Shown here: positions 1 through 64,000 of the stretch, piece after piece
Layout: the number at the start of each line of letters is the position of its first letter
Position numbering within the stretch: the stretch's first letter is position 1
Assembly (NCBI GenBank): GCA_946624005.1
Contig: CAMORS010000002.1
Coordinates: forward strand, 18,566 to 82,565
Direction: 5' to 3'
DNA from: an uncultured Prevotella sp.
GTDB taxonomy: Bacteria > Bacteroidota > Bacteroidia > Bacteroidales > Bacteroidaceae
Length of the DNA stretch: 64,000 nucleotides
Notes under the pieces: generated by a model
Seen by the model: the letters and a program-made list of their open reading frames with translations, nothing else
What the model was told of the DNA's origin: nothing
The model's database searches: none
Program-made: the position numbers and the translations under genes

Positions 1-30
1 TTGCTGTTTCTGTTTTTCTTTGTAATTTTG
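1..30 (+). promoter_or_regulatory. Bacteroidetes-type promoter for tamB (TTG 1-3, 19 nt, TAATTTTG 23-30)
   Basis: Matches the -33 TTG / -7 TAnnTTTG consensus with 19-nt spacing. Confidence 0.5.
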
Positions 31-36
31 CACCGT

Positions 37-3000
37 TTGAAAACACTTAAGCGAATCGTACAAGGAGTGCTCTGGACCATTGTCGGCCTGTATGCCTTCC
101 TATTCGTACTGCTGAAGATACCGGCAGTACAGGGGTGGATTGGCTCGCAGGCAGCACATGCCCTATCCGAAAAACTGGGCACGGAGGTGAGCGTCGGTAG
201 GGTGGAGATAGGACTGTTCAACCGTATCGTTGTCGACGATGTGCAGATGGACGATCAGTCGGGCAGGCAGATGCTTCAAGCCTCGCGCTTGTCGGCAAAG
301 GCCAATATCATCGACTTGCTGGAAGGGAAGGTCAACATCTCGTCGGTACAGCTCTTCGGCGTGCAGGCCAATCTCTATCAGCAAGATGCCCAGTCGAAAC
401 CTAACTTCCAGTTTGTGCTCGACTCGCTATCGTCGAAAGACAACCAGAAGAAGTCGGCGCTCGACCTGAGCATCCACTCGCTCATTATTCGTCATGGTGC
501 CGTGAAGTTCGACCGTCTTGACCTTCCACCCACTCACGGTCGTTTCAATACAGCCCATCTCGACATCGGCAACGTGAGTGCCCACATCGTGCTGCACCGG
601 CTGACCAACAGCTTGATCGATGCACAGGTGAAGAAGCTGACGATGAGCGAAGCTTCCGGCATCGACCTCAGGTCGCTGACCGGCCGTCTGAAAGCTGACA
701 GCACCGGAGCCGTGCTGACCGATTTCGAGCTTGCCCTGCCTCGCACCCGCCTGGCTGTCCAGCAGGCAGAGGCTCACTACCAATGGAAAGACGGTGCACC
801 CGATATGCGCACGATGACCTATCGGGCCAAGGTGAAGGATGCCAATATAATGCCATCGGAGCTGGCACCTTTTGTGCCTTCTGTCAAGTCGTTTGACAGA
901 CCTCTGGTTCTTTCAATGGAAGTCAATGGCAACCGCCATAAGCATCAAATATCCAACCTCTCGGTTTTGACGTACAATCAAGGCGTTGCGCTCAGGGCGC
1001 GACAAGTATGGCTCGACACCAGCGCAAAAAGTGCCACGATGGCGGCCGCCCGTTCGGCCGACTTGACTGTCAGCGAGAAAGCCCTTGCCGAGATAGCCGA
1101 CGATTTGTCGTCGGCCAAGATTCAGCTTCCTGAACAACTGCTCCGTTTGGGCAGTATCCACTGGCAGGGCGATGCAGACTATGGTCCTCATCGGCTGTCG
1201 GCCGACGGTATGCTGACGACCGATGCCGGCCGACTGAAATTGCAAGCTGAGACGCGCGACCAAGTATTCAACGGACAGGTGGAAGCCACAGAGGTGGACA
1301 TGGGCCGCGTGCTCGACAACGAGCTGTTTGGGATGCTCTCTGCACGTTTGACAGCACAAGGGTCATGGCCTTTAAAGGATGAACTGAGTATAAAAGGAAA
1401 CATTACTGATTTTGATGTCAAATCCTATCGTTTCAACAACTTATCGGTTGATGGAAGGTTGTTGAACAAAACGATGGAAGGGCATTTCAATTTAGACGAT
1501 CCGAATGCCCAGCTGGATTTCGACGGTACCATCGACCTCAGCGCACAAGAACCGGCCGTCGTCGCTCAGGCTACTGTTCGCCACTTCAATCCGAATGCCA
1601 TCGGGCTCACACAGCAATATCCCGACACCTTCTTCGAGGCCGACATGGAGGCCGACCTGAAAGGCTCTTCGCTGAACAATGCCAACGGCTCGTTGCTCAT
1701 CAGACAGTTCAGCATGGCAGGCCCCGACCATCACTACCAGCTCGACCGCTTGGTGGTAGATGCCACATCGGAGGGAGCAGACCGCTCGTTGGCCATCGAT
1801 AGCGACTTCGGACAGGTAGCCCTTCGTGGAAAGTACGACTATAGTACACTTTCGGAGAGCATCATCCACTTCCTCTCGCAAAAGCTGCCCATGCTGCCCG
1901 GTCTGCCAAAGGTGCAACCTTCGGGCAACAACAGCTTCGCCCTTCATGCCGACATCCGGCGGAGCGACTGGCTGCAGGCCTTCTTTGGCATTCCCCTCTC
2001 GATAGAAAAGCCTTTGATTGTGGATGGCACGATCAACGATAGCCAGAAGCAGATGTTCGCCGACCTTCTGGCTCCCAGCTTCTACTTTGACGGTGGTGCT
2101 TACCAGAATGTCGTCGCCCATGTCACTACCAACGACGAAGGACAACTTGAGACGCAGACAAGCCTCACCAAACTGATGGACAACGGCAGGAAGCTCGATG
2201 TGCAGGTGGAAGCGCAGGCAGGTAGCAACGAGATTGTTTCTGCTATCACATGGGACGATCACCAGCAGCGACCGATGAAGGGACGACTGCTCAGCACCAC
2301 CGAGTTGTTCCGTAACGAGCGAGGTGAGCAGACGGCTCACATTCGTGTGCACCCATCGGAAATACAGATGGGTGATACGGCATGGCAAGTTGAGCCATCG
2401 GACATACTTTACAGTAAGAACAACCTGGTGGTCGACTATTTTGCTGTAGCCCACAACCGGCAGCACATCATCGTGCAGGGAAAGGCCACCGAGCATCGCA
2501 GCGATTCGCTCGTCGTCGACCTGAGCGACGTCGATGTCAACTACATCACCAATATGGTCAACTTCCACGCTGTCGAGTTCGGCGGCAAGGTGAGCGGCAG
2601 AGCCTGTGTGCGGTCGGCCTTCCGGCAGCCCGATGCCTATGCCGACATCAGCGTCAGGCAGTTCACCTTCGAGGAGGGGCGCTTGGGGACACTCTTCGCC
2701 AAAGCACGATGGAACAGAGAAGAAAAACAGATAGACATCGACGCCCATGCCGACGAGCCGGAAGACTCGGGCTATGGACAAACGCTCGTCAATGGGTATA
2801 TCTCACCGTCGAAACACTTCATCGACCTCGCTATCCGTCCGCGCAGGGCACGGGCCGAGTTCTTAGAGAGTTTTTGCGGTAGCTTTATGGACAATGTAGC
2901 GGTGAGCGTAACGGGCGACCTCCGTCTGGCGGGCGACTTGAGTGAAATCAACCTGACGGGCGAGGCCGTTGCTGATGGTGAGCTCGATATCACCAGTCTC

Positions 3001-4515
3001 AACACCCACTACGTGCTACGCAACGATACCATCAGGCTCATTCCTAACGAGATTATCTTCCAAAACGATACCATCCGCGACATCCCCTCCTTTGGAGGGG
3101 CTAGGGGAGGTCTCGGCATCGTCAACGGTGCCCTGCACCACCAGGCTTTGACCAACCTGACCTACGACATTGATATCAAAGCGCAGAACCTGCTCTGCTA
3201 CGACTTCCACGACTACGGCGAGAGCACCTTCTTCGGAACAGTCTACGGCACGGGCGACTGTGCTATCCGCGGGCGGCGTGGGACGATAGACTTCGACATC
3301 AACGTTACGCCCGAAGAAGGTTCGTTCATCGAGTATAACGCTGCTTCGCCCGATGCCATCACCAACCGTGAGTTTATCACATGGCGGTCGAGGGGCGAGG
3401 ATTATTCGAGGTACGAGATTTCTTCGAGGTACGAGGTACGAGGTACGAGGTACGAGAATAGTTTGGTGGAAGGCGAAGACGGTAATCTCGTACCTCGTAC
3501 CTCGCACCTCGCACCTCGAGATAACGCTTCCGACCTGCGGCTGAACTTCCTCATCAATGCCACTCCCGACTGCACGCTGCGTGTGCTGATGGATCGCGAG
3601 AGTGGCGACTGCATCGCGCTGAACGGTACGGGTGCCATCCGTGCTACCTATTATAATAAAGGTTCGTTCGATATGTTTGGCAATTATCTCATCGACCACG
3701 GTTCGTACAAGCTCACCATCCAGAACCTGATGAAGAAGGAGTTCGCGTTCCAGCCTGGCAGCGCCATCGTCTTCGGAGGCGACCCCTATCTCGCAACACT
3801 CAATCTGAACGCTCTCTACACCGTCAACGGTGTGGCTCTCTCCGACTTGCAGATAGGCCGTAGCTTCTCGTCGAACAACGTTCGTGTCGACTGTCTGATG
3901 AACATCGGCGGAACACCGCAGCAGCCTCATGTAGAGTTCGACCTTGACATGCCTACCGTCAGTGCCGACGCCAAGCAGATGGTACGTCAGCTCATCAACA
4001 GCGAAGAAGAGATGAACCAGCAGGTCATCTACCTGCTCTCCATCGGACGTTTCTATACACAGAATGCCAACAATGCCGACGAGAACCAGAGTCAGACGTC
4101 GCTCGCCATGCAGTCGCTCTTGAGTGGTACCATCAGTCAGCAGATTAACAACGTGTTGGGCACCCTTGTCCACTCGTCCAACTGGAACTTCGGAGCCAAT
4201 ATCTCTACCGGCGACGAGGGTTGGAACAATGCCGAATACGAAGGATTGCTCTCCGGCCGACTGCTCAACAACCGACTCTTGATCAACGGACAGTTTGGCT
4301 ATCGTGATAATGCCAACGCCACCACATCGTTCATCGGCGACTTCGACGTGCGCTACCTCCTGCTGCCCAACGGCAATTTGGCCGTGAAGGTGTACAACCA
4401 GACCAACGACCGCTATTTCACCCGCAGCAGTCTCAACACACAGGGCATTGGCTTTGTGTTGAAGAAAGACTTCAATTCGTGGCGCGACCTGTTTGGTTGG
4501 AGAAAGAAGAAGTAG
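37..4515 (+). CDS. tamB: TamB/DUF490-like translocation and assembly module protein
   Basis: About 1500-aa ORF with an N-terminal TM anchor (RIVQGVLWTIVGLYAFLFVLLKIP), long beta-rich body and C-terminal DUF490-like end (ISTGDEGWNNAEYEGLLSGRLLNNRLLINGQFGYRDN). ORF is open to base 1; likely TTG start at 37 just after a TAATTTTG promoter box. Confidence 0.85.
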   Translation: MKTLKRIVQGVLWTIVGLYAFLFVLLKIPAVQGWIGSQAAHALSEKLGTEVSVGRVEIGLFNRIVVDDVQMDDQSGRQMLQASRLSAKANIIDLLEGKVNISSVQLFGVQANLYQQDAQSKPNFQFVLDSLSSKDNQKKSALDLSIHSLIIRHGAVKFDRLDLPPTHGRFNTAHLDIGNVSAHIVLHRLTNSLIDAQVKKLTMSEASGIDLRSLTGRLKADSTGAVLTDFELALPRTRLAVQQAEAHYQWKDGAPDMRTMTYRAKVKDANIMPSELAPFVPSVKSFDRPLVLSMEVNGNRHKHQISNLSVLTYNQGVALRARQVWLDTSAKSATMAAARSADLTVSEKALAEIADDLSSAKIQLPEQLLRLGSIHWQGDADYGPHRLSADGMLTTDAGRLKLQAETRDQVFNGQVEATEVDMGRVLDNELFGMLSARLTAQGSWPLKDELSIKGNITDFDVKSYRFNNLSVDGRLLNKTMEGHFNLDDPNAQLDFDGTIDLSAQEPAVVAQATVRHFNPNAIGLTQQYPDTFFEADMEADLKGSSLNNANGSLLIRQFSMAGPDHHYQLDRLVVDATSEGADRSLAIDSDFGQVALRGKYDYSTLSESIIHFLSQKLPMLPGLPKVQPSGNNSFALHADIRRSDWLQAFFGIPLSIEKPLIVDGTINDSQKQMFADLLAPSFYFDGGAYQNVVAHVTTNDEGQLETQTSLTKLMDNGRKLDVQVEAQAGSNEIVSAITWDDHQQRPMKGRLLSTTELFRNERGEQTAHIRVHPSEIQMGDTAWQVEPSDILYSKNNLVVDYFAVAHNRQHIIVQGKATEHRSDSLVVDLSDVDVNYITNMVNFHAVEFGGKVSGRACVRSAFRQPDAYADISVRQFTFEEGRLGTLFAKARWNREEKQIDIDAHADEPEDSGYGQTLVNGYISPSKHFIDLAIRPRRARAEFLESFCGSFMDNVAVSVTGDLRLAGDLSEINLTGEAVADGELDITSLNTHYVLRNDTIRLIPNEIIFQNDTIRDIPSFGGARGGLGIVNGALHHQALTNLTYDIDIKAQNLLCYDFHDYGESTFFGTVYGTGDCAIRGRRGTIDFDINVTPEEGSFIEYNAASPDAITNREFITWRSRGEDYSRYEISSRYEVRGTRYENSLVEGEDGNLVPRTSHLAPRDNASDLRLNFLINATPDCTLRVLMDRESGDCIALNGTGAIRATYYNKGSFDMFGNYLIDHGSYKLTIQNLMKKEFAFQPGSAIVFGGDPYLATLNLNALYTVNGVALSDLQIGRSFSSNNVRVDCLMNIGGTPQQPHVEFDLDMPTVSADAKQMVRQLINSEEEMNQQVIYLLSIGRFYTQNANNADENQSQTSLAMQSLLSGTISQQINNVLGTLVHSSNWNFGANISTGDEGWNNAEYEGLLSGRLLNNRLLINGQFGYRDNANATTSFIGDFDVRYLLLPNGNLAVKVYNQTNDRYFTRSSLNTQGIGFVLKKDFNSWRDLFGWRKKK
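3084..3110 (+). repeat. CCCCTCC-TTT-GGAGGGG-CTAGGGGAGG hairpin repeat inside tamB
   Basis: Perfect 7-bp stem; similar G/C-block hairpins are intergenic at 18241-18268 and 41100-41126. Confidence 0.6.
3388..3525 (+). repeat. GAGGTAC 7-mer inverted repeat element inserted in frame in tamB
   Basis: (GAGGTAC)n ... GAGAATAGT...GGTAATCTC ... (GTACCTC)n, ending CCTCGAGATAAC. Its reverse complement matches the intergenic element at 12099-12214. Confidence 0.85.
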
Positions 4516-7500
4516 TCTTGTGGCAATAGTCGGTGGGGCTCATGCCGATGTGCTTCTTGAACGTTTTCGAGAAGTAGTTAGGGTCGGAAAAGCCTGTTGC
4601 GTAGGCTGTTTCCGACACATTATATCCCTGATGCAACATCTGGCACGCCTTGTCGAGTCGTTTCTTGCGGATGTAGTCGCCCATCGACATGTTGAGGATG
4701 TTTTTCATCTTGATGTGCAGCAAACTGCGGCTGATGGCCAGAGCGGTGGTGATGTCGGTGATGGAGAAGTCGCTGTTGGCGATATTGTCTTCTACAAGCT
4801 GGTTCATCTTCTGCACGAAAGTCTTGTCCAAGGGGCTCAGCGTGGTGGCCTCTTCTGTATCGGTATCGCCCTCTACGATTTGCTGCTGGCGCTTTTTGAC
4901 CAGCTGCAAGATATTGTTCACCTGCAGCTGCAGAATCTGTGGGTCGAAAGGTTTCGCTACGTAAGCCTCGGCTCCGCTTTGATAGCCCTGCACGACATCC
5001 TCATTCTCGCTCTTGGCGGTGAGCAGGATGACGGGGATATGCGATGTCTGCATATCGTTCTTCAGCTGTCGGCAGAGCTCTATGCCATCCATCTCGGGCA
5101 TCATCACGTCGGCGATGACAAGCTGTATCTCGTGGTCGTGGGTGAGCTGCAGAGCCTCTTTCCCATTAGCGGCGGTGACGACATTATAGAGAGGCGAGAA
5201 GAAGTCGTCGAGAAATTCTCGCAGGTCGTTGTTGTCATCGACAATGAGAAGGGTCAGCGGCTTATCAGCGGCTTTGTCGGCGGCAGTCGTCGCGGTGTTG
5301 TCTGTTGTAGCCAGGGTGTAGGTCTTCATCTGGCTGAAGCGATACTGCTCGATGGGTGTTACGATACTGTCGTCGCGGATGAGGTTGTGCTCGTTGAAGG
5401 CATTGTCGCTGACGTTGAGCCACACGGTGAAGGTGGTGCCTTTCCCTACGGTGCTCTCCACCCGGATCTCTCCCTTCTGTACCTCGACGAGGTGTTTCAC
5501 CAGCGAGAGTCCGATGCCCCATCCGTTGTTGTTGGCATTATAGCCTCGTTTCGTCTGGTAGTAGCGGTCGAAGATATGCTCCAGTTCTTCGGCTACGATG
5601 CCGATACCGGTGTCGCTGACGTCGAGGCGCAGGTAGTTGTATGTATCGTTGCCATGATTCGTTATCGATGCATTGACGTCGATTCCTCCGGTGTTGGTAT
5701 ATTTCAGGGCATTCGACATCAGGTTGTAGAGAATATGTTCCAGATAGGAAGGTGAGAACCAAACGTCCTCGCCGTTGTTCTCGCTCTTGACTGTGAGCGT
5801 CAGTCCCTGGTCGCTGCAAGCCATGCGGAAAGGTTGCAGGGCCAGTTCGATGAAGTCGAGCGGGTTACCTTTCTGCAGGAAGAAGGGGAAGCTGTCCGTC
5901 TCCACCTTGTTGAAGGTGATGAGTTCTCCGACGAGCTGTTCCATCTTGGCGGCATTCTTGATGGCCATGTCGATACTCTTCTGTTGGCTCTGGCTCATGC
6001 CTTCGTTGGAGATGCTCTTCAGCGGTGCGATGATGAGCGAGAGCGGTGTCTTCAGTTCGTGCGACGCGATGGTGAAGAAGTTCTGTCTAACGGCATCCAG
6101 TTCGCGCAGCTTCTCTCTCTCCATGTTGGCGATGCGCACATCGTTCTTCTCCCTCATTCTCACGAGGAAGAGCCGCCATGCAAACCAGCCGATGGCTGCC
6201 AAGACCAGCAGGTAGAGCAGATAGGCCCACGTCGATCGGTAGAAGGGCGGGCGCACAACGATGGTGATGACCTTCTCGGGACAGCGTTCCCATCCCTCGT
6301 TGCTGTTGTTGGCACGGATATGTAGCCGGTACGACCCTGCCGGCAGGTTGAAGCTGGAGAAACGTCTTTCGTCGTAGACATCACGCCATCGCTTGTCGAT
6401 GCCTTCGAGCCACACCTGGTAGCGTATGGTCGACGAGTTGCTGGGCATGATGACGCCATAGTCGAGCACGAAGTGTGAGGCTTGGTCGTGGCTGAGCACG
6501 ATGCGTTCGACATCGTCGTATTTGCGCAGGTGTACATAGAAGGGGCCGTTGTTGACCTTGACGTTCTGTGGTCTGAAGGCGATGAGTCCGTTGATGGTTC
6601 CGAAGAGCATGGTGCCGTCGGCCGTCTTCATCGACGAGGCGTAGTTGAACTGGTTGGAGGGCAGTCCGTTGCTCTGTGCCGTGAATCGGTTGACGGCATG
6701 TGTTGCAGGGTCGTAGCGGAAGAGTCCCTGGCTGGTGCTGATCCAAAGAGCACCGCTGTTGTCTTCTTCGATGCTGCAGATGGTCGCCTTCCTGAATTTC
6801 TCGTCGTCGAGCGATTGGATGATTCCTGTCTTGGTGTTGAGATACTGCAGCCCGCTATTGTTTGTGCCAATCCATAGTATGCCTCGCGAATCACGGAAAA
6901 GGCTGATGATGTAGTTCTCCAAAAGTCCTTTGCCACTCTCCTTGCTGATGCCCGTCACTTTTTGGTTGGCATGATTGATGTGGAAGATGCCGCTGTTGAT
7001 GGTTCCCACCCAGAGGTTGTCGTCGTTGTCAATGTGTAGGGTGTAGATAAACTGCTTGTCAAGCTTGCTGTTGCCCACCGTGCGGAACAGGTCGCTTGCT
7101 GGGTCGTAGTAGCGTAGTCCCTGCATGGTGGCTATCCACATCCGTCCGCTTTTCTGTTGTGCGAAGTAGAACACCCCCTCGGCGTCGAGTCCGCGAGCAT
7201 GAAGGTAGTGAACATGTCGGTGCGTGCGGATATTGTAGCGGTAGAGTCCCTCGAAGCGTGTTCCAATCCATATCTCGCCCGTGTTGCGGTCGTAATGCAG
7301 AGCGTGGATATTGTTGCCCATGTCGGGAATGCCGTTGAAGACGGTGAATCGCGATGTCTTCCTGTCGTAGATGTTGATGCCCCCGTCCTCTGTTGCTATC
7401 CAGAAGATACCGGGCTCTGGCTCTATGATGTTGCGCGGCACGCGGGCTTTGAGCGAAGCCGGATCATCTCCGGGCTCGAATACCTGAAACTGCTCGTAGT

Positions 7501-8470
7501 CGCTCAGCAGATAGTCAATGCCTCCGAAGTAAGAGCCTATCCATACGTTGCGGTCGCGGTCGAAGAGGATAGAGTAAACGGCATTGTCGCTGAGCGAGTG
7601 GATATTGTGATACTCGTGTTGCAGGATTTCTATCTTTCCGTCGGGATGGATGATGGTGATGCCCTTCTCTGTTCCGAGCCATATACGGTGCAAGTGGTCT
7701 TCGTTGATACATCTGATGAAGCCGCTTGAGATCTGTCCCGGCGGAAACACCTTCGATGTTCCCTTCTTGGTATCGATGCACATGGCCCCCTGTCCGTTGC
7801 GTCCCACCCAAAGGCGTCCTTTCGAATCGAAGTGGATGGGCACGATAACGTTATTGCCCTTCATGAAGTCGGCGTAGTATTGGGCAGGCAGTCGCATGAT
7901 TTTTGTGAAAGACTTGTCGTAGTGGAAAATGAGGGTGTTGGTGGCTACATAAAGCCGGCCGTCGTTGTCAACATCGAGCGCATTGATCCAGTCGTCGCCG
8001 AAGATGGTCATCCTTTCGATGGTGTCTTTCTCTTCGTTGTATCGACAAAGCGTCATACCGCCGAAAAAGATGTTTCCCTCGTTATCTTCTGTTATCGACC
8101 AGAAGAGCCCTTGCGGTTGCGAATAGCAACGGAAGTCGTCTGTTTTGCTGCGATAGCGGCAGATGCCGTTCTCCGTAGCCACCCAGAGCCGTTGCTTCTT
8201 GTCAACGAGCAGCGCGTGCACCATGTTGTGAGTCAGCGAGTTGGCCTCGTCGTTGTGATAGTAGGTGTAGATGTTGTAGCCGTCGTAGCGCGACAGTCCG
8301 TTGCGGGTGCCTATCCAGAGGTTGCCCTTCGCATCCTGAGCCAGCGCCTCCACCTGCTGATGAGGCAGTCCGTTCTGGCTGTTGATGTGCAAAAACTTGT
8401 AGTTGGCTCCGAGCAGTTGCTGCACCGAAGCCACTACAACCAGGATCATGAGACACACGTTTTTCTTCAT
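4472..8470 (-). CDS. Hybrid two-component system (HTCS) sensor/response regulator: propeller repeats, Y_Y_Y, histidine kinase, receiver, AraC HTH
   Basis: 1332 aa; repeated WIGT/GLxRY propeller motifs, HELKTPLSLI H-box, GIGLSLVKHLVE, receiver LLIVDDNNDLREFL, AraC C-terminus (TGFSDPNYFSKTFKKHIGMSPTDY). Confidence 0.95.
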   Translation of the reverse strand: MKKNVCLMILVVVASVQQLLGANYKFLHINSQNGLPHQQVEALAQDAKGNLWIGTRNGLSRYDGYNIYTYYHNDEANSLTHNMVHALLVDKKQRLWVATENGICRYRSKTDDFRCYSQPQGLFWSITEDNEGNIFFGGMTLCRYNEEKDTIERMTIFGDDWINALDVDNDGRLYVATNTLIFHYDKSFTKIMRLPAQYYADFMKGNNVIVPIHFDSKGRLWVGRNGQGAMCIDTKKGTSKVFPPGQISSGFIRCINEDHLHRIWLGTEKGITIIHPDGKIEILQHEYHNIHSLSDNAVYSILFDRDRNVWIGSYFGGIDYLLSDYEQFQVFEPGDDPASLKARVPRNIIEPEPGIFWIATEDGGINIYDRKTSRFTVFNGIPDMGNNIHALHYDRNTGEIWIGTRFEGLYRYNIRTHRHVHYLHARGLDAEGVFYFAQQKSGRMWIATMQGLRYYDPASDLFRTVGNSKLDKQFIYTLHIDNDDNLWVGTINSGIFHINHANQKVTGISKESGKGLLENYIISLFRDSRGILWIGTNNSGLQYLNTKTGIIQSLDDEKFRKATICSIEEDNSGALWISTSQGLFRYDPATHAVNRFTAQSNGLPSNQFNYASSMKTADGTMLFGTINGLIAFRPQNVKVNNGPFYVHLRKYDDVERIVLSHDQASHFVLDYGVIMPSNSSTIRYQVWLEGIDKRWRDVYDERRFSSFNLPAGSYRLHIRANNSNEGWERCPEKVITIVVRPPFYRSTWAYLLYLLVLAAIGWFAWRLFLVRMREKNDVRIANMEREKLRELDAVRQNFFTIASHELKTPLSLIIAPLKSISNEGMSQSQQKSIDMAIKNAAKMEQLVGELITFNKVETDSFPFFLQKGNPLDFIELALQPFRMACSDQGLTLTVKSENNGEDVWFSPSYLEHILYNLMSNALKYTNTGGIDVNASITNHGNDTYNYLRLDVSDTGIGIVAEELEHIFDRYYQTKRGYNANNNGWGIGLSLVKHLVEVQKGEIRVESTVGKGTTFTVWLNVSDNAFNEHNLIRDDSIVTPIEQYRFSQMKTYTLATTDNTATTAADKAADKPLTLLIVDDNNDLREFLDDFFSPLYNVVTAANGKEALQLTHDHEIQLVIADVMMPEMDGIELCRQLKNDMQTSHIPVILLTAKSENEDVVQGYQSGAEAYVAKPFDPQILQLQVNNILQLVKKRQQQIVEGDTDTEEATTLSPLDKTFVQKMNQLVEDNIANSDFSITDITTALAISRSLLHIKMKNILNMSMGDYIRKKRLDKACQMLHQGYNVSETAYATGFSDPNYFSKTFKKHIGMSPTDYCHKTTSSFSNQTGRATN

Positions 8471-8499
8471 GTCGCTAATCTCCTATCTTTAAAATTCCA

Positions 8500-8534
8500 C
8501 CTCTCACTCCTCACTTCTCACTCCTCAACTCTCA
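8500..8534 (-). repeat. Heptamer array TGANNNN x5 starting at the stop codon of the GH2-GH43 gene
   Basis: Minus strand: TGAGAGT TGAGGAG TGAGAAG TGAGGAG TGAGAGG; the first TGA is the stop codon. Confidence 0.85.
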
Positions 8535-11333
8535 AAACACGGGAGCCTTACTCTTTGCCGACGGCACATCGCCTACGATGTGTGGCCAACCGTCGTGCCA
8601 TTTCACCTCGTCGAGCAGCAGCAAGCGACCGTTTTCAGGCTTGCTGCGCAGGTACGAGTGGTAGAGCATCCAGTCAGTTCCGTTCTTGTCGGTGATGATC
8701 TCCGAGTTGTGGCCGGGTCCTACGAACTTGTCGTTTGAATGGAGAATGACCTCGAAGTGGTTGTCCAAGAGCTTCTGTCCCTGCTTGTCGACATAGGGTC
8801 CGAAGAGGTTGTCCGACCTTCCTACCGTCACGCGGTAGGTGCTTTTAGCTCCTTCGCAGCATCGTCCCTCCGAGCCGAAGAGGTAGTAATGGCCGTCGCG
8901 CTTGTGGATGTAGGCAGCCTCCATGAAGTCGCCCGCCACGCGCTCAGGCTTTGTCCCCTCCTTGAGCTTCAGTCCGTCGTCGGTCAGCTCTGCTCCGTAG
9001 ATGCCGTGGAAGCTGCCCCAGAAGAGGTATTTCCGTCCGCCGTCCTCGATATAGAAGGGGTCGATACAGTTTTGAATGTCGATTTCCTTGCTGATGAACA
9101 GTTTGCCATAATCGGTAAAAGGACCTTCCGGTCGGTCGGCTGTTGCCACACCGATGCCGCATTCCCATTCGCCGCCCCAGGTAGACATGGCGTAGAACAT
9201 CACGTAGCGTCCGTCGATGTAGTTGATGTCAGGAGCCCAGATGCCGCCTTTCTTGACGAAGTTGGGGCGTGTTTTGTCAGTGAAGGCTGTGCCGAGGAAT
9301 GTCCAGTCAACCAGATTGTCCGACCGATAGATGGGCAGGTTGCGCGTGCTCTCCGTGGCATAGAGGTAGAAGTGGCCATCGGGAGCCTTGACGACAGTGG
9401 GGTCGGGTAGGGCAACGCTCACCACAGGGTTGCTATATTGTTGGTCTTCATGGGCTTTAAGCATACGCTCCACCTCTTGCTTGGCTTGCTGTCGGTCTTT
9501 GGAGAATATCTTGCGGATGCGCTCCATGTCGAACTTACGGTTGCGGTCGTAGGTGTAGATACCGTTCTTCTCCAGCTCGACGTCGACAATCTGCGTGTAG
9601 CAGAAGCCGCAGATATGGTCGATGCTGAGGATGACGTTCACCTGGTCTTCCAGTCGGCGGTAGAACTCTTCGAGCGACTCCGGATCCTTGCCGTAGCCCC
9701 AGAACTGTCCTTCTGGTGCCACCTCCTGTGCGTTCATCTTCTGGACCCAGCGTATGCCTCCGAACTCGTCGATCATGTAAGCTTCTCCTTTGTAGGGTGC
9801 ACTCTCGTGTGGGTGCTGCACATAGACAGCGCCATCCTCCTTCTCGCGCAGTTGTTCGTACAGACGGACGGGGTCTTGCTCGTAGGTATGCTCGGCATAG
9901 ATGTCGGTGAAGCCAGCGTGATAGCCGCCACTGGTCGTCACGACAGGTCGTGTGCGGTCCAGTCGGTGGGTGATGAAGTAGAGGTCGTTGGTCAGTCGGG
10001 CGCGCTGTCTGTCGCGGTCTGGAATCCATGTCTCGTTGAGCGGCGACCAGGCCACGATGCAGGGCTCGTTATAGTCGCGGTCGATACATTCCTCCCATTC
10101 CGTTATCATGTTGCGGCCGGCGACAGGGTTCGTCCAGTCCATCTCCCATGAGGGCGACTCTCCCCAGACGATGTAGCCCAGCCGGTCGGCCCAGTAGAAG
10201 TAGCGCTGCTCGAACACCTTCTGGTGCAGGCGTGCCCCGTTGAAGCCCGCCTCCTTAGCCAGTTCTATGTCGCGGCGCAGATGCTCGTCGGTGGGTGCTG
10301 TCCATTGTCCGTCGGGATAGTAGCCCTGGTCGAGCACTAAGCGCTGGTAATAAGGCTCGTTGTTCAGGTAGAATGTGCGTCCGCGCAGTTCAGCTTTACG
10401 CATGCCGACGTACGACTTGACCTGGTCGACAACCTTTCCGTTGCGGTCTTTCACCACGTATTCCACGTCGTAGAGGAACGGACTTTCGGGCGACCACGTC
10501 TTTACATTATTTATATGTGCCGTCAGCGAGGCACTTCCGCTGGCACGTGTCTCTCCGCGCCAAACGGTCTTCTTGCCGTCCCTGATGATGACGCTGAGCG
10601 AGTGCGAGCCGTCGGTCTCAAAAAACTCGGGCTCCAGGACAAACTGGCTGTTGTCCAGGTCGGGTGTCACGCGCACTTTCTTCAGTCCGCCTTTTGCGAT
10701 GGGTTCGAGCCATACCGTCGACCAGATGCCCGTCACGCGGGTGTAGAAGCAGGCGTAGCTGTTGAGCTGTCGGCTCTGCTTTCCTCCGGGCTGCAGCTGC
10801 GAGCGCACATCGTCCTCGACATAGACGACGAGGTCGTTGTCGGCTCCGAAGCGTACATATCGTGCGATGTCGACAGAGAAAGATGCTGCTCCGCCGTAAT
10901 GTTCAAAGACACGGCGTCCGTTGATAAAGATCTGCGAGTGGTAGTCGACGCCACCGAAGTGGAGCATGACGTGCTTGTCGCGCCACGCCTCTGGCACGTT
11001 GATGGTGCGGTGGTACCACAGGGCATTGGTGAAGTCTTTGCGCCCTACGCCCGAGAGGGGGCTCTCTACGCAGAAGGGCACTACGATGTGGTCGTCGAAG
11101 CCCCTGCTCTTCTCGAGCCCGCGTTCCATTCCGCTTTGTCCGAAGTCGAAAACGTAGCTCCATTCGCCGTTGAGGCATTGCCACTCAGAGCGTTCGAACT
11201 GCGGACGTGGGTATTCCGACCGTGGGATGATTTCTTGCGATGCGGCTTGTCGTGAAGCCGAGGAAGGGAAGGCCAGCTGTGCGAAGCAGAGCAGAAAGGC
11301 CATAGAAAAAAACTGTTTAGTCAAGGATGTCAT
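8532..11333 (-). CDS. Glycoside hydrolase family 2 - family 43 fusion
   Basis: N-terminal GH2 (jelly roll plus TIM barrel, GARLHQKVFEQRYFYWADRLGYIVWGE, SPLNETW), C-terminal GH43 (DPTVVKAPDGHFYLYATES, GIWAPDINYIDGRYVMFYA, NCIDPFYIEDGGRKYLFWGS). Signal peptide after ATG at 11333. Confidence 0.9.
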   Translation of the reverse strand: MTSLTKQFFSMAFLLCFAQLAFPSSASRQAASQEIIPRSEYPRPQFERSEWQCLNGEWSYVFDFGQSGMERGLEKSRGFDDHIVVPFCVESPLSGVGRKDFTNALWYHRTINVPEAWRDKHVMLHFGGVDYHSQIFINGRRVFEHYGGAASFSVDIARYVRFGADNDLVVYVEDDVRSQLQPGGKQSRQLNSYACFYTRVTGIWSTVWLEPIAKGGLKKVRVTPDLDNSQFVLEPEFFETDGSHSLSVIIRDGKKTVWRGETRASGSASLTAHINNVKTWSPESPFLYDVEYVVKDRNGKVVDQVKSYVGMRKAELRGRTFYLNNEPYYQRLVLDQGYYPDGQWTAPTDEHLRRDIELAKEAGFNGARLHQKVFEQRYFYWADRLGYIVWGESPSWEMDWTNPVAGRNMITEWEECIDRDYNEPCIVAWSPLNETWIPDRDRQRARLTNDLYFITHRLDRTRPVVTTSGGYHAGFTDIYAEHTYEQDPVRLYEQLREKEDGAVYVQHPHESAPYKGEAYMIDEFGGIRWVQKMNAQEVAPEGQFWGYGKDPESLEEFYRRLEDQVNVILSIDHICGFCYTQIVDVELEKNGIYTYDRNRKFDMERIRKIFSKDRQQAKQEVERMLKAHEDQQYSNPVVSVALPDPTVVKAPDGHFYLYATESTRNLPIYRSDNLVDWTFLGTAFTDKTRPNFVKKGGIWAPDINYIDGRYVMFYAMSTWGGEWECGIGVATADRPEGPFTDYGKLFISKEIDIQNCIDPFYIEDGGRKYLFWGSFHGIYGAELTDDGLKLKEGTKPERVAGDFMEAAYIHKRDGHYYLFGSEGRCCEGAKSTYRVTVGRSDNLFGPYVDKQGQKLLDNHFEVILHSNDKFVGPGHNSEIITDKNGTDWMLYHSYLRSKPENGRLLLLDEVKWHDGWPHIVGDVPSAKSKAPVF

Positions 11334-11448
11334 AATGTTGATTTTTATATAAGTTGGCGGCAAAGTTACAATATTTTTTGTATAAACCCTTGTGTGTTCT
11401 GAAAAAAATACAATTATTTCGGTAAAAATGTTGTTTTTCTTTCTTCAT

Positions 11449-11609
11449 CGAGGGTGCGGGGGTTCTATTCGAGGGTGCGGGGGTACGAGGGTACGAGGGT
11501 GCGAGATTAGCTTTGTCGCTTGGCACAGATGTATTCTCGTACCCCCGTACCCCCGTACCCTCGTACCCTCGATCTTTATTCTCGTACCCACGTACCTTCG
11601 TACCCACGA
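11449..11609. repeat. Inverted array of 8-mers (GAGGGTAC/GAGGGTGC ... GTACCCTC/GTACCCCC)
   Basis: Left arm 11449-11505, right arm 11534-11609, opposite orientation around a loop flanked by CGAGATTA and TATTCTCG. Confidence 0.8.
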
Positions 11610-11626
11610 TATACCATGCGTCCCTG

Positions 11627-11736
11627 GAGGTCGTTGATGGTCTCTGATGAGGTCGTTGATGGTCTCTGATGAGGTCGTTGATGGTTTCTGATGTTGTCGT
11701 TGATAGTTTCTGATGTTGTCGTTGATAGTCTCTGAT
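11627..11736 (+). repeat. 22-bp tandem repeat array, 5 units
   Basis: gaggtcgttgatggtctctgat x2, gaggtcgttgatggtttctgat, gttgtcgttgatagtttctgat, gttgtcgttgatagtctctgat; 5 x 22 = 110 bp. Confidence 0.95.
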
Positions 11737-11819
11737 AGCATAAAGAACGGAGAATGAATAGCTGATCAAATAGTTTGTGGGTGCTTTCAAAGGCCATCTG
11801 GTTGAGTGGATTGCGCATT

Positions 11820-11835
11820 CTGTAACGTGTTACAG
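11820..11835. promoter_or_regulatory. CTGTAAC-GT-GTTACAG dyad, possible operator
   Basis: Perfect 7-bp inverted repeat; further TGTTACA/TGTAACA half sites at 11851, 11917 and 12015. Confidence 0.4.
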
Positions 11836-12098
11836 ATCTGTAGCATGATGTGTTACAATGGAAAAATGTGATTAAACCGTTGACCTATAGTGAGTTATAC
11901 TCAATGTCTTAAATCTTGTAACACTTGTACACTTTAAATGCAATAAATTAAGGTTACATCAAGAAAATAAATATTTATAAGGTAAGAATAGAAAAGATGT
12001 GTAGCATCTGTATCTGTTACAAAAGAGCCTGGCCCACTGCTTTGAGCTGATGCCTTTCTTCATCGAGGGTGCGGGGGTGCGGGGGTGCGAGATTACTG

Positions 12099-12214
12099 TT
12101 ATCTCGAGGTGCGAGGTGCGAGGTACGAGGTACGAGATTACTGTCAGGCCCTTCAATACTATTCTCGCCCAACGTACCTCGTACCTCGTACCTCGAATAA
12201 TCCTCGCCTCTCGA
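12099..12214. repeat. Intergenic copy of the GAGGTAC inverted repeat element
   Basis: gttatctcgaggtgcgaggtgcgaggtacgaggtacgagatta...tattctcg...gtacctcgtacctcgtacctcgaataatcctcgcctctcga; reverse complement of the tamB insert with a shorter arm. Confidence 0.85.
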
Positions 12215-12257
12215 CCTTGTCGCTTGCCAGAGCAAGAATTCGCCCGCAGGAGGAAAT

Positions 12258-12274
12258 GGGGATTTCAAATCCCC
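12258..12274. repeat. Palindrome GGGGATTTCAAATCCCC
   Basis: Perfect 8-bp arms around one centre base, downstream of the GH57 gene. Confidence 0.6.
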
Positions 12275-12283
12275 GACCCACAG

Positions 12284-12306
12284 CAGCCGAATTTCAAATT
12301 CGGCTG
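12284..12306. repeat. Palindrome CAGCCGAATTTCAAATTCGGCTG, possible terminator
   Basis: Perfect 11-bp arms with the same ATTTCAAAT centre as the 12258 palindrome. Confidence 0.6.
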
Positions 12307-12331
12307 AACGCCCGGGAGAAGTCAAGCAAGC

Positions 12332-13735
12332 TTATTTCTTCTCAGCTTTCGGTGCGGCAGCCTTCTTGGGCTTCTCGGCACCCTTCTTTGGCTTCTCCGC
12401 AACCTTATCGAGCTTGGCCTTCAGCTTGTCTTCCTCTTTCTGCATCTTCTCCACCTTGGCCTGCAGACGGGTGATCTCCTTGTCCTTGCGCTCTATCTCG
12501 TCGCCCTGGTTCTTGATGGTGGTGAGGAGCGAGTTGAGTTCGTCGTTGTCAATCTCCTCGGGATAGAGGGCATTGACGCGGTTGATGAAGTCGCCGAGGA
12601 TGTTCATGTAGTTGGTGAAGGCGTCGAACGGACTGTCGTAGATGCCTCGGTCGAGACCGACGTTTGAGGGCTTCGTTGTCATGAAGCGGAAGTTGTTGGA
12701 AGCCTGCAGATAGTCCCAATCCTGGTTGATGCGCGGGTCGTTGGCGATGCGTACGCGGTCGGCGATGCCGTAGAGCTTCTGGAAAGCCTCGCGCTGCATG
12801 ACGTTACCGAGCCAGCAGCTGACGTCGCGCTCTTCGTCTACCCATGAGAGCGTGTCGGGCACGTGCAGCGCGTCGACGCTCTTGAGCTTGCTGAAGATCT
12901 CGGAGGGCAGCGAGAAGGTGATGCCTTCTTTCTCTGCCACAGCGGGGAGTGCCTTGACAAACTCGAGGATGTTTGACGAGAGCGGCTGTGCGATGCCGAG
13001 GGCGGAGAGCTCCATGAAGATGTTGAACACCTGCTCCTCTTGCGGTGCCTTGGCAATCTTCTGGATGTAGTTGTCGGCGAAGAGCGGATACTCGTCCCAT
13101 GTGGGGTCGTTGAAGCGCAGCGAGATGTCGTCGCTGAGGGTGACGTCGCGGAGCAGCAGCTTCAGCTTCGGAGCCATGGCGCAGTGGTAGAGGTAGTGAG
13201 GCGACTTCCATCCGAGTACGTGCTTGGCACCCTCGGTGAGCATGCCTTTGAATCCCATCAGTGAAGCCTGATGGCCGATGTCGTCGCTATAGATGAGTGA
13301 AGAGTTGCGCAGGACGGTGGGTCGTTTGCCGAAATACTCTTCCATCTTGTCGCACTGGCGCTTCACCTCGTCGGCGAAGCTCTCAGGCTTGATGAGCGAT
13401 GCCAGTCCGTGTGAATAGGGTTCGGCGAGAAATTCGACGCAGCCCGTCTTGTTGAGTTCCTGAAGCTTGGTGAGCACCTGCGGTGCATGCAGCTCGAGCT
13501 GCTCTACGCCGACGCCCGAAAGCGAGAAGGCCACCTTGAACTTTTTGCCAAACTGCTGGAACATCTGTTCAAAGGCTTCGAGGGCAGGCATGTAGGAACG
13601 TTCTACGATGTCGCTGATGGAGCGGTCGTTCTCGTAGTCGTCGTAATAGTAATGGTCGGTACCGATGTCGAAGAACCGGTAGCGCTTGAGATGCACAATC
13701 TGATGAATCTCAAAGTATAGGCATATTGTTTTCAT
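12332..13735 (-). CDS. Glycoside hydrolase family 57 (alpha-amylase type) with Lys/Glu-rich coiled-coil tail
   Basis: MKTICLYFEIHQIVHLKRYRFFDIG start, VEFLAEPYSHGLASL motif, C-terminal KAKLDKVAEKPKKGAEKPKK. Confidence 0.85.
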   Translation of the reverse strand: MKTICLYFEIHQIVHLKRYRFFDIGTDHYYYDDYENDRSISDIVERSYMPALEAFEQMFQQFGKKFKVAFSLSGVGVEQLELHAPQVLTKLQELNKTGCVEFLAEPYSHGLASLIKPESFADEVKRQCDKMEEYFGKRPTVLRNSSLIYSDDIGHQASLMGFKGMLTEGAKHVLGWKSPHYLYHCAMAPKLKLLLRDVTLSDDISLRFNDPTWDEYPLFADNYIQKIAKAPQEEQVFNIFMELSALGIAQPLSSNILEFVKALPAVAEKEGITFSLPSEIFSKLKSVDALHVPDTLSWVDEERDVSCWLGNVMQREAFQKLYGIADRVRIANDPRINQDWDYLQASNNFRFMTTKPSNVGLDRGIYDSPFDAFTNYMNILGDFINRVNALYPEEIDNDELNSLLTTIKNQGDEIERKDKEITRLQAKVEKMQKEEDKLKAKLDKVAEKPKKGAEKPKKAAAPKAEKK

Positions 13736-13837
13736 AATGAGGCCCCCCCTCTTATCCCCCCGAGGGGGGAAGACCATGCGGGGGCTTGGGTCTTTCGTTG
13801 TTTTTTTATTTCGTTATACCGTTTTGCGGGAAGAGGT

Positions 13838-13883
13838 GTGGCAGGTGTCACGCTAGGAAGCGTGACCTCCTACATTAGCACAT
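13838..13883. repeat. GTGGCA-hairpin-AGCACATA repeat
   Basis: GTCACGCT AGGA AGCGTGAC stem within gtggca...tacattagcacata; compare 18277-18322 and 41133-41184. Confidence 0.55.
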
Positions 13884-13923
13884 AGGTGGCATCGGCAGAG
13901 CCGACGCATACACGACAATGCTG

Positions 13924-15192
13924 TTATTCCCAGCCGAGGGTGCGGCGGTAAAGTTCGCGAATCCAGGCACCCACCTTCACCCAGGTGATTTGGTCTACCT
14001 CTTTCTTACCCTCCTCCTGGAGATACTTGAAGAGGCTCTCGTTGTGGCAGATGCTGTACATGGCGTCGGCCATGGCGTGTACATCCCAGTAGTCTATCTT
14101 GATGCAGTTGTGCAGAATCTCGGCGCATCCGCTCTGTTTCGAGATGATGGTGGGCGTGCCGCACTGCATTGCCTCAAGCGGTGAGATGCCGAAGGGTTCC
14201 GATACGGAGGGCATGACATAGACGTCAGAGTCTTTCAGGCATTCGTATACCTGCTTGCCGCGCATGAATCCGGGGAAGTGGAATCGGTCGGCAATGCCAC
14301 GTTCGGCTGCCAGCGTGATCATCGCATCCATCATGTCGCCGCTGCCAGCAAAGCAGAAGCGAATGTTGCGTGTGCGGTGGAGCACAAGGTTGGCTGCTTC
14401 GACGAAGTATTCGGGACCTTTCTGCATGGTGATACGACCGAGGAAGGTGACGACCTTCTCCTTGTCCGTATGGTCGGGACGCGGAATGTCCTGCAGTTCC
14501 TGTCGGAGCGGATAGACGGCGTTGTGTACGGTGAAGCACTTGCGCGGGTCCTGATGGTAGTGGTTGATGACGGTCTGTCGTGTCAGCTCCGACACGCACA
14601 TGATGCAGTCGGCATGGTCCATACCGTTTTTCTCGATGCCGTAGACGGTGGGGTTGACGTTACCTCGTGAACGGTCGAAGTCGGTGGCATGAACGTGGAT
14701 GCACAGCGGCTTACCGCTCACCTGCTTGGCATGGATGCCGGCAGGGTAGGTGAGCCAGTCGTGTGCGTGGATGATGTCGAATTCCTGCTGCCGTGCGACG
14801 ACACCGGCGATGATGGAGTAGTTGTTGATTTCCTCGTGCAGGTTTTTCGGGTAGCCTCCGGCAAACTCCATGCAGCCCAGGTCGTTGACGTGCATGTAGT
14901 TGAAGTCGGCGTAGATATGATCGCGCAACTGGAAGTAGAGGTCGGGGTCCATGATGTTGCCCACGCGGCTTTGTACATAGTCGCGGTTGACGTCGCGCCA
15001 AGCTATGGGCACGGCGTTCATGGCTATGATGCGGCAGGCCTCTGTCGGTTCGTCGCCGAAGGGGTGCGGTAGGCAGAGCACGGTGTCAATGTCGCCCTGT
15101 GCCTTGAGGCCCTCTGATATTCCGAAGTTGGCTGTGGCGAGTCCTCCAAAGACATGTGGAGGATACTCCCATCCAAACATTAGTACTTTCAT
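13924..15192 (-). CDS. Glycogen/starch synthase-like glycosyltransferase
   Basis: MKVLMFGWEYPPHVFGGLATANFGI, HAHDWLTYPAGI, VSEPFGISPLEAMQCGTPTI. Confidence 0.85.
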   Translation of the reverse strand: MKVLMFGWEYPPHVFGGLATANFGISEGLKAQGDIDTVLCLPHPFGDEPTEACRIIAMNAVPIAWRDVNRDYVQSRVGNIMDPDLYFQLRDHIYADFNYMHVNDLGCMEFAGGYPKNLHEEINNYSIIAGVVARQQEFDIIHAHDWLTYPAGIHAKQVSGKPLCIHVHATDFDRSRGNVNPTVYGIEKNGMDHADCIMCVSELTRQTVINHYHQDPRKCFTVHNAVYPLRQELQDIPRPDHTDKEKVVTFLGRITMQKGPEYFVEAANLVLHRTRNIRFCFAGSGDMMDAMITLAAERGIADRFHFPGFMRGKQVYECLKDSDVYVMPSVSEPFGISPLEAMQCGTPTIISKQSGCAEILHNCIKIDYWDVHAMADAMYSICHNESLFKYLQEEGKKEVDQITWVKVGAWIRELYRRTLGWE

Positions 15193-15244
15193 GATTGTCA
15201 ATATTATATTTGCATTAACTCGTCAACTTTGTCAACTCGTCAAC

Positions 15245-17191
15245 TTATTTTTTATATGTGTACTTCTCGAGCATGTTGAGCGTGCGGAGCACCTCAGCGA
15301 CGTTCATGGCAAACGACATGGCGCCTCGAGCGCGGAAGGGCGGGTTGCCGTCGCTCATCTCTGGGATAGTGCCGAGGCAGTTGAGAGCCATCTCGTCTTC
15401 GTAGCCCACCATCTGTCGCTCTACGAAGCTCAGACGTGTGCGCTTGTAGAGCTTCAGGCAAGCTTCCATATAGAAGCCGCCGAGCCATGGCCAAGCCGTA
15501 CCCTGGTGGTAGGCATAGTCGCGCTGCGTCTGTGGTCCGACATACATCGGGTTGTAGCCGCCGCTCTTCGGCGAGAGCGAGCGCAGACCTTTTGGCGTGA
15601 CGAGCTCGCGCGTACATATATCTAATACGCCCTTTTGCTGTTCGGCCGAGAGCGGTGAGTAGTCGAGTGCCACGGCGAAGATCATGTTCGGACGTACGCT
15701 CCAGTCCATCATGTTGCCGTCGACATAGTCGAAGAGGTAGCCATAGTCGTTGAGGAAAGTCTCCACGAACGAAGCCTTTGTCTTCTCTGCCATTGCTTCG
15801 AGCCGTTTGACAGCCTTCTCGTCGTTGTTCATCGAGGCCAGCTTGGCGCAGAACTTCAGGGCATTGTACCACAGCGCGTTGAACTCCACCACATAGCCTG
15901 TGCGTGGCACGACGGGTCGGCCGTTGGCTGTGGAGTTCATCCATGTCATGGCTCGCTCGCGTCCGTCGATGCGCAGCAGTCCGTTGTCGTCGAGCTTCAC
16001 GTTGGGATGCTTGTTCGTCTCGATGTAGCGCACGATGTCTTCCACCAGTTTGCTGTACATCTTCAGGCATTTCTCGATGCCCGCCTCCTTAGCATACTGC
16101 TGAATGGCCCATACGGCCCAGAGGGGTACGTCGGGCTGCTCCATCTCGTAGATCTTCCCGGCTGGCTTGCCGGCCATGAAGGCGCGCAGCTCTTTCTCTG
16201 CCGACTTCATGACGAGTTCGAAGTAGTCTTGCTCTTCGATGGCCAGTGTCAGTCCGGGCAGGGCGATGAAGGTGTCGCGAGCGCGGCACTTGAACCAGGG
16301 ATAGCCAGCGAGCAGGTAGCGCTCGTCCTTGCTGGTGCGGTTGTGGAACTGATGAGCGGCGTTGACCAGACAGTGGAAGAAGTTGTCGCGCGGAGCTCGC
16401 TCGTCGACCTCTTCCTGGAAGAGCTTCGAGAGTGTTCGCGGCTTGATCTCCTTCGTTGAAGCGGCAAAGACGATGCTCTCGCCCTTGCGGATCTTCATCT
16501 CGAAATAGCCCGGCACGTAGAGATCCTCGTTCGACGAATAGCCACGCTCCTGCTCTTTGGGATATTCGATGCCGCGATACCAGTCGGGACGGAAGACGAA
16601 CTCGTTCTTCTTCGAGAACTGCATGTAGAGGTTGGGATAGCCTGCATACATACAGGTGCTGATGCCATTCTCCACTTCGTGATACTCGCGGCTGGCCGTC
16701 GGATTCTCATGCGTGAACTGCCGAACGCTGCGGAAGGCCAGGAAGGGCTGGAATCGGAGCGTCGTCTCGGAGTGGGCATCGACGAGAGTGTATCGCAGCA
16801 GGATGCGGTCTTCGTAGTGTTGGAACACCACCTCCTTCTTCAGAATGACTCCCCCGACGCGGTAGATTGTTGTGGGCACCTTGTCGCAGTCGAACTCTCG
16901 GATGTACTTGTGCCCTTTCGGGCTGTAGTTGTTGCCTTGATACTTGTGTAGTCCCAGATTGAATTCTGCCCCATGCTGGATAACGGTGACGTCGAGCGAG
17001 GAGAGCAAGACATGGTTGTCGTCGTCCATCTCGGGTATCGGCACCACCAGCAGTCCGTGATACTTTCGGGTGTTGCAGTCAACAATCGTGGAACAAGAAT
17101 AGGCTCCCGATCGGTTGGTTCGTAGCAACTCTCTCGGCAGCGCTTCTTCTAAATTTGTCATCAAAGCTTTTTCAAATCTCAGATAACTCAT
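15245..17191 (-). CDS. Glycogen debranching enzyme (amylo-alpha-1,6-glucosidase)
   Basis: LRTNRSGAYSCSTIVDCNTRKYHGLLV, YPWFKCRARDTFIALPGL, YHQGTAWPWLGGFYMEACLKL. Confidence 0.9.
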   Translation of the reverse strand: MSYLRFEKALMTNLEEALPRELLRTNRSGAYSCSTIVDCNTRKYHGLLVVPIPEMDDDNHVLLSSLDVTVIQHGAEFNLGLHKYQGNNYSPKGHKYIREFDCDKVPTTIYRVGGVILKKEVVFQHYEDRILLRYTLVDAHSETTLRFQPFLAFRSVRQFTHENPTASREYHEVENGISTCMYAGYPNLYMQFSKKNEFVFRPDWYRGIEYPKEQERGYSSNEDLYVPGYFEMKIRKGESIVFAASTKEIKPRTLSKLFQEEVDERAPRDNFFHCLVNAAHQFHNRTSKDERYLLAGYPWFKCRARDTFIALPGLTLAIEEQDYFELVMKSAEKELRAFMAGKPAGKIYEMEQPDVPLWAVWAIQQYAKEAGIEKCLKMYSKLVEDIVRYIETNKHPNVKLDDNGLLRIDGRERAMTWMNSTANGRPVVPRTGYVVEFNALWYNALKFCAKLASMNNDEKAVKRLEAMAEKTKASFVETFLNDYGYLFDYVDGNMMDWSVRPNMIFAVALDYSPLSAEQQKGVLDICTRELVTPKGLRSLSPKSGGYNPMYVGPQTQRDYAYHQGTAWPWLGGFYMEACLKLYKRTRLSFVERQMVGYEDEMALNCLGTIPEMSDGNPPFRARGAMSFAMNVAEVLRTLNMLEKYTYKK

Positions 17192-17364
17192 AGATTCTCG
17201 TTGTTGTATGGTTAATAATAATATGTATCAAAAAATCACCTCAAAAGTACAAAGAAAATATTTATTGACAAAATAAAATGTAAGTAATTTGCAAAAATAA
17301 GTTGTTTTTTACATTTCATTGATAAAAATTGAAATTAAAATGGGGCTTGCTGATAAAAAATAGC

Positions 17365-17372
17365 TACCTTTG
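17365..17372 (+). promoter_or_regulatory. -7 box TACCTTTG 7 nt before the ATG at 17380
   Basis: Consensus TAnnTTTG. Confidence 0.5.
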
Positions 17373-17379
17373 CGGCGTC

Positions 17380-18093
17380 ATGAAGAAGCATCGCAAATCG
17401 TCAATACCTGTCGCTGCAGAAACGCGAAAGTCGCCGACGGCTATAGCCACCGACGACCGTCAGCACCTCCTGCGACTGATTCGCCAAGGTGAGCACGAGC
17501 AGCAAGACTTCAAATACAAGGTGATGGATGCCGAGAAGCTGGCGCGCTCGGTGTCGGCCTTTGCCAACACGAGCGGTGGCCGTCTGCTCATCGGGGTGCG
17601 CGACGACGGTCATATTTCCGGTGTGCGCTCCGAGGAAGAAATCTTCATGATGCATGCTGCGGCCTTCAAGTGGTGCCGTCCGCAGGCAGACATCAAGTTC
17701 GAGACGCTCTATGCCGAAGGTAAGACCGTCGTCATCGCCACCGTGCCGCCCTCCGTCCGCAAGCCCGTCTGTGCTCTCGACGATGAGGGAAGACCGAAGG
17801 CCTACATCCGCATTGCCGACGAGAACATCGTGGCCTCGCCCGTCCATCTGAGCATCTGGAGGATGGAGGCATCGCCGAAAGGCCAGACGATGACCTTCGG
17901 CGACGAAGAGCGGACCATCTTAACGACTTTGGCCGACCATCCAGGACTGACGCTCAACCGGCTTGTCCGCATGACGCGCATCAATCGCCGACAAGTCGTC
18001 GACACGCTGGCGCGCCTCATCCGCTTCGGCCTGGTCGTGATGCAACATGCTGAGCAGCAGTTCCTTTTCTATGAAACGACAGACGAAAGATGA
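17380..18093 (+). CDS. AlbA_2/Schlafen-like putative DNA-binding/ATP-binding domain protein
   Basis: GEHEQQDFKYKVMDAEKLARSVSAFANTSGGRLLIGVRDDGHISGV is typical of the AlbA_2 family; C-terminal wHTH-like segment. Confidence 0.8.
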   Translation: MKKHRKSSIPVAAETRKSPTAIATDDRQHLLRLIRQGEHEQQDFKYKVMDAEKLARSVSAFANTSGGRLLIGVRDDGHISGVRSEEEIFMMHAAAFKWCRPQADIKFETLYAEGKTVVIATVPPSVRKPVCALDDEGRPKAYIRIADENIVASPVHLSIWRMEASPKGQTMTFGDEERTILTTLADHPGLTLNRLVRMTRINRRQVVDTLARLIRFGLVVMQHAEQQFLFYETTDER

Positions 18094-18180
18094 TGACCAA
18101 GTTTTGGACCATTTGTATCCAAAAAGCTCAATACCTCACCAAAACTTCCGGAATCCCTTTATTTATGCAGGGTTTGGATG

Positions 18181-18430
18181 GTGAGGTGTTTGGCAAACAC
18201 CCCACCAGACATCTCACCAAACACCTCACCATTTTGGGAACCCCTCCCAGCCTCCCCAAAGGGGAGGAGCCCCAAGTGGCACATGTAGGAGGCGACGCAT
18301 CCTTGCGTCGCAACAGCACATAAGAAGCAATGAATGGTGGGGTCTCTGGTGAGGTGTATGGTGAGGTGATAAATAAACACCTCACCATCGGGAAGTCCGA
18401 TAAACAGAGCTGTTCAGCACAATTTGGTGA
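18181..18430. repeat. 12-mer (GGTGAGGTGTNT) inverted repeat arrays
   Basis: ggtgaggtgtttggcaaacaccccaccagacatctcaccaaacacctcacc and ggtggggtctctggtgaggtgtatggtgaggtgataaataaacacctcacc; further copy at 18425. Confidence 0.75.
18277..18322. repeat. GTGGCA-hairpin-CAACAGCACATA repeat
   Basis: GCGACGCA TCCT TGCGTCGC stem, 8 bp, 4-nt loop. Confidence 0.55.
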
Positions 18431-18532
18431 GGTGTTGCCCTGTCTTCAGCAAAACTTTTTCTGTGTATATTGCCCCATTCTTTGCAAGAGTTTTCTGTGG
18501 GTGTTGAACATTATTCCGGGATGGCCTGAACA

Positions 18533-18663
18533 GGCGTCGGAGATGGCTTCTGAGCATGTCGCAGATACTTTCTGAGCAGGTCAGAGACTATCCCTGACCA
18601 GGTCAGAGATGGTTGCTGAGCTTGTCAAATACTATCTCTGACAATGTCAGCAACCATCTCTTT
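18533..18663 (+). repeat. 22-bp tandem repeat array, 6 units (last partial)
   Basis: ggcgtcggagatggcttctgag / catgtcgcagatactttctgag / caggtcagagactatccctgac / caggtcagagatggttgctgag / cttgtcaaatactatctctgac / aatgtcagcaaccatctct. Confidence 0.9.
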
Positions 18664-18687
18664 TGAACTTGCTGTATTCGGGTTCAC

Positions 18688-20433
18688 TTATTTAATAGTT
18701 TTCCCAGGTTCTAGATAGAAATAGGAGTCGTCGTGTGTTATTGTCTTGCTATCGCGGTAATCTGTCTCAGCAGGAGAGAGTGTAATATAGAGTCCCCCGC
18801 AGCCACGCTCGGTTTGAAAGCCGCTATGCTCGTAGGTGGAGAGGAAATAGAGGTTCTTCGCCATGTACATATAGAGGTAGTTGTCGATGGTGATGGGGTT
18901 ATGGTTCCAGTTGGCATCCTCGTTCAAAACAAGAGGTCGCCCATTGATGAGTCGTTGGCGCACTTCTCCGATACCAAGTAGCTTTCCTTCATCGTCGCTG
19001 ACGTAGGCGGCAAATGAGGGATCCATCCAAATCCACTTGTTTATATCGTGGCTCCATACCATACAGATGACGTGGCAGTCACTGTCGGAATCGTAGGCTT
19101 TCGGTTCACAAGTAACGAAGCGTGCAGGCCATCCCATGGCGAGATAGAGTTCGGAAAGTACTATGGCGAGCCCACGACAGTTTAATCCGCGTTGCTGCTG
19201 CTTGCAGGCATCATATAGGTCAATGGCATTACGAGGTACATCGGGTATTCCCCCGTTGCCATCGTGCTCTATTTCATTGTGCAGCCAATACATGATGTTC
19301 TTCATACGTGCTATTTCATCCCCTGCCCCTGCAATACTGTCGAGATGGAAATACTGACGGACACGTACCAGATTCTCATCACCTTGGTCGGCATAAGTAA
19401 AAGTAGGCAGCGACCGTTCTTCTTTAGCATAAGGAGCGGCTTTTTTCAAAAGCTGCATGTAGTCTAACCCTTCACGCCACTTCTGTTGATTGTCGCGCAT
19501 CAGATCCATCACTTGCTGAAAGCGACTGTCTGGTCGCAAGAAGTTCCAAAATGGATCGTATTCAAAGTTTTCTATACTTTTGTACCCCGCCTCTGCTGCT
19601 TCTCCCAACAGCTTGATCGTGGCCTCCTTCCCTCCTTTCATTGCAAAAGCCGTGGCCAGCAGATATTTGACATCAGCACGGATTTGGTTTAGGAAGTTGT
19701 TGCCAGTCAGACATTCGTCTGCTATTTGGTTTGCGTCTTTCAAGGTTTCGAGCGTCTTGTCGTCGAGATCAGATGCCTTGCACCGCTTGATGAAATTCTC
19801 ATAACTGCTCCAAATTACGGGAGCATTCGTGATATATCCCTTGAAATTCGGACATTCTATGGCTTCGCCGATACCTGTTCCCACGACGACTCCATTGAAT
19901 GTAACCCGTTCCAGCAACGGACAGTCGTAGGCCAATGTTGGTCCGCCGGTAGTCAACACGATGCCATTGAACACCACTTCGCGCAGGCGCGGACACTGAC
20001 AGAAAGCTGAACCAGCATCAATATGTCCAAGATAGCCATTGAACGTAATGCGCTCCACAGCACGTAAACCTGTGAATGAACCGCCACTGACATACGATAG
20101 TTTTCCGAATGTAATCTCTTCCAACAAACTATTCTGGAACACTCCGTTCGGGAATACTCCTTCCCCCTCGTCGTATTCCTCACCGCTTTTCACGATGTGG
20201 GTTCGCGACAAGTCTATTCGGCGCAGAAGCCCCAACCTTGACATTTCGCTCATCAGCTGAAAGTCTGCTTTGTTGATGGGGCCTTCTACGGTGAGTTCAT
20301 GAATGGACAAACGGTGCGGACCTAACACTTCGCTCAGTGTTCCTGCCTCTTTTAACACGACGCTTTTGCCATAGGCAGAAACTGAAAAAACGGTCAGTAG
20401 CAATATAGCTACCATTGTCTTGATTGTTCTCAT
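18688..20433 (-). CDS. Secreted leucine-rich repeat (BspA-like) and transglutaminase-like protein
   Basis: Signal peptide; LRR-like ITFNG/VVFNG repeats; transglutaminase-like triad region NCRGLAIVLSELYLAMGWPARFVTC ... DCHVICMVW ... WIWMDPSF. Confidence 0.75.
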   Translation of the reverse strand: MRTIKTMVAILLLTVFSVSAYGKSVVLKEAGTLSEVLGPHRLSIHELTVEGPINKADFQLMSEMSRLGLLRRIDLSRTHIVKSGEEYDEGEGVFPNGVFQNSLLEEITFGKLSYVSGGSFTGLRAVERITFNGYLGHIDAGSAFCQCPRLREVVFNGIVLTTGGPTLAYDCPLLERVTFNGVVVGTGIGEAIECPNFKGYITNAPVIWSSYENFIKRCKASDLDDKTLETLKDANQIADECLTGNNFLNQIRADVKYLLATAFAMKGGKEATIKLLGEAAEAGYKSIENFEYDPFWNFLRPDSRFQQVMDLMRDNQQKWREGLDYMQLLKKAAPYAKEERSLPTFTYADQGDENLVRVRQYFHLDSIAGAGDEIARMKNIMYWLHNEIEHDGNGGIPDVPRNAIDLYDACKQQQRGLNCRGLAIVLSELYLAMGWPARFVTCEPKAYDSDSDCHVICMVWSHDINKWIWMDPSFAAYVSDDEGKLLGIGEVRQRLINGRPLVLNEDANWNHNPITIDNYLYMYMAKNLYFLSTYEHSGFQTERGCGGLYITLSPAETDYRDSKTITHDDSYFYLEPGKTIK

Positions 20434-20461
20434 ATTAACTATTGTCTTGATTTTCTTTCCA

Positions 20462-23005
20462 TTAGAATGCTCCGTTGTCGTTGTCGGCGTTTTGCAGCTT
20501 CTTCTGGTAGTTCAGGTTGCGACCGGTCGAGAAGTTGTAGCTGAAGCCGAGGGTCAGCATCGAGGCATTGTCGTTGATCCAGGTGCGAGAGTTCCAGTGC
20601 AGGATGTTCGTGGGAAGAGAAGCCGACGAATACTTTGAGCGGGTGAAAAGCCACAGACAGGTGGCATAAATCTTCCAGCCCCCTTTCTGCCAGAAAGCCG
20701 TCAGGTGAGAGCGGCTCTCGCCAGCATCAAGCATGGAACCCCGCAACATCTTCGACTGAATGAGTCCTTCGTAGCTGGCTCCCCATGCTCCCTTCCGGAA
20801 GTTGACGTTATACATGAGCGGTGCGTAAGTGTGATGGTAGTGTCCGATGATCGGACTGCTCACGGTCTGCCGCATGGCTCCTGTTCCCACTTGCAGGCTG
20901 AGCACCTCGTTGCCAAACGGACGGATGGTGAATATACCACGCAGACCAAGGTTTGCCGAGTAGTTGGCATTCTCCTGCATGCCCACGATATAGGTCTGAT
21001 TGTTGACACTTTGCTCCGTCCAATACTGGCTGACGGGCGAGTCGCGATAGGTGTAGAGAAGCGTCAGCTGCGCGTTGAGCCACTTCGTGTTCCATTTTGC
21101 CGTGAGTTCTGAGTTGTAGGTGGAATAAGCCCGCAGCGAGGGGTTCCCCCTTTGCATGACGTTGGGAATCAGGAGCTGCGCGTTGTTGCTCAGTTGTGAG
21201 ATAGCCGGCGTCGTGGTCCACGAGCTGTTCTCCCATTGCAGACTGACGCGCTCCGTGGGGTTGAAAGCCAGCACCAGCTTTGGCGTGAAGAACCATCGCT
21301 GCTCGCGGGTGTCGGTGTTGTCGTTGGTGACATGGGTGGCTCCGGCACCGATACGATAGAGCACCCGACTGAGATTTCCCGAGTATTCAGCATAGAGATA
21401 GTGCTGATAGGAAGCCGAGCGATACTCATAGTCTTGATAGCCGGACATAACGTTGCTGATGGTAGCCTTGGCCTGTCCGAACGTTCCGCGATAGCCCAGG
21501 CTCAGACTGCGCTTCCCCCAAGCCTTGGTGTAGGCCAGTTCGCCGATGAACGAATATTTGTCGCCATGCTGGCGAATGGAGTCTTCAAGCAGAACGACGG
21601 CTTGTTCGTAGGCTATCTGCCTTTTGTCTGTCTTGTCGCTATTGTGAAAGTAGGTTCCTACGAGGTCGACGGAAAGCTCCTGGTCGTGGGGGAGTACTTT
21701 CGAGACATACACATCGAGGTTGGGGCCAAAGCTCTTCGAGCGCGTACCGTTGTCACCCTCTGCCGATAGTCCTGCCGCATCGATATCATCGTGGCCGTTG
21801 CTGTGATAGGTGTTGTAAGCGGGGTTGGCCTTCAGCTGCACCGTGATGTCGTTCTCGCGGCTGTAGGTGTACTTGATGTTGGGGTCGTGGGTGCGATAGC
21901 CAAACTTGTCGATGCCTTTCAGATGGTATTGCATCGCTTGCTGGTTCATCTGGTAAGCGTAGTCGTTGGTGAAGTGGCGGTCGTCGTATTCGCGCAGACT
22001 GAACCAGTAGGAGAGCGAGAGCTGATGGTTGCCCGACGTGAAGTTGAGGTAGCCTTCATCGTCGCCGAAACCTGTCGTAAAGGCGTGTCGCGCTTCGACA
22101 CCACCACTCACACCCGTGTCCAACCGCCGCGTGTAGACCTTCACCAGTGCCCCTGCATCGGAGAATCGTGCTGGCGGGATGTTGTAATACTCTACGCGGA
22201 TGATCTTCTCGGGCGGAATACCACGCAAGTCGATGTCGGAAGCCGGTGCACCATTGAGCAGAATCTTCACGCTGCCACCATCCCTGCGGGCTATCTTGTC
22301 GGTAGTCGGGTCGATGAAAAGAGTCTCGACGAGCGGCAGCAGGTCGCGCACATCGCGGGCATTGGCAATCTGCTCGGACGTGAAGGTATAGGTCGACTTG
22401 TCCACGTAGTTCATCACGCGCGAACCGCTGACCGTCACGCCACGGATGACATATTCGTCGGGCTTCATGCGCAGCGTGCCTATCGAGCCTACTTCGCACA
22501 GTCGCCAGAGGGTCTGATAGCCCACGAACGAAGCCTTCATCAGTACGCGTTGCGCGCGGACGGGTATCACGAAGTCGCCATTGTCGTTGCTCACACCGCT
22601 TGTCAGCAGCGACGTGTCGCGCGGGCTGTAAAGCGCTATGTTGGCAAAAGGCAGCGGTTGGCCATGCTCGTCGACGAGTCGGCCTATCAGTTTTGTGTCC
22701 TCCTTGACGGTGCATTCTACGAGGATGGTGCTGTCGCCGACGGTAACCGTCATCGGATAGTAGCCTACCACATCGCGTACGGCATCAGGTATCGAGGCCT
22801 GACGGATGCGCTTGGTGACGGTATAGTCTTCCAGATCGTTGTAAATAAACGTGATGCGATAGTGCTTTGATGCTTTGTCCAAGTCCATCAGCACATTGGG
22901 CATCGACTGCTGACGATAGTTGCGCGACACGGTTTGTGCCTGCAATGAAATGCTGAAAAGGCAGAAAAGTAAAAACGCACAAACGCGGAAAGATAGATGT
23001 TTCAT
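20462..23005 (-). CDS. Outer-membrane TonB-dependent-type beta-barrel receptor with N-terminal STN and carboxypeptidase regulatory-like domains
   Basis: Signal peptide, STN-like QQSMPNVLMDLDKASKHYRITFIYNDLEDYTV, GRLVDEHGQPLPFANIALYSPRDTS, plug and barrel. Confidence 0.85.
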   Translation of the reverse strand: MKHLSFRVCAFLLFCLFSISLQAQTVSRNYRQQSMPNVLMDLDKASKHYRITFIYNDLEDYTVTKRIRQASIPDAVRDVVGYYPMTVTVGDSTILVECTVKEDTKLIGRLVDEHGQPLPFANIALYSPRDTSLLTSGVSNDNGDFVIPVRAQRVLMKASFVGYQTLWRLCEVGSIGTLRMKPDEYVIRGVTVSGSRVMNYVDKSTYTFTSEQIANARDVRDLLPLVETLFIDPTTDKIARRDGGSVKILLNGAPASDIDLRGIPPEKIIRVEYYNIPPARFSDAGALVKVYTRRLDTGVSGGVEARHAFTTGFGDDEGYLNFTSGNHQLSLSYWFSLREYDDRHFTNDYAYQMNQQAMQYHLKGIDKFGYRTHDPNIKYTYSRENDITVQLKANPAYNTYHSNGHDDIDAAGLSAEGDNGTRSKSFGPNLDVYVSKVLPHDQELSVDLVGTYFHNSDKTDKRQIAYEQAVVLLEDSIRQHGDKYSFIGELAYTKAWGKRSLSLGYRGTFGQAKATISNVMSGYQDYEYRSASYQHYLYAEYSGNLSRVLYRIGAGATHVTNDNTDTREQRWFFTPKLVLAFNPTERVSLQWENSSWTTTPAISQLSNNAQLLIPNVMQRGNPSLRAYSTYNSELTAKWNTKWLNAQLTLLYTYRDSPVSQYWTEQSVNNQTYIVGMQENANYSANLGLRGIFTIRPFGNEVLSLQVGTGAMRQTVSSPIIGHYHHTYAPLMYNVNFRKGAWGASYEGLIQSKMLRGSMLDAGESRSHLTAFWQKGGWKIYATCLWLFTRSKYSSASLPTNILHWNSRTWINDNASMLTLGFSYNFSTGRNLNYQKKLQNADNDNGAF

Positions 23006-23016
23006 GACTCTTCGGA

Positions 23017-23616
23017 TTATCTGACGGTGATGGTTTCTTCGTCGAGCGTGAGGCTGACGTGCTCAAACTGGTCTAATGTGCTGACGATGTCGGTAAGCGG
23101 TGTTGTGCTGTCCCATTCATAGTAGAGCCGCAGATGGCGCACTTCGTCGTTCTCGTATCGCACGCGTACCTTATAATATATAGCCATCTCGCCAAGCATC
23201 TGCTCCAGTTCGATGTTCTCGAAAATTTTGTGAACGCTTTCCGTCGGTGCCTCCTGTTGAGTTCCGGTTTGCGACAAACTGTCGGAAAGATGGTTGCCGG
23301 AAGCTTTCTGAACCTTTTCCACCGGTTCCACAGTCCTCTGTGACATTCGTTCTCCCCTTGTCAGCACATGGTAGGCAGCAAACGACAGGGTGGACGCGAG
23401 CAGCAGTCCGGCGAATACCGCGGCTATGCGAAGCTGCTTCCGATGGGAGCGGCGTTTGCGGCTGAACGCTTCTTCGGCAGTCACCATCAGCTCGTAGTAG
23501 GCGAGCATCTCTTCGTCGGCGAGCAGCTGGTTCAGCTCTTCGTCGGTGAAACGCTCCGGATGGTCGGTCATCAGCAGGAGCCGTTCCAGTTTGGTGTTGT
23601 TTTCTTCTCGGTTCAT
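23017..23616 (-). CDS. Anti-sigma factor-like membrane protein with DUF4974-like C-terminus
   Basis: Single TM (IAAVFAGLLLASTLSFAAYHVL), C-terminal FENIELEQMLGEMAIYYKVRVRYEN; located between ECF sigma and STN receptor. Confidence 0.75.
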   Translation of the reverse strand: MNREENNTKLERLLLMTDHPERFTDEELNQLLADEEMLAYYELMVTAEEAFSRKRRSHRKQLRIAAVFAGLLLASTLSFAAYHVLTRGERMSQRTVEPVEKVQKASGNHLSDSLSQTGTQQEAPTESVHKIFENIELEQMLGEMAIYYKVRVRYENDEVRHLRLYYEWDSTTPLTDIVSTLDQFEHVSLTLDEETITVR

Positions 23617-23619
23617 GGG

Positions 23620-24102
23620 TCAGGAATTAAAATGTTGTTTCAGTTTCGTCAAAGCTTGCGACAAGTGCTTGTAGACGGCCACTTCGCTGATATTCAGTCG
23701 CTTGGCAATATCTTTATACTTCAGATGTTCGTCGAACCGCAGCTGAAAGACACGCCATGTTTGGGGCGTGAAGGTCTGTTCGGCATAGTTTAGCAGTTCG
23801 CTCAGCAGTTCTTCTCGGTCGTTCTCTTCCGTTGGCGACGGCTCGTTGAGCGTCAGTCGACGCTTGATGCGCTCGCGAACAGAGAGATGTTTCAGACGGT
23901 CGATACACGCGTTGCGCACACATCCCATCAGATAAGCCTCAGCACCGATGTCAGGCACAACGAGCGTTCCTTCCGTCAGCCGCACGAAGAGGTCGGCCAC
24001 CACGTCGCGGCTCTCCTCCGCATCGTGAAGCATCTGCGCTGCCTTCTGTTCCATTCCAGGACGCAATCGGCGGTAGATATCGATGGTTTGCTGCCTGTTC
24101 AT
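23620..24102 (-). CDS. RNA polymerase sigma-70 factor, ECF subfamily
   Basis: Region 2 (DVVADLFVRL...AYLMGCVRNACIDRLKH) and region 4 (LKYKDIAKRLNISEVAVYKHLSQALTKLKQHF). Confidence 0.9.
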   Translation of the reverse strand: MNRQQTIDIYRRLRPGMEQKAAQMLHDAEESRDVVADLFVRLTEGTLVVPDIGAEAYLMGCVRNACIDRLKHLSVRERIKRRLTLNEPSPTEENDREELLSELLNYAEQTFTPQTWRVFQLRFDEHLKYKDIAKRLNISEVAVYKHLSQALTKLKQHFNS

Positions 24103-24224
24103 TGCTGTCTGTTTCGCTTGTCTTGCATGCTTGTTGTTGACTTTGGCGAGCGATGATTCGCCCACTTACGTCAATATAACGACCGAACTGCGGATTTTCC
24201 TAACCCCCATTGTCCTTTTTTTTT

Positions 24225-24243
24225 GCATCGGCAAAGCCGCTGC
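24225..24243. repeat. Small hairpin gcatcggcaaagccgctgc, related to 13889-13908
   Basis: Compare gcatcggcagagccgacgc; followed by ttacata/atacac. Confidence 0.35.
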
Positions 24244-24253
24244 TTACATAACA

Positions 24254-24287
24254 AATGGAGAGCTTGCTGTACGGCAGGCTCTCCATT
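24254..24287 (-). terminator. Rho-independent-like hairpin downstream of xylA
   Basis: aatggagagc - loop - gctctccatt, 10-bp perfect stem. Confidence 0.65.
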
Positions 24288-24312
24288 CATGTATGCGGCA
24301 TAGAAATAAGCC

Positions 24313-25632
24313 CTACTTAGCAAACCAGGCGACGATGGTCTCCAAGAGTTCCTGCTTGCCGGAAGTCTGCTTGGGCTCGCCAATCTGCTTGCCATAGGCA
24401 TAGATGTCCTCGAGCGAGAGCTTGCCCTCTTCGAAGTCGCGGCCGATACCGCTGTCGAACGATGCGTAGCGTTCTTTCAGACGGTTGCAGAGCGTGCCGT
24501 CCTCGATGATGGCGGCGGCGTTGAGCAGGGCACGTGCCATTGCGTCCATACCGCTGATATGAGCGATGAAGAGGTCTTCGAGGTCGGTAGAGTTGCGGCG
24601 CAGCTTGGCATCGAAGTTCGTCCCGCCGTTGTGGAAGCCACCGTTGCGAAGAATCTGCAGCATGGCCTGGGTGAGCTCGTAGTTGTCGATGGGGAACTGA
24701 TCGGTGTCCCATCCGTTCTGTGCATCACCGCGGTTGGCATCGATGCTGCCCAGCATGTCGTTATCGACGGCTACAGCCAGCTCGTGCTCAAAGGTGTGGC
24801 CGGCCAGCGTGGCGTGGTTCACCTCGATGTTCACCTTGAAGTCGTTGTCCAAGCCGTGAGCGCGGAGGAATCCGATGACCGTCTCTGTATCGACGTCGTA
24901 TTGGTGCTTGGTGGGTTCCATGGGTTTCGGTTCGATGAGGAAAGTACCCTTGAAGCCTTGCTTGCGTCCGTAGTCGCGAGCTGCGCGGAGCACTTGAGCC
25001 AGATGTTCCTTCTCGCGCTTCTGGTCGGTGTTGAGCAGCGACGAATAGCCTTCGCGTCCACCCCAGAATACGTAGTTGGTGCCTCCGAGCTTGATGGTGG
25101 CATCGATGGCGTTCTTAATCTGCACCACGGCGCGCGAGACGACGTCGAAGTCGGGGTTGGTAGCTGCTCCGTTCATGTAGCGCTTGTGTCCGAAGACGTT
25201 GGCTGTGCCCCAGAGCAGGTGGATGTCGGGATACTGCTTCATCTTCTCCAAGGCGTAGTCGGTGATCTGTCGCATGCGCTCCTCATATTCTTCTACGGTA
25301 GCTCCCTCTTCGATGAGGTCGACGTCGTGGAAACAGAAATAGTTGATGCCCAGCTTGTGCATAAACTCGAAGCCAGCGTCCATCTTGTCCTTGGCGCGCT
25401 GCAGCGGTGTGTCGGCTTTGTCCCATTCGTACGAACGTGTCTGTCCGCCGAACTGGTCGCCACTGGCTTGTCCTAATGTGTGCCACCAAGCCATCGCGAA
25501 CTTCAGCCAGTCCTTCATCTTCTTGCCCATTACTTCACGGTCGGCCTCATAGTAGTGGAAGGCCATGGGATTTCTGCTTTCTGTTCCCTCAAAGGGAATC
25601 ACTCCGGTAAACGGAAAAAATTCTTTTGCCAT
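24313..25632 (-). CDS. xylA: Xylose isomerase
   Basis: MAKEFFPFTGVIPFEGTESRNPMAFHYY, FWGGREGY, LIEPKPMEPTKHQYD, NIEVNHATLAGHTFEHEL. Confidence 0.97.
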   Translation of the reverse strand: MAKEFFPFTGVIPFEGTESRNPMAFHYYEADREVMGKKMKDWLKFAMAWWHTLGQASGDQFGGQTRSYEWDKADTPLQRAKDKMDAGFEFMHKLGINYFCFHDVDLIEEGATVEEYEERMRQITDYALEKMKQYPDIHLLWGTANVFGHKRYMNGAATNPDFDVVSRAVVQIKNAIDATIKLGGTNYVFWGGREGYSSLLNTDQKREKEHLAQVLRAARDYGRKQGFKGTFLIEPKPMEPTKHQYDVDTETVIGFLRAHGLDNDFKVNIEVNHATLAGHTFEHELAVAVDNDMLGSIDANRGDAQNGWDTDQFPIDNYELTQAMLQILRNGGFHNGGTNFDAKLRRNSTDLEDLFIAHISGMDAMARALLNAAAIIEDGTLCNRLKERYASFDSGIGRDFEEGKLSLEDIYAYGKQIGEPKQTSGKQELLETIVAWFAK

Positions 25633-25678
25633 ATTGTTGTTTTTTGGGTTAATTATTTGGTATTTCGGTATTCCGGGG

Positions 25679-27193
25679 TTATGGGGCATCGCTTATTACT
25701 GCTGCGAGATGTTGTTTCCAACGCTCGTAGGCCTCGCGGCATTCATCCTGATGGGTGGTGGCGGGTTGGATGGTGGCCAGTTGTCGGAGCGAAGAGAAGG
25801 CTTCGTTGTGGTCGCGATAGATGCCTGCACCGATGCCAGCTCCTTTGGCGGCCCCGGCAGCCCCGTCGGTTTCCATCAGACGGATGGTGGCACCGCTGGT
25901 GGTGGCGAGTGTCTGGCGGAAGATGTCGCTGAGGAACATATTGGCCTGTCCGGCATGAATCTGGCGGATATCCATGCCCATCTGGCGCATCACCTCCATG
26001 CCGTAGCAGAAGGAGAAGACGATGCCCTCTTGGGCAGCACGGAGCAGATGAGCCCGCGAGTGGTTGTTGAAGTTCAGGCCATGGATGGAGCAGCCCACTT
26101 CGCGGTTCTGCAAAATGCGTTCAGCCCCGTTGCCGAAGGGGATGATGCTCACGCCATCGCTGCCTACAGGTATCGTTCCGGCCAGTTGATTCATCTCGGC
26201 ATAGCTCATATCGGCTGCTACATTGCGGTGCATCCAAGCATTGAGGATGCCCGTTCCGTTGATGCAGAGCAGGACACCAAGGCGAGTTCTATCGCTAAGA
26301 TGATTGACGTGCGCAAAAGTGTTTACGCGCGACTTCGGGTCGTAGTTCACCTCGCCCAGCACACCGTAGACGACCCCCGATGTTCCCGCAGTGGAAGCCA
26401 CCTCGCCAGGCTCAAAAACGTTAAGCGACAGAGCGTTGTTAGGTTGGTCGCCAGCACGATAGCAAATAGGAATGCCTTCGGGCAACCCTGTCTCCTCGGC
26501 TGCTTTGCGAGAAACATAGCCTTGTATGCCAAAAGTAGGAACAATCTCCGGCAGGATGTTTTCGGGGAATCCGAAATAGTCCATCAGGAATCCTGCCGGG
26601 CAGTCTGCCTTGAAGTCCCAGAGCATTCCCTCGGAGAGTCCGCTCACCGTCGTTCGCACTTCGCCCGACAGACACATGGCGATATAATCGCCTGGCAGCA
26701 TGATCTTGTCTATTTGCTCAAACAGCTCGGGCTCGTTCTCTTTCACCCAAGCCAGTTTGGAGGCTGTGAAGTTGCCCGGCGAATTGAGCAGGTGGCTCAG
26801 ACAACGCTCTTCACCCAGTTCGCGAAAAGCCCGTTCGCCATAGGGCACGGCACGCGAGTCGCACCAGATGATGCTGGGGCGCAGCACACGTTGCTCCTTG
26901 TCGACACACACCAAGCCGTGCATCTGATAGGAGATGCCGATGGCCGAGATGTCGTCGGGTGATGGTTGATGGGTGGTGGGTGTTGATGAAAGCAGTTTTG
27001 CCATAGCCTGTTTCGCATACGTCCACCAGTCGTCGGGATGCTGCTCAGCCCATCCTGCCTTCACGGCCATGATGGGTGCCTCGCTATCGGGATATTGAGC
27101 CGAAGCCACACACTTGCCTGTCTCTGCATCTACGATAGATGCCTTTACGGAGCTACTGCCAACGTCGAGCCCCAACAGATATTTTCCTTCCAT
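25679..27193 (-). CDS. xylB: Xylulokinase
   Basis: FGGY kinase: YLLGLDVGSSSVKASIVD, GISYQMHGLVCVDKEQRVLRPSIIWCDSRA, GDQPNNAL. Confidence 0.95.
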   Translation of the reverse strand: MEGKYLLGLDVGSSSVKASIVDAETGKCVASAQYPDSEAPIMAVKAGWAEQHPDDWWTYAKQAMAKLLSSTPTTHQPSPDDISAIGISYQMHGLVCVDKEQRVLRPSIIWCDSRAVPYGERAFRELGEERCLSHLLNSPGNFTASKLAWVKENEPELFEQIDKIMLPGDYIAMCLSGEVRTTVSGLSEGMLWDFKADCPAGFLMDYFGFPENILPEIVPTFGIQGYVSRKAAEETGLPEGIPICYRAGDQPNNALSLNVFEPGEVASTAGTSGVVYGVLGEVNYDPKSRVNTFAHVNHLSDRTRLGVLLCINGTGILNAWMHRNVAADMSYAEMNQLAGTIPVGSDGVSIIPFGNGAERILQNREVGCSIHGLNFNNHSRAHLLRAAQEGIVFSFCYGMEVMRQMGMDIRQIHAGQANMFLSDIFRQTLATTSGATIRLMETDGAAGAAKGAGIGAGIYRDHNEAFSSLRQLATIQPATTHQDECREAYERWKQHLAAVISDAP

Positions 27194-27267
27194 ATTCAGT
27201 AGTTTGGTTTTCCATCGGGCAAAGTTACTTCAAAACATTGAGACAGCCAAGAAAAAAGTAAAAAATA

Positions 27268-27373
27268 TTTGGTTTTTTCATTCACATAATCGTACCTCTG
27301 ACTGCGTCGAAGGTACTCACGTTCGAAAAAACTCAAATAAATTTGGTTTTTTACTCACTTAATCGTACCTTTG
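27268..27373 (+). promoter_or_regulatory. Tandem promoter modules (TTTG-N21-TACCTCTG; TTTG-N20-TACCTTTG) flanking an AAGGTACTCACGTTCG motif
   Basis: Boxes at 27268-27271/27293-27300 and 27342-27345/27366-27373; motif at 27310-27325. Confidence 0.7.
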
Positions 27374-27398
27374 CAGGCGTAATAATATAAATAGGTAT

Positions 27399-29735
27399 AT
27401 GATCAGGAAATGGATATTGTTGGTGTTGGCCGTCTTGCTGCCGCTGATGTCGGCCCATGCAGTGCTGAAAGAGCGCGACCTGAAGCAGACGCTCACTATT
27501 CTGCGTTCGGAGCTCGAGAAAGTACACACCGAGCAGGAACGCAACGTCAAGCGAGCCCAAGAGCAGCAAGAACGTACACGGCGTGAGTTTATGCAGACGA
27601 TGCAGCGCAGCAATCAGAATGCGCTGATGCTCTACTCGCAGAAACCCGACTACGTCTTCGACCTCACCTACGCATGCCATGAGGCAACGGAGCAGTTCTG
27701 GAACTTCAAGCGCAAGTCGTCGCCCTTCAAGGAGTATATCGGGCGGATGGACTCCGAGCTGGCTCGCTACGACAGTCTTATCGTCAGCCTTCAGAACATG
27801 CGTATGGCGATGCTCGACGAGCGTTCGCAGATAGACCGCAATGTCTGTCTGACGCTGGCGGTGAACATCAGGCGTTCGCTGGCCGACTCGAAGGCATCGC
27901 TCAACGAATATATTGTCAGCTACGAGTGGATGGAGCGCCATCTGCAATATCTCAATGACTATGCCAACGTGCGTTACAACGAGATACAGAACAGCATCTT
28001 CGTCAACGGCGGACAGAGTTATCCCGTCATCCTGAAGTCGCTGCCTTACTATCTCTCAACGACGGCCGAGACGGTGAGCGAGAAGTATCGACCGCTGCGT
28101 AAGGTCCACTCGCAGTGGGATGCGAAAATCATCTTGCAGCTCTTCCTCTACATCCTTGTCTATGGATTTGTAGCCATCCTGTTGAACCAGCTCTTCTTCC
28201 GACTGCTACCCAAACGGTTTCAGGGCAAGGTGTACAAGGCCAAGCGTCCGTGCATCATCATGGCCACGACGACCATCACCTTTGCCGTCATCCTGGCCGT
28301 CGTGCGCGCCTTGGCTAACCAGAACTTCATCATCATGGCCAGCGAGCTGCTCATCGAGTATGCGTGGTTGTTAGGCGTCATTCTGGTGTCGCTGCTGTTG
28401 CGTATCAATGGCGATCAGATCAAGAGTGCCTTCCGCATCTATGCACCATTGATCGTGATGGGCTTCATCGTCATCTCGTTCCGCATCATCCTGATACCCA
28501 ACGACCTGGTGAACCTGTGCTTCCCGCCGATATTGCTTTGTTGCACTTTGTGGCAGTGGTGGGCCGTGAGGCGTCACAACAGCAGCATTCCTCGCAGCGA
28601 CATGTTCTACACCTATATGTCGCTGGGCATTTTCATCGCCAGCACCGTCTGCTCGTGGATGGGCTATACGCTGCTGAGCGTCCAGTTGCTCATCTGGTGG
28701 ATCATGCAGCTCACCTGCATCCTCACCATCACCTGTCTGATTCATTGGATGAAGCTCTACAGCGAGCGGCACCATCTTGACGAAAGGCCTGCCTCGCAGA
28801 CGTGGCTCTTCCGCTTTGTCAATACCGTCGTGTTGCCCTGGATGGCGCTGATGTCGATACCGCTGAGCATCTACATGGCCGCCGATGTGTTCAATCTGAG
28901 TGCGCTGACGTGGCAGATTTTCAACCGCAAGCTCATCGATTTCAACAATTTCTCCATGAGCCTTTTCAGCATCATCCAGGTGGTCACCCTTTTCTTTGTG
29001 TTCAAATACATCAACCGCCTTGCCCTTGATTTGTTGCAGCAGCACTTCAGCCAGCACCATTTGGAGAACTCTGGTTCGAGGAAGATGATGGGTAAGAACG
29101 TCATCCAGGTGGTGGTGTGGGGAGCCTGGCTGCTGCTCTGCCTGAGCATCTTGCATGTTGGTGGTACATGGCTGGGCTATATTGCCGGTGGATTGTCGAC
29201 GGGTATCGGTTTTGCCTCGAAAGACATCCTGGAGAACATCTACTATGGTATCTCGCTGATGGCTGGTCGCATCAAGGTGGGCGACTGGATAGAGTGCGAC
29301 GGCACGAAGGGCAAGGTGGCCAACATCTCGTACACCAGCACGCTGGTAGAGGCAATCGACGGTTCGGTCATCGCCTTTACCAACTCGCAGCTGTTCACGA
29401 AGAACTATAAGAACCTGACAAAGAATCACGGCTATGTCTTGTCGTTGATACCCTTCGGTGTTGCCTATGGCAGCAACTTGCACGATGTATCGACAATGGT
29501 GGAGCAGGCCGTGATGCAGCTCAACCATCCCTATCTCGACCGTGAAAAGCAGGTGCGTGTGCTGTTCACCGACTTCGGCGACAGCAGCATCAATTTCAAG
29601 TTGTTGTGCTGGGTAGATGCCATCAAACAAATCTATGCCGTGAGCGATGTCATGGAGTGCATCTACGACACTCTCAACGCCCACGGCATAGAGATTCCGT
29701 TCCCGCAGAGGGATGTCCATCTGATTCAGAGGTGA
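27399..29735 (+). CDS. MscS-family mechanosensitive ion channel with large N-terminal extension
   Basis: Multiple TMs, then IAGGLSTGIGFASKDILENIYYGISLMAGRIKVGDWIECDGTKGKVANISYTSTLVEAIDGSVIAFTNSQLF. Confidence 0.9.
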   Translation: MIRKWILLVLAVLLPLMSAHAVLKERDLKQTLTILRSELEKVHTEQERNVKRAQEQQERTRREFMQTMQRSNQNALMLYSQKPDYVFDLTYACHEATEQFWNFKRKSSPFKEYIGRMDSELARYDSLIVSLQNMRMAMLDERSQIDRNVCLTLAVNIRRSLADSKASLNEYIVSYEWMERHLQYLNDYANVRYNEIQNSIFVNGGQSYPVILKSLPYYLSTTAETVSEKYRPLRKVHSQWDAKIILQLFLYILVYGFVAILLNQLFFRLLPKRFQGKVYKAKRPCIIMATTTITFAVILAVVRALANQNFIIMASELLIEYAWLLGVILVSLLLRINGDQIKSAFRIYAPLIVMGFIVISFRIILIPNDLVNLCFPPILLCCTLWQWWAVRRHNSSIPRSDMFYTYMSLGIFIASTVCSWMGYTLLSVQLLIWWIMQLTCILTITCLIHWMKLYSERHHLDERPASQTWLFRFVNTVVLPWMALMSIPLSIYMAADVFNLSALTWQIFNRKLIDFNNFSMSLFSIIQVVTLFFVFKYINRLALDLLQQHFSQHHLENSGSRKMMGKNVIQVVVWGAWLLLCLSILHVGGTWLGYIAGGLSTGIGFASKDILENIYYGISLMAGRIKVGDWIECDGTKGKVANISYTSTLVEAIDGSVIAFTNSQLFTKNYKNLTKNHGYVLSLIPFGVAYGSNLHDVSTMVEQAVMQLNHPYLDREKQVRVLFTDFGDSSINFKLLCWVDAIKQIYAVSDVMECIYDTLNAHGIEIPFPQRDVHLIQR

Positions 29736-29764
29736 GGAGTAACACTCACCTTTAACTTCTCACC

Positions 29765-30556
29765 TTAATAGTCGTCATCGTCAGCCACGTCGGCGGCTTC
29801 GAGGTCGAGTTCGGCAGGATCGGTATCGATGGTGGTGCGATAGCTCTCCTCGGTGAGCTTATCCTCATCATATTCGTCCTCGTCGTCGTCGTAATCGTCC
29901 TCACGGTCTGGCTCGTCGTAGTCACGGTCGATGTCGTCGTTGTTCTCGTCGATGTCGAACTTCATCTTCGGGCGTTCTACGATGGGCTTCACCTTGGCAA
30001 AGATGGCTTCCACCCACGAGCCCTTGGGAATCTCGAGCACCTCGAAACCTTCGTTCACCATCTTGTCGTACATGCCGCCAGCCTTGCGCAGTCGTTCGGC
30101 GGGTAGGGTAGTGGTGCTGATGTCGAAGCCGCTGAGAATGATATCCTTAATGCTCTGCGAGAGCGAGTCCCATCCGCCGCCGAAGTTGCGGTCGAGTACC
30201 TCGACGAGCTTGGCTGCCGAGATATGCCGGATATTCTCGTAGGTGAGGTCGGTCACACGCGAGATGGGGCGCTTCTTCACTCCCATCTTGATTTGTGTGT
30301 TCTCGTCGAGCTTGATCTTTCCAACCTTGAAGCCGCGGGCCTCCATTTTCTTGATCACCTCGGGCTTGTCAATCTTCACTTCCTCCACCTCGAAGGCCGT
30401 GCGAATCACGTCGATATAGTGGTGGAAGTTGTCTTTCAGGTCGGCATCTTTCTCTGCGGAGTTCCACATACGGAAGACGTCGTTCTCCTGAATATCCCAG
30501 GCGCTGCTCTTGGTGAGCGTCTTGAGTGTAAACGTCTTTTTCTGACTATCTTTCAT
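29765..30556 (-). CDS. Conserved hypothetical protein with extreme acidic C-terminal tail
   Basis: 263 aa; tail DIDENNDDIDRDYDEPDREDDYDDDEDEYDEDKL...; clear codon structure, family not recognised. Confidence 0.7.
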   Translation of the reverse strand: MKDSQKKTFTLKTLTKSSAWDIQENDVFRMWNSAEKDADLKDNFHHYIDVIRTAFEVEEVKIDKPEVIKKMEARGFKVGKIKLDENTQIKMGVKKRPISRVTDLTYENIRHISAAKLVEVLDRNFGGGWDSLSQSIKDIILSGFDISTTTLPAERLRKAGGMYDKMVNEGFEVLEIPKGSWVEAIFAKVKPIVERPKMKFDIDENNDDIDRDYDEPDREDDYDDDEDEYDEDKLTEESYRTTIDTDPAELDLEAADVADDDDY

Positions 30557-30578
30557 ATTTCTTTTGTGTTTGAATTTT

Positions 30579-31334
30579 TTAGATGTTCAGTTTGAAGTCA
30601 TCGCCGTCGGGCAAGACGGGGAATCGATTCCGGAATGTTGCCAGCGGCTCCTGTTCGATCATTCCGCTGACCACCTCTTCTCCTCCGTTGTCGGAAGCCA
30701 GAAGTCGTCCCTTGGCGTCGATGATGTACGACCCGCCGGAGTAGTGGCTCGTGGGGTCGTTGCCCACGCGATTGGCAGCTACGACGTAGCATTGGTTCTC
30801 GAGGGCGCGAGCCTGTAGCAGGATGTCCCACACACGACGTCGCGATTCGGGCCAGTTGGCCACGATGACCATAGCATCGTAGTCGCCTAGGTTGCGCAGC
30901 CATACGGGGAAGCGCAAATCGTAGCATACAGCCAGCAGCAGGCGCATACCCTGAAAGCTGACAATGGTGCGCTCCTTGCCTTTGTGAAAAAGCTTGTCCT
31001 CGCCTCCATAGCTGAAGAGGTGGCGCTTGTCGTAGCAGGCAACGCTACCGTCGGGCCATACGAAATGAAGACGGTTGCTGAGCTGGTTGTTGTCGTCGGT
31101 GACTGCCATGCTGCCGCAGATGGCACAACGTCGCTGCCTTGCCTGTGCTATCATCCACTCGAGAGCTTCGTCGTGTCGGGGAGGCCTCCCGTCGGTCATG
31201 AATCCGGTATTCCACATCTCAGGAAGCACGCAGAGGTCGGCTTCGGGAGCGCTGTCCATCAGTCGCTCGGCCGATTGCATGTTGTCGATGGGATTTCCCC
31301 AATGGATGTCTGTCTGTAGGATGTTTATCTTCAT
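30579..31334 (-). CDS. Nitrilase-superfamily amidohydrolase (omega-amidase-like)
   Basis: MKINILQTDIHWGNP, LCVLPEMWNTGF, LLLAVCYDLRFPVWLRN, ENQCYVVAANRVG. Confidence 0.9.
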   Translation of the reverse strand: MKINILQTDIHWGNPIDNMQSAERLMDSAPEADLCVLPEMWNTGFMTDGRPPRHDEALEWMIAQARQRRCAICGSMAVTDDNNQLSNRLHFVWPDGSVACYDKRHLFSYGGEDKLFHKGKERTIVSFQGMRLLLAVCYDLRFPVWLRNLGDYDAMVIVANWPESRRRVWDILLQARALENQCYVVAANRVGNDPTSHYSGGSYIIDAKGRLLASDNGGEEVVSGMIEQEPLATFRNRFPVLPDGDDFKLNI

Positions 31335-31612
31335 TCCTTCTGTGGCTTTCGATGTGAAGTCTGTCGTGGCTGTTGACCTACTTTCGGTTGCAAAGATAAT
31401 GGCATAAAACCTATTATGCAAGTTTTTCAACGATTTTTTTTTGAATTTTCTTCGATTACGGCAAATATATCCGTTCTGAAACGAAAAATATGTTGAAAAA
31501 AATGCTCATCTCAAACATTTTTTGTAATTTTGCACCGCGTAGCAGGAAGCATTGTCGCTTTCAGCTTTCGCCAAAACAGACATCGAAACCAATAAGAACA
31601 GAAGAAAAAGAT

Positions 31613-34159
31613 ATGAAGAACCTGAAACAGTATCTGCCAGAAGTGCTGGTGATCGTTTTGTTTGCGCTTATCGCGTTTGCCTATTTCTTCCCTGCCGATA
31701 TCGAAGGGAAGATATTGTATCGTCACGACTCATCGGCCGGAGTAGGCTTGGGGCAGGAAGCCCAGAAGTATAAGGAAGCGACGGGCAAGGCCACCCGTTG
31801 GACCAACTCGGCCTTCGGAGGTATGCCCACCTACCAGACGGCTCCGTCGTATGGCAGCACAGAGAGCATTACAGCCGCCACAAAGGCCTACCATCTGTGG
31901 CTGCCCGAGAATGTGTGGTACGTCTTTGTCTACCTCTTGGGCTTCTACATCCTGCTGCGTGCCTTCGACTTCCGTCGATGGATGGCAGCATTGGGTGCCG
32001 TTGTGTGGGCTTTCAGCAGCTACTTCTTCATCATCATCGCTGCCGGGCATATCTGGAAGGTATGGGCATTGGCTTATCTGCCGCCGATGATAGCCGGTAT
32101 CGTCCTGGCCTATCGTGGCAAGTATCTGTGGGGCCTCATCGTGACAGCCATCTTTGCTGCTTTCGAGGTGAACGCCAACCATGTGCAGATGACCTACTAC
32201 TATTTGTTCATCATCGTGCTGATGGCGCTGGCTTGGCTCGTCGATGCCATCCGCAAGGGGCAGCTGCTCCATTGGCTGAAGGCAACAGGCGTATGTCTCG
32301 CTGCAGCTGTGATAGGCATCGGCATGAATGCGTCGACGCTCTATCATACATGGCAATACTCGCAGGAGTCGATGCGCGGCAAGAGCGAACTGGTGAAAGC
32401 CAATAGCGCCAACCAGACGTCGAGCGGACTGGAGCGCGACTACATCACCGACTACAGCTATGGCATCGGCGAGACATGGTCGCTGCTTATCCCGAATGTC
32501 AAGGGTGGTGCCTCCGATCGCGTCTTGGGAAGCACGTCGGCTGGTAAGAAGCAGGGCAGCAGCCACTATTTCAACACCGCTGAAGGAACGATACCTTATT
32601 CTTATATATACGACCAGATGCCGATGTACTGGAATGAGTCGACGCTCGACCGGCAGCAGCCAGGCACGTCGGGTCCCGTCTATGTGGGAGCTTTCGTGCT
32701 GATGCTCTTCGTTCTGGGACTGTTCATCGTCAGAGGACCCCTGAAGTGGGCATTGCTCATTGCCACCCTGCTGAGCATCATGCTGGCATGGGGACAGAAC
32801 TACATGCCGCTGACCAACTTCTTCATCGACTACGTGCCGATGTATGCCAAGTTCCGAACGGTAGAGTCGATACTGGTCATTGCGGAGTTCTGCATACCGC
32901 TTTTGGCGATGCTGGCATTAAAAGAATTCGTATCCTCGAAGAGTGAGGAGCGGGGAGCAAGGAGTGGGAAAGCCCTTTGGGCAACCTTCGCCCTGACGGC
33001 TGTGCCTTGTCTGCTCTTCGCGTTGATGCCCGGACTGTTCTTCAATTTCACAACCAATACAGAAGTGAGCCAGTTCCAGCAGATGCTGCCGCAAGACCAG
33101 CTCGGTGCGTTCATGGACAACCTGCAGCAGGTGCGCCGCAGCATCTTCACAGCCGACTGCTGGCGCTCGCTGGCCATCATCGTGGTGGGCATGCTCCTGC
33201 TGTTGTTCTATCGGGCGAAGAAGCTGAAGCAGGCGTGGCTCATGGGAGCCCTCATCGTGCTCTGTCTCTTAGACATGTGGACGGTCAACAAGCGCTATCT
33301 CAGCTACGACATGTTTGTTCCGAAGAGCGAGCGCGAGGCTCCGCAGCAGCTCACCAAGACCGACGAGATGATTCTTCAGGACACCACCGCACTGGGCAAC
33401 TACCGTGTGCTCAACATGGCTTCGAACACGTTCAACGAGAACGAGACGAGCTATTACCACAAGAGCATCGGCGGCTATCATGCTGCCAAGCTGCGCCGCT
33501 ATCAGGAGATGATAGAGCACTACATCATGCCCGAGATGCAAGCACTCATGCCGGCCATCGCCAATGCTGCCGGTGATATGACGAAAGTGAATGGCGACTC
33601 CATCTTCCCTGTGCTCAACATGCTCAACACGCGCTACATCATCATGCCGCTGCAGGGAGGAGAGACGGTGCCCGTACAGAATCCATACGCCTACGGCAAC
33701 GCCTGGTTTGTCGACAAGATCAGCTATGTTGACAATGCCAATGCCGAGATAGATGCCATCAAGAAGCTCAATCTGCGCCATGAGGCTATTGCCGACAAGC
33801 GCTTTGAGCAACAGTTGGGCAAGGCTGCCCAGCAGGATGAGACCTCGCTCGTAACGCTCGTAGCCTACGAGCCCAACCACCTCACCTACGATGTGGAGTC
33901 GGGTAGGGGAGGCATCATCGTCTTCTCTGAGAACTATTATCCTGGTTGGACGGCCACCATCGACGGTCAGCCGGCTGAGTTGGGACGTGTCAACTACATT
34001 CTGAGGGCGCTCAACATTGCTGCCGGCAAGCACAAGGTAGAACTGATGTTCTATCCCAAGAGCTTGCAGACAACAGAGACCATCGCCTACATCGCCCTGG
34101 CATTGCTCCTCTTGGCCATTGCCGTTGCCTGTTTCGTAGAATGGAAGAAAAAGCATTGA
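31613..34159 (+). CDS. YfhO-family multi-pass membrane protein
   Basis: MKNLKQYLPEVLVIVLFALIAFAYFFP, many TMs, C-terminal IIVFSENYYPGWTATIDGQPAELGRVNYILRALNIAAGKHKVELMFYPKS. Confidence 0.9.
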   Translation: MKNLKQYLPEVLVIVLFALIAFAYFFPADIEGKILYRHDSSAGVGLGQEAQKYKEATGKATRWTNSAFGGMPTYQTAPSYGSTESITAATKAYHLWLPENVWYVFVYLLGFYILLRAFDFRRWMAALGAVVWAFSSYFFIIIAAGHIWKVWALAYLPPMIAGIVLAYRGKYLWGLIVTAIFAAFEVNANHVQMTYYYLFIIVLMALAWLVDAIRKGQLLHWLKATGVCLAAAVIGIGMNASTLYHTWQYSQESMRGKSELVKANSANQTSSGLERDYITDYSYGIGETWSLLIPNVKGGASDRVLGSTSAGKKQGSSHYFNTAEGTIPYSYIYDQMPMYWNESTLDRQQPGTSGPVYVGAFVLMLFVLGLFIVRGPLKWALLIATLLSIMLAWGQNYMPLTNFFIDYVPMYAKFRTVESILVIAEFCIPLLAMLALKEFVSSKSEERGARSGKALWATFALTAVPCLLFALMPGLFFNFTTNTEVSQFQQMLPQDQLGAFMDNLQQVRRSIFTADCWRSLAIIVVGMLLLLFYRAKKLKQAWLMGALIVLCLLDMWTVNKRYLSYDMFVPKSEREAPQQLTKTDEMILQDTTALGNYRVLNMASNTFNENETSYYHKSIGGYHAAKLRRYQEMIEHYIMPEMQALMPAIANAAGDMTKVNGDSIFPVLNMLNTRYIIMPLQGGETVPVQNPYAYGNAWFVDKISYVDNANAEIDAIKKLNLRHEAIADKRFEQQLGKAAQQDETSLVTLVAYEPNHLTYDVESGRGGIIVFSENYYPGWTATIDGQPAELGRVNYILRALNIAAGKHKVELMFYPKSLQTTETIAYIALALLLLAIAVACFVEWKKKH
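32941..32968 (+). repeat. Coding heptamer tract GAGTGAG GAGCGGG GAGCAAG GAGTGGG
   Basis: 4 x 7 nt inside yfhO-like gene encoding SEERGARSG; same heptamer type as 8500-8534. Confidence 0.55.
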
Positions 34160-34191
34160 ACATTGAAGATTGAACATTGAGCATTGAACGT
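34154..34191 (+). repeat. Heptamer array TGANNNN x5 starting at the yfhO stop codon
   Basis: TGAACAT TGAAGAT TGAACAT TGAGCAT TGAACGT, first TGA = stop (34157). Confidence 0.9.
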
Positions 34192-34208
34192 AAGGCTTAG
34201 CGTGTAAG

Positions 34209-37172
34209 ATGAAGAAACTATTATCGTTGCCCCCCAATCTGGTGGGTTGTTTCCACGATATCACGGGGTTCAACCATGCAGAGTGGTTCTGCAACAGCGA
34301 TCCCGTAGGAAAAAAGTTAGGTTCTGGCGGAGGCACCGTATGGCTCCTCAGCCAATACCGTCAGCAACTGTCAGCTTTGTCGACAGCCGATCCATCCCCC
34401 CAGCGGGATGGCGACAAGGAGGATTCGCTCATCCTCATCCATGCTGGTGGGCAGAGCCGTCGACTGCCAGCCTATGCCCCTTCGGGAAAGATATTGACGC
34501 CCATACCCATCTTCCGATGGGAACGCGGACAGCGCCTTTCGCAAGACCTCTTGTCGCTGCAGGTGCCCCTCTACGAACAGATCATGCGCGAAGCACCTGC
34601 CACGCTACGCACAATGGTGGTCAGCGGCGATGTTTACATCCGAGCCACTCAGCCGCTGCAACCTATACCCGATGCCGACGTGGTTTGCTACGGTCTATGG
34701 CTCCCTGCCGAGACAGCGAAGAACCATGGTGTCTTCGTTTCGTCGAGACAGAAGCCGTCAGAGCTGGAATATATGCTGCAAAAGCCGTCGGTAGCCACGC
34801 TGGGCGAACTGTCGAAGACCCATCTCTTCCTAACCGACATCGGCATCTGGCTACTCAGCGATCGTGCCGTAGAGGTGCTCACTAAGAAGTGCCTGCAACA
34901 GCAGAACGGCAGCAAGCAGCATACGTCTGAACTCCTGAAAGAATACGACCTTTATTCCGACTTCGGAAGAGCCCTTGGCACGCATCCTGTCATACCTGAC
35001 GACGACATCAACCAGCTCACCGTCGCCATACTCCCCTTGCCGGGCGGCGAGTTCTATCATTTCGGCACATCGCATGATATCATCGGCTCGACGCTGGCAT
35101 TGCAGAACCTTGTCAACGATCAGCGCGAGATCATGCACCATTCGCGCAAGCCGCACCCCTCGATGTTCGTGCAGAACACCTTCCTCGAGACTGAACTCAC
35201 CGAGCAGAACCAGAACATCTGGATAGAGAACAGCTGGGTGGGCCTCGGATGGAAGCTCAGCACCAACAACATCGTCACCGGCGTGCCCGAGAACAACTGG
35301 CAAATCAGCCTTCGCGACGGCCAGTGTGTGGACATCGTACCTATTGGCGATAACCAGTATTGTGTGCGCCCATACGGCTTCGATGATGCCTTCCGCGGTT
35401 CCGTCGACGACGAATCGACCCACTTCCTCGGGCAACCCTTCTGTCAATGGGCGGCCGATCGCTGTATCGACGTCAAAGCGTTTGCCGGACCATCCCCCCA
35501 AGGTCAGGTGTGCGATGACTGTGCCGTCGCAAAATTCCCCGACCTCCAGCAAGCCCCCCTCTTTCCCGTTGTCGACAACATCCACGATGCAGGCCTCGTC
35601 TTGCGCTGGATGCTCAACAATCCTGAGCTGCAGGGCGGACGAATGCTTTGGAACAACTCGCCAAGACTTTCAGCCGAAGACATTGCCAACAAGGCCAACA
35701 TGCAACGGCTGATGCGGCAGCGAGCCGACTTTCGTGCCGACAACTGGCGCGCCCTGGCTCGCAATCACGCCCACAGCGTGTTCTATCAGGTAGACCTTGA
35801 AGATGCCGCCCGCGAGTTTCATCAGCACCATCTTGCCGAACCCCTTCCGCTGAGCGACGACGAGCCGCTCATGAAGCGCATCCACGACAGCATGTTCCGG
35901 GCAGAACTGGCCCGTCTCAATGCCGAAGCCTCGCCTGCGTCGACGGATGTCGAAGGGCAGCCAAAAGCGCTCCAACACGAAGAGCGTGCCTTCGCCCTGC
36001 TGCGAGAGGGTCTCACTGCTTCGGCAATGGCCAGCAAGCAGCGTCCACGCCTGTCGGTCTATTTCGACCAGATAGTGTGGGGACGCTCGCCTGTGCGCAT
36101 TGATATAGCTGGCGGATGGACAGACACGCCGCCTTACTGCCTTATGGAGGGAGGCAACGTGGTCAATCTGGCCATCGAGCTGAATGGGCAGCCGCCGCTG
36201 CAGGCATACGTGAAACCTTGTCGCGAGCATCACATCGTGCTCCGCAGCATCGATCTCGGAGCTATGGAAATCGTTGAGTCTTTCGATCAGTTGGCACAGT
36301 TCCATCTTGTCGGCAGTCCCTTCTCCATCCCCAAGGCTGCCTTGGCGTTGGCTGGATTCCTTCCCGATTTCTGCGTAGAGCGTTACGACACGCTCGCCCG
36401 TCAGCTCGAACACTTCGGCTGCGGCATCGAACTGACGCTCCTCTCTGCCATTCCTGCAGGCAGCGGACTGGGCACCAGCAGTCTGTTGGCATCCACTGTG
36501 CTGGGGGCTCTGAACGACTTCTGTGGGCTGGCATGGGATAAGAGCGAGATAGGCCATCGCACCCTTGTACTCGAACAGCTGCTCACCACGGGCGGCGGAT
36601 GGCAAGATCAGTTTGGCGGTATACTCCACGGTGTGAAGCTGCTGCAGACGCATCGTGGCTTCGACCAGAATCCGGAGGTGCGTTGGCTCCCCGACAGTCT
36701 CTTTACACAACCCGAATACGAACCCTGTCACCTGCTCTACTATACGGGCATCACCCGTACGGCGAAGACCATCCTGGCCGACATTGTGCGCCGCATGTTC
36801 CTCAATCAGCACGACGAGATACAGCTCCTGCGACAGATGCAGCGACATGCCCTCGACATGTATGAAGCCATCCAGCGCAACGAGTTTGAGCAGATGGGAC
36901 GCCTCATCGGTAAGACGTGGCAGCAGAACCAGTTGTTGGACAGCGGGACAAATCCTGCTGAGGTGCAACAGCTGACCCGCCTCATCGACGACTTCTGTCT
37001 TGGCTACAAACTGCCAGGTGCCGGCGGTGGAGGTTATCTCTACATGGTGGCAAAGGATGCCGAGGCGGCAGCCCGCATCAAGCAGACGCTCAACGCACAT
37101 CGCCTGCATACTAATGCCCGCTTTGTCGACATGAGCCTCAGCACCACCGGCCTGCAGGTGAGCAGAAGTTAG
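34209..37172 (+). CDS. fkp: Bifunctional L-fucokinase / fucose-1-phosphate guanylyltransferase
   Basis: 987 aa; N-terminal LIHAGGQSRRLPAYAPSGKILTPIP, C-terminal GHMP kinase SPVRIDIAGGWTDTPPYCLMEGGNVVN and AIPAGSGLGTSSLLAS. Confidence 0.95.
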   Translation: MKKLLSLPPNLVGCFHDITGFNHAEWFCNSDPVGKKLGSGGGTVWLLSQYRQQLSALSTADPSPQRDGDKEDSLILIHAGGQSRRLPAYAPSGKILTPIPIFRWERGQRLSQDLLSLQVPLYEQIMREAPATLRTMVVSGDVYIRATQPLQPIPDADVVCYGLWLPAETAKNHGVFVSSRQKPSELEYMLQKPSVATLGELSKTHLFLTDIGIWLLSDRAVEVLTKKCLQQQNGSKQHTSELLKEYDLYSDFGRALGTHPVIPDDDINQLTVAILPLPGGEFYHFGTSHDIIGSTLALQNLVNDQREIMHHSRKPHPSMFVQNTFLETELTEQNQNIWIENSWVGLGWKLSTNNIVTGVPENNWQISLRDGQCVDIVPIGDNQYCVRPYGFDDAFRGSVDDESTHFLGQPFCQWAADRCIDVKAFAGPSPQGQVCDDCAVAKFPDLQQAPLFPVVDNIHDAGLVLRWMLNNPELQGGRMLWNNSPRLSAEDIANKANMQRLMRQRADFRADNWRALARNHAHSVFYQVDLEDAAREFHQHHLAEPLPLSDDEPLMKRIHDSMFRAELARLNAEASPASTDVEGQPKALQHEERAFALLREGLTASAMASKQRPRLSVYFDQIVWGRSPVRIDIAGGWTDTPPYCLMEGGNVVNLAIELNGQPPLQAYVKPCREHHIVLRSIDLGAMEIVESFDQLAQFHLVGSPFSIPKAALALAGFLPDFCVERYDTLARQLEHFGCGIELTLLSAIPAGSGLGTSSLLASTVLGALNDFCGLAWDKSEIGHRTLVLEQLLTTGGGWQDQFGGILHGVKLLQTHRGFDQNPEVRWLPDSLFTQPEYEPCHLLYYTGITRTAKTILADIVRRMFLNQHDEIQLLRQMQRHALDMYEAIQRNEFEQMGRLIGKTWQQNQLLDSGTNPAEVQQLTRLIDDFCLGYKLPGAGGGGYLYMVAKDAEAAARIKQTLNAHRLHTNARFVDMSLSTTGLQVSRS

Positions 37173-37181
37173 GAAAATGAA

Positions 37182-37305
37182 GAACTTCTAAAATGAAGAA
37201 TGAAGAATGAAGAATTTTTAAAATGAAGAATGAAGAATGAAGAATTATGCATAATGCATTATGAACTATGAATTATGAACTATGAACTATGAACTATGAA
37301 CTATG
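37182..37305 (+). repeat. Heptamer array (ATGAAGA)n then (ACTATGA)n running into the next start codon
   Basis: ATGAAGA blocks interrupted twice by 9-mers (ACTTCTAAA, ATTTTTAAA), then ATTATGC ATAATGC ATTATGA ACTATGA ATTATGA ACTATGA x4. Confidence 0.9.
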
Positions 37306-38207
37306 AATTGTTCCGCACGCCTGTAGACATCGCGAAGCCACCCTTTGGCATCAAGCCAGGTCAGCACATCTTCTGTGTGGGTAGCTGTTTCGCGCAGAGC
37401 ATCGGCCAGCGTTTTGCCGATGCCCTCTTTCCTACGGCTGTCAACCCATGGGGCGTGATGTACAATCCGGTCAGCATTCTCCATACCATCCAACGAATTG
37501 GCAATGCATACTCCCTGCAGTCCGCTTCGGCTGTCGATTCTGCATCGTCAGCAGGCGAAGACATCGCTGCAGCTACGCCTCCTGACGTAGCCATCCTGAC
37601 GCTGGGCACCAACCATGTTTACCGACTGAAATCTTCCGGAGCTATTGTCGACAACTGCCAGAAGCGCCCCGCTAACCTCTTTCAGGAGGAATGCCTCAGC
37701 GTCGATCAATGTGTGGAGGCCCTATGCCAATGTGTCAGCATCCTGCAGCAACTCAATCCGGAGGTGAAGATCGTCCTCACGGTCAGCCCCATCCGTTATC
37801 AGAAATATGGTTTCCATGAGAGTCAGCTGTCAAAGGCAACATTGTTGCTGGCCGCCGACAAGGTGGTCGGGCTACAACAGAAAGTCGCCAAGGAAACCAC
37901 GAATGGCGGAACAGACAGCAGCATAGCCTATTTTCCTGCTTACGAACTGCTGAACGACGAGCTGCGCGACTATCGTTTCTATGCCAGCGATATGCTCCAT
38001 CCCTCCGAACAAGCCGTCGGCTATGTGTGGCAACGCTTTGTAGAGGCTTTCTTCACGACAGAAGCGTGTCAGTATCTCAAAGAATGGAACCCCATCCGTC
38101 AGGCGCTGGATCATCGGCCGTTCCATCCCGATGCGCCGGCGTATCAGCAGTTCATGGCGCTGACGCAGCAACGCCTTGATGCCTTTAAAGCGAAGTACAA
38201 CCTTTAG
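37296..38207 (+). CDS. GSCFA domain protein
   Basis: FRTPVDIAKPPFGIKPGQHIFCVGSCFAQSIGQRFADA with GSCFA motif. Confidence 0.9.
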   Translation: MNYELFRTPVDIAKPPFGIKPGQHIFCVGSCFAQSIGQRFADALFPTAVNPWGVMYNPVSILHTIQRIGNAYSLQSASAVDSASSAGEDIAAATPPDVAILTLGTNHVYRLKSSGAIVDNCQKRPANLFQEECLSVDQCVEALCQCVSILQQLNPEVKIVLTVSPIRYQKYGFHESQLSKATLLLAADKVVGLQQKVAKETTNGGTDSSIAYFPAYELLNDELRDYRFYASDMLHPSEQAVGYVWQRFVEAFFTTEACQYLKEWNPIRQALDHRPFHPDAPAYQQFMALTQQRLDAFKAKYNL

Positions 38208-38288
38208 CGGCTTTATCCCCAAAAGCGGCAGTAGGCACCGTAATCAAAGGGGTGCCGGCTCCGTTATCGTATATAAAAAGAACAAAAT

Positions 38289-39065
38289 ATGAAGCAACAT
38301 TGGTTCGTTTTCTGCAGGACAGACCTCCTGCTTGTCAGTCAGCCCGACGGCACGCTGACCATCCCCCTGAGCGAGCAGCCCCCGGTGGCGACGGCTCCAT
38401 GGACGAAGATACACCAGCTGACGATGCCCGACGGCGAGGTGGTCAAGACGATGAGGGTGGAACAGCAGACAGTGCCTTCCGAACTTCAGGATGTGGCAAC
38501 ATGGTGCGGCCTTCGAGCCAGCTATCAGAAGCTGCCGCGCGACCTCTATCTGAAGGCCGGCAAGTGTCAGGAGATACTGTATTGGGACGAGAACACGCGC
38601 TACTGCGGTGTCTGTGGTGCGCCGATGGAGCTGCACACCGAGATCTCCAAGCGTTGCACGCATTGCGGAAAGGAGGTGTGGCCGCAGTTGGCAACAGCCG
38701 TCATCGTGCTGATTCACAAGGGCGAAGAGGCGTTGCTGGTGCGTGGGCGCAACTTCGTGGCCAACTTCTACGGTCTTGTGGCAGGCTTTGTTGAGACAGG
38801 CGAAACGCTCGAAGAGGCTGTGGCGCGAGAAACGCTGGAAGAGACGGGACTCACGATCACGAACATCAGATATTTCGGCAGCCAGCCGTGGCCCTATCCT
38901 TGCGGTCTGATGGTGGGTTTCGAGGCCGACTATGTCAGTGGCGAGATTCATGTTCAGCTGTCCGAACTGAAGCGGGCAGCATGGTTCCGTCGCGACAATC
39001 TGCCCCGTATCCCCGAGAAGCTCTCCATCGCCCGTCAGCTCATCGACCACTGGCTGGAGGGGTAG
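38289..39065 (+). CDS. nudC: NADH pyrophosphatase (Nudix)
   Basis: Zn ribbon CGVCGAPMELHTEISKRCTHCG, Nudix box GFVETGETLEEAVARETLEETGL, SQPWPYPCGLMVGF. Confidence 0.9.
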   Translation: MKQHWFVFCRTDLLLVSQPDGTLTIPLSEQPPVATAPWTKIHQLTMPDGEVVKTMRVEQQTVPSELQDVATWCGLRASYQKLPRDLYLKAGKCQEILYWDENTRYCGVCGAPMELHTEISKRCTHCGKEVWPQLATAVIVLIHKGEEALLVRGRNFVANFYGLVAGFVETGETLEEAVARETLEETGLTITNIRYFGSQPWPYPCGLMVGFEADYVSGEIHVQLSELKRAAWFRRDNLPRIPEKLSIARQLIDHWLEG

Positions 39066-39121
39066 CTCTCGATTGCTTGCATATTCGTATTCAGCCATTT
39101 AGATAAAAAAAACATTCGAAG

Positions 39122-41089
39122 ATGAGACTATTTCTCGTGTTGACAGCTTTGTGCCTTTCTGTCGCAGCAGAGGCCGAAGAGGTGAGCGTTGCGTCGCCCG
39201 ACGGCTCGCTGAAAGTGACGATGAACGATGCCGCCGGACAGCTTTCCTATCACATCAGTTTTGATGACCAGCCGGTAGTGCTTCCCTCACGCTTGGGACT
39301 GAAGACGAGCATTGCCGACTTGAGCCAGGGGCTGCGCATCGTTGACAACCGGAGCGCACAGCTCAGCAAGAACTATACGATGACGAACACAAAAAGCTCG
39401 TCTGTCAGCTTGACAGCCAACACGATGAGCGTGGCCGTGGAGAACGTCGATGGCTTCCGCTTCGAGATAGAATGGGTGGTGGCCGACCACGATGTGGGCT
39501 TCCGCTATGTGCTGCCCCGGCAGAAGGACAACAAGTACAAGCGGATGGTTGTAGAAGAAGAGCTGACGGCCTTCCTGCTGCCCGGCGAGACACGCACTTT
39601 CCTTTGTCCGCAAATAGGACCCGAGACGGGATGGGAACGCACAAAACCCAGCTACGAAGAGGAGTATGAGGCCGATGCTCCCATGCGACAGTCATCCAAA
39701 TACGGTCTCGGGTATACCTTCCCCTGCCTGCTGAAGACTCCTTCGGCATGGGTGCTCATCGGCGAAACAGGCGTGGGGAGCAACTTCTGCGGTGCTCATC
39801 TCTCCGACTTCCAGGAGGGTAGGGGCTTCCAGATCGCTTTCCCCCACGAGGGAGAGAATGGTGGCTTTGGTTCTGCCAAGCCCGGTATTCCGCTTCCGGG
39901 AGTCACACCGTGGCGGACCATCACCATCGACACGACGCTGAAAGCCATCGTTGAGACAACCATTCCCTACGACCTTGTCGACCCGCTCTATAGTCCGTCA
40001 ACCAGCTATCAGCCAGGTCGTTATACGTGGAGCTGGCTCATCTGGCAAGACCGCTCCATCAACTATGCCGACCAGCAACGCTTCGTCGACCTCGCTGCCG
40101 ACATGGGCTACGAGTATTGTCTGGTGGACAACCTCTGGGACGAACGAATCGGGCGCGACAGCATCGAGCTGCTCAGCAATTATGCACGCAGCAAGGGCGT
40201 GTCACTCATGTTGTGGTACAACTCTAACGGCTTCTGGAACGATGCTCCACAAGGGCTGCGCAACCTGATGAACACCGCCATAGCCCGTGAAAAGGAGATG
40301 GCTTGGCTTGAGAAAATAGGGGTGAAAGGCATCAAAGTAGACTTCTTCGGAGGCGATAAGCAGGAGACGATGCGTCTCTACGAAGACATCCTGAGCGATG
40401 CCAACCGCCACGGTCTGCAAGTGATTTTTCATGGTTGTACGCTGCCGAGAGGGTGGGAGCGGATGTATCCTAATTTCGTCGGTGCCGAGGCGGTGTTGGC
40501 TTCCGAGAATGTATTCTTCACCGAGTATCATGCCGACCGTGAAGCTTTTCAACTGACGCTTCATCCTTTCGTCAGAAATGCCTATGCGTCAATGGATTGG
40601 GGTGGCGTCATCATGAACCGCCATCTCTCGAAAGACAACCATAGCCGACATGCCCGTAAGACCTCGGATGTCTTCGAGATGGCTTCGGGCATCACCAATC
40701 AATGTGCCATCAACTGCGTGGCCGTGCAGCCTAATACTGTCCACGATTTGCCGCAGTTTGAAATAGATTTCCTTCGTCGGCTGCCCACCACGTGGGACGA
40801 GACACGGTTCATCGAGGGCTATCCCGGACGCTATGTCGTGATGGCTCGCCGCCATGGGGCCGACTGGTATGTGGCCGCCTTGAATGCTACCGACCAGCCG
40901 ATACGCCTGGAACTCAATCTGGCCGACCTTTTCACGGCTTCCGACAGTCTGCTTCTCTATGCCGACAAGCCACGAAAAAGAGGCGAGCTTGTGCCCGCCT
41001 CCTATTCGAAGCCGCTGAAACCCAACGGCAAGGGAAAATGTTTCGTGACGCTCCAGCCTCGTGGCGGAGCCATTGTAGTCAAGCGTTAG
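39122..41089 (+). CDS. Glycoside hydrolase family 97
   Basis: Signal peptide; VASPDGSLKVTMNDAAGQLSYHISFDDQPVVLPSRLGL, GVKGIKVDFFGGDKQETMRLYEDIL, FHGCTLPRGWERMYPN. Confidence 0.92.
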   Translation: MRLFLVLTALCLSVAAEAEEVSVASPDGSLKVTMNDAAGQLSYHISFDDQPVVLPSRLGLKTSIADLSQGLRIVDNRSAQLSKNYTMTNTKSSSVSLTANTMSVAVENVDGFRFEIEWVVADHDVGFRYVLPRQKDNKYKRMVVEEELTAFLLPGETRTFLCPQIGPETGWERTKPSYEEEYEADAPMRQSSKYGLGYTFPCLLKTPSAWVLIGETGVGSNFCGAHLSDFQEGRGFQIAFPHEGENGGFGSAKPGIPLPGVTPWRTITIDTTLKAIVETTIPYDLVDPLYSPSTSYQPGRYTWSWLIWQDRSINYADQQRFVDLAADMGYEYCLVDNLWDERIGRDSIELLSNYARSKGVSLMLWYNSNGFWNDAPQGLRNLMNTAIAREKEMAWLEKIGVKGIKVDFFGGDKQETMRLYEDILSDANRHGLQVIFHGCTLPRGWERMYPNFVGAEAVLASENVFFTEYHADREAFQLTLHPFVRNAYASMDWGGVIMNRHLSKDNHSRHARKTSDVFEMASGITNQCAINCVAVQPNTVHDLPQFEIDFLRRLPTTWDETRFIEGYPGRYVVMARRHGADWYVAALNATDQPIRLELNLADLFTASDSLLLYADKPRKRGELVPASYSKPLKPNGKGKCFVTLQPRGGAIVVKR

Positions 41090-41132
41090 GAGGAGAAGCC
41101 CCCTCCCGCCTCCCCGAGGGGAGGAGTCCCAC

Positions 41133-41184
41133 GTGGCAGGCTACCGTAGGGGCGGAACAGCGTTTCCGCCCGCAACAGCGCATA
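41133..41184. repeat. GTGGCA-hairpin-CAACAGCGCATA repeat with adjoining G/C-block hairpin
   Basis: GGGCGGAA...TTCCGCCC stem in a scaffold shared with 18241-18322. Confidence 0.55.
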
Positions 41185-41222
41185 CGTGGCACGTGTCGTG
41201 TCACGCTTCCTGCGAGTGGCGA

Positions 41223-42599
41223 TTAGCCCAGACGCTTGAGCTGAACGGTGAAGTGGCGCATCAGCGGAGCTTCCCACGTAATCTCCACACCGCGTTTGAT
41301 TTCGTTGCGGCGGTCGTAGACATTCTTCAGGGCTGCAGCGATGACGTCCATGTGGTTGTCCGTATAAACGCGGCGAGCGATGCACAGACGCAGCAGGTCG
41401 AGGCCACCGAAGCGGTTCTCACGCGTCACGGGGTCGCGGTCGGCCAGGATGTAGCCAATCTCGCAGCCGCGGATGCCTGCCTCGAGGTAGAGCTCGCAAG
41501 TCAGCGTCTGAGCGGGGAACTCTTCCTTCGGAACGTTGCACAGCACCTTGTCGGCATCGATGAACAGGGCGTGACCGCCAACGGGACGCTGGTAGGGAAT
41601 GCCGTATTCGTCGAGCTTCTTAGCCAGATACTGCACCTGATGGATGCGTGTCTCCAGCATGTCGAACTCGGTGTTCTCGTCGAGACCGACGGCCAGGGCG
41701 TTGAGGTCGCGGCCGTTCAGACCACCGTATGTCAGGAAGCCCTCGAAGGGGATGCAGAACTGCTTGGCACCCTCGTACCAGTCTTCCTTGTTTGTGGCGA
41801 TGAAGCCACCCATGTTCACCAGACCGTCTTTCTTGGCCGACATCGTCATGGCGTCGACATACGAGTACATCTCGCGGGCTATCTCCTTGATGGTCTTGTC
41901 GGCATAGCCTTCCTCGCGCGTCTTGATGAAGTAGCTGTTCTCTGCGAAGCGGGCAGAGTCCATCACGACGGGTACGTTATACTTGTGGCAGAGCTCGCAG
42001 GTCTCGCGGATGTTCTTCATCGAGACAGGCTGTCCGCCTACGGTGTTGTTCGTTACGGTGAGCACCATGAAGGGCACGTTGCCGGGGTTCTCCTTCAGCA
42101 CCTTCTCCAGCTTCTCCAGAGAGACGTTGCCCTTGAAGGGGATTTCGAGCTGCGTGTTCTTGGCCTCGTCGATGGTGACGTCGATAGCCTTGGCCTTGCG
42201 GAACTCGATGTGGCCTTTCGTGGTATCGAAGTGTGCGTTGCCAGGAACGACGTTGCCTTCCTTCACGAGGTAAGAGAAGAGCACATTCTCAGCAGCACGG
42301 CCCTGGTGTGTGGGGATGACATACTTGAAGCCGAAGATGCGCTGTACAACCTCCTGGAACTTATAGAAAGAGGTAGCACCGGCATAGCTCTCGTCGCCAA
42401 GCATCATGGCCGACCACTGGCGGTCGCTCATGGCACCTGTGCCAGAGTCGGTGAGGCAGTCGATGTATACCTGCTCAGCCTTCAGCATGAATACGTTGTA
42501 GTGGGCCTCTTTCAGCCACTGTTCTCTTTCTTCGCGAGTGCTCTTGCGGAGCGGCTCAACCATCTTGATTTTCCAAGCTTCTGCAAATGGGATTTCCAT
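41223..42599 (-). CDS. tnaA: Tryptophanase
   Basis: LTDSGTGAMSDRQWSAMMLGDESYAG, VMDSARFAENSYFIKTRE, AMTMSAKKDGLVNMGG; C-terminal MRHFTVQL keeps the His typical of TnaA (RHFTAKL) versus Phe in tyrosine phenol-lyase. Confidence 0.88.
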   Translation of the reverse strand: MEIPFAEAWKIKMVEPLRKSTREEREQWLKEAHYNVFMLKAEQVYIDCLTDSGTGAMSDRQWSAMMLGDESYAGATSFYKFQEVVQRIFGFKYVIPTHQGRAAENVLFSYLVKEGNVVPGNAHFDTTKGHIEFRKAKAIDVTIDEAKNTQLEIPFKGNVSLEKLEKVLKENPGNVPFMVLTVTNNTVGGQPVSMKNIRETCELCHKYNVPVVMDSARFAENSYFIKTREEGYADKTIKEIAREMYSYVDAMTMSAKKDGLVNMGGFIATNKEDWYEGAKQFCIPFEGFLTYGGLNGRDLNALAVGLDENTEFDMLETRIHQVQYLAKKLDEYGIPYQRPVGGHALFIDADKVLCNVPKEEFPAQTLTCELYLEAGIRGCEIGYILADRDPVTRENRFGGLDLLRLCIARRVYTDNHMDVIAAALKNVYDRRNEIKRGVEITWEAPLMRHFTVQLKRLG

Positions 42600-42642
42600 A
42601 AATGTTGTTGTTTATTAAGGTGAATGATATTGATTTCGGCTG

Positions 42643-42650
42643 CAAAGGTA
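42643..42650 (-). promoter_or_regulatory. -7 box TACCTTTG for tnaA
   Basis: Reverse complement of caaaggta, 43 nt upstream of the ATG. Confidence 0.5.
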
Positions 42651-42751
42651 CGAAGAAAAAACGAAAGACATGCATAAAAACTGCAAAATTATGCTAATTC
42701 GATGTCTGATTCTTTCTTTTCTCATGGCAGATTTAATGATTGTCTACAATT

Positions 42752-42924
42752 CTACATTACTACATTACTACAATAAGGTGTTTCCATCAATCGTGAAAAG
42801 GGTCAGAGTAGATTTTTATTATTATATATATATTATATATATAATATATATATAATAATAAACTATTTTACTACCCCCCATCTGCACCTCGTGAGATGCT
42901 TATTGTAGTAATGTAGTAATGTAG
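42752..42924. repeat. 26-bp perfect inverted repeat of CTACATTA 8-mers flanking an AT palindrome
   Basis: Left 42752-42777 ctacattactacattactacaataag; right 42899-42924 cttattgtagtaatgtagtaatgtag. Confidence 0.95.
42815..42862. repeat. Perfect 48-bp A/T-only palindrome
   Basis: tttattattatatatatattatatatataatatatatataataataaa, base-by-base self-complementary around 42838/42839. Confidence 0.95.
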
Positions 42925-42955
42925 AAATGTAGTTTTTTCAAATCCAAAGTAGGAA

Positions 42956-43087
42956 CACCTCATTGATGATCTCCGACTTGCTCGTAGATAATCTCTGACC
43001 TGCTCGTAGATAATCTCTGACCTGCTCGTAGATAATCTCTGACCCTATCAAAGACCATCTCTGACATGCTCAAAGACCATCTCTGAC
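42956..43087 (+). repeat. 22-bp tandem repeat array, 6 units
   Basis: cacctcattgatgatctccgac / ttgctcgtagataatctctgac / ctgctcgtagataatctctgac x2 / cctatcaaagaccatctctgac / atgctcaaagaccatctctgac. Confidence 0.95.
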
Positions 43088-43262
43088 GTTAGCGCAATGG
43101 CAGGTGTCACGCTGGGATAGATTACCCACTTCTTCAGCAGGTTCGCAGCGAAAAGAAAATCGGTATCGGTGATGTTTTGTCAGTTGTGCTGGCATGGCAT
43201 GATTTTTGATGTTCTTCCGATAGAAGAATCAAACAAGGTAACAAGAAAGGAGATTGGACAAT

Positions 43263-43952
43263 ATGGCATTCATCGATTATTATAAGATTCTGGGCGTAGC
43301 GAAAGACATCCCGCAGAAGGATGTGAAGAAGGCTTACCTGAAGAGGGCTAAGCAGTTTCATCCCGACCTTCATCCCGACGACCCGAAGGCGAAGGCGAAG
43401 TTTCAGGCTCTGAACGAGGCATACGACGTCATTGGCGACCCGGAGAAACGCCGCAAATACGACCAGTATGGTGAGCAGTGGCGCGAGGCCGATGCCTTTC
43501 AGGGCGGTTTCGGTCGCGGTGGCAAGGGCGGTTCGCCGTTTGAGGACTTCGACTTCAGTGGCTTCTCCGGAGGCGGTGGCTTCAGCTCGTTCTTCAAGGA
43601 CTTGTTCGGCGGCGGCCAGTCGGGAGGTTTCAGCAATCCCTTCAGTGGCGGTTTCGGCAGAAGTGCATCGTCGGCTGTCCAGACGGGCGATGTCAATGCC
43701 AACGTAACGATCGACATCTACACCGCTCTGTTAGGAGGCGAGGTGATGGTGCAACTGTCGGACGGTAGCAAGATCAAGCTGAAGGTGAAACCTGAAACGC
43801 AGCCTGGCACGAAGGTGCGTCTGCGCGGAAAGGGGAAGAACAAGGGCGACGGTTCGCAGGGCGACCTCATCATCACCTATCAAGTGAAGCTGCCCACCCA
43901 TCTCTCCGAGCGCCAGAAGGAGCTGCTCAGAGAGATGCGAGCGGAAATATGA
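43263..43952 (+). CDS. Short DnaJ/CbpA-like J-domain protein
   Basis: DYYKILGVAKDIPQKDVKKAYLKRAKQFHPDLHPDD (HPD), Gly/Phe region, single C-terminal domain. Confidence 0.9.
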   Translation: MAFIDYYKILGVAKDIPQKDVKKAYLKRAKQFHPDLHPDDPKAKAKFQALNEAYDVIGDPEKRRKYDQYGEQWREADAFQGGFGRGGKGGSPFEDFDFSGFSGGGGFSSFFKDLFGGGQSGGFSNPFSGGFGRSASSAVQTGDVNANVTIDIYTALLGGEVMVQLSDGSKIKLKVKPETQPGTKVRLRGKGKNKGDGSQGDLIITYQVKLPTHLSERQKELLREMRAEI

Positions 43953-44012
43953 AGTATGAGTACGAAGGTTGTATTACGAAGGTTGAAGTACGAATTATGC
44001 ATTAAGCATTAA
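43950..44012 (+). repeat. Heptamer array filling the intergenic space
   Basis: TGAAGTA TGAGTAC GAAGGTT GTATTAC GAAGGTT GAAGTAC GAATTAT GCATTAA GCATTAA; first TGA = stop codon of the J-domain gene. Confidence 0.8.
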
Positions 44013-44018
44013 TAATTG

Positions 44019-45230
44019 TTACTCCACAAGCTTCGTCATCTTCAGCAGGGAGATGCGTCCTTCAGGGTTGACGATAGCGTTGACACGATATTTGTTGGTG
44101 GCGTTTTTCGCTGCATCGGTGTGCTGAATATCGAGCGTAGCGGGAAACGTCACTTCGTATTCATACTGAGCGTCGGCCACCTCACGCTTCTTGATGTCGT
44201 ACTGTCCGGGCAGTTTGAAGGTGATGCCCGTCACATCCTCTTTGTACCAACGGTTCATGAACTCCACGACATCGGCCTTCGATGTGTTGGTCTTGTCGAG
44301 CAGGGTCATCCCGTCGGCTGTTGTTCCGATGAGGGCATTCTCGTCGCGGCTGTTGATGCTGACGAAGAAGTTGTGGAAGATATTGCCTATCAGCGCTTTC
44401 TCCTCGGCGGTTATCTCCTGGGTCTTCAGCTTCTTCATGGCATCTTCGGCTTCGTCGTAGTGGTCGCCGTCGTCGTGGTTCTTCATATAGTTGAGATACT
44501 CTTCTACGGTGTTGGCATTGAGGCAGAAAGCCCAGTCGATAGAGTCGATGAGGTGTTTGGCTTCCTGTTTGTGGCTGCTTTCCGGATGTTTGCGGATATA
44601 CTCTTCGAGAGCAGATTTCGACAAGCTCACCAGGGCGTTCGTCCAGTCGTCGTCAACCTGTTTGATGGCTTGCAGATGGGCCATGATGCTGTCGCGATGG
44701 GCCAGCGGAGCGTCCTTGAACGTGTCGAGATAGCCCTGCAGCACCAACGGGTCGTTGCTCTGCATGGCGAAGTTCCATTCCTGCATCTCCTTCTTGTCTT
44801 GCGCGTCCTTATACATATAGAAGCATACGCCGCAGATGATCAGGGCGATGACGAACGATACGATGATGCCCACCTTGCTTGTCTTCTTCTTCGGTGGGGG
44901 TGGCGTCTGCTGTTGCTGCCGACGAGTGGTGGTCACGGCCTTGCTGGCGGGTGTCGATGTCTGCGTCTTGTCGTTCGGCTCGGTGTGCTCGCGTTGTGCT
45001 TCCTCGTTGACGACGGGAGCCGCTACGGGTGCCATCATGGCCGGTTTGGGTGATGCTGCCTGTTGCGTGGGGTAGTGGCAGTGGGGACACCAGTCTTCGT
45101 TGTTGAGGTAGACTTCCCCACACTTGGGGCAACGGGTCACTTTGCCTGCTATCTCCACGCCGCAACTGGGGCAGGTGGGAGCTTTGTCGCTTATTTGGTG
45201 CCCACATTCGGGGCATTTGATGATAGCCAT
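44019..45230 (-). CDS. Zinc-ribbon membrane protein
   Basis: N-terminal IKCPECGHQISDKAPTCPSCG and RCPKCGEVYLNNEDWCPHC, Pro/Thr linker, one TM, globular C-terminus. Confidence 0.75.
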   Translation of the reverse strand: MAIIKCPECGHQISDKAPTCPSCGVEIAGKVTRCPKCGEVYLNNEDWCPHCHYPTQQAASPKPAMMAPVAAPVVNEEAQREHTEPNDKTQTSTPASKAVTTTRRQQQQTPPPPKKKTSKVGIIVSFVIALIICGVCFYMYKDAQDKKEMQEWNFAMQSNDPLVLQGYLDTFKDAPLAHRDSIMAHLQAIKQVDDDWTNALVSLSKSALEEYIRKHPESSHKQEAKHLIDSIDWAFCLNANTVEEYLNYMKNHDDGDHYDEAEDAMKKLKTQEITAEEKALIGNIFHNFFVSINSRDENALIGTTADGMTLLDKTNTSKADVVEFMNRWYKEDVTGITFKLPGQYDIKKREVADAQYEYEVTFPATLDIQHTDAAKNATNKYRVNAIVNPEGRISLLKMTKLVE

Positions 45231-45293
45231 CTTTTATTTTATATTTTGTAGTTGTCTATATTTCGATGTTTTGATATTCCGATTTTTCAAGTT

Positions 45294-45992
45294 TTACCGA
45301 TGTCGGAACCTCAGTTCCCTGAGCGTGTGCTTTCCCATCAGGCGACTCTTGTCAACATAGCCGTTGATGCCGTTGATGCGCCCCTTGGCGGTATACTGCC
45401 ATGCAGTGTAGTCGCGTCCGTCGGCCAGGATGGGCTGCTTGTCGCTGTACATCGCCACCATCAGGGGATAGTCGTCGATCTTGTGCTGCAGGTATTTGTT
45501 GTAGAAGTTGCGCCCGGTATAGATGAGCGGTTTCTGCTTGTAGGCTTTCTCCACCAGTGTGAGAAACTTCATGAGCGAGTCGCAGAACTGCTGTGCAGGC
45601 AGTCCACCGTTGGTCTCGACGTCGATCATCGGGATGAGGTCCTGGTCGCCTGGTCGGCATTGCGTCTTGAAGTTCTCCAGCTGTGTGGTGACGTTCGTCT
45701 TTGGGCGGAAGAAGTGGTAGGCACCCACTTTCAGCCCGTGGCGGTGAGCCAGTTCGATGTTGCGGGCATACTGCTCGTCGATGCGGTCGCCTCCCTCTGA
45801 GGCCTTGAGGTAGACATATTTCATGTGGGTGTTGTCGCCTACTGTCTCCCAGAAGACGTTGCCCTGATAGTGGCTCAGGTCGATGCCGTGAATGTGCTTG
45901 CAGGTATCCTCGCAAAGGATATAGCTCTCCTGAGCTGTTGCCCTGAGCGTAGCGGCTATGATAATGAGTGTGATGGTGACGATTCTTTTCAT
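45294..45992 (-). CDS. Glycoside hydrolase family 25 (lysozyme-like)
   Basis: HGIDLSHYQGNVFWETV, YVYLKASEGGDRID, GAYHFFRPKTNVTTQLENF, PMIDVETNG. Confidence 0.92.
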   Translation of the reverse strand: MKRIVTITLIIIAATLRATAQESYILCEDTCKHIHGIDLSHYQGNVFWETVGDNTHMKYVYLKASEGGDRIDEQYARNIELAHRHGLKVGAYHFFRPKTNVTTQLENFKTQCRPGDQDLIPMIDVETNGGLPAQQFCDSLMKFLTLVEKAYKQKPLIYTGRNFYNKYLQHKIDDYPLMVAMYSDKQPILADGRDYTAWQYTAKGRINGINGYVDKSRLMGKHTLRELRFRHR

Positions 45993-46070
45993 ACAGTCTG
46001 CAAAGTTATAGCAAAAAGCGCAATCTGCAAAATAAATTATGTTTCTTTAACCCGAAACGCTTTGATGTCG

Positions 46071-46745
46071 TCATTTGATACGGTTGTACAGCGGGTCGAG
46101 GGCTTTCCGCTCGACGCCTAACTGCTGCAGGCGGTTGAGGTCGCGCCGGGCTTCCGTGTGTTTTCGCTGTCGGATGTAGATGTCGGCCCGGTTGATCAGG
46201 TAGTCGATGTTGTCGGGGTCGCGCAGGATGGCTTCGGTGTAGTCGAATTCTGCCAGCGACAGCATGTTGCGCTCGAGCTCCATTCCAGCCCGGGCAGCAT
46301 AGGCGATGGCACTGTCGGGATGTTGCTGTACTAAGATGTTGATCTGGTCCATCGCTTCGGTCAGCCGGTTGTCTTTCTGGTTGAGCAAGGCCAGTCCGAG
46401 GCGCGATTCGAAGTGGGTAGGCACGATGATGAGCACATGTTCGAAGTCGATGCGGGCGAAGGCGTAGCGGTGCAGTCGCTCGTTGGCATGAGCTCGGAAG
46501 AAGAGTGCTGCGAGGTTGTCGGGCTGCCGGTCGAGGATGCGGTCGTATTCGTCTTTGGCCGTCTGCCATTGTTCCAGCTGCATGTTCCACGAAGCCTTTC
46601 TCAGTCTGAGGTCGATATTCTCGGGATAGCGCATCAGCTCGTTGGCGGCAGCCTTGAGGCTGTCGCGCAATGTCTGGTTGTCGGTCTGTGCAGAGAGGGA
46701 GAGAAACCAGAACGTGAGGCTGACGAGAGTGGTAAGGCGCAGCAT
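46071..46745 (-). CDS. TPR-repeat secreted protein
   Basis: Signal peptide MLRLTTLVSLTFWFLSLSAQ; TPR-like repeats; starts 1 nt after dnaB stop. Confidence 0.75.
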   Translation of the reverse strand: MLRLTTLVSLTFWFLSLSAQTDNQTLRDSLKAAANELMRYPENIDLRLRKASWNMQLEQWQTAKDEYDRILDRQPDNLAALFFRAHANERLHRYAFARIDFEHVLIIVPTHFESRLGLALLNQKDNRLTEAMDQINILVQQHPDSAIAYAARAGMELERNMLSLAEFDYTEAILRDPDNIDYLINRADIYIRQRKHTEARRDLNRLQQLGVERKALDPLYNRIK

Positions 46746-46746
46746 G

Positions 46747-48261
46747 TCAGAAGGGAACGCCGTCTGGAGCTCCTTGTGGTGGCGGTAAGGGCATCGACGA
46801 GTCGTAGTTAGGCTGATTGGCATTGCCGTTCATGCGCGAACCGATGAACTCGCCCCCCTTCTCAGCGGGTGTCCTGAAGGCATTGTCGCCTGGATTCTGG
46901 AATCGGGTGAACTCGCCTCGGAAGTTGAGCAGCACGTCGCCTGTGGCACCCTTACGGTGCTTGGCGATGATGATCTGGGCCATGCCGTGCAAGTCGTTGC
47001 CCTTGTCGTCGGCATAGATATGGTAGTATTCCGGTCGGTGCACGAAGATGACCATATCGGCATCCTGTTCGATAGCTCCCGACTCGCGCAGGTCGCTCAG
47101 CTGCGGGCGCTTGCCCTCTATGCCCTCGCGGCCTTCAACCGTACGATTGAGCTGTGAGAGGGCGATGATTGGGATGTCGAGCTCTTTGGCCAGACCTTTG
47201 AGCGAGCGGCTGATGGTAGACACCTCTTCCTGTCGGCTTCCGAACTTGGCACCGTTGGCGTTCATCAGCTGTAGGTAGTCGATCATGATGATCTTCACCC
47301 CTTTCTCCCTGACCAGGCGTCGTGCTTTCGTGCGGAGCTCGAAGATGCTCATGCCCGGCGTGTCGTCTACGTAGATAGGTGCTGCCTCGAGGCGTCGCAG
47401 GTTGCGGTCGAGCCGTTTCCACTCTTCATCGTCGAGCTGTCCGTTCAGGATTTTCTTTCCTGACACCTCGCAGACGTTAGAGATGAGTCGGTTGCCCAGT
47501 TGCACGTTGCTCATCTCGAGCGAGAAGAAGGCAACGGGAATGAGCTGGTCTACGGCGATGTTCTTGGCCAGCGAGAGCGCGAAGGCCGTCTTACCCATTG
47601 CAGGTCGACCGGCAATGATGACGAGGTCGGAATTCTGCCATCCCGACGTTTTGTCGTCGAGGTCGTCGTAGCCAGTGGGAATGCCTGTCAGTCCGCTGGT
47701 ATTGGAGGCTGCCTTCTGGAGGATTGTCACAGCCTGTTTGAGCACGGGGGCGATGTGTGTGTAGTCTTGCCGCATGTTCTTCTGCGAGAGTTCGAAGAGC
47801 GACCCTTCGGCCTCTTGCATCAGTTCGTCGACGTCTACCGTCTCGTCGAAAGCCTTTGTCTGAATGACGCTCGAGTAGGAGATGAGCTCTCTGGCAAGGT
47901 ATTTCTGCGCAAGGATGCGCGAGTGGTACTCGATGTTGGCCGACGATGCGACGTGCGAGGTGAGTTCCACGATGTAGGCTGGTCCGCCGATGTCGGCGAG
48001 TGTTCCCTCGTGGCGGAGCTCTTCAGTGACGGTGAGCAGGTCGACCGGTCGCTCGGCGAGGCTCAGCGTCTGGATGGCTCTGAATATTTTCTCATGGCGG
48101 GGCTCGTAGAATGTCTCCGGCTTCAGGATTTCGCTGACGACAGAGAAGGCGTCCTTATCGATCATAAGGGCGCCTAAGACGGTGCGTTCCAAGTCGGTAG
48201 CCTGTGGTTGCAGGTGTCCCAGACTTGGATCGATGGGTGTTCGGTTCTTTCTTTCTGGCAT
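46747..48261 (-). CDS. dnaB: Replicative DNA helicase
   Basis: DLERTVLGALMIDKDAF, GIPTGYDDLDDKTSGWQNSDLVIIAGRPAMGKTAFAL, DYLQLM, SDLRESGAIEQDADMV. Confidence 0.97.
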   Translation of the reverse strand: MPERKNRTPIDPSLGHLQPQATDLERTVLGALMIDKDAFSVVSEILKPETFYEPRHEKIFRAIQTLSLAERPVDLLTVTEELRHEGTLADIGGPAYIVELTSHVASSANIEYHSRILAQKYLARELISYSSVIQTKAFDETVDVDELMQEAEGSLFELSQKNMRQDYTHIAPVLKQAVTILQKAASNTSGLTGIPTGYDDLDDKTSGWQNSDLVIIAGRPAMGKTAFALSLAKNIAVDQLIPVAFFSLEMSNVQLGNRLISNVCEVSGKKILNGQLDDEEWKRLDRNLRRLEAAPIYVDDTPGMSIFELRTKARRLVREKGVKIIMIDYLQLMNANGAKFGSRQEEVSTISRSLKGLAKELDIPIIALSQLNRTVEGREGIEGKRPQLSDLRESGAIEQDADMVIFVHRPEYYHIYADDKGNDLHGMAQIIIAKHRKGATGDVLLNFRGEFTRFQNPGDNAFRTPAEKGGEFIGSRMNGNANQPNYDSSMPLPPPQGAPDGVPF

Positions 48262-48282
48262 GATTCTGATGTAGTTGAATAG

Positions 48283-48678
48283 TTAACTCTTCGAGTCGTT
48301 GAAGAGGTCGTTGATTTCCAATATCTCGTCGTCGTCGAACCATTTCGACAGTTTCTCTTTGGCTTTCTGCTTGACATCATCACTGACGTCGCCCCATACT
48401 TTCTGCAGGACGTAGACCAGCACGGAGAGATCGTCGCCAAGACCTACGATAGGAATGGCATCGGGTACGACGTCGAGCGGACTGATGAGGTAGCCTAAGG
48501 CTCCGATGATGATGGCCTTGTCTTTCACCGATACTTGGTCGCTTTGTAGCGTGTAGTATAGTATCAATGCAGAATAGACCAACTTGGCTCCGGCTCTTTT
48601 TGCGACGCGTGATATTTTTTCCAAGAACTCACCTTTGGAGAACTTGTTGCTGTATTGCATGAAATCAGGAAGTTCCAT
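48283..48678 (-). CDS. YkvA-family (DUF1232) protein
   Basis: VKDKAIIIGALGYLISPLDVVPDAIPIVGLGDDLSVL. Confidence 0.88.
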   Translation of the reverse strand: MELPDFMQYSNKFSKGEFLEKISRVAKRAGAKLVYSALILYYTLQSDQVSVKDKAIIIGALGYLISPLDVVPDAIPIVGLGDDLSVLVYVLQKVWGDVSDDVKQKAKEKLSKWFDDDEILEINDLFNDSKS

Positions 48679-48721
48679 CTATGAAAAGTTGAAAAATTTA
48701 AAAATTAAACAATTATATTTT

Positions 48722-48755
48722 CGAGGGTACGAGGGTACGAGGGTGCGAGATTACA
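48722..48755. repeat. Half element of GAGGGTAC/GAGGGTGC 8-mers
   Basis: cgagggtacgagggtacgagggtgcgagatta; no inverted partner nearby. Confidence 0.7.
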
Positions 48756-48830
48756 TTTGTTGTTGTTTCGAGGCACACTGCATGGGGTACGGCTGAGCGG
48801 GGAGTGTGGAACTCCCCGCTGTAGGTCGCT

Positions 48831-49544
48831 TTATCGCTTTCCCTTGAACTGTCCGCCCGAGGCAGTCTTGTTCTGGGTGTTGTTGGATTGCTGTTTGTTG
48901 GTCGACGACGAGCTGCGTGTCGAAGAGGTGTTGCCTGCCGACGAGGCCCTCCAAGACGAACCGCTGCCAGACGTAGAGGTGTTGTAGCCGCTGCTGCCCG
49001 AGCGCCAAGAGGTGGTGGAAGAGCTCGTTGCCGAGTTGCGTCCGTGGTTGCTTGTGCCATTGTTGGGCGGCAGCTTGATCGACGTGGGCTTGTTGAAGTT
49101 GCGGTCGGCATAATAGCTTCTCTGGTGGCTGTTGTTTCCTCCGCGATACGACCTGTAAGCCAGCGGAGCGCTATAGTAGACCGTGTGCTCGCCATACCTT
49201 CTGTAGATACGCATCCGCCAGGAGCTGCTGCGCCACGAAACGGGGCGATAGAAGTAGTTGGCTTGCATGTAGAGATCATACTGATAGGCTGTCAGCACGT
49301 AGCGAAGGTCGCTGTTGCGGCGTTCCCAAGCCCATCCGTAGAGGCTGGCGCGGCTGTCGATAGCCATCAAGTAGTCGATGTTGATTTCGTACACAGCTTC
49401 GCATTGTTCTCGGCTGAGCTGCAGTTCGTAGGCCATCTTGTCGGTGAGGAACAAAGCCTCCTGCCGAGCCTGCGAGTATGTCATTGCTGCGGCCTCGACA
49501 ATCATCGTTGTCAGCAGGGCCATGAGTAACATAAACTTTTTCAT
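48831..49544 (-). CDS. Secreted protein with Ser/Asn/Arg-rich disordered C-terminus
   Basis: Signal peptide; Tyr/Arg-rich middle; STSGSGSSWRASSAGNTSSTRSSSSTNKQQSNN tail. Confidence 0.65.
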   Translation of the reverse strand: MKKFMLLMALLTTMIVEAAAMTYSQARQEALFLTDKMAYELQLSREQCEAVYEINIDYLMAIDSRASLYGWAWERRNSDLRYVLTAYQYDLYMQANYFYRPVSWRSSSWRMRIYRRYGEHTVYYSAPLAYRSYRGGNNSHQRSYYADRNFNKPTSIKLPPNNGTSNHGRNSATSSSTTSWRSGSSGYNTSTSGSGSSWRASSAGNTSSTRSSSSTNKQQSNNTQNKTASGGQFKGKR

Positions 49545-49670
49545 ATCCGTAAGTCTTTTTTATGGTTTAACTTCAGGTTCACGGTGCAAAGTAACGAAAT
49601 ATTCCTGACATCACCAAAGGTTTTTCCCTAAATCGGTCAAGTTTTTTTCCTACTCGTCAGAGGGATTTGC

Positions 49671-50786
49671 CTATCTGGCCAACACCGAACGGTAGTAGTC
49701 TTCGTACATTCGCGCCACTTTCAGATGGTCGTGATGCCGTTTTACGTAGGCGATGCTCTGGCGTTTCAGCTCGGGTATTCTGTCGGGATGCAGGATGAGC
49801 TGTTCCAGTTCGTGGAAGACGCTCTCGTAGGTGGGTTCAACATTGACGATGGGGCGCAACTCGTTTTCGCCGATGATGTCGTAGTTCTCGGGTTCGCCGC
49901 CTCCGATGCAGACGAGTCCTTTGCTCATCGCCTGTAGGGCATTCATGGCTGGAGTATAGCTGTAGAGCTGGTCGAGAATGCAGTCGCAGCCGTCCATCAT
50001 GGCCTGATAATCGTCGTAGGGGATGTGTTCGGCTTTGACGATGCTGCAGCGTCCGGGATATTTCCGCTCGATGTCCTGGAGGGCTTGCAGCATGATGTCT
50101 GTTCCTTTGAAGTGGGACCGGCGTGTGTCGATGCCGATGAAGAAGCGGATGGGGTCTTTCTCGGGGTGGAAAGGATGGACGGGCTCGTCGTGCTCTGTCT
50201 TGATGGGCAGAGGGATGAAGCGTGTCTTGTCGGGGAAGTATTCGCCATAGCAGCGGATGTATTCGTAGAGGCAGGCAGGAATGCCGTCGCAGTCGGTCAT
50301 CACGAGACGGCAATAGTCACCCTTGGGCGTGTCCACCCATTCGTTGACGAAAGCTTTCACTTGCGGTTCGTCGGTGCGCTGGTGGTTGCCAATATAGAAG
50401 TCGCCGTAGCGAAACTGCTTTCTGTTCAACCCCGCGTCGACCCAGTACCAGTCGATGCCAAAGGCTCCGATGAGCATCTTCCTGTTGTGGCGGCGCAGGT
50501 AGCGATAGACCTTCTCGGCGCGCTGCGACTTCATCCAAACAAAGTCGGGGTTGATGAGCTGCACGATGTCGAAGTCTCTGAGGCGTGGCAGGATGCTGAG
50601 CAGCTTCACGATGTAGCCGATGCCGCTCATGGCCGATGTGCCTAATCGCATCAGGGTGATGTCGCGCTCGTAGTTGCGCCAGCGTGTGCCGTCGGAGACG
50701 ACGAGCACCTGATGTCCCAGTTCGCGCAGTCCGGTGGCCAGCGTGGCGTGGAGGTTGCTATATTCGCCAAAGAGGAGAACTCTCAT
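49671..50786 (-). CDS. Glycosyltransferase (GT4-like)
   Basis: MRVLLFGEYSNLHATLATGLRELGHQVLVVSDG, NALQAMSKGLVCIGGGEPE; upstream extension of the ORF is repeat DNA. Confidence 0.8.
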   Translation of the reverse strand: MRVLLFGEYSNLHATLATGLRELGHQVLVVSDGTRWRNYERDITLMRLGTSAMSGIGYIVKLLSILPRLRDFDIVQLINPDFVWMKSQRAEKVYRYLRRHNRKMLIGAFGIDWYWVDAGLNRKQFRYGDFYIGNHQRTDEPQVKAFVNEWVDTPKGDYCRLVMTDCDGIPACLYEYIRCYGEYFPDKTRFIPLPIKTEHDEPVHPFHPEKDPIRFFIGIDTRRSHFKGTDIMLQALQDIERKYPGRCSIVKAEHIPYDDYQAMMDGCDCILDQLYSYTPAMNALQAMSKGLVCIGGGEPENYDIIGENELRPIVNVEPTYESVFHELEQLILHPDRIPELKRQSIAYVKRHHDHLKVARMYEDYYRSVLAR

Positions 50787-50900
50787 GATGGTTGATGTTT
50801 GATGTACGATGGTACGATGTGTTCCTTCGGAAGTTTGATGTTTGATGTACGATGTACGATGTGTTCCTTTGGAAGTTTGATGTTTGAAGGTTGATGTACT
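50787..50900 (-). repeat. Heptamer array with 42-bp super-unit upstream of the glycosyltransferase start
   Basis: gtttgat gtttgat gtacgat gtacgat gtgttccttyggaa, about 2.5 copies. Confidence 0.85.
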
Positions 50901-50934
50901 TTTTCCATATTCCTTTTTTACTCGTGAAGCGATA

Positions 50935-50962
50935 CATCGTCCTTCGTCCTTCTTACGTCTTA
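50935..50962 (-). repeat. Heptamer array starting at the stop codon of the GT2 gene
   Basis: Minus strand TAAGACG TAAGAAG GACGAAG GACGATG; first TAA = stop. Confidence 0.8.
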
Positions 50963-51934
50963 CGTCAGTAGGGGGAGCGTTCGTAGCATCAGCTTGCGCC
51001 CCATCTTCGACTTCACCATGCGGCGGAACATCTTGTACTTTGCCGTGTAGTCGGCCTCTGGCAGCGGAAACAGTCCGCGCTTGGCGAGCCGCTCGATGCG
51101 TTCGTCCAGTTCTTTCTCGCTCTTCGTCAGCGTGATGATATTGTAAAGATAGTCCATCGACAACTGGGCCACTCGACGACGGAGTGCCAGGTTTTCTGCT
51201 CCGTGGAGTGTCTGTGCCAGGTGGTCGAGCTGGAAGAGAACATACTCGGCATCGTCGAGGCGCCGTTGGAGCCACTCCTTGTCAGCATTATGAACGATGG
51301 AGCCGGCTCGTATGCGGTAATAATAAGCACAAGTGTCGGTGGCATAAAGCTCTTCGGCTCGAAGGATAAGCTGTGGCGTAAACTCCTCGTCCTCGTGCAG
51401 CAGTCCTTGCGTGAAGCGTAGCTGCATGAGCAGTTTCTTCTTGAAGACATAGCCCCAAGCCGATGCTCTCAGGTTGTTGCGGCGCATGTATTCGGCTCCT
51501 GTCAGCGGTCCGTCGAAAAGGTAGGGCGAGTCGACATCCTTTTCTTCGCTGGTGTGGTTGAACATCACGACGTCGGGATGCTTCTCGCGCAGCAGCATCA
51601 TGCAATGGTCGTAGTTGGCCTTGATGAGCAAGTCGTCGGCATCGACAAACTGTATGTACTGCCCATGACATAGCTCTATGCCTCGGTTGCGTGCTCCGCT
51701 GAGGCCCTGGTTCTTCTGCCGCAGGTAGACCAGCTGGTCTTGGCAGTCGATCAGTTCGTTCAGGGGGCTCACCTCCGAGCCGTCGTCGACGAGGATGATC
51801 TCTCGCTCGTTGTCGTCCAGTTCGATGGCCAGGATGCTGTCGATACACTCGCGTAGCATCTCAATGGGCACGTCGTAGTAAGGAATGACGAAGCTTACCA
51901 GTGGCCTCGATTCTTCATTCTGTAAAGTTTGCAT
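50960..51934 (-). CDS. Glycosyltransferase family 2
   Basis: PLVSFVIPYYDVPIEMLRECIDSILA, EIILVDDGSEVSPLNEL, LSGARNRGIELCHGQYIQFVDADD. Confidence 0.92.
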   Translation of the reverse strand: MQTLQNEESRPLVSFVIPYYDVPIEMLRECIDSILAIELDDNEREIILVDDGSEVSPLNELIDCQDQLVYLRQKNQGLSGARNRGIELCHGQYIQFVDADDLLIKANYDHCMMLLREKHPDVVMFNHTSEEKDVDSPYLFDGPLTGAEYMRRNNLRASAWGYVFKKKLLMQLRFTQGLLHEDEEFTPQLILRAEELYATDTCAYYYRIRAGSIVHNADKEWLQRRLDDAEYVLFQLDHLAQTLHGAENLALRRRVAQLSMDYLYNIITLTKSEKELDERIERLAKRGLFPLPEADYTAKYKMFRRMVKSKMGRKLMLRTLPLLT

Positions 51935-52818
51935 AAGCCTTTGACACCTAAAAGTCTGACTAATATGAGTTTTATCTTATCTACAGCTCCTTTGGCTTCG
52001 CCTAACGACATCTGCCAGGCACACTTCGGGATGCTGATTTGCTGTTCGGTAGCGTAGACGTCTATCTGCACGTTGACCATCTTCAGGTAGAAGTCGGTGG
52101 CACGGCTGTCTTGGCTTAACTGCCACTTGCTGAATGCCTCGCAATAAGCCCTGAGCAGCCAGCGAAGCTTGCGTGGATCGCAGCTTGCGGTCAGTCCGCG
52201 CGGGTTGTCACAGTAGTAGTAGAGCCCTTGGTCGGTGGTGGCCACACGTCGAGCGTTGTCGAGCAGGCGGGGCAGGATTTCAGCATCCTCGTAGATGCGT
52301 CCCACTTCATAGCGCACTGTCTCGAAGAGTCGGCGGCGATAGATCTTGTTCCATGCGTAGGAATGCAAGTAAGCCCGTTCGGCCAGCCAGTATTGGCGCA
52401 TGTTATCGTAGACGTTGGGCTGTAGGGCGAGTTTGCGCTGTCGGTTGCCGCCGTAGTATTCCATGACGGGAAACTCGAGCATGTCTATCTGGCTGTCAGC
52501 TTCGATGATGGGTAGCAGATGGTTGAAAGTGCCGGGCTCCACGTAGTCGTCGGAGTCGGCAAAGCAGATGAACTCTCCCCGAGCCCTGTCCAGTCCCTCG
52601 TTGCGTGCTGCGCTGAGTCCTCTGTTCGGCGTATGCACTACGCTGATGCGTTGGTCGTCGGCGGCAAACTGGTCACAGAGCTGTGCTGATCCGTCGGTCG
52701 ACCCGTCGTCGACGAGCAGCACCTCGTAGTCGGTGCCGTTGTCCGTGGTGATGCTCTCCACGCATCGTCGTAGCGTGTCGGCCACCTGGTAGACGGGTAT
52801 GATGATGCTCAGCTTCAT
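51895..52818 (-). CDS. Glycosyltransferase family 2
   Basis: MKLSIIIPVYQVADTLRRCVESI, VLLVDDGSTDGSAQLCD, GLSAARNEGLDRARGEFICFADSDDYVE; overlaps next gene by 40 bp. Confidence 0.93.
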   Translation of the reverse strand: MKLSIIIPVYQVADTLRRCVESITTDNGTDYEVLLVDDGSTDGSAQLCDQFAADDQRISVVHTPNRGLSAARNEGLDRARGEFICFADSDDYVEPGTFNHLLPIIEADSQIDMLEFPVMEYYGGNRQRKLALQPNVYDNMRQYWLAERAYLHSYAWNKIYRRRLFETVRYEVGRIYEDAEILPRLLDNARRVATTDQGLYYYCDNPRGLTASCDPRKLRWLLRAYCEAFSKWQLSQDSRATDFYLKMVNVQIDVYATEQQISIPKCAWQMSLGEAKGAVDKIKLILVRLLGVKGLCKLYRMKNRGHW

Positions 52819-52843
52819 GTTCGTCCAACCTTCTTGCTTCTGT

Positions 52844-54055
52844 CTATCTGATGGTCACCTGTGTGGCGCCGTAACCATATTCCTGGAACGAGGCGTCTTG
52901 ATAGGTGTACGATTTGTAGCGATAGGTCAGCTCGTGGATGATAGCATGGCGCAACACCCCTTCGCCCTTGCCGTGGATGAAGACAATCTTCTGCCCCTTG
53001 TTGCCTCCGTAGTCGGCCAGAGTGCGGCGGAACACATCGAGCTGATAGTTCAGGATATCGCCGGCCGACATGCCTCGTGTGGTGTCGAGAATCTCGTTGG
53101 CGTGCAGGTCGACGACGACGGGTTCGTCGCCCTTGTGGTGTTTCGGTGCAAAGGGATTGCCTCCCTTCTTGCTGTTGTCGTAGCGTCTGACGTAGCTGTT
53201 GTCTCTGCCGGAGCCGTTGTTCGTTTGCATTCCCCGTTCGCCGTTCTTAGCGGGGTTCGTGTACATTTCCTCCTTCAGCTTGTTGGCGTCGACGACGAGC
53301 GTGCGTGCCGGTCGGTCGTTCTCGATGATGGGGTAGACGAGGGCCTTCTGTTCGAAGAAGTCGTTCTCTTGGAAGGAGTGCAGCTTATAGAACTTCACGG
53401 GGTCGATGCGCAGCTGCACGTCAACGGGCTGTTTGATGAGGAAGGGCTTGTCGCGTTTGTAGGCTGTGAGTTGCAGGCAGACACGCTCCATCTCGTTGAG
53501 CGACTCCCTTCCGAACTCCTCGACGAAGAGTTTCGTGTTGGGCTCTATCTCGCCCACCAGACGAACGCGCCATCCGTTGCCCTCTGCCACGAGGTAGGCA
53601 AAGTGGAGATAATAGTTGCAGTCGTTCACGAGGTAGGTCTCGAAGCGTGTCTGCATCATCTCCAGCGGGTTGATAGGCACGAAGGCCAGGTAGGCCGACA
53701 GCTGGTCGCCGCCCTTCCGCTCCTCGACAGGTTGGCGGAAGGTCACGGGGCGGTCGGCAGGATCATCGTCTGTTTCCGACGTATCGCGTTGCCTAATCGT
53801 ATTTCCCTTCGGGCTGTTTTGTTCCGTTGTGTGCTTCGACACCTGATGTTGCGGATTAACGGGTTTCCCCATCTTGCTCTCTACCATGTGTCCGCTGCTG
53901 TAGTCGTCGTTGTCCACAACTACTACGTCGTTAACGGCCATAGGAATCTCGAAGCCGTCTTCATCCTCTACGAGCACGATGTTCTTTCCCTGGAAGCCCG
54001 AAACGCGTCCGCCTCCTACCTCGCTGAGGAATCTCACTTTGTCGCCTATCTTCAT
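52844..54055 (-). CDS. DUF2027/Smr-domain protein
   Basis: KIGDKVRFLSEVGGGRVSGFQGKNIVLVEDEDGFEIPM; C-terminal Smr VVDLHANEILDT...QKIVFIHGKGEGVLRHAI. Confidence 0.88.
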   Translation of the reverse strand: MKIGDKVRFLSEVGGGRVSGFQGKNIVLVEDEDGFEIPMAVNDVVVVDNDDYSSGHMVESKMGKPVNPQHQVSKHTTEQNSPKGNTIRQRDTSETDDDPADRPVTFRQPVEERKGGDQLSAYLAFVPINPLEMMQTRFETYLVNDCNYYLHFAYLVAEGNGWRVRLVGEIEPNTKLFVEEFGRESLNEMERVCLQLTAYKRDKPFLIKQPVDVQLRIDPVKFYKLHSFQENDFFEQKALVYPIIENDRPARTLVVDANKLKEEMYTNPAKNGERGMQTNNGSGRDNSYVRRYDNSKKGGNPFAPKHHKGDEPVVVDLHANEILDTTRGMSAGDILNYQLDVFRRTLADYGGNKGQKIVFIHGKGEGVLRHAIIHELTYRYKSYTYQDASFQEYGYGATQVTIR

Positions 54056-54129
54056 TTTTTTTCTATATTACTAAGTTGTAAATAAGGTTTAGTAGTAAGG
54101 ACGCGAAACGTCGCGTCCCTACATCTTTG

Positions 54130-54750
54130 TCAGATTTTGTTGATGTCTACGTAGCCATGCATGATGGCGTAGATAGTGAGAGCCGATACGCTCTTCAAGC
54201 CCAGCTTGTCCATGATGTTCTTCCGGTGTGTGATGACGGTGGTGAGTCCGATGTTGAGCTGGTCGGCTATCTCTTTGTTGATTTTCCCCTGCACGATGAG
54301 CGACAGGACCTCAAGCTCGCGGTCAGACAGGATTTTCCGCTGCAGCACTTCGGGTAGCGGTGGCAGGTTCTTTCCGCCGGGATGGCCGCCCTGCTGCATG
54401 ACCAACAACGAGCGCACGAGCTGCTTCTCTGGCACGTTGATGCACAGACAGCGGAAGTCGCTCATCTGTGTGCTTGTGGTCAGCGTTAGTACGATGGTTT
54501 TCCGGCGGCGTTGCAAGAAGAAGTTGCGGTGTTGCAGGACAGTGTTCATCGCCACGAAGTAGTGCACGTAGTCGTCGGGATTGTTCGCCTCCATTTCAGC
54601 AAACTCACCGAAGGTGTCGACAGCGACGACGGGCATCACCTGCTGTATCAGGCTTTTCAGGCCTAACACCGCCAGTGTATTCGGATCGAGGATGGCTATG
54701 CGAAACACTCCTTCACCCCGCGGGTTTTCGTTTAATGAGTGGAAATTCAT
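54130..54750 (-). CDS. LuxR-type HTH regulator with degenerate receiver-like N-terminus
   Basis: LSDRELEVLSLIVQGKINKEIADQLNIGLTTVITHRKNIMDKLGLKSVSALTIYAIMHGYV. Confidence 0.88.
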   Translation of the reverse strand: MNFHSLNENPRGEGVFRIAILDPNTLAVLGLKSLIQQVMPVVAVDTFGEFAEMEANNPDDYVHYFVAMNTVLQHRNFFLQRRRKTIVLTLTTSTQMSDFRCLCINVPEKQLVRSLLVMQQGGHPGGKNLPPLPEVLQRKILSDRELEVLSLIVQGKINKEIADQLNIGLTTVITHRKNIMDKLGLKSVSALTIYAIMHGYVDINKI

Positions 54751-54753
54751 GGT

Positions 54754-54786
54754 GCAAAGGTAAATAATAATCCCCGAAACACCAAA
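54754..54786 (-). promoter_or_regulatory. Promoter for the LuxR gene: TTTG (54783-54786 rc), 20 nt, TACCTTTG (54755-54762 rc)
   Basis: Consensus boxes on minus strand; ATG 4 nt downstream of the -7 box. Confidence 0.6.
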
Positions 54787-54802
54787 TGTTTCGGGGATTA
54801 TT
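54766..54802 (-). terminator. 16-bp perfect-stem hairpin downstream of the decarboxylase beta gene
   Basis: aataatccccgaaaca ccaaa tgtttcggggattatt. Confidence 0.85.
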
Positions 54803-54819
54803 TGTATAGAAAGAGTATC

Positions 54820-55977
54820 TTAACTCAGGAAGCCCAGCAGCGCACCGGCAGCAACGGCCGAACCGATGACACCAGCCACATTGGGACCCATAGCGTGCAT
54901 CAGGAGGAAGTTGTGGCGGTCGTATTCCAGGCCAAGGTTGTTCGAGATGCGGGCTGCCATCGGCACGGCCGACACACCGGCATTGCCGATGAGCGGGTTG
55001 AGCTTCTTGTCCTTCGGAAGGAAGAGGTTCATCAGCTTGACGAAACCCACGCCGCTCATGGTGGCTACAACGAAGGCGCAGGCACCGATGAAGAAGATGA
55101 AAATGGTGTCCATCGTCAGGAACTCTGATGCCTGTGTGGAGCAACCCACGGTAAGACCCAGGAGCATCACGACGATATCGTTCAGGGCATTGCCGGCCGT
55201 CTTGGCCAGACGGGTTGTCTTGCCCGACTCCTTCAGCAGGTTGCCGAAGAAGAGCATGCCGAGCAGCGGCAGGCCCGAGGGCACGATGAAGGTGGTCAGG
55301 AGCAGTCCGATGATGGGGAAGATGATGCGCTCTGTCTGGCTCACCTGGCGTACGGGCTTCATGCGGATGAGACGCTCTTTCTTGGTGGTCATGAGCCGCA
55401 TGATGACGGGCTGGATGACAGGTACGAGAGCCATGTACGAGTAGGCGCAGACGGCGATGGCACCCATCAGGTTGGGTGCTGTCTTCGACGAGAGGAAGAT
55501 GGCTGTCGGTCCGTCGGCACCACCGATGATGGCAATACCTGCTGCCTGGTTAGGCTCGAATCCGAGTGCCAGAGCCACCATGTAGGCGCCGAAGATTCCA
55601 AACTGTGCTGCTGCACCGATGAGTACCAGCTTGGGATTGGCAATGAGGGCTGAGAAGTCGGTCATTGCTCCGATGCCGAGGAATACGAGTGGTGGATACC
55701 ATCCTTGGCGCACACCTTGGTAGAAGATGTTGAGCACCGAGTTGTCTTCGTACAAGCCAATCTCCAGTCCGGCATCGGCACGGAAGGGGATATTTCCCAG
55801 GATGATGCCCAGTCCGATGGGTACAAGGAGCAGTGGCTCGAAGTCTTTCTTGATGGCCAGCCAGATAAAGAAGGCACCCACCGCAATCATGATGAGGTTG
55901 GGAATGGAGGCGTTGGCGAAGCCTGTATATGTCAGGAACTCATTGAAATTGCTGACAAGGAAATCTGTAAATGACAT
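54820..55977 (-). CDS. Sodium ion-translocating decarboxylase beta subunit
   Basis: PLVFLGIGAMTDFSALIANPKLVLIGAAAQFGIFGA, GGADGPTAIFLSSKTAPNLMGAIAVCAYSYMALVPVIQPVI, GNAGVSAVPMAARI. Confidence 0.95.
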   Translation of the reverse strand: MSFTDFLVSNFNEFLTYTGFANASIPNLIMIAVGAFFIWLAIKKDFEPLLLVPIGLGIILGNIPFRADAGLEIGLYEDNSVLNIFYQGVRQGWYPPLVFLGIGAMTDFSALIANPKLVLIGAAAQFGIFGAYMVALALGFEPNQAAGIAIIGGADGPTAIFLSSKTAPNLMGAIAVCAYSYMALVPVIQPVIMRLMTTKKERLIRMKPVRQVSQTERIIFPIIGLLLTTFIVPSGLPLLGMLFFGNLLKESGKTTRLAKTAGNALNDIVVMLLGLTVGCSTQASEFLTMDTIFIFFIGACAFVVATMSGVGFVKLMNLFLPKDKKLNPLIGNAGVSAVPMAARISNNLGLEYDRHNFLLMHAMGPNVAGVIGSAVAAGALLGFLS

Positions 55978-56040
55978 TTTCTTTATTTACGATTTGACGA
56001 TTTACTATTTTATCGCGTATTGACAAATACTTTTCAGAAC

Positions 56041-56487
56041 TTATCCGATGGTGAGCAGTGTGGCTCCTTCCATCACGGTGTCGCCTTTCTCCACGAGGAT
56101 GGAGGTGATGGTGCCCGTAGCTTCGGCTTCGATGTTGTTCTGCATCTTCATAGCCTCGAGGATGATGACGGTGTCTCCCTCCTTGACGCTCTGTCCAACG
56201 CTGACCTTCACCTCTGTGATGGTGCCGGGCAGCGGGGCCATAATCTTCTTGCCTCCGGTGGCTGCTGAAGCAGTGGGCTTGGCGGCAGCGGGCTTGGCAG
56301 CAGGTGCTGCCGGTGCGGCAGCTGTGGGAGGTGTGACGTGAACAGCCTTTGCCTTGGGCTTGGCAGGCTCCTTCATCTCTACTTCAAACTGTTTGCCGTT
56401 GACATTCACGCGGGCGATGTTGCCTTCTATCTCTTCTATCTCAACGTTGTAGTTGATGCCGTTGAGTTTGTATTGATAATTTTCCAT
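56041..56487 (-). CDS. Biotin carboxyl carrier-type protein (decarboxylase gamma/biotin subunit)
   Basis: Ala/Pro linker, KIMAPLPGTITEVKVSVGQSVKEGDTVIILEAMKMQNNIEAEATG. Confidence 0.95.
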   Translation of the reverse strand: MENYQYKLNGINYNVEIEEIEGNIARVNVNGKQFEVEMKEPAKPKAKAVHVTPPTAAAPAAPAAKPAAAKPTASAATGGKKIMAPLPGTITEVKVSVGQSVKEGDTVIILEAMKMQNNIEAEATGTITSILVEKGDTVMEGATLLTIG

Positions 56488-56536
56488 TTTCCTTTTTTAT
56501 ATTTACTGTTAACGATAAACTCTCAACTGTGTCTGT

Positions 56537-57532
56537 CTAAATGTTCTCACCGGTAGGTATCTGATGGTGGGTGTATCCACTCTGTTGTCCGGCCATCGTG
56601 TTGCCACCCTGATACATGCCGTTATGCCAGCGCGAAGAATGCGGTGTGATGGTGATGATGCCGCTCTCTTCGTCGTGGGTGTTGTCGCGATACTGCTTGA
56701 GAGCCATCGCGATGACCACCATATACTCCTCGATGTTCGGTTCGCGGGGCTTGTCGCCCTGCTTCGTCTTCTGCTCGGACATCTTCTTCCAGTTCTGTTC
56801 GCGCTGCTCGCGTTCGATGGCTTTCTTCTCTTTGTGCTTCTTGGTCATGAACTTACCAAAGATGGTGAAGAAAACGTAGAGCAAAGCGAGACAGAAGAAT
56901 ACGATACCCATCGACAGGATGGTGATACCGAAGCCGTGCGGGTCGTCGCGCTTCAGCTTGGCTATCTTCGACTCGTTGATCTCGATATAGTTGCCGATAC
57001 CGGGCGTGACGGCCTCTGCAGGCTTGATATCCCATTGCTGGAAGCCGTCCTTGATGCGTGCGAACGACTTGTCGGCATCAAGAGTGGGCACCGAAACGGA
57101 GTCGATGAGGTCGATGCCGTTGCCGTCGTAGAGGGCTATCCACAAGGGCTTTCCTGGCTCGACGGGAGCTTTCAGGTGGAGGGCACCCTTGGCGGGATTG
57201 GAGTTGAGAAACAAGATGAGGTGCTCGCGTGCCGACATCTGCGTGCGTTCCTCTTCGTTAGGAATAATGCTCATGCGTGCAATGCGTTGCGGCGCTGTGA
57301 GCTTCGGGTTGAGCACGTTGCGGTCTGTTGTGATGAACATGCCGCGCACGTTGTAAGTTGAAAACGACGTGTTGGTCAGTTCCACCCAGGGCAGGTGTGC
57401 TCCGAACTCGTCTTGCAGGTTCTGCTGGTTGTTGGTGAGCACCTCATTGATTTTGATGTTCTTCGCTCCTTGCGCGAACATCGAGGTGCTGCAGGCCAGC
57501 AGAGCCGCAAGCATGAATACGATTTTTTTCAT
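56537..57532 (-). CDS. Lamin-tail-like domain fused to OadG-family subunit
   Basis: Secreted N-terminus KINEVLTNNQQNLQDEFGAHLPWVELTNTS (LTD-like), TM GFGITILSMGIVFFCLALLYVFFTIFGKFM, charged cytosolic tail. Confidence 0.8.
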   Translation of the reverse strand: MKKIVFMLAALLACSTSMFAQGAKNIKINEVLTNNQQNLQDEFGAHLPWVELTNTSFSTYNVRGMFITTDRNVLNPKLTAPQRIARMSIIPNEEERTQMSAREHLILFLNSNPAKGALHLKAPVEPGKPLWIALYDGNGIDLIDSVSVPTLDADKSFARIKDGFQQWDIKPAEAVTPGIGNYIEINESKIAKLKRDDPHGFGITILSMGIVFFCLALLYVFFTIFGKFMTKKHKEKKAIEREQREQNWKKMSEQKTKQGDKPREPNIEEYMVVIAMALKQYRDNTHDEESGIITITPHSSRWHNGMYQGGNTMAGQQSGYTHHQIPTGENI

Positions 57533-57640
57533 ACGTGTATTATTATATCTGTTTTGCTTTCAGGGGTGCAAAGTTACGAATAAATAAGGAGGTGGGCAAG
57601 AAAATCGTCAAGAAATTCGGTTTATCCCACGTAAAGGGTT

Positions 57641-59323
57641 TCAGCCGCAGAAGAAGAGTACGATAATCTGGGCTGTGAAGATGCGCAAGAACATCGACAG
57701 CGGGTAGACCGTCGAATAGCCCACGGCGGGAGCCTCCTTCGAGCAGACGCTGTTGGCGTATGCCAGTGCGGGCGGGTCGGTATAGGTGCCGGCGAGCATT
57801 CCCATGAGCGTGAAGTAGTTCAGGTGGTGGCGCTTGCGGGCTATGGTTCCTATGACGATGATGGGAATGACGGTGATGAGGAAGCCCGACAACACGTAGA
57901 GCAGTCCGTCGCCGTCGACGACCGTGTTCCAGAAGCCGGCGCCGGCCTTGATGCCTACGCTGGCGAGGAACAGCACAAGGCCTATCTCGCGTAGCATCAT
58001 GTTGGCCGATGTCGTGGTGTAGGTCACGAGGTGCACCTTGTAGCCGTAGCGGCCTATGAGGATGGCGATGATGAGAGGTCCGCCGGCAATGCCTAAGCGC
58101 AGCGGAACGGGCATTCCGGGAATGGCAAAGGGGATGGAGCCGAAGATGATGCCCACGATGATGCCGATGAAGATGGTGGCGATGTTGGGCGCGTCGAGGC
58201 GTCGGATGGAGTTGCCCATCTTCTCGGCTACGTGGTCGACGGCATCTGCAGGTCCCACCACCATGATGCGGTCGCCCACTTGTAGGGGCAGGCTTGCCGA
58301 GGCGAAGATGTCCATCCCTTGTCGGGTGACGCGGGTGACGTTGACACCATATGCGCTCGAGAAGTGCATCTTGCCCAGCGTCTTGCCGTTGATGTTGGGA
58401 TTGGTGATGAGTATGCGCTTGTTGACGTAGGGCTGGTCTTGCACGCCCCAGTCGATTTCAACCTCAGGGCCGATGAAGGCGATGATGGCCTCGGCGTCGG
58501 CTTCGGCACATACGACGTTGAGCACGTCGCCTTCGTGGAGTACGGTCTGGCTGGTGGGTATCGATACGTGCCCGTCATGAAGCATCCGCGAGCATACAAA
58601 GTTGCGGTTCAGAAAGTTGCGCACCTGCAGCATCGTTTTCCCGCTGAGGTATTGGTTGGTCACCTTCAGCTTCAGCCGGTAGGGCTTGGTGTTGGTGTTG
58701 GCCTCTTCCAGTTCGGAGAGGTTCTCTTCTTCTTTCGTCAGGCGGATGCGGCAGATATAGCGTACGAGGATGGTGGCTCCGATGATGCCCAGCACGCCGA
58801 GCGGATAAGCGCAGGCATAGCCAGAAGCAATCTGTGGGATGTTGTCGGTGAAGACGTTGCTCAGGGCCTCCGTGGCAGCACCCAGTCCGGGGGTGTTCGT
58901 CACGGCGCCGTAGAGTGTGCCGACGAGCATCGGCAGGTTGTGCGGGTCGCTGGTGTCGAAGAAGGCGTAGTAGCATCCGAACATCACGAGGATGTTCAGC
59001 AAGATGAGTATGGTGGCCATCCAGTTCATCGTGACGCCTTCCTTGCCGAAGCTTTCGAAGAATCCCGGTCCCACCTGCATGCCTATCATAAAGACAAACA
59101 AGACGAGGCCGAACTCTTGCAGGAACGACAGCGTCTGCAGGGGAGCCGTGAAGCCGATATGTCCGGCCACGATGCCGGCGAAGAGTACGAAGGTGACGCC
59201 CAGCGATATGCCGCCCACCTTCACTTTGCCGAGCAGCACGCCGATGGCGATGACCAAAGAATAGAGCAGCACGATGTGTGCTACTGAGTCGTTATCCGTA
59301 AACAAGTGAATCAACCAGTCCAT
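57641..59323 (-). CDS. AspT/YidE/YbjL-type transporter with RCK_C domains
   Basis: Duplicated membrane domain, [40 protein letters not shown], central RCK_C repeats. Confidence 0.9.
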
Positions 59324-59324
59324 T

Positions 59325-59804
59325 TTATTTTTCTGACAATGTGTCTTTTACATGGTTTTTGTTCAATTCTTTCATTCTGTTCCTGATTTCGCCGAGCGGC
59401 ACCATGACGAAGTCGCGTTGCTGCATCAGCGGATGGGGTATCTTCAGGTCGGGTGTGTCGATGGTGATGTCGTCGTAGAGCAGGATGTCGATGTCGATGA
59501 TGCGGTCGTGATATTGTCCATCGGTCGACTTGTGGCGCCGCCCCATCTCGCACTCTATCTGCTGCGTGGCGTGCAGCAGCTCGTGGGGCGAGAGGCTGGT
59601 GCGGCAGCAGATGGCAGCGTTGACAAAGCGGTTCTCCGATTGGAATCCCCATGGCTCAGAGTGGTAGAGGGCCGACTGTGCTGCGACGCTGCCTATGCGT
59701 TTGTCGATCATCCTGATGGCACGTCGGATGTTCTCTTCCTTCCTGCCCAGATTGGTGCCTAAGCCCAAATAGACAACGTGTGTTGCCTTCTTGTCCATTC
59801 CCAT
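59325..59804 (-). CDS. folK: 2-amino-4-hydroxy-6-hydroxymethyldihydropteridine diphosphokinase
   Basis: [76 protein letters not shown]. Confidence 0.95.
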
Positions 59805-59822
59805 CACGTTCCAGGTGTTCCG

Positions 59823-60941
59823 TTAGTCGTTCAGGATGAGCATCGCGTCGCCATAGCACCCGAATTTGTACTCGTGCTCGATGGCCAGCTCGTAGGCTTT
59901 CATCACCAGCTCGTAGCCACCGAAGGCTGCCGTCTCCATGAGGAGTGTCGACATGGGGTGGTAGAAGTTGGCTATCATGCAGTTAGAGAGTCCGAACTCA
60001 TAGGGCGGGAAGATGAACTTGTTGGTCCATCCCTCGTATTCCTTGAGCAGCTTGTCGGTGCCGACGGCTGTCTCGGTGGCTTTCACCACGCTGGTGCCGA
60101 CAGCGCAGATGCGTCGTTCTTCCTCCTTGGCCTTGTTGACGATGCGGCAAGCTTCAGCACCGACGAACATCTGCTCGGAGTCCATCTTGTGCTTCGTCAG
60201 GTCTTCCACCTCGATGCTGTGGAAGTTGCCTAAGGCGCAGTGGATGGTGACATAGGCAAACTCGATGCCCTTGATCTCCATGCGCTTGAGCATCTCGCGC
60301 GAGAAGTGCAGTCCCGAGGCAGGTGCTGTCACGGCACCCTCGTGCTTGGCGTAGATACATTGGAAGTTGGTCATGTCTTCTTCCGTTGCCGGCCGTTTGT
60401 CTACGATGTAGTGGGGCAGGGGAGCTTCTCCCAGGGCGAAGAGCTCGCGCTTGAACTCGTCGTGCGGACAGTCGTAGAGGAAACGCAGGGTGCGTCCGCG
60501 GCTCGTTGTGTTGTCAATCACTTCGGCCACCATCGTTCCGCTGTCGTCGAAGAAGAGCTTGTTGCCGATGCGAATCTTGCGGGCTGGTTCTACAAGCACG
60601 TCCCACAGGCGCATTTCCTCGTTCAGTTCGCGCAGCAGGAACACCTCTATCTTGGCGTCGGTCTTCTCCTTGGTGCCGTAGAGGCGTGCGGGGAACACCT
60701 TTGTATCGTTGAAGATGAACGTATCGCCCTCGTCGAAGTGGTCGAGAACGTTGCGGAAGTCAAGATACTGCTTGTTGCCCTCGTCGTCGGTGAGCGGTTC
60801 GCCGTTCTCGTCGGTTTTGAACAAGTCGATGGTCTGCGACTTCTTGTGAAGCACCATCAGGCGGCATTCGTCACGATGGAAGGGCGGGTTCAGGGCAATG
60901 AGCTCTTCCGGCAGTTTGAATTTGAATTGTGATAACTTCAT
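59823..60941 (-). CDS. queA: S-adenosylmethionine:tRNA ribosyltransferase-isomerase
   Basis: [70 protein letters not shown]. Confidence 0.93.
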
Positions 60942-60978
60942 CTCTTATCTTTTATTATTTCTTTTTTCTTGATTGTCG

Positions 60979-61713
60979 TCAGTCGATGTCGGCATTTTTC
61001 TTGCGGTCTATCCGCGGGGAGTGGGCATTGAGCCAGGCAGGAAACTGTTCAAGCGTTAGGCAGTTGTCCACACGGACATCGCCGACGCGGGTGCGACAAA
61101 GCGACGTCAGATAGGCACCGCAACCGAGCTGCTCGCCGATGTCGCGGGCCAGCGAGCGGATGTATGTACCCTTGCCGCAATGCACACGCAGACTGAGTTG
61201 CATCAGCTCGGGGTCGAAGTGCAGCAGTTCGAGCTGCTCCACATGCACCGTCTTGGCATTGATCTCGAAGTCGTGGCCCTTGCGGCTCAGCTGGTAGGCG
61301 CGTTTGCCGTTGACGCAGACGGCGCTGTAGACGGGCGGCACCTGTTCGATGTCGCCCACAAAGTGCTGTAGCACCTCTTCAATCTGCTGGCGCGTGATGC
61401 CGCTTGTGTCGAACGTCTCGTCGACGGGGTGCTCCATGTCGTGGCTCGCGGTGTTGGCTCCCAGCTGCAGGGTGGCAACATACTCTTTGTCGTGGGCCTG
61501 CAGCGTCTCTATCAGCTTGGTCTTCTTGCCTGTGCATAGTGTCAGCACGCCTGTTGCCAAGGGGTCGAGCGTGCCGGCATGCCCCACCTTCACCTTAAAG
61601 CCTTCGTGCTTGGTGAGCAGGTAGCGGATATGAGCCAATGCGCCGAAACTCGACATAGCATACGGCTTGTCGATATGCAGGATAACCCCTTCCTTGAAGT
61701 CCAGCTTTTCCAT
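60979..61713 (-). CDS. truB: tRNA pseudouridine(55) synthase
   Basis: ILHIDKPYAMSSFGALAHIRYLL, VGHAGTLDPLATGVLTLCTGKKTK, GTYIRSLARDIGEQLGCGAYLTSLCRTRVG. Confidence 0.95.
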   Translation of the reverse strand: MEKLDFKEGVILHIDKPYAMSSFGALAHIRYLLTKHEGFKVKVGHAGTLDPLATGVLTLCTGKKTKLIETLQAHDKEYVATLQLGANTASHDMEHPVDETFDTSGITRQQIEEVLQHFVGDIEQVPPVYSAVCVNGKRAYQLSRKGHDFEINAKTVHVEQLELLHFDPELMQLSLRVHCGKGTYIRSLARDIGEQLGCGAYLTSLCRTRVGDVRVDNCLTLEQFPAWLNAHSPRIDRKKNADID

Positions 61714-61722
61714 GTTCAATGC

Positions 61723-62523
61723 TCAATGACAAAGACTATAAGCAATGGCCACCAGTCCGGCTACGGCGCAGTAGGCGGCAAAGTAGATGAGCTTGCCGCG
61801 CTTCACGATGTTGATCATCCATTTGCAGGCGAAGCAGCCCGAAGCGAAGGCAGCCACGAAGCCCACGATGAGCGGCAGTGTGCCGATATCACCGAAGACA
61901 TCCACGCCCTTAACGGCTTTCACGCCGTCGAGCAATACCTCGCCGAGAATGGGCGGTATGACCATGAGGAAGGAGAACTGTGCCAGTCGCTCCTTCTTGT
62001 TGCCGAGGAGCAGACCTGTGGCGATGGTGCTGCCCGAGCGCGAGAGCCCTGGCATCACGGCACATGCCTGTGCCACGCCGATGATAAAGGCGTCCTTCAG
62101 GCTGATCTTCTCTTTCTGTCGCGGCTTGGCGTAGTAGGAGAAAGCCAGCAACGAGGCTGTCACCAAGAGCATGATGCCCACGATGAGCAGTCCGGAACCG
62201 AAGATGGCTTCCACATCGTCTTTGAAGAAAACACCCACGATGCCTACGGGAATCATCGACACGAGGATGTTCAGGGCGTAGCGCGTCTCGTCGTTGAGCT
62301 CGCACTTGAACAGACCTTTCACAATCCATTCTATCTCGCTCCACAGCACAACGAGCGTGCTACACACCGTGGCAACATGTACAGCAACGTCGAACATCAG
62401 GTTGTCGCCGCCGCTGATGCCAAGTATCTCCTGACCGATGGTCAGATGGCCACTGCTGCTCACGGGCAGATACTCCGTAAGGCCTTGTATCAGGCCCAAT
62501 ATCAAAGCTTGAAACCAGTCCAT
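61723..62523 (-). CDS. uppP: Undecaprenyl-diphosphate phosphatase
   Basis: [51 protein letters not shown]. Confidence 0.96.
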
Positions 62524-62541
62524 TTCGTCAATGCTTATTCC

Positions 62542-62775
62542 TTAATCCTTGTCTTTCGGCTTGTATACGATGGCCACGATGATGCTGAGGAAACCCAGGA
62601 ACGTCACGGCTGGGGCCACCTTGATGCGCGTGGCGCTGAAGATGTCGGGGTTGTAAGCCTCTACGGTAGACGCATCGCCGCTCATCAGGATGAAGCCGAT
62701 GATGACGATGGCCATTCCTATTGCCAACAGAATGAAGTTGGTCTTTCCGAATGCTAAGTTTTTCTTATCTGCCAT
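62542..62775 (-). CDS. DUF3098 small membrane protein
   Basis: MADKKNLAFGKTNFILLAIGMAIVIIGFILMSG, conserved next to uppP in Bacteroidetes. Confidence 0.85.
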   Translation of the reverse strand: MADKKNLAFGKTNFILLAIGMAIVIIGFILMSGDASTVEAYNPDIFSATRIKVAPAVTFLGFLSIIVAIVYKPKDKD

Positions 62776-62836
62776 TTTTTTATGATTTGCGTTCTTTACG
62801 TTAGTTATGTTCTTTACGTCAGTTGCGATTCGTCTT

Positions 62837-63715
62837 TCAACTCTTATACAGATCGCCCGCCTTCATGCGGAGGAAGCGGTTCACCGAGAAGTAGGTGCAC
62901 AGGAAGGTGATGATGAGTCCGAACACCAGCATAGAGGCTACCGTAACGGCCAATACCCTCCATGTGATGACCGTCGTCACCTCCGGTTCGTACAGGTAGA
63001 GCGCATAGACGCCTGCACCCAGCACGCCGATGGCCAGTATGGCTGCTCCGATGCCGATGCCGATGCTCCGCTTGAGGAAGGGGCGGCGGATGAATCCCCA
63101 TGATGCTCCTACGAGCTTCATCGTATGGATGGTGAACCGTCGGGCGAAGATACCGAGCTTCACCGAGTTGTTGATGAGCGAGAACGACACGATGGTGAGC
63201 AGGACGGCCAGCACCAGCAGCACCAGGTTGATGCGGCTGAGGTTGGTGTTCACAGAGTCCATCAGGTCTTGCGGGTAGGTTATCTCGTTCACCTTCGGGT
63301 TGGCTTTCAGCTCGCTGCTGATGGTCTTGAGCGAGTCGCTGTTGGCATAGTCGGCCTTCAGCTGCAGCTCGATGCTCCCCACGAAGGGGTTGATGCCCAG
63401 AAACTCGCTCGGGTCGGTGCCCATCGCTTTCTTCTGCTCTTTCAGGGCCTGTTCCTTGCTGATGTAGGTGAGGTGGCTGATGTACGGCTTGCCTTGCAGC
63501 TCGCGGCACATCTTCTGTGCCTCGGGCGTTGTCATGTCGTCGCTGAGCATCAGCGTGACGGTGAGGTTCTCCTTGACGTAGGCCGAGAGGTTGTCGGCCA
63601 CCTGTACGGAGAAAACCACCATACCTAAGAGTATAAGCACCAGAGCCGTGCTTATACACAATGTAACGGCCTGCAGTCCACGATGACTGCGGGCTTTCTT
63701 TCTCTTTCTTGTCAT
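62837..63715 (-). CDS. ftsX: Cell division protein FtsX (permease-like)
   Basis: LSAYVKENLTVTLMLSDDMTTPEAQKM, YISKEQALKEQKKAMG, INPFVGSIELQLKADYANSDSLKTI, FTIHTMKLVGASWGFIRRPFL. Confidence 0.93.
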   Translation of the reverse strand: MTRKRKKARSHRGLQAVTLCISTALVLILLGMVVFSVQVADNLSAYVKENLTVTLMLSDDMTTPEAQKMCRELQGKPYISHLTYISKEQALKEQKKAMGTDPSEFLGINPFVGSIELQLKADYANSDSLKTISSELKANPKVNEITYPQDLMDSVNTNLSRINLVLLVLAVLLTIVSFSLINNSVKLGIFARRFTIHTMKLVGASWGFIRRPFLKRSIGIGIGAAILAIGVLGAGVYALYLYEPEVTTVITWRVLAVTVASMLVFGLIITFLCTYFSVNRFLRMKAGDLYKS

Positions 63716-63782
63716 ATTGGCTGCAAAGATACGCCCTTTTTTGCTGAAAAACAAAGGTTTTAAGGATTTTTTTATGAAAATA

Positions 63783-63956
63783 TTGCTTTTTGCTCAGTAT
63801 TTAGTACCTTTACATAAGGTACTCACGTTCGAAAAAGCAAAAAATATTTTGCTTTTCGCTCACTTAATCGTACCTTTGACTGACGTCGAAGGTACTCACG
63901 TTCGGCAAAAAAAAGAATGAATTCTTTTGTTTTGCGCTCACTTATTCGTACCTTTG
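63783..63956 (+). promoter_or_regulatory. Three reiterated promoter modules
   Basis: -7 boxes TACCTTTA 63805, TACCTTTG 63871, TACCTTTG 63949; TTTG boxes 63848 and 63926 with 19-nt spacing; AAGGTACTCACGTTCG at 63816-63831 and 63889-63904. Confidence 0.75.
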
Positions 63957-63961
63957 CACCC

Positions 63962-64000
63962 ATGAAAATCGACCGCGACATTCTGAAAATTGCTCTGCCG
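63962..64000 (+). CDS. Start of a CDS running off the window (probable MATE-family transporter)
   Basis: MKIDRDILKIALP resembles Bacteroidetes MATE N-termini; only 13 codons visible. Confidence 0.45.
   Translation, partial: MKIDRDILKIALP

Follow-up and report, generated by a model that had tools for sequence, protein, structure and literature searches.

The 64,000-nucleotide stretch of DNA from an uncultured Prevotella sp. that was analyzed here (contig CAMORS010000002.1; hereafter, the window) carries a palindromic array of 7-bp units inside an open protein-coding gene, tamB. This raises the question of whether the repeat is a peculiarity of one gene or, as the initial annotation suggested, a mobile or copied repeat that enters genes and tolerates, or is selected for, open reading frames. 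The repeat belongs to a real family of in-frame, heptamer-built palindromic elements in Prevotella.

The tamB repeat, its copies, and the turnover of repeats in linkers

The host gene (positions 1 to 4515, plus strand) encodes the C-terminal part of TamB (Pfam ID PF04357; E value, 9.5e-50), a protein matched in 60 of 60 genus members; the 5' end of the gene may fall outside the window. The composite repeat (3388 to 3525, plus strand) is in frame, encodes the peptide SRGEDYSRYEISSRYEVRGTRYENSLVEGEDGNLVPRTSHLAPRDN, and has related copies elsewhere; the stretch of TamB at the host/element span reads YENSLVEGEDGNLVPR. Its sequence, coordinates, and peptide are as originally annotated. Two inverted arrays, each with four GAGGTRC heptamers, make up the element, which is open throughout and in frame with the gene. 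The left arm (3424 to 3460, plus strand) starts with TCGAGG, continues with four GAGGTAC heptamers, and ends with GAGAATA; the right arm (3483 to 3519, plus strand) starts with TAAT, followed by the inverted heptamers CTCGTACCTCGTACCTCGCACCTCGCACCTCGA. These 37-nt arms are 92% complementary and lie 22 nt apart; the inter-arm loop (3461 to 3482, plus strand), taken from AATAGT to GTAATCTC, measures 33 nt, which is divisible by 3. As a single strand, the element has a predicted fold of -39.5 kcal/mol (z = -8.2 against dinucleotide shuffles). Two sense and two antisense frames of this copy are stop-free. The heptamer itself, as had been pointed out, contains no stops in the frames used, and this is true of all six frames, but the argument drawn from it is weak because 51% of all heptamer classes are likewise stop-free; there is nothing special about this property.

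The copy counts given here are based on searches and on retrieved stretches of the genome and are lower bounds, since the family-rich genomes are incomplete draft assemblies; that of the window, a rumen-type Prevotella genome, comprises 2.64 Mb in 127 contigs and is 82% complete. The tamB element yields 90 BLAST pieces in this genome, and a 25-nt heptamer pattern gives 109 matches (51 + 58), grouping into about 30 sites, as opposed to zero matches for the reversed-pattern control. Thus, the expected further copies do exist. The one previously noted in an intergenic region (12099 to 12214, minus strand) is real, lies directly 3' of the gene at 12332 to 13777, and shows 83% identity to the tamB copy over 120 bp and 80% identity to the cobD copy over 181 bp. 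It belongs to a loop subfamily that is common to the copies in cobD and in a PG_1098-like gene and is adjoined by GGGGGTGC-type 8-mer repeats (12064 to 12098), a common 3' extension with a comparable stretch beside the cobD copy. The window also contains other heptamer arrays, of the AATGAAG, ATGAACT, and GTACGAT types, at 37220 to 37311 and 50833 to 50862.

Paired units are about 90 to 220 bp long, and copies in unrelated genes are alike over 110 to 245 bp, with 70 to 90% identity (e.g., 87% over 151 bp between the threonine aldolase and cobD copies and 89% over 153 bp between the cobD and PG_1098-like gene copies), which means that the repeat was copied. There are at least three loop subfamilies, each present at several unrelated genes, and the spread of the element is evident from this sharing. 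Of the earlier suggestion of a mobile or copied repeat, what stands is that it is dispersed, copied, and found in frame in many genes; mobility as such is indicated by the subfamilies and by the absence of the segment in relatives, no transposition having been seen.

In TamB, the segment occupies a variable linker, which is 48 aa long here and 26 to 40 aa long in 21 relatives, so that the clean insertion of about 46 aa predicted by the initial annotation was not borne out. The tamB repeat is thus an expansion or replacement of the linker rather than an interruption of a conserved stretch. In other species, the same linker carries other repeats, among them two other heptamer families: AATTCCT-type heptamers in genome G015, GTTGAAC/GTTCAAC in G075, and a GC-rich palindrome in G072. 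The G015 linker (L057) consists mostly of AATTCCT-type heptamers, and inspection by eye shows C replacing A at some of the units where TAA would be in frame, which looks like selection against stops. A similar turnover of repeats is seen in two cobalamin biosynthesis proteins of G006, where CobL has AAGAAGC heptamers and CbiD has an SHLSPLTS repeat in the loops that hold a GAGGTRC-type element in the window genome.

A second, unrelated GC-rich palindromic repeat, CCCCTCCTTTGGAGGGGCTAGGGGAG, is translated in tamB at 3084 to 3109 (plus strand), giving IPSFGGARGGL as opposed to RNGN in relatives, a net gain of 6 aa. L026, L018, and the CbiD loop of G050 contain palindromes of this kind as well. 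A further coding palindrome family, GCCCCC...CCCCCGAGGGGGC, is present in the second acyltransferase gene of the window genome (L010, 5156 to 6478, minus strand) and in the TamB linker of G072 (L059/L076).

The presence of different heptamer families in the same loop, depending on the species (the TamB linker of three species and the CobL and CbiD loops of G006), together with the tandem structure of the arrays, would fit local growth, whereby replication slippage builds the arrays within tolerant loops and gene conversion makes the loci alike. Heptameric simple sequence repeats are over-represented in bacteria, and slippage has been proposed as their source (PMC4692102). This explanation is nonetheless unlikely: unrelated genes share entire composite units of 110 to 245 bp, including their particular loops and flanks; arrays keep close to four units, with exactly four in 93 of the 139 arrays from four genomes and no slippage-like spread; and paired inverted arrays are not made by slippage. 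A further, tentative idea is that some process in Prevotella actively writes four-unit heptamer arrays into tolerant loops and swaps the heptamer family at the same loop over species time. If so, array writing would be a continuing in-frame supply of new protein segments.

Mobility and comparison with known repeat systems

Rather than growing in place, the repeat probably represents a dispersed, non-autonomous palindromic element that is copied within the genome and persists mainly in protein-coding genes. Its core is a loop with an inverted array of four 7-bp units on either side and ends like TTCGAGG...CCTCGAA, and we infer a route in which a host enzyme or recombination would move or template single-stranded hairpin DNA without duplicating the target. 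The target-site duplications that were to be looked for were not found: a word of at least 5 nt is common to both flanks in 3 of 32 copies, compared with 1.7 expected. Searches for a vector or a known identity produced only 3 matches among 2.9 million viral contigs, short matches in two unrelated plasmids, and a sole Rfam match, to a plant microRNA family hairpin, below the gathering score; a phage vector, a plasmid vector, and an Rfam identity were accordingly rejected. No reverse transcriptase (RVT_1) was detected in four family-carrying genomes, all of them incomplete assemblies.

A hairpin that leaves no target duplication is also what would be seen if these were atypical REPs moved by a Bacteroidetes Y1 transposase. 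In-frame insertions of REP elements in linkers of genes have been reported (PMC6006769), and the window genome does contain two RAYT-like Y1_Tnp genes (L039 and L040). However, both are bounded by GTAG-type repeats of their own, GTAGGAGGTCACGCTTCCCAGCGTGACACC and GTAGGGGCGGAACAGCGTTTCCGCCC, and not by heptamer elements. Nor does the presence of Y1 track the arrays: G072, which has the most copies (177 pattern matches), gave no Y1_Tnp match in a genome that is 62% complete, whereas G016 has three Y1_Tnp matches and no heptamer array in 100 kb. The element ends in TTCGAGG/CCTCGAA, with no GTAG/CGTC foot. Thus, while the element resembles REP/BIME systems in having palindromes, paired inverted units, and in-frame linker insertions, it differs from them in the missing foot, in its much longer arms, and in having no cognate RAYT that we could find, and we consider a RAYT-driven origin quite improbable.

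Heptameric repeats described in Xanthomonas and Nostoc prefer four units, include some inverted pairs, form G-quadruplexes, and are under-represented in coding regions (PMC4692102). The Prevotella element shares with them the 7-bp unit, the four-unit preference, and inverted pairing, but its copies are mostly coding. G-quadruplex formation was rejected as a general cause of the four-unit length because heptamer families lacking GG/CC tracts also peak at 3 to 5 units. The Prevotella element resembles MITEs, which are short, non-autonomous, flanked by terminal inverted repeats, and occasionally fused in frame with genes (PMC10969869), but it shows no target-site duplication.

The palindromic elements of Rickettsia and Wolbachia are palindromes of about 100 to 150 bp that are found in frame in many unrelated genes and encode a conserved peptide in parts of the protein exposed to solvent; of the first Rickettsia set, nearly half were located within ORFs (PMC10969869, PMC3767692). 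As with those, the Prevotella element is palindromic (units of about 90 to 220 bp; z = -8.2 for the tamB hairpin) and lies in frame at no fewer than 21 sites in unrelated genes. In contrast to those, it is made of 4 + 4 heptamers, and the array family differs between species at the same loop. On our best reading of this comparison, the element would work like Rickettsia palindromic elements, yet it is built of heptamers and resides in Bacteroidales; we do not class it as RPE, REP, or MITE, since the defining features of these classes are not all established here.

Host genes, orientation, and reading frame

As to how many copies are coding and how many intergenic, most are coding, with at least 21 of the approximately 30 sites inside genes supported by Pfam and homologues. 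The hosts are TamB, threonine aldolase, two acyltransferases (three sites), a GH10-like protein, an AraC/TPR regulator, CobJ-CbiC, CobD (two sites), CbiG-CobM, CbiJ-CbiD, CobL, a PG_1098-like methyltransferase (two sites), PGA_cap, FeoB, GH76, a flippase, a U32 peptidase, and a glycosyltransferase. Cobalamin biosynthesis genes recur among them (L012, L013, L015, and L016), with five genes affected and CobD twice. Relatives lack the segment. Compared with proteins of other species in the genus, there are clean insertions of 69 aa in threonine aldolase, 45 and 76 aa in acyltransferase, and 74 aa in the flippase, and the GH10-like protein has a clean insertion of 33 aa relative to four relatives. 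In threonine aldolase, the extra residues 189 to 257 fall between chain residues 193 and 197 of PDB entry 1svv.

Paired copies located in ORFs of at least 300 aa are sense to the longest ORF in 21 of 23 anchored cases. The threonine aldolase copy, one of the two exceptions by the longest-ORF rule, is in the sense orientation according to Pfam and PDB matches, and one further antisense copy is found in L071. The corrected ratio for such ORFs is 22 sense to 2 antisense (P = 3.6e-5 against 0.5), and sense copies are nearly all in one frame (YENS...NLVPRT), with one borderline exception (L079); this preferred frame reads ...YENS-loop-NLVPRTSHLAPR. All 23 copies situated in long ORFs have loops of 30 to 63 nt whose length is divisible by 3. 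Loops of 40 nt, which bring TAA into frame, occur in 5 of 8 copies outside long ORFs and in none inside (Fisher P = 3.3e-4). Both the orientation and the loop P values overstate independence, because the copies are related to one another, and serve as guides only. Loop lengths were normalized by hand by removing an extra heptamer or two where the match started early, and coding status was judged by ORF length for part of the sample. Sense orientation and a single frame are strongly preferred, and the loops are frame-constrained. The orientation bias may reflect selection on the peptide or strand-specific insertion. Hydropathy was rejected as the sole cause of the sense frame, as one antisense frame is equally hydrophilic (GRAVY, -1.37 versus -1.36).

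The very stable hairpin and the location of the element in essential enzymes invite the thought that the peptide is missing from the mature protein, owing to bypassing, splicing, or proteolysis. If the element were removed before translation, a single open frame, loops in multiples of 3, and the avoidance of 40-nt loops would be needless; these same features favor translation over skipping. This argument does not extend to proteolysis, but we regard removal in any form as very unlikely. Judging from the reading frames, the element is probably translated in the cell, and it presumably brings no benefit to the host. The surviving copies would be those in the sense orientation and in one frame, located in flexible linkers or surface loops, with selection acting as a filter, and 25 to 75 extra residues at such sites would not block folding of the host protein.

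Structure predictions covered CobL and TamB, and the placement of the element in other host proteins was judged from alignments. When CobL was modeled with AlphaFold2 (17 sequences; mean pLDDT, 82.5), residues 218 to 238, inside the element, had pLDDT below 50. The TamB model is weak overall (pLDDT, 52.2), and the element region (211 to 254 and 259 to 271, below 50) is among its least confident parts, situated between predicted strands. The translated repeat would form a floppy protein loop.

Distribution and significance

Elsewhere, the GAGGTRC family is found, among the matches listed, in Prevotella and Prevotellaceae genomes, many of them from rumen. Its hosts in other Prevotella species are DnaG (two species), KsgA (two copies), RsmF, an MFS transporter, and an M24 peptidase, so that DnaG, KsgA, and RsmF, essential or housekeeping proteins, are among the targets. 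The KsgA of G072 has about 50 extra aa near chain residues 79 to 81 of PDB entry 3tqs. The least credible explanation is that repeat-rich metagenome contigs were wrongly assembled or binned: the element-rich genomes are indeed incomplete and fragmented, but independent assemblies of different Prevotella species carry the family (with cattle, goat, and deer among the sources in the matches listed), host proteins remain in frame across the element, and other heptamer arrays are present in the 3-contig genome G010 and the single-contig genome G061. In unbiased samples, tandem arrays of at least four units are mostly of period 7, with some of periods 8 and 9; two complete genomes, each examined over 100 kb, had no period-7 arrays.

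A targeted search of the open-licence literature found no report of a GAGGTRC element in Prevotella, and no Rickettsiales record was among the matches listed for the paired family. Most known cases of translated palindromic elements come from Rickettsiales, in which they are easily explained by genome reduction and weak selection. A high-copy, probably translated family in Prevotella of the gut, which includes the essential genes dnaG and ksgA among its hosts and is constrained in orientation, frame, and loop, offers a comparative system, and the many Prevotella species, some with a heptamer of their own, make it possible to ask how repeats enter proteins and whether they become useful. For genome annotation, the RYEVRGTRYE and NLVPRTSHLAPR peptides in Prevotella proteins should be treated as repeat-derived sequences, not as domains.

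The 25-mer was also matched, among the records listed, in Billgrantia, Pseudoalteromonas, Imhoffiella, Streptomyces, and Planctomycetota (L194, L206, L220, L246, and others). In several of these unrelated phyla, the matches follow one another at a spacing of 28 bp, as would be expected of longer tandem arrays, and we provisionally take them to be separate heptamer microsatellites.

Follow-up and report, generated by a model that had tools for sequence, protein, structure and literature searches.

The window, that is, the whole stretch of 64,000 nucleotides analysed here, lies in contig 2 of the metagenome-assembled genome of a rumen Prevotella (G000, the own genome in what follows; 2.64 Mb, 127 contigs, 82% complete). 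Between the genes for an AlbA_2 (Schlafen-like) protein and a transglutaminase-core protein it holds a composite, MITE-like element, in which two inverted arms enclose a middle of nested repeats and a linker leads to a terminal array of 22-bp units, array 2 (Table 1). The earlier note on this DNA had described a 22-mer repeat at 18533-18663; the repeat is real and consists of six units at 18536-18664, the last of which is decayed and carries the array to its end. TRF called the 22-bp period in the window at 18536-18621. No known RNA family was matched in an Rfam search of the window, and a CRISPR array was ruled out, as there are no unique spacers and the units abut via spacers of 3 bp. Two sister arrays of the same family lie in the window. 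Runs of units of 7-8 bp (CGAGGTA, CGAGGGTA, CTCGTACC) also occur there, in intergenic DNA and on both strands, at 11470-11605, 12060-12195 and 3388-3518.

Table 1. Features around array 2, its sister arrays, and arrays of a second family in the own genome (positions in the window unless a locus is named)
Feature	Position	Strand	Remarks
AlbA_2 (Schlafen-like) protein	17329..18093	+	upstream of the element
Composite MITE-like element	18111..18674	+	blastn against own-genome loci; outer ends approximate, set by BLAST match limits
Arm 1	about 18121..18233	+	inverted copy of arm 2, rich in CACCTCACC
Middle	18239..18330	.	dispersed repeats, nested; varies within orthologous pairs of other loci (L048/L107, L059/L104)
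Arm 2	18335..18437	+	array on arm-2 side in 38 of the 39 loci having an array
Linker, arm 2 to array	18438..18535	+	apparent extra decayed unit just before 18536
Array 2, 22-bp family	18536..18664	.	six units, each a 19-bp dyad plus 3-bp spacer
Transglutaminase-core protein	18688..20433	-	3' end 23 bp from array 2
Array 1, family of array 2	11630..11736	.	five units; no arms found
Array 3, family of array 2	42959..43087	.	six units; no arms found
Second-family arrays, own genome	L175 19485-19602; L176 16198-16318; L177 11433-11545; L178 13193-13304; L185 3347-3457; L192 2427-2588		

Anatomy, pitch and turnover of the 22-bp unit

A scan of fetched stretches with a matrix built from unit dimers yielded 41 arrays at first and 56 after loci of the arm module had been added. 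The own genome holds at least 56 arrays with 321 units of the array-2 family, in a set whose arrays were first chosen by motif and whose units were partly selected by the consensus itself, and for which a consensus-matrix search would overlook units that are weak or off-phase. An exact two-unit pattern matched the own genome 90 times (46 forward, 44 reverse; reversed control, 0), and this genome was its sole match among 251 in the sample of the taxonomic family. With two mismatches allowed, the pattern was found in 8 of 398 genomes of the genus, the own genome counted. The near relatives G332 (RGIG9214, from water deer), G263 (RGIG3545, from goat) and G529 (RUG14668), all rumen Prevotella MAGs, carry the same array family, and a single match in the actinobacterial Enemella (L037) was taken as chance.

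The unit consensus reads (G)TC rga GA Y N R TC tcy GA(C), followed by three free bases. In its core, TCnnnGAynRTCnnnGA, the TC, GA, TC and GA steps (positions 2,3, 7,8, 12,13 and 17,18) are near-invariant, while the triplets, the centre base and the spacer vary. Among 226 oriented units, information content is 1.56-1.87 bits at positions 2, 3, 8, 12, 17 and 18, about 1.4 bits at 7 and 13, and 0.23-0.99 bits at 4-6 and 10; the 1.2-1.5 bits at positions 14-16 are inflated, because the arrays were oriented by that side, and the spacer positions 20-22 hold 0.01-0.17 bits (strand-symmetrised). In orthologous units of G000 and G332, substitutions were counted at 14 of 368 sites at the eight TC/GA positions versus 77 of 552 at variable ones (Fisher p 1.3e-7), and at 8 of 92 at positions 9 and 11, with exclusion set at more than six differences per unit pair (all 46 pairs printed have six or fewer); the low TC/GA figure may be due in part to exchange between units that have the conserved letters in common. 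Both measures bear out the claim in the earlier note that divergence is concentrated at fixed positions. Evenly spread divergence, or presence in one strain only, had been named there as grounds for abandoning its reading, and neither was found.

The same note took the unit for a near-palindrome, which holds for the consensus dyad but not for the exact form: GTCAGAGAnnnTCTCTGAC is exact in 10 of the 321 units and 7-bp arms are present in 48, and a perfect palindrome as the rule was rejected. The innermost pair of the dyad, 9/11, is complementary at a frequency of 0.10 compared with 0.38 in shuffles (z -10.6), and the outermost pair, 1/19, at 0.18 compared with 0.37 (z -7.1). The triplet pairs 4/16, 5/15 and 6/14 gave no covariation within units (z -1.3, -2.1 and 0.0). 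Because pair 9/11 avoids complementarity, the centre gives each unit a polarity, either TnG (T-type) or CnA (C-type). Along arrays, T-type units tend to precede C-type units (24 versus 9 transitions in G000, 6 versus 0 in G332); array 2 itself reads T, neither, C, T, C, C. Neighbouring units share spacers and can lie in opposite orientations, the latter a property absent from the earlier note, as were the element ending in an array and the 22-bp dyads of other Prevotella described below.

When distances of up to 100 bp between neighbouring units were measured with no period imposed, 221 of 229 were 22 bp, seven were 44 and one was 12, with no others. At nine pairs of orthologous arrays in G000 and G332, every length change within an array amounted to whole units, and the unit number differed at seven of the nine; at L044, for instance, two units are left in G332, where three others and the arms are missing. 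Arrays are candidate typing markers, since they occur at contig ends in the MAG and change between close relatives. Contigs C30, C43, C57, C72, C122 and C125 of the own genome have arrays some 450 bp or less from their ends, and such repeats probably break short-read assembly.

The own genome contains at least two additional 22-bp families. The second, ACTACATTAATAAAGTAGT, is often flanked by a third, GCAATTTGCGGCATATTGC, and both are near-palindromic.

The element that carries array 2

The inverted-arm module of about 105 bp occurs at 42 loci of the own genome, 39 of which have an array at one end of the element; of the remaining three, two are cut by contig ends and one has none. The arm-2 side of the array is clear in 38, and L052 shows an arm-1-like match only. 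Loci picked by arm sequence alone gave the same picture: 15 of 18 have an array, on the arm-2 side, two are contig-cut and one has none. Conversely, 17 of the 41 arrays initially found are armless. Dispersed modules nested in the element (TGTAGGAGGCGACGC...GCGTCGC and GTAGGGGCGGAACAGCG...) lie at 18284-18330 in the window and in the intergenic flanks of L047, L068 and L069, and their order and number vary between orthologous loci.

Copies of the element can be closely similar: L049 and L051 share 92% identity across about 360 bp. G000 has the L049 element as a single block, and the orthologous site in G332 lacks it. Its flanks (3330-3425 and 3915-4040) form a direct duplication of roughly 45 bp in G000 that is single in the empty G332 site, and no clean short target duplication was found at this one informative site. 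No autonomous copy with coding capacity between the arms was seen. A phage or plasmid origin was rejected, as viral contigs searched with two array patterns and plasmids searched with the element gave no match. At the site orthologous to the locus of array 2, contig 10 of G332 (L102) lacks both the element and the transglutaminase gene and has about 50 bp in place of window positions 18115-20437; the gene and the repeat may have been gained, or lost, jointly.

Arrays at the same pitch in other Prevotella genomes

A motif-free scan of 40 unselected stretches from other Prevotella (92 kb judged noncoding) returned 16 events at lag 22, against a mean of 0.57 events, and a next-highest of 4, at lags 12-40 other than 22. 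The corresponding figures were 7 versus 0.57 in the own genome and 2 versus 0.14 in other genera of the family, and 250 kb of E. coli K-12 gave no events at any lag. The unbiased sets in this work are these unselected stretches and the 18 arm-picked loci; among the former, G437, G505, G529 and G286 had already drawn attention by their motif hits, the stretch used being the start of contig 1, and some ran to only 340 to 5,915 bases, with those under 500 skipped. The sequences of the lag-22 arrays differ between genomes. Profile dyad scores were significant for 26 of 37 lag-22 arrays versus 14 of 50 at lags other than 22; scores of TRF consensuses were weaker, with p <=0.06 in 4 of 19 noncoding arrays of the genus.

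Two families were predicted from 20-kb stretches and then searched for in eight genomes, and both were confirmed. At 22-bp pitch, AAAGRTGGCYTTT gave 39 dimers in G292, a variant of it 18 in G056, and none in the six others, while AAATTCGCCCAAATT gave 65 in G308, two in G292 and none in the other six. A control pattern had no match in G308 or G292 and at most one in any genome.

The 65 matches in G308 reduce to 50 loci, which show no even spacing round the chromosome (CV 0.83). Among the best 30 of the 65 matches, from which the unit, flank, placement and pitch figures for this genome are taken, all 73 neighbour distances equal 22, and 23 of the 30 loci have four units, duplicates included. The unit is again a 19-bp dyad, with a C/G centre and free orientation of units; its innermost pair avoids complementarity, no within-unit covariation was detected, and the analogous centre gives 14 versus 7 T-before-C transitions. 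Flanks are seldom shared (8 flank hits over 26 loci, the duplicates L270, L271, L272 and L274 having been dropped from the flank and placement set). With four units in most of these arrays and flanks rarely in common, it follows that an array can do without MITE arms.

Function and relation to known systems

The most likely function of the arrays, with a probability of about 0.47, is to provide seats for a row of a dimeric DNA-binding protein. Each array is a row of dyad sites (a 19-bp imperfect inverted repeat plus a 3-bp spacer) with a pitch of exactly 22 bp, or about two turns of DNA; several copies of the dimer, seated on adjacent sites, would all face the same side of the helix and make up a small intergenic nucleoprotein patch, in many cases directly downstream of a gene. 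In the own genome, an array is mostly the end piece of a non-coding MITE-like element that spreads it, and close relatives differ in their arrays by whole 22-bp units. The 22-bp distance in 221 of 229 neighbour pairs is as expected for dimers lying side by side on one DNA face. Whole-unit changes, the half-site letters, the lag-22 excess, the dyad scores, the two confirmed families and the occurrence of G308 arrays without arms also favour this reading. Dimer sites had been proposed in the earlier note, and the idea is plausible: the dyad unit, the kept half-sites and the exact pitch lend it partial support, while the arms of the dyad lack within-unit covariation. Two further observations count against a row of dimers. 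In both families studied, the bases of the innermost pair tend not to be complementary, a property superfluous for a simple symmetric dimer site, and a strand preference of 10 arrays to 1 near gene 3' ends is left unexplained by a symmetric DNA site.

That preference bears on the chief alternative, an unlikely one, that the arrays act as RNA, in the form of transcribed structures in 3' UTRs by which messages are terminated or protected, in the manner of REP downstream of E. coli genes, with units pairing by stems tolerant of G-U. In G308, a gene 3' end is found 60 bp or less from 14 of 23 arrays and a 5' end from 2 of 22 (p 4e-4), and in G000 the figures are 12 of 34 versus 4 of 40 (p 0.011). 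On the sense strand within 60 bp of the 3' end, units are mostly T-type, the G-U-compatible orientation, in 10 arrays and C-type in one (p 0.012). Predicted RNA folding has z of about -4 on both strands of the 56 arrays and about -5.3 in 26 G308 arrays, and the T strand folds better in 50 arrays versus 6, owing to G-U pairs. The order of T-type before C-type units, above chance in all three genomes counted, would also fit. Real arrays, however, have no folding advantage over chimeras assembled from the like-polarity units of other arrays (z +0.47, or slightly worse, p 0.009, in the own genome; z -0.05 in G308), and pairing between units was rejected on this ground, as a stem within the unit was for lack of compensatory changes in the own genome and G308. 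In addition, many arrays are separated from the nearest gene end by hundreds of bp, the whole distributions of 3' and 5' distances in G000 do not differ (Mann-Whitney p 0.12), and a pitch without any change of 1 bp is stricter than an array of stems needs. Because real arrays fold no better than chimeras, the DNA-bound row of dimers was ranked first and RNA second.

As to coding sequence, no whole array lies within a called gene in G000. At L158 (1249) and L080 (185) the final 11-15 bases of a called gene fall within the array, which may supply the gene's stop codon, and three arrays of G308 overlap small ORFs of 80-88 codons that are possibly not genes. An earlier remark that the units place stops in all three frames proved correct for 50 of 56 arrays per strand, compared with 34 and 24 after shuffling.

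Less probable still is a role as the binding end of a mobile element, in which the array, like the ends of Tn7 or Mu, would be a row of sites for an unseen transposase that moves the element. The constant arm-2 position of the array in the 15 arm-picked loci and the presence of the L049 element as one block opposite an empty orthologous site are what such an element would leave; the armless arrays among the first 41, the rarity of shared flanks in G308, the want of a coding autonomous copy and of a clean short target duplication at L049, and the absence of plasmid and viral matches all speak against it. The poorest account, already disfavoured, is a neutral minisatellite hitch-hiking in the MITE and expanding by slippage, which would suit the unit-number differences at seven of nine loci and the shared spacers but not the lack of any spacing other than 22 or 44 save one of 12, the unequal distribution of substitutions over the unit, the recurrence of the period in other genomes whose array sequences differ, or the near-constant four units of G308.

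The arrays have a fixed period, a dyad consensus, constrained half-sites, dispersal, turnover by whole units, and the same architecture with other sequences elsewhere in Prevotella. From these features we infer a protein reader, its dimeric state, a change in its specificity between lineages and a role for the patch. The comparison suggests that spacing, rather than letters, is what has been kept across the sampled relatives, probably for a DNA-binding protein, and a fixed pitch with changing letters is possibly a general rule. It may tentatively be proposed, by analogy with the co-evolution of REP repeats and their binders, that Prevotella, and perhaps other Bacteroidaceae, carry a class defined by geometry only: imperfect dyads of about 19 bp at 22-bp pitch, few units per locus and tens of loci per genome, their sequence being replaced by lineage together with a fast-evolving reader. 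If only pitch and symmetry are conserved, the arrays point to an unrecognised reader that coats DNA or transcript in steps of 22 bp. Such a reader, if real, would span an abundant gut and rumen genus, and genomes that each have their own site sequence would offer a test bed for finding it and for following co-evolution across species. A literature search by titles and abstracts, with subscription journals mostly outside its coverage, returned no recognisable account of 22-bp Prevotella arrays, and the main text of PMC5771137 contains no 22-bp array. The arrays are set below beside three known systems.

Plasmid iterons (F, P1, pPS10) and the ends of Tn7 and Mu also consist of protein sites of 19-22 bp that recur roughly every two turns of DNA. 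Each replicon or element has one such functional locus, unlike the tens of chromosomal loci, with palindromic units, described here.

The closest in distribution are the REP/BIME/REPIN sequences, which measure 20-40 bp, bear GTAG or CGTC tags and are linked to Y1 transposases (PMC3733652, PMC6006769). Both are short imperfect palindromes in many copies, intergenic and mostly behind genes, with lineage-specific sequence and alternating orientation, although the REP-like 3' preference is clear in G308 and in the own genome holds at close distances only. Unlike REP, the Prevotella arrays have a rigid 22-bp pitch, and their unit consensus, which alone was inspected for this feature, has no GTAG or CGTC tag. 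Among eight genomes searched, Y1_Tnp was found in G000, G332, G308 and G292 and was not found in G056, G529, G150 and G178, all four of which carry 22-bp arrays; the stretches around six Y1 hits held no arrays. A RAYT-driven REP system was rejected on these two grounds, and REP membership is not claimed, given the lack of a tag in the consensus and of Y1_Tnp in four array-bearing genomes.

The closest in architecture is BrickBuilt, an intergenic MITE of P. gingivalis (Bacteroidales). Spacerless tandem units lie in a leader/tail element with inverted ends, whole units are gained or lost between strains, and translational stops and long stem-loops are predicted (PMC4596501). The unit is 23 nt, in up to 22.8 copies with 0-6% indels within an element, at 19 loci, and the element is reported there from P. 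gingivalis and P. gulae only (PMC4596501). As in BrickBuilt, a tandem minisatellite sits in a repeated element, 39 of the 42 arm loci having an array at one end. The Prevotella unit is set apart by length and differs in being exactly 22 bp and dyadic, in arrays of 4-9 units with one off-phase spacing and at least 56 arrays, and in that other Prevotella genomes carry the architecture without shared flanks. Elements of the BrickBuilt type have short terminal inverted repeats and a 4-bp target duplication (PMC4596501); here the arms are inverted but the element ends in the array, and the duplication flanking L049 is roughly 45 bp. The arrays are real, widespread and well ordered, and form a new variant among dispersed palindromic repeats.
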